A DNA stretch of 33,673 nt from an uncultured bacterium. Lineage in GTDB: Bacteria > Patescibacteriota > Minisyncoccia > Phycocordibacterales > PALSA-1337. The notes under the pieces are model-generated. The model had not been told where the DNA came from. It made no database searches and saw nothing but the letters and a program-made list of their open reading frames with translations. The position numbers were made by a program, and so were the translations under genes. The stretch is taken from positions 1 through 33,673 of the forward strand of contig CAIQCJ010000028.1 of the NCBI GenBank assembly GCA_903870315.1, given 5' to 3'. Positions 1 to 33,673 of this stretch are shown here, one piece after another; positions within the stretch are counted from its first letter, which is position 1, and each line of letters opens with the position of its first letter.

Positions 1-610
1 CGACCTTCCTAGTCGACCACTTCTTGCGTACCAAGAGCTGAGCTGCCTCTCTTCTAATCCGAGGCATGTTGGGGTTTATTGTGTATGGCATATGGAATCA
101 TCCTAAACTACGGGGTGATGCCAAGCTATTGAACCATTACGAAAGCCTTGACGATTCCGGAACTAGTGGTAGTATTCATATTGGAATCAAGTGCTTATTA
201 TCTATGGATTCAGCTTAGTCGGGTGGGGACAAAACGCTTTTGTCAGAAGTAAAAAACCGACAAGGGGAGTTGAAGGGCTTATGGAGATAAGTATTGATCG
301 GAGAGTCAATATGGTAAATGGTAAGAGCGGAGCGGTTTTGGATCAAACAGGAGTAAATACATTGGAATCACAGGAAGATCAGGCGTTCCGGATGCCTCAG
401 GTGAAAAAACCTACGATTCCTGGCAAGGTACCTCCACGTCAGTACACAGGAAGTCAAAATCCTCTTGCAGTCGCTGGTGAAGGTAATCGTTTTTCGTAAC
501 GTCGTAGCCACTGTCTGATATTTTATAGACTTGGTCACGACGCCAACCCGTTTCCACGCTGTGTGTTGCTTATACAGAGCACACAGTGTGGGGCGGTTTT
601 TGTTTGTGAC
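1..610 (+). ncRNA. Candidate structured non-coding RNA (5' end outside window or undefined)
   Basis: No convincing CDS. Many local inverted repeats: 22-26/32-36, 87-91+99-103/113-122, 153-158/183-188, 218-222/257-261, 228-234/238-244, 278-282/287-291, 292-298/305-311, 364-369/415-420, 381-386/392-397, 500-505/537-542. Followed by a strong terminator. Confidence 0.4.
548..606 (+). terminator. Rho-independent terminator
   Basis: CCG..CCACGCTGTGTG / CACACAGTGTGG..CGG hairpin followed by TTTTTGTTTG. Confidence 0.8.
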
Positions 611-683
611 ATAGACATTGTTTTTATGATAAAATACAACAAGTTTGGGGATATGCCCATTTTCAAGACTATTCAATATACAC

Positions 684-2558
684 ATGGATGATAATCGCAT
701 AACATATTTCGCTGAAACAGACGCCAGAAATAAGAAGGTCAAATTTGGTATCAAGGCCAAGGATCGTACACGTCACGTCTATGTTATCGGTAAGACTGGT
801 ATGGGTAAGTCTACTCTTCTCGAAAATATGGCCGTTCAGGATATACAAAATGGGGAAGGGCTATGTTTCATAGATCCACACGGCAAGACAGCTGACCTGC
901 TTCTAGAGTATGTTCCAAGAGAGAGGATTAAGGATGTTATATTGATCGCTCCGTTCGATGTGGAATATCCAATATCTTTCAACGTATTAGAAAGCGTTGA
1001 TCCACAAAAACGCCATCTAGTCGTATCTGGTTTGATGAGCACATTCAAGAAGATTTGGGTTGATGCTTGGTCAGCACGTATGGAGTATATATTGACCAAT
1101 ACTTTGCTAGCTCTTCTAGAGTGTCCAGGGTCTACACTTCTTGGTGTGAACAAGATGCTTTCCGACAAAGAATATCGTAAGGAGGTTGTGGCACAAGTTA
1201 AGGATCCTTCAGTTAAGACCTTTTGGACAAAAGAATTTGCTAACTATACAGAGCGTCAAGCTGCCGAGGCGGTACCTTCTATACAGAACAAGGTTGGTCA
1301 ATTTACCGCCAACCCACTTATCCGCAATATGATAGGTCAACCAGTATCTTCCTTCGATTTTCGTGAGGCTATGGACTCCAAGAAGATTCTTATCATCAAC
1401 CTGTCCAAGGGTCGTATCGGTGATGAAAATATGAAACTCTTGGGTGGTCTTCTAGTGACTAAGATATATCTAGCAGCTATGTCCCGCGCCGACGTGTCAG
1501 ACCGAGTACTTAAGACTTTGCCGAACTTTTATCTTCATGTCGATGAATTCCAAAACTTCGCCAACGCTTCCTTTGCGGATATCCTCTCAGAGGCCCGCAA
1601 ATATAAACTCAATCTCACTATCGCACATCAATATGTAGAACAGATGGATGAATTCGTCAGGCCAGCCATATTTGGTAACGTCGGTACTATGATAGTTTTC
1701 AGGGTTGGTGCGACAGATGCAGAATTCTTGGAAAAAGAATTTGCACCCCAGTTCGAGATAGAAGACTTGGTAAACCTTGGGTTTGCTCAGATATACTTGA
1801 AACTCATGATCGATGGCCTGACATCTTCACCGTTCTCTGCTACGACATTGATGCCAATACCGCATCCAGACGTTTCTCTTGTGAAAGAGATTATCGATTC
1901 TTCGCGTACTCAATTCTCACATCCTCGCGCACAAGTCGAGGAGGCGATAGTTAAGTTCCATGAGGGTATGCCGAAACAACCGGTAGTATCGAAGACTATA
2001 CCTAAGGCGGTATCTGCTTTGCCATCAACTTCACCTGCACCAGCATCTGTATCTGCTCGTGCACCCATACCCACAATTACAACTGTGCCAGTATCCGCAC
2101 TGAAGATACCGATGCTCCCAACAAAACCAGTTACACCAGCAAAATCATCTGTAGCACCAGCATCAATTGTCGTGCCAGCCAAACCTTCATACAGTATTAC
2201 CAACAATGCTTCGAAGCCTCTTCAGAGTAAACAAGATCCAAAAATCCAGACACAGAAAAATGTAAATGCTCTGAAGAGTGCTTTGGCGTCTGTCTTAGCA
2301 AAAGCAGAAGCAGAGAAGGTTAGCCAGAAATCGGTACCGATTTCGAAATTTGATACTATAAAGACGCAAACAGTCCAACCTATAACTATATCAACACAAG
2401 AGCCAGTCACTATACCTAAACATATATCGTCGATGACTCAACCAACAGTGTTACCAATATCACCGCAGAAATCTACACCTACACAGACATCTGCACTACA
2501 GAACGATTCTTCAAAGGAAGTACCTGAAGAGGTATTGAATAAGGTTTTGAAGATGTGA
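684..2558 (+). CDS. TraG/TraD-like type IV coupling-type AAA+ ATPase (short form) with Pro/Ser/Thr-rich C-terminal tail
   Basis: Walker A GKTGMGKSTLLENM, FIDPHGKTADLLLEYVP, YLHVDEFQNFANASFADILSEARKYKLNLTIAHQY. Homologous in-window paralog at 19394-22228. Start moved from TTG 645 to ATG 684. Confidence 0.85.
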   Translation: MDDNRITYFAETDARNKKVKFGIKAKDRTRHVYVIGKTGMGKSTLLENMAVQDIQNGEGLCFIDPHGKTADLLLEYVPRERIKDVILIAPFDVEYPISFNVLESVDPQKRHLVVSGLMSTFKKIWVDAWSARMEYILTNTLLALLECPGSTLLGVNKMLSDKEYRKEVVAQVKDPSVKTFWTKEFANYTERQAAEAVPSIQNKVGQFTANPLIRNMIGQPVSSFDFREAMDSKKILIINLSKGRIGDENMKLLGGLLVTKIYLAAMSRADVSDRVLKTLPNFYLHVDEFQNFANASFADILSEARKYKLNLTIAHQYVEQMDEFVRPAIFGNVGTMIVFRVGATDAEFLEKEFAPQFEIEDLVNLGFAQIYLKLMIDGLTSSPFSATTLMPIPHPDVSLVKEIIDSSRTQFSHPRAQVEEAIVKFHEGMPKQPVVSKTIPKAVSALPSTSPAPASVSARAPIPTITTVPVSALKIPMLPTKPVTPAKSSVAPASIVVPAKPSYSITNNASKPLQSKQDPKIQTQKNVNALKSALASVLAKAEAEKVSQKSVPISKFDTIKTQTVQPITISTQEPVTIPKHISSMTQPTVLPISPQKSTPTQTSALQNDSSKEVPEEVLNKVLKM

Positions 2559-2577
2559 AGATCAATAAAATAAATAC

Positions 2578-3276
2578 ATGTCCAAAATCAGCGTCATAAT
2601 GCCAGTATATAATGGAGAAAAATACATAGGCGAAGCTATCGGCAGTATTTTGGCACAAACTGAAAGAGATTTTGAGCTCCTTGTGGTAGACGATGGTTCG
2701 ACCGATAAGACAGTAGAAGTAGTGAGCTCATTCAAAGATGATAGGGTTAAATATTTCAAAAGATCCCATGAAGGTTTGGTCATGGCCTTAAATTTTGCTT
2801 TAGGAAAAGCCAATTCGAAATACATAGCCCGCATGGATGCTGACGATGTTGCTTATCCAGAAAGATTTGAGAAACAACTAAAATATATCACTGCCAATAA
2901 CTTAGCTGTTTGTGGAAGCTGGGCCGATCTTACAGATGAAGACGGTGATAAGATAGGTGAATTGAAATTTCCTCCAATCACAGCCGGCGCAATTCGTTAT
3001 TACGCCATACTGCACAATCCTTTCATACATCCTACTGTTATTTTCGATAAAGATATAATCATGAAGGCTGGTGCGTATCGCAATTTCAAAAATGTAGAAG
3101 ACTATGAATTGTGGACCAGAATAATATTCAAAAATAATGTTGGCAATATACCAGAAAGATTGATCCGTTATCGTTTACACTGTTTGCAAGTTACCAGAAG
3201 AAAAAATAAACTGATGAAAGCTAGCTCATACTTAGTGAGGCTTTATGCTTTACGCCGTCGAATATTTAGGATATAA
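2578..3276 (+). CDS. Family 2 glycosyltransferase
   Basis: ISVIMPVYNGEKYIGEAIGSILAQTERDFELLVVDDGSTDKT ... ARMDADDVAYPERF (GT2 motifs). Confidence 0.92.
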   Translation: MSKISVIMPVYNGEKYIGEAIGSILAQTERDFELLVVDDGSTDKTVEVVSSFKDDRVKYFKRSHEGLVMALNFALGKANSKYIARMDADDVAYPERFEKQLKYITANNLAVCGSWADLTDEDGDKIGELKFPPITAGAIRYYAILHNPFIHPTVIFDKDIIMKAGAYRNFKNVEDYELWTRIIFKNNVGNIPERLIRYRLHCLQVTRRKNKLMKASSYLVRLYALRRRIFRI

Positions 3277-3280
3277 GACC

Positions 3281-4378
3281 CTATTTAGATTTTGAACCAC
3301 TTTCGAGCTCTCTTTCACAAAGCTCCAATAAAATTTTATTTAGATCATACTTAAAATCCCATTTAGGATAGTGTTTCTTGAATTTTGATATGTCTGATAT
3401 GTACCAAATATGATCACCAGAGCGATTTGATTCAGAGTATTTATAGTTTGCTTTTCTGTTTAGTATCTTCTCGATTTTCTCTACGGCCTCTTTTACTGAG
3501 ACATTTGATTTTCTGGAGCCACCGACGTTGTAGACTTCACCTTGTCTTGGATTTTGATGATAATGCCAAAACATATTTACCAAATCATAACTATGAATAT
3601 TATCTCTAACTTGGTTGCCTTTATAACCAAATATTGTATATTTTTTACCTGTTGCTATGCATTTTACTAGATATGAAAGGAAGCCGTGTAACTTTGTTCC
3701 GCTGTGATTTGGACCAGTTAGGCACCCACCTCTAAATACGCCAGTATTTAGACCGAAATATTTTCCATATTCCTGTACCAAGATATCGGCGGCTACTTTT
3801 GATGCCCCGAATATACTATGTTTGGAGTTATCTATACTCATAGATTCATCTATACCATGTTCAGCATACGGATGTGACGGGTCTATCTCATAGCGAGTTG
3901 CGAGTTCTATGAGTGGTAATTTGTTAGGACTGTCTCCATAGACTTTGTTTGTAGATGTGAATATGAAAGTGGCTTTTGGAGAATATTTGCGGAAATTTTC
4001 CAGTATAATCAATGTTCCAACAGCATTTATAGTAAAATCTGTTATAGGTTCTTTGGCGGCCCAGTCATGTGATGGTTGTGCCGCGGTGTGAACGATAATA
4101 TCAAAGGCGTGCTCCTTAAAAAGTTTTTCGACCTTCTTTTGATCACGGATATCAATATTTTTATGGATATATTTTTCTTTAAACTTCTTCTCTAGAGATT
4201 TTCTATTCCAGTCCGTACTAGCGTCTTTACCAAAAAAATATTGGCGCATATTGTTGTCTACTCCAACCACGACGAAACCTTTGTCTATTAGGAAACGGAC
4301 TGATTCTGAGCCGATAAGACCGGCTGAACCAGTGACCAGAGCTTTCTTCGTCTTTTGGGACTTACTGGCTTTTTTCAT
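3281..4378 (-). CDS. NAD-dependent epimerase/dehydratase, CDP-paratose 2-epimerase (tyvelose epimerase)-like
   Basis: [17 protein letters not shown] Rossmann motif; [18 protein letters not shown] and [12 protein letters not shown] resemble the CDP-tyvelose epimerase subgroup of SDRs. Confidence 0.85.
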
Positions 4379-4401
4379 GAAGATTTATATACTAGCATAA
4401 C

Positions 4402-5295
4402 CTAAATTTGTATCCAATATGGTGGTACCACAGTAGATTTATCCGCCATATTTGTAAACCATTTTTTAGGCGCTATAACTATCTTGTTTGGATTTGTATT
4501 TAACCAAGCTGCCCACCATGCGAAAGTGCTATTTGGGATAATGAAGTGTTTGCAGGCTATCATCAGTCTTAAATAATCCATATAATCTCTCCCTGCATAT
4601 TCGTGAGTCACGAAAGTTGTAGGGAAGCCAAAATTTACATTTTTTTGGCACCACTCTATATCATCTGAAAATACGAAAAAGTGAGGATCTTTTTGTTTTT
4701 GAGTGATCAGCTTTACCGCATTTGCATAGTAATCTTCTCCAGGGACTCCGTGGAAATTTTTTACATTGGCATTGGATATATAGTCAGTTCTTCTATAGTT
4801 CACAAATATAGAATTTGAAGAATTTATTTTTTGTAGCATTTCTTCAGATTTTGCCTCCATTTTCCAAGTAAATGATCCAAAATCTTTTCTGATCTCCTGT
4901 TCTATTTCTTTGAAATAATTTTCATTTTGCCAGAAACCAGTTATAAATGAGACTGGCTTATACAATTTTAGGTCATATTGTTCTTTGTGATTTGACTCAT
5001 CTATCCAATGTGTCAGTTTTTCACTGTTCGGATACAATCTCCGTAGAATAGATCTAATAACTCTAGGTGTGTATATAATATCAAAGAATCTAGTCTCTTT
5101 TGTTGAAGCTATTTCAATTGGAAATATGAAATTTCCGAGCTGATATGTACGTGGGGTGTCTTCTTTGGCTCCACCACTAGTGTATGTAGTTATGTCAAAT
5201 TTGAGGGTATCACCATTTTTTTTGGCTAGTTTCTTACCAAACGCATATTGAAACATCTGATTTCCTAAGCCGCCTTGGAGTTTGACTATAATCAT
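4402..5295 (-). CDS. GT11 family alpha-1,2-fucosyltransferase-like protein
   Basis: N-terminal IIVKLQGGLGNQMFQYAFGKKLA; VNYRRTDYI (HxRRxDY-like); FSDDIEWCQKN; NSTFAWWAAWLN. Confidence 0.93.
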   Translation of the reverse strand: MIIVKLQGGLGNQMFQYAFGKKLAKKNGDTLKFDITTYTSGGAKEDTPRTYQLGNFIFPIEIASTKETRFFDIIYTPRVIRSILRRLYPNSEKLTHWIDESNHKEQYDLKLYKPVSFITGFWQNENYFKEIEQEIRKDFGSFTWKMEAKSEEMLQKINSSNSIFVNYRRTDYISNANVKNFHGVPGEDYYANAVKLITQKQKDPHFFVFSDDIEWCQKNVNFGFPTTFVTHEYAGRDYMDYLRLMIACKHFIIPNSTFAWWAAWLNTNPNKIVIAPKKWFTNMADKSTVVPPYWIQI

Positions 5296-5296
5296 T

Positions 5297-5965
5297 TTAG
5301 TATTTTTTTATGTATATAGAATTTATATTTGTATCAGCTATCTTGGTATAACCTATAGATTCCATATAAGGATCGTAAATATCATTAGTTTTTTTGCCAG
5401 ATTTATATCTTTCATAATCGATAGTTTCTAGGATGATATATTTTGGACGATATATATCCCAACTATTGCTTTTCAAGATAGTCATCTCCATGCCTTCAGT
5501 GTCTAGAGATAAGATATCTATTTCCGTTTTGCAGGCGTATGTATTCAATATATCTGCCAATGGAACTATATTTACGTCCTGAATTTTTTTGATCTTATGT
5601 CCCTTTTTTTCATATTTTTCAGCTACCCCCTTATCAAAAGTACTCAAAGTATCGTCTTTAAATATGTAAAATGGCAATACGGATTTATTTTCTCCGATAC
5701 CGACGTTTAAAGTTTTATCTCTTCTACGTAGAAGTTTAAACATCCAGAGGCGATTTGGGTTTGGTTCTATGTTTATACCTTTCCAACCTTTCGAATAGAA
5801 AAGGAAAGTGTTATTGAGCTTTATAGGATGATTTGCCCCTATATCTACATAAAAGCCCTTTTTTTGTTCTGGGATTAAGGATTCAATGATCAAGTCCTCG
5901 CCATTTTGACTGGTTAGTAGTCGTACACCAAATATCTTCAGTAGTATCTTATTTATGAAGCGCAT
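5297..5965 (-). CDS. FkbM family methyltransferase
   Basis: GFYVDIGANHPIKLNNTFLFYSKGWKGINIEPNP ... DILSLDTEGMEMTILKS. Confidence 0.9.
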   Translation of the reverse strand: MRFINKILLKIFGVRLLTSQNGEDLIIESLIPEQKKGFYVDIGANHPIKLNNTFLFYSKGWKGINIEPNPNRLWMFKLLRRRDKTLNVGIGENKSVLPFYIFKDDTLSTFDKGVAEKYEKKGHKIKKIQDVNIVPLADILNTYACKTEIDILSLDTEGMEMTILKSNSWDIYRPKYIILETIDYERYKSGKKTNDIYDPYMESIGYTKIADTNINSIYIKKY

Positions 5966-6762
5966 ATTTTTTGGATAATCTTTTTTATAAATGGTAATTT
6001 GTCCAGTATAACATGACTTTTATTACCTCTTAGAAAATCGTGTCCGCCAAAATTTTTCTTGTCTTGGTTCAAGATAATCTTAGGAAAAGGTATTTCTGCA
6101 TTGCCAGGATATAAATATCCAGGGTGAAGTATCTTCACGTCATCTCGTGATAATAAGAATTTATTCCAATGAGATTCATCGTGCCATACGGCTATGATAT
6201 TTTTTTCTGAGTCTTTATCTATGGCAGTTTTTATCACCTGCATGGCCTGAATAAAATCTTTTGTATATCCACCCATAAGTCCACCAGCAAAGTATTTCAC
6301 ATCTTCGTTTCGTGGAATATAAGCTGTTGAATTTGGATTTTTCTCATAAGGAAGTTTTTTTCTGGGTTTATCGAAATATCCTGGATGTAGAGTTGAGACA
6401 AGTCTCTCTTGTCCGGATGGTAAAATGTCTATAGTGGAGATTTTCTCTAGTATCAGAAGATTTGCATTGAAGAAAAAGAGGTAGTCCATTTTTTCTATGG
6501 TGTTTACCTCTTGGGGCGTACCGCCGATTTCTCTCAGGAACATATGGAAGCGCATAAGAGTGTTTCCTGGCCAACCAATATTCTCTTGATATATACGGTG
6601 TATCCTAGGGTTATCTTTTCCATATTCTATGTCTGGTGAATCAGTAAATACAAAATAATGTTTCTCAGCCTCTGTTACTAGGTTTTTTTCGCAGCTTTCA
6701 TAGAAACCTTTCCAAAAGATTTTGTATTTTCCAGTACATATATATAGGATACCGATAGTCAT
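5953..6762 (-). CDS. GT6 family glycosyltransferase (ABO / alpha-1,3-Gal(NAc)T superfamily)
   Basis: IGILYICTGKYKIFWKGFYESCEK, HYFVFTD, WPGNTLMRFHMF, FFFNANLLI (NxN in place of DxD), HPGYF, YFAGGLMGG, IIAVWHDESHWNKFLL. Confidence 0.92.
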   Translation of the reverse strand: MTIGILYICTGKYKIFWKGFYESCEKNLVTEAEKHYFVFTDSPDIEYGKDNPRIHRIYQENIGWPGNTLMRFHMFLREIGGTPQEVNTIEKMDYLFFFNANLLILEKISTIDILPSGQERLVSTLHPGYFDKPRKKLPYEKNPNSTAYIPRNEDVKYFAGGLMGGYTKDFIQAMQVIKTAIDKDSEKNIIAVWHDESHWNKFLLSRDDVKILHPGYLYPGNAEIPFPKIILNQDKKNFGGHDFLRGNKSHVILDKLPFIKKIIQKICAS

Positions 6763-6763
6763 T

Positions 6764-7702
6764 TTATTTGATTTTTTTATTGATCATGCCAAAAGCACGG
6801 ATAATGTTTTCAATGGACTGCTTATAGGTGTATGACTTTATTATGTTCTGCTGATTTGAGGCAAGTGCCAAGTACTCATCTTTGGATAATGCTAGGACTT
6901 TCTTTGTCATTTCTTCTACAGTACCAGTCACGGCATATTTACCAAGGATTTCATCAAATTTTCTGACGTTACTGAAACCGACATGACCAAATGAAATATT
7001 TTTGAACATACGGCAGGGTAGATAATTCTTATCAACCTGCCATTCTCCAGCTATAGCAGGGGCTAGCCGCGAATATCGCACAAAGAGTTTATTGGCCCAC
7101 TCCGGAACAAATCTGACAGCGTAGAATCTTAAACCTATTCTCGTAACTTCTTTTTCGAACTTAGCTATGACATTTATATTTCCTTGATTCGAGGCGTTGT
7201 TCCAAACGCTACCAACCCAAAAGATGGTCTTGTGCTTATTCCATGTCGGTTTTGAAAATTTGTGAGCTAGGATATTTGTACCCCAGGGCTGATAGAGTGT
7301 ACGAGTCGGCTTATCGAAAAAGGTCACAGGCCCCCACCTTTCACTAGATTTCCCCGCTTCATCTGTATAAACTTGCAGACTTATCCACCGATCTTTCTTT
7401 AATCTATCGGAGAATATAGCTTGAAAGCCGTGGAGACAATAATACACACCGTCTTTTATCGGGATATTGTAATCTTCAAAAGTCTTCTTTTTCGGCACCA
7501 TTTTTCCGAAAACTTCTGAAGCGATCACCAAATCCCCGGCCTTTATATGATGTGTTTGACTGGGTTCATCTTCAACCCAAATAGCTTTATAACCCAAAGC
7601 TATAGCATTGTCATAAAATGCCTTGTGAATATGGCGATGAGTGTGATATCTCTTGCGAAGTCCCCATATCACGATTCTTTCAAAAGGGATGTTTTGTGGC
7701 AT
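6764..7702 (-). CDS. Uncharacterised protein, possibly a GT-B type glycosyltransferase
   Basis: Long ORF in the glycan cluster. C-terminal region (KNISFGHVGFSNVRKFDEILGKYAVTGTVEEMTKKVLALSKDEYLALASNQQNIIKSYTYKQSIENII) resembles GT-B/GT4 tail organisation; no unambiguous motif. Confidence 0.55.
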   Translation of the reverse strand: MPQNIPFERIVIWGLRKRYHTHRHIHKAFYDNAIALGYKAIWVEDEPSQTHHIKAGDLVIASEVFGKMVPKKKTFEDYNIPIKDGVYYCLHGFQAIFSDRLKKDRWISLQVYTDEAGKSSERWGPVTFFDKPTRTLYQPWGTNILAHKFSKPTWNKHKTIFWVGSVWNNASNQGNINVIAKFEKEVTRIGLRFYAVRFVPEWANKLFVRYSRLAPAIAGEWQVDKNYLPCRMFKNISFGHVGFSNVRKFDEILGKYAVTGTVEEMTKKVLALSKDEYLALASNQQNIIKSYTYKQSIENIIRAFGMINKKIK

Positions 7703-7708
7703 CTTGTG

Positions 7709-7714
7709 ATTATA
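7709..7714 (-). promoter_or_regulatory. -10 box TATAAT, 6 nt upstream of ATG (7702)
   Basis: Reverse complement reads TATAAT-CACAAG-ATG; suggests leaderless transcription from inside the cluster. Confidence 0.6.
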
Positions 7715-8497
7715 CTACTTTTTTCTAAGATGCATGTAGGCAATATAGCTATTCCATTTTTTGTCTAGAAGGAGCCTATTAGGCATAAGATCTTTGTTGT
7801 ACATAGACGGATTTTCAGCATAGAAGTAAGGCTCTAGCATTTTCATAAAATATGGCAAAGTAACCTGTTGGTCTGAATCCTTGAGTTCAGTATGGTTTTC
7901 TTGTTCAGGAAGATTGTTCAGTGTTTTTTCTAGTATGGCCCATGGAGCAGATCGTTTCTTATCGAATGTCAGGTCGAGTGTTATGAGGAGGTGGCCACCT
8001 TTTTTCATTATCCTATTTATCTCGATGAGAGTATTTTTGAAACTTTGTATAGGGAAATGTTCAAAAGCCGACAAGACCACGACGACATCTGTTGAACCGT
8101 CCGCAAGAACAGACATATCTTCTCCAGATTTTCTATAGATATTACATTTGTCAGATAAGTGAGTTACTTCTGGAAGCCTGTCGTCGGGGTCGAAGCCAAA
8201 AAGTTTACAGCCAGATTTTAAATAGAAAGTGTAGAAATTTGATTCTGACGGTGCTCCGATGCCTACATCGGCAACAACTTTATCTCTGATACCAATTTTA
8301 TTTAACTGCTCTACAAGATAGTAGCATTCCCAGCGACGTGCACCCCAATTTGCGTAAGTGTAATCAAAGGTTTGAGGATTGTTTTTGGAAAAATACCCGA
8401 TATCGCCATAAGATGAGTCCTTTTTTGTGGATAGACAAACGATCCTTGCCAATAAGGTTTTAGTAAAACGTTTAATTTCCTTGAGATTTTTCCGCAT
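7715..8497 (-). CDS. Class I SAM-dependent methyltransferase
   Basis: VADVGIGAPSESNFYTFYLKSGCKLFGFDPD, DVVVVLSAFEHFPIQSFKNTLIEINRIMKKGGHLLITLDL. Confidence 0.85.
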   Translation of the reverse strand: MRKNLKEIKRFTKTLLARIVCLSTKKDSSYGDIGYFSKNNPQTFDYTYANWGARRWECYYLVEQLNKIGIRDKVVADVGIGAPSESNFYTFYLKSGCKLFGFDPDDRLPEVTHLSDKCNIYRKSGEDMSVLADGSTDVVVVLSAFEHFPIQSFKNTLIEINRIMKKGGHLLITLDLTFDKKRSAPWAILEKTLNNLPEQENHTELKDSDQQVTLPYFMKMLEPYFYAENPSMYNKDLMPNRLLLDKKWNSYIAYMHLRKK

Positions 8498-9323
8498 GGT
8501 TTTTCTTGATGATACTATAAATTCTTAACCTTAACCATCTGTAGGCGCTAAACGGAAAATAAATGAGAAATTCTTTTTTCCACATCAGTCTCCAGTATAG
8601 ATTTACGGTGCGGTTCAAGACGGGGAGGTAATTGTTTGAAGATTGTCCGACGTGCAGTCTGTATCCAGTCAAAGCCTCATCTATATAGACGAACTTATAT
8701 TTCAGGCTAAGGCGAAGCCATAGATCATAATCTTCAACGGCGCGCATCCCGGGATTTTCATCGAGATGATTTTCTTTGAATATGGTGGCCCCACCCATAA
8801 CAGATGAATTTACTATGAAATTTTCCAAAATAAGTCGGCGAGTGATATTTCCAGAATATATTTTTCCGATGGCGTCTTTGCTTCCGTCCAACATATATCT
8901 TCTAGTATGCACAATAGATAAGGGATTTTCTGTCAGCAAATGCAGCTGTTTTTCTATCTTAGTCGGCGCCCAAACATCATCGGCGTCTAGAAATGTTATG
9001 TATTTGCCTTGCGCCAGAGCCACTCCGACATTGCGCGCCGCGGCCTGGCCTCTATTTTTCTGGTATTGATATCTTATTTTTTCAGATTGAATAAGTCTGC
9101 CGAGAACATTTTTTGTATTGTCTGTAGATCCATCGTCGATTACGATGATCTCAATATTTTTGTGCGTCTGTTGAGACACGGAGTTTATGGCCTCGCCGAT
9201 ATGGGCGGAGCTATTGTATGTAGGTATCACAACCGATACCGACAATTCCGACACCAGAGGTTTGCTACTAGGACTATTGTCTTCCATATTATTTTTTCTT
9301 GAACCAGAAACAGCCACAACCAT
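8472..9323 (-). CDS. Family 2 glycosyltransferase
   Basis: SVVIPTYNSSAHIGEAINSVSQQTHKNIEIIVIDDGSTDNT ... ITFLDADDVWAPTKIEKQ. Start may be the internal Met at about 9288 (MEDNSPSS). Confidence 0.93.
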   Translation of the reverse strand: MVVAVSGSRKNNMEDNSPSSKPLVSELSVSVVIPTYNSSAHIGEAINSVSQQTHKNIEIIVIDDGSTDNTKNVLGRLIQSEKIRYQYQKNRGQAAARNVGVALAQGKYITFLDADDVWAPTKIEKQLHLLTENPLSIVHTRRYMLDGSKDAIGKIYSGNITRRLILENFIVNSSVMGGATIFKENHLDENPGMRAVEDYDLWLRLSLKYKFVYIDEALTGYRLHVGQSSNNYLPVLNRTVNLYWRLMWKKEFLIYFPFSAYRWLRLRIYSIIKKNHAEKSQGN

Positions 9324-10056
9324 ATGATTCCTGATCTACGCGTTCTTTCGTCGGATTTGTAAGTGGGTCGTCGTCACTGTCAGGTATCAGGTATGATTCG
9401 ACCAAGGTTAAACCGTCGAAATATTTTATTATTTGCTCATAGGAATATATTCTATGGGCATTGTATCGTACCCGCGGTTTTCCTACTGGGACAACAAATA
9501 ATAAATCACCTCCTTTTGCCAAAACTCTTTTGAGTTCTGAAATAGCCTTCAAGTCTCCATTTGAATCTATAGGATCACCATAACGTCCAAGGCCGACATG
9601 TTCTATGGTATGCATGCAAGAAAGAGATACGACACTATTTGAAGGAAATGGAAGATTTGTCAGATCACCTCGCCTTGATGTCAAACCACTAAGTTTTAGA
9701 TTGGCTAGTCTGAAATCGTAAAAATCTACAGGAACAAAAGCGGACACCATAGAACTAAATGCTAGCGTTGAAGATATATCTATGTGTAGTTTGGGTTTTG
9801 TTTGAGCAAGTATCCGTGCCGCCCACGCTGGATGGTATATATAATGCCTATCAAAACATGTATACGGAGTATTGTCGTAGAGGCACGGAAGTCTATCATC
9901 CCACTTGATAGTAAAACGGCTTTGGGGTCCGTCACTTAGGGTGCTTTCCTTTCTAAAAATGGAAAAATCTTTCAAGTATTTCGAATAAAAGTATAACCAT
10001 TTAAATGATTTATAACATGGTTTGGGCAAGATTTTTTTTATAATCTTTTTATTCAT
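9289..10056 (-). CDS. DUF268-like protein (methyltransferase-like)
   Basis: LHIDISSTLAFSSMVSAFVPVDFYDFR, DLTNLPFPSNSVVSLSCMHTIEHVGLGRYGDPIDSNGDLKAISELKRVLAKGGDLLFVVPVG. Start trimmed to MNKKIIKKI to avoid overlap with the upstream gene. Confidence 0.85.
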   Translation of the reverse strand: MNKKIIKKILPKPCYKSFKWLYFYSKYLKDFSIFRKESTLSDGPQSRFTIKWDDRLPCLYDNTPYTCFDRHYIYHPAWAARILAQTKPKLHIDISSTLAFSSMVSAFVPVDFYDFRLANLKLSGLTSRRGDLTNLPFPSNSVVSLSCMHTIEHVGLGRYGDPIDSNGDLKAISELKRVLAKGGDLLFVVPVGKPRVRYNAHRIYSYEQIIKYFDGLTLVESYLIPDSDDDPLTNPTKERVDQESYGCGCFWFKKK

Positions 10057-10066
10057 ATTGCTTTGT

Positions 10067-11383
10067 TTATGTATTTTTACTGATTTCTGCGGATATATTT
10101 TTCGCACGGATATTTTTGAATCTTAGCAAAATCCAGATCACTATAGGTATTATGGTATATGACAATAGCGTTGCATAAGCCGAGCCGATGATGCCGTACT
10201 TGGGTATCCAAATCATGTTCAGGATCACGTTTGCAGCAGCACCGACTAGAGAAGAAACCATGATGATGACGGTCTTATTTTCTATGATCAAATATTGTTG
10301 AATGATTATAAGGGCAGAAACAGCTACTCCGGCCCAAGTATATATCCTTACTATATTTACAGCTTCCATATAGGCCACACCAAACAAGAACAATACGATG
10401 GATTTGGCAAAGATGAATTCGAACAAGGCGACCGCCGCGGAAAGTACTATTATGAAATAAAGAAGTTTCTTAACCCTATCCTTATATATCTTTTCATCTG
10501 CTATCTTGGCATTCATGATAGCGGGGAATATAGAAGTGCATATAAGTCCGGGTATGAAATACCAGACTTCTGAAGGTTTCACTCCAGCGGCATATATACC
10601 GAGGGAATGTCCCGTCAACATTTTTCCGATCATCACCTGATCTATTCTGGTATATATGATGGCAAAAGCGGAGTTCAGAATAAAAGGCCAAGAATCCAAG
10701 AGCATTTCTTTTGCTAGATTCAATCTCATCTTCAGTTTCAAGACGTGGCCATTTTTCCTGAAGATCAATAGTAAGACTAAAGCGTAGACCAAACCTTCGA
10801 AAAGAAGTGAGGCTATGAACCATCCGGTTCCCATGCTGGTATAGATGAGAAAGAGTTTCAGTGTTGAGACCAATATTGTGGAAATAAATTGACCAATGAA
10901 AATGTACCTATTTTTTACTTGAGTTACGAAATAAGATTCCACCACACTTGTCGATAAGAAGATCATCTGAAGCGAATATATGAATATAAGAATATTTGTG
11001 TAATTGTCGCTCTTCACGACAAAGATCGAAAAGATGCTTGTCAGTATCACGACCACGAGGCCACCGATAAGTTTTAGAGAGAAAGCTGTGTTGATGATAT
11101 CCTCTTTTTCCTCTGGATGTTTCATTATGTCTCTAGGGATGATGTTGTCTATACCAAAGCTGGCCAAAAAGGCCATGATAGTCACGAAGCTCAAGACATA
11201 GTTCAAGACCCCGTATCTTTCTGGTCCAAGATATCTAGCCACCATAGCCCCAACAAAGAAAGACATCGCTAGGGCAAATACCTTACCAGCGAAGGCCCAG
11301 CCAGTATTTTTGAAGTATCTTTGGAATCCAGGGTGCTGGATTTTCTCTTTCACTATCTTTACTAGATTTCTGATGCTTTCCAT
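10067..11383 (-). CDS. Polysaccharide flippase (Wzx-like, MOP superfamily)
   Basis: Polytopic; GWAFAGKVFALAMSFFVGAMVARYLGPERYGVLNYVLSFV typical of the polysaccharide biosynthesis export family. Confidence 0.92.
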   Translation of the reverse strand: MESIRNLVKIVKEKIQHPGFQRYFKNTGWAFAGKVFALAMSFFVGAMVARYLGPERYGVLNYVLSFVTIMAFLASFGIDNIIPRDIMKHPEEKEDIINTAFSLKLIGGLVVVILTSIFSIFVVKSDNYTNILIFIYSLQMIFLSTSVVESYFVTQVKNRYIFIGQFISTILVSTLKLFLIYTSMGTGWFIASLLFEGLVYALVLLLIFRKNGHVLKLKMRLNLAKEMLLDSWPFILNSAFAIIYTRIDQVMIGKMLTGHSLGIYAAGVKPSEVWYFIPGLICTSIFPAIMNAKIADEKIYKDRVKKLLYFIIVLSAAVALFEFIFAKSIVLFLFGVAYMEAVNIVRIYTWAGVAVSALIIIQQYLIIENKTVIIMVSSLVGAAANVILNMIWIPKYGIIGSAYATLLSYTIIPIVIWILLRFKNIRAKNISAEISKNT

Positions 11384-11502
11384 AGTTCACCAATGGTATC
11401 ACAAATGGGTGCTATTGTTTAGAAATATGTTATAGTATCTCCACTGTTATTATCAGTAAATAAATAGCGCTCAACATTAACTGTCTTGCGCCAAAACGAC
11501 AC

Positions 11503-13764
11503 ATGTCTATAAAACAAATAACCAGATTCTTCACCCTATGTGCTTTGTTTGTTATTCCATTTTTCCCTATAGTAGTTGCCAACTCCTACTTCTTTCCATT
11601 TATAACTGGTAAGGCCTTCTTCTTTAGGATTTTGGTGGAAGTAGCTTTCGCTGGCTGGTTGATATTGGCGGCTATAGATGCTAAGTATCGTCCGAAGATC
11701 AATTCTCTTACTATAGCGGCTACTCTTTTCATGGTGATCGCGTTGGTCGCTGATCTTCTAGGTATGAATCCTATACGCAGTGTAGTTTCAAACTTTGAAC
11801 GTATGGAAGGTTGGCTTATGATATTTCATCTTTGGATGTTCTTTATGTCTATTACTCACACTTTTGGCCAAGGTGAAGAAGGTAAGCGTATGTGGTTTCG
11901 TTGGTTGAACCTCTCTTTGGTCGTAGCATTTTATGTTGCCTGCAGAGGTGCTCTTCAGTGGTCTGGTAAGATTGCTATAGAACAGGGAGGAACTCGCCCA
12001 GATTCTACTCTCGGTAACGCGGCTTATCTGGCTATATATATGCTCATCAGTTCTGGCATGTCCACATACTTATTCATCTCTACTCAGATTGCACGTAAAG
12101 CCAATGCTGCCAAAGATCAAGTTACAGCCTTCATAGTGAAAGAATGGGTCTATGTTGTTATTGCGATATTCTTCGGTGCGATACTATTCAGCACAGCTAC
12201 TCGTGGTGCCATCATCGGTTATTTAGGTGGTATCTTGTTAGCTCTTGCTCTGTATGCCATCTTCGGAGGAAGTAAAGAACATAAGCATGATTCTTCCAAA
12301 CACATACTCTCTACAAATACTTGGAGAGCTATGTCTGGAGGTATTATAATCCTGGTCATATTGATCGGTTTCGGTGTCTGGTTAAACAGAGACAGCTCCT
12401 TTGTGAAAAACAGCCCAACTTTGACTCGTATGACTTCTATTTCTCTATCAGAATTCAAGACTGAGGGTCGTTCTTATATCTGGCCTATGGCTTTGAAGGG
12501 TTTTACTCAGAGACCTGTTCTCGGATGGGGTCAAGAGAATTTTAACTATATATTCAATGCGAATTACGATGCTCATATGTGGAACCAGGAGCAGTGGTTC
12601 GATAGGGCCCACAGTGTATACTTGGATTGGTTAGTCGCTTCTGGTCTGGTTGGACTCTTAGCATATCTATCATTGTATATATTATTCTTGGTATTTGTTT
12701 GGAAATCTAAGGCATCTATATCTATAAAGAGTGTTTTGACTGGCCTCTTGGCTGGTTACGCATTGAACAACGTATTCGTCTTCGATAACTTAGCAAGCTA
12801 TGTACCGTTTTTCGCACTTCTAGGACTGGCTATCATGATCAGGTCTCTACACACGAAGGAATCTGAACATAAGACTTTGGGTGGTGCCGTCTCTGTAAGC
12901 AACGACGCTATAGAATATGTGATTGCACCTATAGTTATTGTCTTGTTATTGTCTGGAATATATTTCTGGAATGTACGCCCTATACAAGCCAACACTGGCC
13001 TCATAACTGCTCTGCAGCAGTGTCAACAGGGCGGTAGTCCTGATGCCAATCTATTCAAGAATATTTTGGGTATGGATTTATATATGGCAAACCAAGAAAT
13101 CAGAGAGCAGTTGTTCTCTTGTACTGCACAAGTCTTGTCTAGTCAACAAATACCAGGTCCAACTAAACAAGCTTTCTTCTCTGTAACTGGTCAAGCAATA
13201 GACGACCAGATCGCCACAACTCCGAAAGATGCTCGTATATATACTTTGGCTGGGTCATTCCTGACGAGCGTCAACCAGTTTAGTAGAGCGATACCTATAC
13301 TTGAGACTGCCCACACACTTTCACCAGCTAAACAGTCTATAGATTTCGATCTAGCTTCTGGGTATATGAATACAGGTAAGTCAGATAAGGCCATAGAGCT
13401 TCTCAAGCAAGCTTATTATTCAGCCCCAGAATATCCTCAAGCCAGGATCTCATATGCAGCAGCACTCATCTTGAGTGGTGAAGAAGCTGAGGCTCGCGAT
13501 CTGTTCACAGGCAATACTTCTGGATTTAATAATGATATTATCGCTCAAGCATTTACTTCATTGAAGCAATATGACAAGGCTATTGCCATATACGATGCCA
13601 TGATATCTACTGACAGCACAAACGTCCAAGCAAAAGCGATGTTGGCACAGACACAATATACAGCTGGCCTCAAAGAGGATGCTCTTAAGACTCTACGTGA
13701 CATAGAAAAAGATCATCCAGAATATACTGATTCTATAGAACAGGCGATAAAAGGGATGAAATAA
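11503..13764 (+). CDS. O-antigen ligase/polymerase family protein with C-terminal TPR repeats
   Basis: Multi-TM N-terminus; STATRGAIIGYLGG, RSYIWPMALKGFTQRPVLGWGQENFNYIFN, AHSVYLDWLVASGLVGLLAYLSLY (Wzy/WaaL hallmarks); TPR-like C-terminus. Confidence 0.9.
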   Translation: MSIKQITRFFTLCALFVIPFFPIVVANSYFFPFITGKAFFFRILVEVAFAGWLILAAIDAKYRPKINSLTIAATLFMVIALVADLLGMNPIRSVVSNFERMEGWLMIFHLWMFFMSITHTFGQGEEGKRMWFRWLNLSLVVAFYVACRGALQWSGKIAIEQGGTRPDSTLGNAAYLAIYMLISSGMSTYLFISTQIARKANAAKDQVTAFIVKEWVYVVIAIFFGAILFSTATRGAIIGYLGGILLALALYAIFGGSKEHKHDSSKHILSTNTWRAMSGGIIILVILIGFGVWLNRDSSFVKNSPTLTRMTSISLSEFKTEGRSYIWPMALKGFTQRPVLGWGQENFNYIFNANYDAHMWNQEQWFDRAHSVYLDWLVASGLVGLLAYLSLYILFLVFVWKSKASISIKSVLTGLLAGYALNNVFVFDNLASYVPFFALLGLAIMIRSLHTKESEHKTLGGAVSVSNDAIEYVIAPIVIVLLLSGIYFWNVRPIQANTGLITALQQCQQGGSPDANLFKNILGMDLYMANQEIREQLFSCTAQVLSSQQIPGPTKQAFFSVTGQAIDDQIATTPKDARIYTLAGSFLTSVNQFSRAIPILETAHTLSPAKQSIDFDLASGYMNTGKSDKAIELLKQAYYSAPEYPQARISYAAALILSGEEAEARDLFTGNTSGFNNDIIAQAFTSLKQYDKAIAIYDAMISTDSTNVQAKAMLAQTQYTAGLKEDALKTLRDIEKDHPEYTDSIEQAIKGMK

Positions 13765-13806
13765 AAAACTAAGTGAGTTCTGTTTACATATCGGCGTGAT
13801 GAATCC

Positions 13807-13835
13807 TTGAATTGATTTATGGGAATTGTTATAAT
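13807..13835 (+). promoter_or_regulatory. Sigma-70-type promoter TTGAAT-N17-TATAAT
   Basis: TTGAAT 13807-13812, 17-nt spacer, TATAAT 13830-13835. Confidence 0.7.
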
Positions 13836-13841
13836 CACAAC

Positions 13842-13908
13842 GTGAGTACCCGAGTGGGCACTCTCCAAACAAATGTCTCGCAAAGTGCCGCCTCGGCGGC
13901 TTTTTGCG
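13842..13908 (+). ncRNA. Candidate small RNA between the promoter and a terminator
   Basis: Predicted TSS about 13842; hairpin GAGTACCCGAGTGGGCACTC (13844-13863); linker; terminator GCCGCC-TC-GGCGGC-TTTTT. Confidence 0.5.
13881..13907 (+). terminator. Rho-independent terminator
   Basis: CGCAAA-GT-GCCGCC-TC-GGCGGC-TT-TTTGCG; perfect GC stem followed by a T run. Confidence 0.85.
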
Positions 13909-13982
13909 TGATGGTGTGATGTATTATATTTCCATTTCTATGGTTTGCGAGTTATAATTGACCTCAGATTGTACCAAGTGAT

Positions 13983-14041
13983 GGCGACGGCTGTACTCAC
14001 ATTATATTTAGACATTATATTTGGAGCTCACACCCGTCGCC
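13983..14041. repeat. Inverted repeat with a tandem repeat in the loop, upstream of murB
   Basis: GGCGACGG (13983-13990) / CCGTCGCC (14034-14041), inner TGT/ACA; loop holds CATTATATTTAGA-CATTATATTTGGA (14000-14025). Confidence 0.8.
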
Positions 14042-14096
14042 GTCAGTTGGCGCAATGTTTGTGTCATGGCATAGATAAGTAGATGAAATATCCAGC

Positions 14097-15221
14097 ATGA
14101 AATTATCGGAAAATATATCATTAGCTCAATACACAACTTTCAAGATCGGAGGTAAAGCCCGGTTTTTTTGTGTCGTGACTAGTGAAGATGAGTTGGTGGA
14201 GGCGGTCGAATTTGCGAAATTACCGAAAGATTCTAAAACTCACAGTCTACCGATTTTAGTGCTCGGTGGCGGTTCAAACATGCTCGTCTCCGATGCTGGT
14301 TTTGATGGGATAGTTATTAAGAATGAAATAAGCGGCATTAAGGTCGAAGATAAATATATAAAGGATATTGGTGATGATGACTTGTTCGTCTCCGCTGGTG
14401 CGGGCGAATCTTGGGATAATCTGGTCGAATATTCTGTGCGCAATGGCTTGTATGGTATAGAAAATCTTTCAGCCATACCAGGTACGGTCGGCGCTGCTCC
14501 GGTTCAGAATATTGGAGCATATGGAGCCGAGGCTGCGCAGACTATTTCCAATGTGCGCGCTCTCGACACAAAGATGATGAAGTTCGTCGAGTTATCGAAA
14601 GAGGATTGTAAGTTTGGATATCGTGATAGTATCTTTAAGCATGAACGTGATTTGGTAACTAAGCAACCACGTTATATCATAACGGTGGTTTCCTTTAAGC
14701 TAGTAAAGAATGGTGTCTTGAAAATTGATTATAAAGATGTTCGTGAGTATTTCGATAAGAAGAACATAACAGTGCCGACCCTGACTGATTTACGTAGATC
14801 GATTATCGAGATCCGCACGTCCAAATTGCCAGACTGGAAAGAATGGGGGACAGCCGGCTCCTTCTTCAAGAATCCAAGCGTGACCGTGGTGAAGTTCGCC
14901 GAACTAAAAGACAAGTATCCAGATCTGCCAGGATTTCCAGAGATCGGAGGTGAGACCAACAGTAGCGATAGTAGCAATACCACCGGAGATATGAAAGTTT
15001 CTCTCGGTTGGATTCTCGATAAAGTCTGTGATGTACGTGGGCTTACTGTAGATACAGCTAGTGGTGGCAAAGTCGGTACATATAGTAGCCAAGCACTGGT
15101 TATAATCGCTAGAGATGGTGCTACCGCTGCAGATGTTCTGGATTTTTCTAAAGAATTGATAAGGCGTGTGAAAGATAAAACAGGTATTGTCATAGAAGCG
15201 GAAGTTGAGTGGGTGTGTTGA
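14097..15221 (+). CDS. murB: UDP-N-acetylenolpyruvoylglucosamine reductase MurB
   Basis: NISLAQYTTFKIGGKARFF, PILVLGGGSNMLVSDAGFDGIVIKN, GLYGIENLSAIPGTVGAAPVQNIGAYGAE, GTAGSFFKNP. Confidence 0.96.
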   Translation: MKLSENISLAQYTTFKIGGKARFFCVVTSEDELVEAVEFAKLPKDSKTHSLPILVLGGGSNMLVSDAGFDGIVIKNEISGIKVEDKYIKDIGDDDLFVSAGAGESWDNLVEYSVRNGLYGIENLSAIPGTVGAAPVQNIGAYGAEAAQTISNVRALDTKMMKFVELSKEDCKFGYRDSIFKHERDLVTKQPRYIITVVSFKLVKNGVLKIDYKDVREYFDKKNITVPTLTDLRRSIIEIRTSKLPDWKEWGTAGSFFKNPSVTVVKFAELKDKYPDLPGFPEIGGETNSSDSSNTTGDMKVSLGWILDKVCDVRGLTVDTASGGKVGTYSSQALVIIARDGATAADVLDFSKELIRRVKDKTGIVIEAEVEWVC

Positions 15222-15322
15222 CCCCCAGCTTAGTTGATATAGTTGTAATCGTGGATGCTTATTTTTTTGCATGAAATATGTTAGAGTGCTTTCATTCGTT
15301 AAGCGAATTTCTTATCAATTTT

Positions 15323-18028
15323 ATGTCATTTTTCAGCAATATTTTCAACCGTACAAACACCAAGAGTTTGAAGGAATTTGATCCATTGGTCCTGCAGGTA
15401 AATGCCCTTGAAGAGACGATCAAGGCTCTTTCTGATACAGATCTTAAGTCTAAGACAGCTTCTTTCAGGAAGCGTCTACAAGAAGCTAGAGGTGACTCGA
15501 AAGTTATCGGAGCAACAGATGCTGAGAAGTCTATTTTAAATGAAATCTTGCCAGAAGCTTTTGCTCTTGTACGTGAGGCTTCACACAGAACTCTAGGCCA
15601 GAGACATTTTGATGTACAACTTATCGGTGGAGCAGTTTTGAATAGTGGCGCGATAGCTGAGATGCGCACTGGTGAAGGAAAGACTTTGGTGGCCACATTA
15701 CCAGCATATCTGAATGCTCTTTCTGGAAAAGGTGTGCATGTAGTCACTGTCAACGACTATCTCTCACGTCGTGATGCTGTCTGGATGGGCCAGATTTACG
15801 ATGCACTTGGTCTTACTGTTGGCGTCATAAACCACGAATCAAGTTTCTTATATGATCCATCTGTTATATCACGTAAGGATGAGGGGAACCTCGTGAACGA
15901 CCAAAAGGATGTGGAGGAGCGTTCCACTCGTCCCGGAAGTGACAAGTTGGATTCATTGGACAAAGAGCGTGATACGCTCGGAGCTTTCCATGTTGTTCAC
16001 GAATTTCTACGACCATGTTCACGTCATGAAGCTTATGTGGCAGATATCACGTATGGTACCAACAATGAATTTGGTTTTGACTATCTCCGTGACAACCTAG
16101 AATATAGCCCTAAGAATCTTCGTCAACGTGAACCTAACTATGCCATAGTCGACGAGATTGACTCTATCTTGATCGATGAGGCGCGTACACCACTTATCAT
16201 CTCTGCACCGACTCGCGATGCTGAGTCGACTTATAGACAATTTTCATCTATGGTTGCCGGCTTCATAGAGGATACTGACTATACGAAAGATGAAAAGAGA
16301 AAGGCTATAACTTTAACAGATGCTGGTATTAGTAAAGCAGAGAAAGACCTTGGTGTGGAAAATATCTATACAGACAAAGGTATAAAATTCGTCCATCATC
16401 TAGAAACTGCTATTCGTGCGAAAGCTCTTTATCACAAAGACAAAGAGTATGTTGTGAAGAATAATGAGATTGTCATAGTCGATGAATTTACCGGACGCAT
16501 GCAACCTGGACGTCGTTGGTCAGAAGGTCTGCATCAAGCCATTGAAGCCAAAGAGGGCGTGAGTATACAGCAAGAATCTCGCACTTATGCCTCGATCACA
16601 TTTCAGAACTTTTTCCGTATGTATCCGAAGATTTCCGGTATGACGGGTACGGCCGCTACTTCTGGTGAAGAATTTTTCAAAGTCTATGGTCTGGAGGTTG
16701 CTATAGTCCCGACAAATAAACCGACTATCCGTAATGATAGGAATGATCAGATATTCAAGACGGAAATAGGTAAATTCAAAGCCATAGCCCGTGAAGTTAA
16801 AAATGTTCACGATGCTGGTCAGCCGGTTCTTATTGGTACTGTTTCTATAGAGAAAAACGAAGTCTTGTCACAATTTTTGAAGGCTGAAGGCATTCCTCAT
16901 GAGGTTTTGAATGCTAAGAACCATGAAAGAGAAGGTGAGATCATAGCTCAGGCCGGTCGCAAAGGTGCAGTGACTATCGCTACAAACATGGCAGGTCGTG
17001 GTGTTGATATCAAGCTTGGTGGTGTACCAAGTACTCCTGAAACCGCAGAAGAGATCAAGAAGATTGGTGGTTTGTTCGTCCTTGGAACTGAGCGACATGA
17101 AGCTCGTCGTATAGATAACCAGCTTCGCGGTCGTTCCGGTCGTCAGGGTGATCCTGGTGTTACACAGTTTTTTGTATCTCTCGAAGATACTCTTATGCGC
17201 GTTTTTGCTTCAGATATGTTGAAAGGTCTTATGAACAAACTTGGTGTTGAGGAAGATCAGCCCATAGAACACAAGCTTATTTCAAACGCTCTAGAAAGTG
17301 CGCAGGAGAAGATAGAGGGATTCAACTTCGATTCACGTAAACATGTCTTGGAATTTGATGACATCATAAATACACAGCGTACCAGTGTTTATACTAGCCG
17401 TAGAAAACTCTTACTCGGAAGTATCGATGATGTGGAGTTTGAATTGAGAGATGTTATAGGTGTTGATAAGACAGCTGACGTGCGGTCAAGCTCTGATACT
17501 AGTGCATCTGATGCGGCAGCTCTTATATCAAAAAAGATTTCCGAATATGGTCGCGAATATTTCTTAAATGCTGCACGAATTGTCCTTTTGCAGACTATAG
17601 ATATGTACTGGGTTGAACACCTTGAAGTTATGGATCATACACGTTCAAGCGTCAGTCTAAGAGCTTATGGTCAGCGTGATCCACTAGTCGAGTATAAGCG
17701 AGAGGGTCTACGTCTTTTCAAGGAGATGCAAGTCGCTATGCGAGAGCAAGTTCTTCGCCTCTTGCCACATATTGTGCCAGTAAATAATACCGGTGGTGTT
17801 AATGGCGGCGCAGTTAATATTAAGAATCCTGATGCAGCTGAACTCAAAGAAATCCATGAAAATGCACAGATTATAGGTGCTGGAGATGGATCAAGCGGTA
17901 GTGCAAGTGGAAATGTGCAAGGCACAAACGACATGATGATCAAAAAAGAACCAGAAGTTGGAAGGAATGATGTATGTCCTTGTGGTTCTGGTAAGAAATA
18001 TAAGAAGTGCCATGGCAAAGATAAGTAG
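15323..18028 (+). CDS. secA: Protein translocase subunit SecA
   Basis: AEMRTGEGKTLVATLPAYLNALSGKGVHVVTVNDYLSRRDA, TYGTNNEFGFDYLRDNL, VDEIDSILIDEARTPLIIS, GMTGTA, NMAGRGVDIKLG, C-terminal SEC-C zinc motif VCPCGSGKKYKKCHG. Start ATG 15323 preferred over 15278. Confidence 0.98.
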   Translation: MSFFSNIFNRTNTKSLKEFDPLVLQVNALEETIKALSDTDLKSKTASFRKRLQEARGDSKVIGATDAEKSILNEILPEAFALVREASHRTLGQRHFDVQLIGGAVLNSGAIAEMRTGEGKTLVATLPAYLNALSGKGVHVVTVNDYLSRRDAVWMGQIYDALGLTVGVINHESSFLYDPSVISRKDEGNLVNDQKDVEERSTRPGSDKLDSLDKERDTLGAFHVVHEFLRPCSRHEAYVADITYGTNNEFGFDYLRDNLEYSPKNLRQREPNYAIVDEIDSILIDEARTPLIISAPTRDAESTYRQFSSMVAGFIEDTDYTKDEKRKAITLTDAGISKAEKDLGVENIYTDKGIKFVHHLETAIRAKALYHKDKEYVVKNNEIVIVDEFTGRMQPGRRWSEGLHQAIEAKEGVSIQQESRTYASITFQNFFRMYPKISGMTGTAATSGEEFFKVYGLEVAIVPTNKPTIRNDRNDQIFKTEIGKFKAIAREVKNVHDAGQPVLIGTVSIEKNEVLSQFLKAEGIPHEVLNAKNHEREGEIIAQAGRKGAVTIATNMAGRGVDIKLGGVPSTPETAEEIKKIGGLFVLGTERHEARRIDNQLRGRSGRQGDPGVTQFFVSLEDTLMRVFASDMLKGLMNKLGVEEDQPIEHKLISNALESAQEKIEGFNFDSRKHVLEFDDIINTQRTSVYTSRRKLLLGSIDDVEFELRDVIGVDKTADVRSSSDTSASDAAALISKKISEYGREYFLNAARIVLLQTIDMYWVEHLEVMDHTRSSVSLRAYGQRDPLVEYKREGLRLFKEMQVAMREQVLRLLPHIVPVNNTGGVNGGAVNIKNPDAAELKEIHENAQIIGAGDGSSGSASGNVQGTNDMMIKKEPEVGRNDVCPCGSGKKYKKCHGKDK

Positions 18029-18034
18029 ACTAAT

Positions 18035-18679
18035 ATGTCAGTAAATAAAAAACCAGCAAAGCCTGAAAAGATCGCTAAGAAAGACGTCTACGGTCAGATC
18101 ACGAATTTCGTTTACGAAACTGGAAACATAAGTAAAACTTCACGCTCTGGATTTTGGCTTCTTGGTACAGGTGTACAATCTGTGGCGGAACATTTATTTC
18201 ATACAGCTATGATTGCATATGCCCTAGCCCATCTAGAACCGAAAGCTGATAAGAGGAAAGTGGTTCTTATGGCTCTTTTCCATGATATAGGGGAAGGTAG
18301 GACCTCTGACCACAATTATGCCCATCAACGTTATGGTCGTCTTGCTGAAGCTGTCGCGGTTGCCGACATATCAGAGTCAGTTCCATTTGGTGGTGAGATA
18401 TTGGAACTCTTTACGGAAGAACAGGCGAAGGTCACACTTGAGGCGAAGTTAGTCAAAGACGCCGATCAACTTGAATGGATCGCTACTTTGCGTACTGAGG
18501 AAGTTAAGGGGAACATTAAGGCTAAAGAATGGATTGCTATCGCCACGAAACGATTGAAGACCAAAGCTGCCCAGAAGCTCGCTAAGATGATTCTAGAGAC
18601 TGATCCTGATTCTTGGTGGTTCGACGCTGATGATGAATGGTTCATCGACAGAAAAGTCGAGAATAAGAGCTGGAAATAA
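18035..18679 (+). CDS. HD domain hydrolase (YfbR-like 5'-nucleotidase family)
   Basis: VAEHLFHTAMIAYALAHLEP, LMALFHDIGEGRTSDHNYAHQRYG, VKDADQLEW. Confidence 0.85.
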   Translation: MSVNKKPAKPEKIAKKDVYGQITNFVYETGNISKTSRSGFWLLGTGVQSVAEHLFHTAMIAYALAHLEPKADKRKVVLMALFHDIGEGRTSDHNYAHQRYGRLAEAVAVADISESVPFGGEILELFTEEQAKVTLEAKLVKDADQLEWIATLRTEEVKGNIKAKEWIAIATKRLKTKAAQKLAKMILETDPDSWWFDADDEWFIDRKVENKSWK

Positions 18680-18716
18680 GGTGCAATAAATATATTTCTA
18701 TAATTAGATAGTCGAG

Positions 18717-18746
18717 TTGACATGCTTTATGTTCCATTGTTAGTAT
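18717..18746 (+). promoter_or_regulatory. Promoter TTGACA-N18-TAGTAT
   Basis: TTGACA 18717-18722, TAGTAT 18741-18746; about 50-nt leader with a CGCGG/CCGCG hairpin (18770-18786) and SD GGAGG (18793-18797). Confidence 0.55.
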
Positions 18747-18802
18747 GAGAAGGAACCCTGAACAAAAACCGCGGTCATGAGCCGCGAAAATTGGAGGCTA
18801 GT

Positions 18803-19264
18803 ATGATTGCTTATAGAGTAATGGAAACAATTGATGAGGTATTGTCTTTATTCGATGATGCGGCTGGTTGTGATGGTCGAGCCAGGACAGGTGGCTGTCT
18901 TACTGTGATTGGTAATGGCGAGCCACATCCATTGATCATCCCAATCGGTGAAGTTTCGGATATGGACAGGCAGATCAACTACTGGACAAACAGCAGAGAA
19001 AAAGCTGTCAGACTCGCCGCCAATCCAAAGGATATATCTTGCTGGACGACACGTGACGCAAAAAATAAGAAATACGGTGGTGGCGTGCGTGCGTTGGATG
19101 GTAGCATATATACCTTCTCTGGCTTGTCTGAGCATTGGGATGAAGCTATCTCTGTAGTTGTCGCCAATATTGTTACTCCTGGTAGTATGACGATTGAGCA
19201 TGTACGCAAGATTGCGAAGATTAGTGAGAATCCCCGCATTGTCGGTTTCTTCTTGCGTTGGTGA
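18803..19264 (+). CDS. Hypothetical protein with its own promoter, Shine-Dalgarno and terminator
   Basis: ATG 18803, 5 nt after GGAGG; provided ORF starts at TTG 18791. GGGVRALDGSIYTFSGLSEHWDEAISVVVA; family not recognised. Confidence 0.75.
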   Translation: MIAYRVMETIDEVLSLFDDAAGCDGRARTGGCLTVIGNGEPHPLIIPIGEVSDMDRQINYWTNSREKAVRLAANPKDISCWTTRDAKNKKYGGGVRALDGSIYTFSGLSEHWDEAISVVVANIVTPGSMTIEHVRKIAKISENPRIVGFFLRW

Positions 19265-19293
19265 TGTTTATCAACATAAAAGTTTCCGAACCG

Positions 19294-19328
19294 AAATAGT
19301 CCATGGCATGCCAACGTGGACTATTTTT
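19294..19328 (+). terminator. Rho-independent terminator
   Basis: AAATAGTCCA / TGGACTATTT 10-bp stem followed by a T tract. Confidence 0.85.
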
Positions 19329-19380
19329 TGTTTCCAGTTTATATAAAATTTTGCAGATCTACCTATTATCTATTTTCTGC

Positions 19381-19386
19381 TATAAT
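19381..19386 (+). promoter_or_regulatory. -10 box TATAAT, 7 nt upstream of ATG 19394
   Basis: TATAAT-ATATGCC-ATG. Confidence 0.6.
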
Positions 19387-19393
19387 ATATGCC

Positions 19394-22228
19394 ATGGAAT
19401 CTATAGACAATCCCGCAGGAAAATTCACTAGTCCTCATGAGGAGATAGCTTATCTGAAAGATATGATCGCTCGTAGAGAGCGTGAGCTCCTAGAAGAAAC
19501 TCCAGAAGCTAGTACGGAGCATATTGCTCGTGAAGAGGTGGTTAAATACGCAGAACGTAAGTCTGACCAGATACTTCATGACAAGTACATAGTACCAACT
19601 CAAGAGATGGAAGCTATAGTCTTGGAACTCTCTCCAGAAGAACATGACGAGAAGATGAATGAGCTCTTGGGCTTCTTGGAAAAGAAAGGCATACACAACA
19701 CTTTGAAGATGGTAGAAAATATGCATGATCCTCACATATACGATGATTTCCATCGTCTTCTGGTCCAATATATTCGTGCGGGTTTTGTCATTGGTGGTCT
19801 TAAGGATAGAGATCCGCTCTGGCGCTCTCTCAAGATGTCTCTTTATGAGATTCTAGTTCCAGAGGTTAATACTTCAGATAAGGGTGGTACGTCCAAACCT
19901 CTCAAAGAACTACTTTCTTCTATGGAACAGTTCTATGCTGGTATGTGTTCGGTAAAAGATAAGGATTCTGATAACAACGTCTTTGCCTTCGAGATAGCTG
20001 TCGCAAACCACAGCGAAGATTTCATATTCTACTGCGCTGTCCCAGACAATAAGAGAAACCTCTTCGAGAAACAGATACTTTCGGTTTTTCCAGATGCGAA
20101 AGTAACTGAGAGAAAGGATGATTATAATATATTTCCGAATACCAGTACATCTGTAGCCTCATATGCTCATCAGAGAAGGAACCATATATTTCCACTTAAG
20201 ACTTATGATGAGTTTGACCACGATCCCATAAACGCTGTTCTGAATTCATTCTCAAAGATAAACAAAGACGGTGAAGGGGCTTCTTTACAGATCGTCTTCA
20301 AACCTGTCGGGGACTTTTATAATAGTAAATACAAGAAAGCACTCGAGAAGATCAAGAAAGGTGAAAAACTCCACGAAGCTATAGATATAGCTTATACAAC
20401 TGGTGATAAGGTATTGAAGGGTATTGGCAAAGGCCTTGAAGCTGGTTTTCAAGGAGCCTTCGACCTCATAGGTGACTTGGCTAGTGGTTCAGATAAGAAA
20501 GATGATCCTAAGAAAAAAGAACAAGAAGACAAGAAGAAGCGCCAAGAAGCTGGTGATAAGGGTATGCGTCCGGAGAATGAGATTGCTTCAAAGGAAATAG
20601 AGAAGAAGACTACTACCATGGTCTTGTCTACGAATATAAGAATAATAGCTTCAGCGAAAGATGAGTCTGTAGCCAAGTCTATATTGAGTGATCTAGAAGC
20701 CGCCTTCAATCAGTTCGAAGATGTGAATGGTAATGGTCTAGACTTTGTCCGTGTGAACAAGTCAAAATTGCAAAGAGAATTGGAAAATTTTACCTATCGA
20801 TCTTTCGATGATGATCAAAATTGTCCACTTTCTCTCAAGGAATTGGCGACAATCATGCATATGCCAGTAGCCGGAAAAATTTCGACTTCTCAAGTCAAGC
20901 TTACCAAGTCTGGTACATCGGCTGCGCCGCTTGGCTTACCACAGATAGGTACTTTGCTCGGTATAAACTCAGATCGTGGACGTGAGACTAGTATATATAT
21001 GACACCAGAGGATCGTCTAAGACACTTCTATGTGATCGGTCAGACCGGTACTGGTAAGACGACACTTCTCAAGAATATGATTTTGCAGGATATGCAACGT
21101 GGTGACGGAGTCTGTTTCATAGATCCGCACGGTTCAGATGTTGAAGATATCTTGGCAATCGTTCCACCAGAGAGATATGGAGATGTCATATATTTCGATC
21201 CAGCTTACACAGCTCGTCCTATGGCGCTCAATATGCTGGAGTACGATCCCCGTTTCCCCGAACAGAAGACTTTCGTGGTGAACGAGATGCTTTCTATATT
21301 CAATAAACTTTTCGATATGAAAGTCGCTGGTGGCCCGATGTTCGAGCAATATTTCCGCAATGCCGTACTACTGACTATAGATGACCAAACTACAGGGAAT
21401 ACTCTTGTCGATGTTTCCCGCGTGCTTTCCAACAAAGCTTTTCGTGAGATGAAACTTTCAAAATGTACCAATCCTCTAGTTATACAGTTTTGGAGAGAGG
21501 TGGCAGACAAGGCTGGTGGGGAAGCTTCTCTCGCCAACATTGTCCCTTACATAGTTTCTAAGTTCGACAATTTCTTGGCTAACGACATCATGCGTCCAGT
21601 TATTGCTCAAGAAAAGTCCACCTTCAATTTCCGAGATATTATGGACAATAAGAAGATACTTTTGGTAAATCTTTCTAAGGGTCGCCTTGGTGACATCAAT
21701 GCTAACCTTATTGGTCTTATCTTGGTTGGTAAGATACTTATGTCGGCCTTGTCACGTGTAGATTCTATTGGAAAAGATTTACCACCATTCTATTTATATG
21801 TTGATGAATTCCAAAACGTGACCACAGAATCTATTGCCACCATTCTTTCGGAAGCTCGTAAGTATAAACTCTCTATGACGATAGCCCATCAGTTCATCAA
21901 ACAGCTGGATGAGAAGATCAAGAATGCCGTCTTCGGTAACGTCGGTTCTATGGCCGTATTCCGTGTTGGTGTAGAAGATAGTGAATTCCTGGCCAAGCAG
22001 TTTGCACCGGTATTTACAGAGAAAGACATTATTAACATAGACAACTACAATTGTTATATCAAGATGTTGGCGCAAGGTAAGCCAGTCAAACCATTCAACA
22101 TCTTCGCACAAAATATTCCTAAAGGTGATCGTGATGTCGCTGGTAGACTTAAAGAATTATCTTATTTGACTTATGGTCAAGAAAGGAGCATTATCGAAAG
22201 TGAGATCAATGCGAAGTATAAGAAGTAA
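19394..22228 (+). CDS. TraG/TraD-like type IV coupling-type AAA+ ATPase (long form)
   Basis: Walker A GQTGTGKTTLLKNM, CFIDPHGSDVEDILAIVP, YLYVDEFQNVTTESIATILSEARKYKLSMTIAHQF. About 500-residue N-terminal extension relative to the 684-2558 paralog. Confidence 0.87.
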   Translation: MESIDNPAGKFTSPHEEIAYLKDMIARRERELLEETPEASTEHIAREEVVKYAERKSDQILHDKYIVPTQEMEAIVLELSPEEHDEKMNELLGFLEKKGIHNTLKMVENMHDPHIYDDFHRLLVQYIRAGFVIGGLKDRDPLWRSLKMSLYEILVPEVNTSDKGGTSKPLKELLSSMEQFYAGMCSVKDKDSDNNVFAFEIAVANHSEDFIFYCAVPDNKRNLFEKQILSVFPDAKVTERKDDYNIFPNTSTSVASYAHQRRNHIFPLKTYDEFDHDPINAVLNSFSKINKDGEGASLQIVFKPVGDFYNSKYKKALEKIKKGEKLHEAIDIAYTTGDKVLKGIGKGLEAGFQGAFDLIGDLASGSDKKDDPKKKEQEDKKKRQEAGDKGMRPENEIASKEIEKKTTTMVLSTNIRIIASAKDESVAKSILSDLEAAFNQFEDVNGNGLDFVRVNKSKLQRELENFTYRSFDDDQNCPLSLKELATIMHMPVAGKISTSQVKLTKSGTSAAPLGLPQIGTLLGINSDRGRETSIYMTPEDRLRHFYVIGQTGTGKTTLLKNMILQDMQRGDGVCFIDPHGSDVEDILAIVPPERYGDVIYFDPAYTARPMALNMLEYDPRFPEQKTFVVNEMLSIFNKLFDMKVAGGPMFEQYFRNAVLLTIDDQTTGNTLVDVSRVLSNKAFREMKLSKCTNPLVIQFWREVADKAGGEASLANIVPYIVSKFDNFLANDIMRPVIAQEKSTFNFRDIMDNKKILLVNLSKGRLGDINANLIGLILVGKILMSALSRVDSIGKDLPPFYLYVDEFQNVTTESIATILSEARKYKLSMTIAHQFIKQLDEKIKNAVFGNVGSMAVFRVGVEDSEFLAKQFAPVFTEKDIINIDNYNCYIKMLAQGKPVKPFNIFAQNIPKGDRDVAGRLKELSYLTYGQERSIIESEINAKYKK

Positions 22229-22231
22229 TAT

Positions 22232-22720
22232 ATGGAAGGATTTAATCAAACCCCAATAACCCCGGAATCAAACGAGCCAACAGCCGATCAGCTGCGGGTG
22301 CGGTTAGCTGATTTGCGCAAGCAGATGGAGATGTTCGGAGATGTTACTGCAGCCGACCGCGCAGAGGTTGAAAGATTGGCAGCTTTGATAAGTAGCAAAA
22401 CAAGTGAAAAAAGTGAAGCGGAAACTTCTGAACCAGAAACAAAAGATCCGGAGGCTGGACCTGATCGAAGAAGTAGGTTTGATGCTAACATGAAAGAGAT
22501 TGAAAATATGATTCGACGAGGTGACACTGTAGTCTCGAAGAGTGGAACTAGTAGAATAGTCGAAGATATAGTGATGAGCCCTGATGTAGAAGGAGGAGGT
22601 GCTATCGTTTTTACAACAACCAAAGCTGGCAAAACATTTCCTGAAAGATTAACTTTTCATCAATTCCTAGATGGTAAACGCTCTATTGCTCACATAGAGA
22701 AAGCTAGCAAATATTATTGA
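22232..22720 (+). CDS. Hypothetical protein
   Basis: 162-aa ORF 3 nt after the ATPase stop, same strand; no recognised motif. Confidence 0.7.
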   Translation: MEGFNQTPITPESNEPTADQLRVRLADLRKQMEMFGDVTAADRAEVERLAALISSKTSEKSEAETSEPETKDPEAGPDRRSRFDANMKEIENMIRRGDTVVSKSGTSRIVEDIVMSPDVEGGGAIVFTTTKAGKTFPERLTFHQFLDGKRSIAHIEKASKYY

Positions 22721-22750
22721 AACTTTTTTTATTCTTATAATATATAAACA

Positions 22751-23758
22751 ATGTCTTTAACTGACGAAATTCATTTTCATGCCAAAGCCGGCAACGGTGG
22801 TATTGGTGTTGTCCGCTGGAGGCATGAGAAAGGGAAAGAATTTGCTGGTGCCGCTGGAGGTAACGGTGGTCGTGGTGGAGATATATATATCCGCGCTGTC
22901 CGTGACATAAGCGTCATGTCTCGCTATAAGACCGTTAAGAAATTCGAAAGCCAAAAAGGTCAAGATGGGATGAATTGGAGCATGCAAGGGAAGTCTGGTG
23001 AGGATCTTTTCATAGATCTACCGATAGGCTCTGTTGTGAAGAATCTAGAAACTGGACGTACAGTTGAGCTACTAGAAGAAGGTCAAGAGTCAAAGATTTT
23101 ACATGGTGGTAAAGGCGGTTTGGGCAATGAACATTTCAAGGCTTCTACAAATGTTAAGCCCGAGCAGTCAACTCCAGGATATCCTGGTGAAGAGGCGGAT
23201 TTTGTAGTGGAGTTGAACCTTATCGCTGATGCTGGTCTCATAGGTCTACCAAATGCAGGCAAGTCCAGTCTGCTCAACGCTCTCACACATGCTCATGCTA
23301 AGGTTGCGAGTTATGCTTTTACAACACTTGATCCAAACTTGGGAGCCTTGCATGGAGGTTATATCCTAGCTGATATTCCAGGACTTATTGAAGGTGCAGC
23401 AGAAGGAAAAGGTCTTGGTATACAGTTTCTGAAGCACGTGAAGAGGACGAAAGTTTTGATACATCTGATCTCTCTAGAAAATGATGCATTGGTGGCAGCT
23501 TACAAGACTGTCCGTGATGAACTCAAAAAATATGGTGAAGGATTGGCTGAAAAGCCAGAAATAATGATCTTATCTAAGACTGATACAGTGACTCAGAAAG
23601 TTGTCACAGCTGCTCACAAGAAGATGGAGAAATATTTGAAGAAAGATGAAGGAGGCAAGGTTATAGGTAAGATTTTCGAAGTCTCTGTCCTGGACGATGT
23701 TGCTATCAAGAAACTTGGGGAGGAGTTGGTGAAGATATTGTTAGCAGCAAATAAATAG
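22751..23758 (+). CDS. obg: GTPase Obg/CgtA
   Basis: Glycine-rich Obg fold (HAKAGNGGIGVVRWRHEKGKEFAGAAGGNGGRGGDIYI), G1 GLPNAGKSSLLNAL, DIPGLIEGAAEGKGLG. Confidence 0.97.
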   Translation: MSLTDEIHFHAKAGNGGIGVVRWRHEKGKEFAGAAGGNGGRGGDIYIRAVRDISVMSRYKTVKKFESQKGQDGMNWSMQGKSGEDLFIDLPIGSVVKNLETGRTVELLEEGQESKILHGGKGGLGNEHFKASTNVKPEQSTPGYPGEEADFVVELNLIADAGLIGLPNAGKSSLLNALTHAHAKVASYAFTTLDPNLGALHGGYILADIPGLIEGAAEGKGLGIQFLKHVKRTKVLIHLISLENDALVAAYKTVRDELKKYGEGLAEKPEIMILSKTDTVTQKVVTAAHKKMEKYLKKDEGGKVIGKIFEVSVLDDVAIKKLGEELVKILLAANK

Positions 23759-23770
23759 TATTTTGCTTTT

Positions 23771-25327
23771 CTAACCCAATTTCTCAGTGAGAAGTTTTTT
23801 CACAAGATCTGGATTGGCGGCACCCCTCGTAGACTTCATAGCTTGACCGATCAGAAACTGTATAGAAGCGACCTTACCGGCCTTATATTCATCGACAGCC
23901 TTAGTGTTGTCGGCGATGACTTTATCTATGGTAGGGCCAATGTCAGCGGCGTCACTTTTTTGTAGTAAACCATTTTTCTCGGCTATGGTGCGAGCGGATA
24001 TGGCACCTTTAGAATTATCAGAAATGCTAGCAGCAGTCTCTTTGATAAGTAGTGCTAGTGTGTCTTTGGCACCGCGTGAAGAAATCTCGCCAACAGCAAT
24101 CATTGAGATAAGTTCAGCAAATGACGCTGGTGCTATGGCGGATTTTATATCAAAAATAGGGGAATCATCGGATGCCATATCCTTCTTTGATGTCTTCAAG
24201 AGCCCAAGATAATCAGTCAGTATATAGTTTATGACAAGCTTTACTCTCTTCTGGTCAGTTATTCCTAAGCCTTTGGATAATTCAGTAATTATGGATTCGA
24301 AATACTTGGCAAGTTCTGCATTTTCCACAAATACAGCCACCTCCTTATCTGTCATGCCATAGTCTTTATGGTATCTATCTCGCTTTTTCCATGGTAACTC
24401 CGGCATATCCTTGCTTAGATTTTCCACGCTGAACCCAGTTATTTCAGAGATCTTCATCTTTGGTATGTCTGGATCGGGGAAGTAACGATAGTCATGTGAA
24501 CTCTCCTTGCTGCGTTGTGAGAACGTCTTCTGTTTGGTGTCATCCCAACCACGAGTCTCTTGGACGACTTTTTCTAGACCAGCTTTTTCAATGTCAGTCT
24601 TTGCTGATTCGAGTGCTTCCAATATGTCGCTCTGTCTTCGGATCTCATAAGCGATGGCGCGTTCTACCGAACGGAATGAATTCAAGTTCTTGACTTCAGT
24701 CTTTGTGCCAAATTTACCAGCAGATGTTGCTTCTGGAGTAGCAACAGAGATATTGGCTTCTACACGCATTTCACCTTTTTCCATGTTCGCTTCTCCGGCA
24801 CCTAGGTATCTCAAAAGTAATTGCAATTCTTTTGCAAAGCGCACGGCTGTCTCCGCATCGTGTATGACCGGTTTTGTAACTAGCTCCATAAGTGGCACAC
24901 CCGCACGATTGAAATTGACCAAGCTTTTCTCGTGCTGGTCATGAGTGGACTGAGCGGTATCTTCTTCGAGGTGAATACGTTCGAGTTTTACACCAGCAAG
25001 TTCGCCGTTTGATATGAGAGGGAATTTGAATTGACTGATCTGATAACCCTTTGGTATATCTGGATAAAAGTAGTTTTTACGATCCCATTCGGTGAAGTCT
25101 GCCAAATCACCCACAACAGCTAGACCCATCTTGAGGACATGTTTAATAGCCTGTTTGTTCAATACTGGTAAAGTTCCAGGATGACCCATACAAATAGGGC
25201 ATATGTTCTCATTTGGTTTTTCTTCGTCAGGATTGTTCCTGCACGAACAGAACATCTTTGAGGCCGTTTTCAGCTCAGCGTGTATCTCAAGGCCGATAGT
25301 CGGTACGTATTTTGTCTTAGTTTCCAT
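23771..25327 (-). CDS. gatB: Asp/Glu-tRNA amidotransferase subunit B
   Basis: IGLEIHAELKTASKMFCSC, NICPICMGHPGTLPVLN, RKNYFYPDIPKGYQISQ, NFNRAGVPLMELVTKP. Confidence 0.97.
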   Translation of the reverse strand: METKTKYVPTIGLEIHAELKTASKMFCSCRNNPDEEKPNENICPICMGHPGTLPVLNKQAIKHVLKMGLAVVGDLADFTEWDRKNYFYPDIPKGYQISQFKFPLISNGELAGVKLERIHLEEDTAQSTHDQHEKSLVNFNRAGVPLMELVTKPVIHDAETAVRFAKELQLLLRYLGAGEANMEKGEMRVEANISVATPEATSAGKFGTKTEVKNLNSFRSVERAIAYEIRRQSDILEALESAKTDIEKAGLEKVVQETRGWDDTKQKTFSQRSKESSHDYRYFPDPDIPKMKISEITGFSVENLSKDMPELPWKKRDRYHKDYGMTDKEVAVFVENAELAKYFESIITELSKGLGITDQKRVKLVINYILTDYLGLLKTSKKDMASDDSPIFDIKSAIAPASFAELISMIAVGEISSRGAKDTLALLIKETAASISDNSKGAISARTIAEKNGLLQKSDAADIGPTIDKVIADNTKAVDEYKAGKVASIQFLIGQAMKSTRGAANPDLVKKLLTEKLG

Positions 25328-25334
25328 GGGCTTT

Positions 25335-25340
25335 ATATTA
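25335..25340 (-). promoter_or_regulatory. -10-like box TAATAT, 7 nt upstream of gatB ATG
   Basis: Reverse complement reads TGC-TAATAT-AAAGCCC-ATG (extended -10). Confidence 0.45.
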
Positions 25341-25391
25341 GCATAAAGGAGTGGTATTATGGCAGTACATTAGTCATTAATATAAAACAAT

Positions 25392-25676
25392 ATGAATCCA
25401 AACAATGAGTCAATGGATACGACTGTAATGAAGCCACAAGAACAACAGAGAAATCAGATAATAGATATTTTAAAGATGGGTGGTATAGAGAATATTAGCC
25501 CAACTACAGCAGATACCTTAATGAGAGGTGTCGGGGTTAATCAAAAAGATCAAATCGCTATCATGGCCGCACTTGATAATTGGTCAAAGTCTACTACTGA
25601 AGCTGAGATGCAAATAATTGCAAATGAGCTTGCTGAGGTTGTAAAGAAAGGACAGTATCTACATTTGGAGGATTAA
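25392..25676 (+). CDS. Small hypothetical protein
   Basis: 94-aa ORF in a defined intergenic slot; no recognised motif. Confidence 0.6.
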   Translation: MNPNNESMDTTVMKPQEQQRNQIIDILKMGGIENISPTTADTLMRGVGVNQKDQIAIMAALDNWSKSTTEAEMQIIANELAEVVKKGQYLHLED

Positions 25677-25692
25677 AGGCATTCTTTATATC

Positions 25693-25720
25693 TTGACTTT
25701 TTAGCTTAAAATGCTATCCT
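25693..25720 (+). promoter_or_regulatory. Promoter TTGACT-N16-TATCCT (TGC-extended -10) of the RRM gene
   Basis: TTGACT 25693-25698; TATCCT 25715-25720. Confidence 0.55.
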
Positions 25721-25727
25721 ACTGGCT

Positions 25728-25844
25728 ACGTAAGTTTCTCGTCCTTACCGTTAGCATAACGTACGAGAGTTCCGCTTAAGCGTAAGCTTTCGTAGGTTCT
25801 CGTAAGAGACTGACAAAGTGATCGTTGTGCGGGTAAAGAAGAAA
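25728..25844 (+). promoter_or_regulatory. Structured 5' leader of the RRM protein gene
   Basis: Hairpins: TCTCG..TAC.GTTA-gca-TAAC.GTA.CGAGA (25737-25768); AAGC-GTAA-GCTT (25778-25789); TCTC-GTAA-GAGA (25798-25809). Confidence 0.6.
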
Positions 25845-26105
25845 ATGTCAAAAAGACTTTTCATCGGTAGCGTTGCATGGGCAACCACATCTGACAGCTT
25901 GAAGAAGCACTTCGAGCAAGTCGGTGCAGTGGAAGAGGCTAACATCTTGACTGACAAGATGACTGGTCGTTCACGTGGCTTCGGCTTCGTGACCATGTCA
26001 AATGATGCTGATGCCGATACAGCTGTTTCAAAGCTGAATGGCAGTGAGCTCGATGGTCGCAAGATCGTCGTATCAGAAGCTCGTCCAAAGACAGACCGCG
26101 TATAA
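25845..26105 (+). CDS. Single-RRM RNA-binding protein
   Basis: KRLFIGSVAWATTSDSLKKHFEQVG (RNP2) ... GRSRGFGFVTM (RNP1). Start trimmed to ATG 25845. Confidence 0.95.
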   Translation: MSKRLFIGSVAWATTSDSLKKHFEQVGAVEEANILTDKMTGRSRGFGFVTMSNDADADTAVSKLNGSELDGRKIVVSEARPKTDRV

Positions 26106-26129
26106 GCAATTATACTCGGCTGTGTTTGC

Positions 26130-26163
26130 AAAAAATCCGCTGTCGCAAGACGGTGGATTTTTT
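26130..26163. terminator. Bidirectional-type rho-independent terminator
   Basis: AAAAAATCC..GTC-GCAA-GAC..GGATTTTTT with GNRA-type loop. Confidence 0.8.
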
Positions 26164-26204
26164 GTTCGGATTATAAATAACTTTCGCGATGGCTTGAGAT
26201 TTGC

Positions 26205-26210
26205 TACAAT
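26205..26210 (+). promoter_or_regulatory. -10 box TACAAT (TGC-extended), 6 nt upstream of ATG 26217
   Basis: TGC-TACAAT-GCCTCC-ATG. Confidence 0.55.
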
Positions 26211-26216
26211 GCCTCC

Positions 26217-28279
<2,063 letters not shown>

Positions 28280-28320
28280 ACGATCCAGGACTATCAGAAA
28301 TAAGTAGATATTGATTCCTT

Positions 28321-29316
28321 CTAGATCTCCCTCGGCTTATATTCCGCCGGCGCCTTCTCTAACCACCAAGTCAATTGTTCTCTAGTCAGCAGTCCTTCTT
28401 GTGCACCTATGAACTGTGCTACCGACATAGGGTTTATAGGAGCCCAGACTAGGGCTTCTAGAGGTGGTCTACCTAGGGCTAAAGCGGTGACAAAGGTGGA
28501 TGCCCAAGCATCGCCGCAACCAGTTCTTTCGTATGGAGGTTTCGGGTCTGGATACATTGGCATAAAGTAATAGTGGTCACCATCGAACAGGTAGGCGCCA
28601 TTTGTACCATCAGTTATGGCGACGAGTTCTGGACCGTAAGAAGCAAGTTTTTTCAGAAGAGCTTTTATGTCGCGGTTATCTGTCTGTAGTATTGTCTGAG
28701 CTTCTTCCAAGTTTACTATGAAGAGTTCGGTGCGAGCATATATACGCTTCAGCTCATCAACTCCAAGGCTGATTTGGAATGTTCCAGGCTGGAAGGCGAG
28801 CTTAACGTTAGGATGTTCATCTAGATAGTCGGCTATCTCACTATGGTACATCCTGGTATTTGGTGGTAGTGAAGTGAGATATATCCACTTCGGTTCTTGG
28901 AATTTAGGAAGCTTGTACTCGTACTCAATATGATTTATCAATATAGTCCTATCGGTGTCATACCATAGTACGAAATGATAATTGCTAGGTTTATTTTTGT
29001 TGATCTTAACATTGGACGTTTCAACTTTGTCTTTCTTCAGCTCCACTAAACAGTCTCTACCGTTTTGATCATCACCAAGGTTAGACAATAGAGCGCTGTG
29101 CAGTCCTAACCTAGCAGCAGATACCGCAGCATTGGCTGCATTGCCGACAGCCTTGACGACAGTCACTGATTCGAAAGGTATTTTGGCTCCAAATGGCATA
29201 CAGATCTCTTCACCATACTTGTCTACGGTGCAGTGTATGTGGGGATCTTTCAAGTGAATGAAAGCGTCGGTCGTTGTGTCGCCTATAGAGATTATATCAA
29301 TCGGTTTGCCGAACAT
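28321..29316 (-). CDS. PfkB family carbohydrate kinase
   Basis: IISIGDTTTDAFI; GNAANAAVSAARLGLHSALLSNLGDDQNG; catalytic RTGCGDAWASTFVTAL. Confidence 0.9.
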   Translation of the reverse strand: MFGKPIDIISIGDTTTDAFIHLKDPHIHCTVDKYGEEICMPFGAKIPFESVTVVKAVGNAANAAVSAARLGLHSALLSNLGDDQNGRDCLVELKKDKVETSNVKINKNKPSNYHFVLWYDTDRTILINHIEYEYKLPKFQEPKWIYLTSLPPNTRMYHSEIADYLDEHPNVKLAFQPGTFQISLGVDELKRIYARTELFIVNLEEAQTILQTDNRDIKALLKKLASYGPELVAITDGTNGAYLFDGDHYYFMPMYPDPKPPYERTGCGDAWASTFVTALALGRPPLEALVWAPINPMSVAQFIGAQEGLLTREQLTWWLEKAPAEYKPREI

Positions 29317-29322
29317 GCATGG

Positions 29323-29328
29323 ATTATA
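29323..29328 (-). promoter_or_regulatory. -10 box TATAAT (TGG-extended), 6 nt upstream of the PfkB ATG
   Basis: Reverse complement TGG-TATAAT-CCATGC-ATG. Confidence 0.6.
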
Positions 29329-29354
29329 CCATGTCCATATTTATTAACATGCTG

Positions 29355-29360
29355 TATAAT
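29355..29360 (+). promoter_or_regulatory. -10 box TATAAT, 6 nt upstream of ATG 29367
   Basis: TATAAT-ATCCAC-ATG. Confidence 0.6.
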
Positions 29361-29366
29361 ATCCAC

Positions 29367-30254
29367 ATGACATTACGTGAACATGTGAAATCGGCCTTAG
29401 CGAAGAAGGTAGCCGTCGGGCATTTCAATGTATCTACTCTGGATGGTATATGGGCTATAGCTGACGCTGCACGTGAGCTTAAGGTTCCAGTTATAGTTGG
29501 AGTCTCAGAGGGTGAACGTGATTATGTTGGAGTACGTGAGGCTGCCTCTATTGTAAAGTCTATCCGTGAAGAGCGTGGCCAAGAGATTTTCCTAAACGCA
29601 GATCATACTTACTCTTTTGATCGAGTGAAAGAGGCGATAGAGGCTGGGTTTGATATGGTCATATTTGACGGAGCTCAGCTTTCACTAGAGGAAAATATTC
29701 GCGTGACGAAACAATGTGTGGAGTACGCGAAGCAGGTCATAGAAACTTCCAAGAATTCTGGTTCCCCTCGAGATATTTTGGTAGAAGGCGAGCTTGGATT
29801 TATCGGTACTTCCTCGAAACTCTTAGACGTTATCCCAGCTGGTGCTGCTGTAGGAGATGCAATGCTCACCAAGCCTGAAGATGCTGTCAAATATGCGAAA
29901 GAGACTGGCATAGACATGTTGGCTCCAGCGGTTGGAAATATCCATGGTATGGTTCGTGGTGGTGAACCAGCCTTGAATACAAAAAGGGTTGGTGAGATAT
30001 CAAAAGCTGTCGGAATTCCTCTAGTTTTGCATGGCGCTTCTGGAAATACTGCTCTAGATATACAGAATTCTATAAAGAATGGCGTTGCTATAGTCCATGT
30101 AAATACTGAACTCCGTGTGGCATATCGCAGTGGTCTTATGAAATCTCTATCTGAGAATCAAGATGAAGTCGCACCATATAAGTTCTTGAAGCCAGCCAAG
30201 CTGGCTATGCAGAAAGTTGTAGAAGAGAAGTTGCGTATTTTTAACAGGCTCTAG
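29367..30254 (+). CDS. Class II fructose-bisphosphate (ketose-bisphosphate) aldolase
   Basis: KKVAVGHFNVSTLDGIWAI, FLNADHTYSFDRVKEAIEAGFDMVIFDGAQLSLEENI, VGNIHGM, PLVLHGASGN. Confidence 0.9.
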   Translation: MTLREHVKSALAKKVAVGHFNVSTLDGIWAIADAARELKVPVIVGVSEGERDYVGVREAASIVKSIREERGQEIFLNADHTYSFDRVKEAIEAGFDMVIFDGAQLSLEENIRVTKQCVEYAKQVIETSKNSGSPRDILVEGELGFIGTSSKLLDVIPAGAAVGDAMLTKPEDAVKYAKETGIDMLAPAVGNIHGMVRGGEPALNTKRVGEISKAVGIPLVLHGASGNTALDIQNSIKNGVAIVHVNTELRVAYRSGLMKSLSENQDEVAPYKFLKPAKLAMQKVVEEKLRIFNRL

Positions 30255-30294
30255 AGTTTGTAGCAAATTATTTATATTAAGCTGAATAAGCCCA

Positions 30295-31293
30295 ATGAAT
30301 AGGAGAGTCTTTATAACTAGAAAAATTCCAGAGCTTGGTGTGACCATACTCAAAGCCAATGGCTGTGAAGTCGACGTCAGTCAGCTTGATCGACCATTAA
30401 CAAAAGCTGAACTTATTGCAGTTTTGAAATCTAAGCAATATGACGCCGTCTTAACTTTACTTACAGACAAGATAGATGTTGAAGTCATGGACGCAGCTCA
30501 TTCAGTGAAGATCTTCGCTAACTATACGATCGGTTTCGACAACCTTGATGTTGTCGAAGGGAAGAAGCGTGGTGTTTATATGACTAATGCACCGGGTGGT
30601 GGAGCTGACAGGGTCGCTGAACATGCCTGGGCTCTTTTGTTGGCACTTACGTGTCGCGTCGTCGAGGGTGATCGCTTTGTCAAATCTGGTAAATATGCTG
30701 GTTGGGATCCTATGCTTCTACCTGGTATAAAAATAGCCGGTAAGACTCTTGGGTTGATAGGTGCTGGATGTATCGGTACAGAAGTAGCTCACATTGCTTC
30801 AAAAGGCTTTGGTATGCGTATTGCTTATCATGACATTGTCCGCAATCAGAAAATAGAAAGTCTTCACAATGCGACGTATTGGCCGACCATGGAGGATGTC
30901 TTGAAACAAGCCGATGTTGTCTCTCTGCATGTACCACTGACACCAGAAACGAAACATTTTATGTGTGAAGAACATTTCAAGATTATGAAACAAGGTTCGT
31001 ATCTTATAAATACATCACGGGGTCCAGTTATAGATGAATCGGCCTTAGTTACAGCTTTGAGAAATGGCACCATAGCAGGTGCCGGACTTGATGTTTTCGA
31101 AAATGAACCACAACTTGCTTCCGGTTTAGCCGATCTGCCAAATGTTGTCTTGACTCCCCATATCGCTTCGGCTTCTATCGACTCACGTGATGATATGGCT
31201 CGTATATCAGCACAGAATATTGTGGATGTTTTGGTTGGAGATGGTGTAAGCAGTGGCGGGATTAAACCGCGAAACTTGGTTTGGCCAGTCTAG
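30295..31293 (+). CDS. D-isomer specific 2-hydroxyacid dehydrogenase (glyoxylate/hydroxypyruvate reductase-like)
   Basis: KTLGLIGAGCIGTEVAHIASKGFGMRIAYHD; SLHVPLTPETKHFM; YLINTSRGPVIDESALVTAL; AGAGLDVFENEP. Confidence 0.93.
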   Translation: MNRRVFITRKIPELGVTILKANGCEVDVSQLDRPLTKAELIAVLKSKQYDAVLTLLTDKIDVEVMDAAHSVKIFANYTIGFDNLDVVEGKKRGVYMTNAPGGGADRVAEHAWALLLALTCRVVEGDRFVKSGKYAGWDPMLLPGIKIAGKTLGLIGAGCIGTEVAHIASKGFGMRIAYHDIVRNQKIESLHNATYWPTMEDVLKQADVVSLHVPLTPETKHFMCEEHFKIMKQGSYLINTSRGPVIDESALVTALRNGTIAGAGLDVFENEPQLASGLADLPNVVLTPHIASASIDSRDDMARISAQNIVDVLVGDGVSSGGIKPRNLVWPV

Positions 31294-31334
31294 TAAAGCC
31301 CGATACAACCCATTGCGTGTTTCTGAGACTTGTG

Positions 31335-31340
31335 TATAAT
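31335..31340 (+). promoter_or_regulatory. -10 box TATAAT, 7 nt upstream of ATG 31348
   Basis: TATAAT-AGTCCGC-ATG. Confidence 0.6.
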
Positions 31341-31347
31341 AGTCCGC

Positions 31348-32046
31348 ATGCTTACATTGGCTATAGAGAAGAGAGAAAAGACAGGAAAGCTAGATGGCGT
31401 ACGCGCATCTGGTAAGATTCCAGCAGTTTATTATGGTCCAAAAGAGGCCAGTACTAACGCCGCTGTATCAAATATCGACTTCAAGAAAGTCTGGAAAAAG
31501 GCTGGTGAATCCTCAGTTATCATCTTGAAAGACGAAAAAGGTACAGAACATGAAGCTCTCATACACGAAGTAGATGTTCACCCTTTGAGTGGAGAACCTC
31601 GTCATGTGGATTTTTATATTATTGAAAAAGGCAAGAAGATCGAAGTTTCTGTTCCTATCATCTTTGCTGGTATTGCTCCAGCTGTGAAGGATCTTGGCGG
31701 TATCTTGGTCAAGGTTCATCGTGAACTCAAGATTGAAGCTGCTCCTCGCGATCTTCCACATGAAGTCTCTGCTGATATCACGAAGCTTGTCACTCTTACA
31801 GACGTTATCAAGGCTAAGGATATAGTTTTGTCAGCTGGTGTCGACCTTAAGATCAACCCAGAAGATGTTATCGCTTCTATCGCTGAAGCCAAGGAAGAAG
31901 TTGTCGAGGCTCCAGAAGCTATAGATATGACTTCTATCGAAGTCGAAGCCAAGGGTAAGGAAGTGAAGGAAGGTGAAGAGGGCGCCGCTCCTACCGGTAA
32001 GGCCGATGCTAAGGGTGGTGATAAGAAAGTCGATAGTAAGAAATAA
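31348..32046 (+). CDS. rplY: 50S ribosomal protein bL25 (Ctc-type)
   Basis: LAIEKREKTGKLDGVRASGKIPAVYYGPKE, HEALIHEVDVHPLSGEPRHVDFYIIEKGKKIEVSVPI. Confidence 0.95.
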   Translation: MLTLAIEKREKTGKLDGVRASGKIPAVYYGPKEASTNAAVSNIDFKKVWKKAGESSVIILKDEKGTEHEALIHEVDVHPLSGEPRHVDFYIIEKGKKIEVSVPIIFAGIAPAVKDLGGILVKVHRELKIEAAPRDLPHEVSADITKLVTLTDVIKAKDIVLSAGVDLKINPEDVIASIAEAKEEVVEAPEAIDMTSIEVEAKGKEVKEGEEGAAPTGKADAKGGDKKVDSKK

Positions 32047-32088
32047 TCTCTGGTCGCTAACTACAACATTTAAATCGTAAAAAGAAAG

Positions 32089-32110
32089 AGCGCCAAACGG
32101 CGCTTTTTTG
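32089..32110 (+). terminator. Rho-independent terminator of bL25
   Basis: AGCGCC-AAAC-GGCGCT followed by TTTTT. Confidence 0.9.
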
Positions 32111-32111
32111 G

Positions 32112-32117
32112 TATAAT
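32112..32117 (+). promoter_or_regulatory. -10 box TATAAT (TGG-extended), 7 nt upstream of ATG 32125
   Basis: TGG-TATAAT-GATAGTC-ATG, directly after the terminator T run. Confidence 0.6.
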
Positions 32118-32124
32118 GATAGTC

Positions 32125-33507
32125 ATGGTTTACTTCAAAAAGCCAATTCTAAGTATGATCGCAGTGGCATTTTTTGTCTTTGTTGTTCATATAGGATATG
32201 TCAGTGCACAGATCATCAAGTGTGATACATCAGCAGAGAAGGTGGCTTGTCAGAATGCATTGAACCAAGTCAACGCTGAACTAAATCAAGCCAATGCAGC
32301 CCTTGCTACTGCTCAAGCAAAGAGCTCGTCTCTCACCAATGATATCGCAGTCTTGCAGGCTAAGGTCAAGGCTGCTGAGCTTGATATAAAGGCCAAGAAC
32401 CTTCTTATCTTGACTCTTGGTAATGATATAGCCAGCAGACAAAGTCATATCGACGATTTAGAAAGTCATATAAATAAAGGCAAGGATTCCCTGGCTGATC
32501 TTATGCGCAAGATGGGTGAGCTCGATACTTATTCTATGCCGGAAGTGCTTTTGTCCAAGTCGAGCATCTCCGGCTTTTTTACTGATGTGGATACATTTCA
32601 ATCCATACAAGATGGTCTACAGAGAACATTTTATCAGCTTCAGAGTGATCAGGCCTCGACTACTGTAGAGAAAGACTCTCTAACAAAAAGACAAAATACA
32701 GAGATAGATGCGCGTTATGCTATACAACAACAACAAGCTTCCATACAAAGAGATCAAGCCGAACAAAAGCAGCTTTTGTCTATAAGTAAAAAGGATGAAA
32801 AGGCTTATACCGATCTTGTAACTGCTAAATCTGCTTTTGCAGCTCAGATAAAGGCTGCACTGTTCCCGTTGGCTGGTGGAGGAAAAGCTATACCATTTGG
32901 AACAGCTTTCCAATACGCACAAGTTGTCGCACAGAAGACTGGTGTGCAACCAGCTTTCTTGCTAGCACTTTTGACTCAGGAGACTAATCTTGGTGGTAAT
33001 GTCGGTACTTGTTATCTAGGTAACACTTCAAACGGTAGTGGTGTAAATGTAAGAACTGGTGTTCCTGTTGCCAAAGTCATGAATCCTACACGTGATGTGC
33101 CACCATTCATATCTATAGTAAAAGGTCTTGGTTATGATCCATATAAGGCGGTAGTCTCGTGTCCTCAGTCTATAGGTTGGGGTGGTGGTATGGGTCCTGC
33201 ACAATTTATCGCTTCAACCTGGGTACTATTCGAAGATCGTGTAGCTTCGGTGCTTGGTATATCTGGCACACCTAGTCCATGGGACCCACAAGCGGCTTTT
33301 ATGGCTGCTGGTATATATCTTTCTGATCTTGGAGCAGGTTCACCTAGTTATTCCGCACAAAAGACTGCTGCTTGTAAATATTATTCTGGTCGTGCCTGCG
33401 GATATGTCTCCGGAGCTACTAGTTATGCCAACAGTGTCTTGTCGCTGGCGTATACTTCATCTAATAGTGTCCAGTCTAAGATAAATGCCTTACAGGGTTT
33501 GCGATGA
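32125..33507 (+). CDS. Coiled-coil secreted protein with lytic transglycosylase-like C-terminal domain
   Basis: Signal/TM-like N-terminus, long coiled coil (NQVNAELNQANAALATAQAKSSSLTNDIAVLQAKVKAAEL), C-terminal PAFLLALLTQETNLGGNVGTC ... GGGMGPAQFIASTW. Confidence 0.85.
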   Translation: MVYFKKPILSMIAVAFFVFVVHIGYVSAQIIKCDTSAEKVACQNALNQVNAELNQANAALATAQAKSSSLTNDIAVLQAKVKAAELDIKAKNLLILTLGNDIASRQSHIDDLESHINKGKDSLADLMRKMGELDTYSMPEVLLSKSSISGFFTDVDTFQSIQDGLQRTFYQLQSDQASTTVEKDSLTKRQNTEIDARYAIQQQQASIQRDQAEQKQLLSISKKDEKAYTDLVTAKSAFAAQIKAALFPLAGGGKAIPFGTAFQYAQVVAQKTGVQPAFLLALLTQETNLGGNVGTCYLGNTSNGSGVNVRTGVPVAKVMNPTRDVPPFISIVKGLGYDPYKAVVSCPQSIGWGGGMGPAQFIASTWVLFEDRVASVLGISGTPSPWDPQAAFMAAGIYLSDLGAGSPSYSAQKTAACKYYSGRACGYVSGATSYANSVLSLAYTSSNSVQSKINALQGLR

Positions 33508-33582
33508 TAAAGTCTTTTGGATATAAAGTTATTCTTATCCCCACCCACCTCTATTTGCTCACAGTATGCGGGGGGGGTATAC

Positions 33583-33673
33583 TTACCTGTATATCAACCT
33601 CTTAACATCTCCCATATGTCCTTTCTCCATATACACACCAACACCAAGAAGACTAAGCATACTTCTCCATCTA
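33583..33673 (-). CDS. Possible 3' end of a truncated minus-strand ORF
   Basis: Open frame from the window edge (..RWRSMLSLLGVGVYMEKGHMGDVKRLIYR*); too short to classify. Confidence 0.25.
   Translation of the reverse strand, partial: RWRSMLSLLGVGVYMEKGHMGDVKRLIYR

Follow-up and report, generated by a model that had tools for sequence, protein, structure and literature searches.

The window, a stretch of 33,673 nucleotides, corresponds to contig 28 in a genome assembly of 656 kb (G000; 97.5% complete, 41 contigs, smaller than its congeners). This small size, together with the Candidatus Nomurabacteria / Patescibacteria genomes found in the same order, supports the CPR-like host suggested in the initial annotation. 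Nine minus-strand genes form one tight operon running from 11383 to 3281, in which intergenic gaps or overlaps do not exceed a few tens of bases (Table 1). The operon starts with a Wzx flippase, followed by a DUF268/methyltransferase protein, a GT2 glycosyltransferase, a methyltransferase, an unassigned protein, GT6, an FkbM methyltransferase, GT11 and an SDR; GT6 and GT11 are its genes 6 and 8. The coordinates initially given for both are correct, and the motifs quoted for them are all present (HYFVFTD, FFFNANLLI, YFAGGLMGG, WHDESHWNKFLL and IIVKLQGGLGNQMFQYAFGKKLA). The FkbM methyltransferase announced between them is recovered by its family profile. A plus-strand reading of the two genes was rejected, the plus frames being full of stops.

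Table 1. Genes of the operon and of its flanks, with positions in the window
Feature	Position	Strand	Evidence and remarks
Wzx-type flippase	10067..11383	-	PF01943, PF13440; first gene of the operon
DUF268 / methyltransferase-like protein	9289..10062	-	PF03269, PF08241; start set at 10062, longest frame from GTG at 10107
GT2 glycosyltransferase	8472..9323	-	PF00535, E=6e-38
Class I SAM methyltransferase	7715..8497	-	PF08241
Probable GT-B glycosyltransferase (tentative), with no Pfam/NCBIfam family assigned	6764..7702	-	Model pLDDT 64; recurs at other GT6 loci
ABO-family glycosyltransferase (GT6) of the NxN type, with AGG as donor motif	5953..6762	-	PF03414, NF041524, PDB BoGT6a 4AYJ, mapped donor-site residues
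FkbM-family methyltransferase	5297..5965	-	PF05050 (E=2e-21), TIGR01444; between GT11 and GT6, 13-base overlap with GT6
GT11 fucosyltransferase family	4402..5295	-	PF01531; alignment of 16; AF2 model pLDDT 86 and Foldseek
Extended SDR	3281..4378	-	PF01370; nearest PDB matches 9RL0/1ORR (CDP-tyvelose 2-epimerase); ends the operon
Wzy/O-antigen-ligase-like membrane protein, C-terminal TPRs	11503..13764	+	PF04932, TPR; divergent from the operon
GT2 glycosyltransferase	2578..3276	+	PF00535; converges on the operon

Homologues of the converging GT2 gene adjoin the GT6 islands of relatives. The G+C content of the 3–7 kb stretch is 33–36%, compared with 42–45% in most of the remaining window. Low G+C is a frequent trait of laterally acquired glycan islands, and the AT-rich stretch would fit such an origin. 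A prophage or phage origin was rejected, with no nucleotide match to phage records and a GT6 clade lying apart from every viral GT6. Promoter and terminator scans gave sites no more numerous than in shuffled sequence.

Two other proteins of the operon deserve a comment. The 6764–7702 protein, which has no Pfam/NCBIfam match, also accompanies GT6 at three CPR loci and two viral ones; its low-confidence model resembles GT-B glycosyltransferases (Gtf3, FUT9), and it possibly represents an undescribed glycosyltransferase family. In the SDR, the catalytic YxxxK reads FxxxK (HSIFGASK versus HSPYGCSK), and plasmid-borne relatives with 62–68% identity occur in Azospirillum, Deinococcus and Persicobacter.

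Active sites and relatives of the two glycosyltransferases

The GT6 identity proposed at the outset was confirmed by a profile search (PF03414, E=5.3e-32, 111 bits for a cut-off of 25), and the NCBIfam model NF041524 (Gltr_6) gave 280 bits for a cut-off of 250. The best match among PDB structures is BoGT6a of Bacteroides ovatus (4AYJ, 231 bits; other entries 4AYL and 4CJB), the human ABO transferases reaching 99 bits. Throughout the catalytic domain, about 49% of residues are identical between the two bacterial enzymes. As had been noticed from the sequence, an NxN motif replaces DxD: N-A-N is aligned to Asn95-Ala-Asn97 of BoGT6a. Twenty-one BoGT6a positions were mapped, consisting of the published ligand contacts (PMC3961637) with Asn97 and the donor triple added here. 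Twenty of them are identical in the window GT6, including N95, N97, E192, K231, R243 and A155-G156-G157; the donor-site residues Glu192, Lys231, Arg243, Arg73, Trp66 and Tyr13 are all retained, and W-H-D-E is common to both proteins. The sole change is Thr134 to Pro. Further differences from BoGT6a are a short stretch inserted after residue 78 and about 23 additional residues forming a C-terminal tail, as well as the CPR host.

BoGT6a catalyses a metal-free transfer of GalNAc to 2'-fucosyllactose (PMC3961637). The residue triple at the ABO donor-specificity site, where human GTA/GTB have Leu/Gly or Met/Ala at positions 266 and 268 (PMC4202792), reads AGG in the window GT6 as in BoGT6a, and AGG or QGA among GT6 relatives of the same order. 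Since this AGG triple is that of a GalNAc transferase, GalNAc appears a likelier donor than Gal. The antigen was initially described as A- or B-like; by this analogy its A-like version is favoured, and the B-like one becomes less likely.

GT6 is rare in this group: it is present in 1 of 384 genomes across the phylum, and in 6 of 397 within the order, spread over five genera. A phylogeny including bacterial and phage members, as had been proposed, places the window GT6 (support 94) in a mostly-CPR clade with Nomurabacteria, Magasanikbacteria, a small number of Proteobacteria and others. The viral GT6 proteins form a separate branch and have the metal-binding DxD in 17 of 17 loci tested, in contrast with the NxN of the window enzyme. 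Judging from record titles, the nearest relatives come from Lake Pavin, groundwater-type and bog samples. A mimicry of animal glycans is thus unsupported, the close relatives being environmental and cyanophages carrying the same GT6/GT11 pair; a role of the glycan in phage-directed variation or in host-cell attachment is possible. Two GT6 proteins of the set have other fusion partners, a Wzx-like flippase domain in Prevotella ne3005 (L152) and a GT2 domain in a Nomurabacteria member (L091).

The GT11 assignment held equally well, PF01531 matching positions 1–294 of 298 (E=4.7e-31, 109 bits for a cut-off of 24). The N-terminal motif GGLGNQMFQYAFG and the C-terminal NSTFAWWAAWL are intact. The HxRRxD motif reads NYRRTD, with Arg-Arg and Asp kept and His replaced by Asn, a substitution also seen at locus L085. 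Its R168 and D171 are invariant in an alignment of 16 relatives, and the first Arg of the motif is described as the critical residue (PMC4202792). None of the solved structures in the PDB is a sequence relative of this protein. Its AlphaFold2 model (pLDDT 86) retrieves almost exclusively GDP-fucosyltransferases with Foldseek, the best PDB matches being POFUT1, plant FUT1, NodZ and FUT8 (E down to 8e-7, with moderate TM scores of about 0.5). The predicted fold is thus of the GDP-fucosyltransferase-like GT-B type. The alpha-1,2 linkage is unproven, since HhFT2, another GT11 member, is an alpha-1,3-fucosyltransferase (PMC4202792); the Asn standing for the conserved His of HxRRxD also speaks against the expected activity.

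Recurrent pairing and fusion of GT6 and GT11

Clear GT11 matches are found in 96 of the 397 genomes of the order (about 24%) and in all six of those with GT6 (Fisher p=1.8e-4). The two genes lie at most 1.6 kb apart in the window and at three other loci (L028, L030, L031), and the order GT6-FkbM-GT11 is repeated in L031. The GTDB set comprises 80 GT6 loci, of which the 55 with at least 4 kb of flank on both sides were counted for neighbours. GT11 lies within 3 kb of GT6 in 41 of these 55, and within 300 bases in 22 of the 41; these are raw counts, the background frequency of GT11 given above being that of the order. It also accompanies GT6 at 12 of 17 viral loci; in the Synechococcus phages DSL-LC03 and S-8S55 (L167, L168), GT11 precedes GT6 with a start-stop overlap. 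Same-strand adjacency is the rule at most loci, across many phyla and phages.

At three loci, both families lie in one open reading frame, each above its Pfam cut-off, whereas the window has two separate genes. One fusion belongs to Candidatus Magasanikbacteria UBA922 (L086), a CPR host like that of the window, and the others to planctomycete contigs (L111, L157). As the GT6 tree places L086 and the planctomycete pair on separate branches, the fusion probably arose at least twice. From their domain content, these three proteins are possible single-chain ABH-antigen synthases. The adjacency and the fusions in two separate lineages are the strongest evidence for GT6 and GT11 acting in succession, and back the cooperation that the initial annotation had read into their neighbourhood. 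A co-inheritance of the two genes as one fixed cassette finds no clear support: the GT11 partners of the CPR GT6 clade are scattered over several places of the GT11 tree, but most deep branches of that tree are weak.

GT6 in bacteria and cyanophages, the NxN chemistry and the GT6/GT11 pair of E. coli O86 were already known (PMC3961637, PMC4202792). The latter pair, WbnI (GT6) and WbwK (GT11), occurs in one organism and builds a blood-group-B-like end (PMC4202792); WbnI transfers Gal whereas the motif of the window GT6 suggests GalNAc, and the two systems are likened here at the level of their enzymes. A literature search of incomplete coverage found no paper that describes GT6 in CPR or its fusion with GT11. 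The window adds a further case to a known GT6/GT11 type; of greater interest are the pairing across phyla and the fusions.

Donor supply and a possible pathway

Family-profile searches of the 41 contigs of G000 detected no GMD (best score 29 bits for a cut-off of 415), no fucose pyrophosphorylase or FKP, leaving GDP-fucose salvage unseen, and nothing recognisable as a GDP-fucose synthase or as a 4-epimerase of UDP sugars (UDP-Gal/UDP-GalNAc). The only full extended SDR of the genome is that of the window, which is CDP-tyvelose-2-epimerase-like; it was rejected as a GMD or GalE, with scores far below the cut-offs. Given this lone SDR and the missing GMD and pyrophosphorylase, synthesis of GDP-fucose or UDP-Gal/GalNAc is not recognisable in G000, and the idea of a complete ABH pathway in this cell finds no support. 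PF00483 nucleotidyltransferases are likewise absent from G000 and from the genus genomes searched. Their absence was discarded as proof of missing donor synthesis since it is genus-wide, and since G524, another GT6 genome of the order, lacks PF00483 yet carries both GMD and fucose synthase. Among the six GT6 genomes, GMD occurs in G524 only (split in the assembly), with a fucose synthase at 486 bits for a cut-off of 500, and G619 carries GalE. Genes missing from the assembly, unrecognised enzymes and supply by the host cell are all possible donor sources.

The best explanation, which we hold to be somewhat better than an even bet, is that GT11 and then GT6 act on one acceptor to give an A-antigen-like end. 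The operon would build a lipid-linked surface glycan. GT11, a putative inverting GT-B enzyme, would use GDP-fucose to place L-fucose on a terminal galactose, presumably in alpha-1,2 linkage. GT6, of the retaining GT-A type and metal-independent through its NxN motif, would then add alpha-1,3 GalNAc to the same fucosylated galactose, yielding a branched A-antigen-like end group from donors that the cell does not visibly make. FkbM and the other methyltransferases would cap or decorate the glycan, which Wzx would flip in its lipid-linked form, and the Wzy/ligase-like protein would probably process the product.

The two enzymes could also serve the same glycan without acting sequentially on one galactose, for example through another fucosyl linkage or a non-fucosylated GT6 acceptor. 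This is a minority possibility that deserves to be taken seriously. The alpha-1,3 activity known within GT11 (PMC4202792) points that way, as do the GT11 genes found on the strand opposite to GT6 (L081, L083) or about 30 kb away (L029), and the common gathering of many glycosyltransferases in glycan islands. In the same vein, GT6 does not always need GT11, since lineages with other donor triples have GT6 without a GT11 neighbour, namely the Prevotella SGA type (L145, L147, L149, L155, L158, L159) and the Acinetobacter TGA type (L120, L126, L129); these enzymes may use another acceptor. However, same-strand adjacency over phyla and phages and a fusion in two lineages are hard to explain without a common acceptor or product. 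The same pairing statistics (the association within the order, the 41 of 55 loci elsewhere and the fusions) make it very improbable that the genes are chance neighbours, with no functional link, in a laterally acquired AT-rich island, even though the local G+C, the shuffling of island genes between relatives and the mixed origins in the GT11 tree would all suit such a view.

The donor question cuts across these readings and overlaps them in part, as it concerns supply. The pair may not be fed by GDP-fucose made in the cell: GT11 could use another donor, nucleotide sugars could derive from a host, or the operon could now be unproductive. We consider this rather unlikely, though by no means negligible. 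Beyond the missing GMD, fucose pyrophosphorylase and 4-epimerase of G000, GMD is lacking in 54 of the 96 GT11-bearing genomes of the order, and the congener G581, 99% complete, has GT11 but no strong extended SDR. Against it, GMD and GT11 occur together more often than expected among the 397 genomes (odds ratio 3.3, p=3e-6), G524 holds GMD, fucose synthase, GT6 and GT11, and the fragmented and comparatively small G000 assembly may lack the relevant genes.

A possible surface-variation module beyond vertebrates

ABO-type glycan synthesis is usually framed as common to vertebrates and their gut bacteria. The occurrence of the GT6/GT11 pair in CPR bacteria of lakes, groundwater and bogs, in planctomycetes and in cyanophages rather suggests a general microbial surface-variation module, of which the vertebrate link is one instance. 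The fusions of GT6 and GT11 found in nature could be tested directly as single-chain ABH synthases and are possible tools. The absent donor pathways raise a concrete question, that of the source of activated sugars in CPR cells. A more daring proposal, which we regard as improbable on present evidence, is that GT11-GT6 is a mobile two-enzyme module for ABH end groups, shared by many phyla and cyanophages and fused at least two times, which in donor-less CPR bacteria uses the nucleotide sugars of the host. If this were true, the coat of an epibiont would be made from the metabolites of its host.
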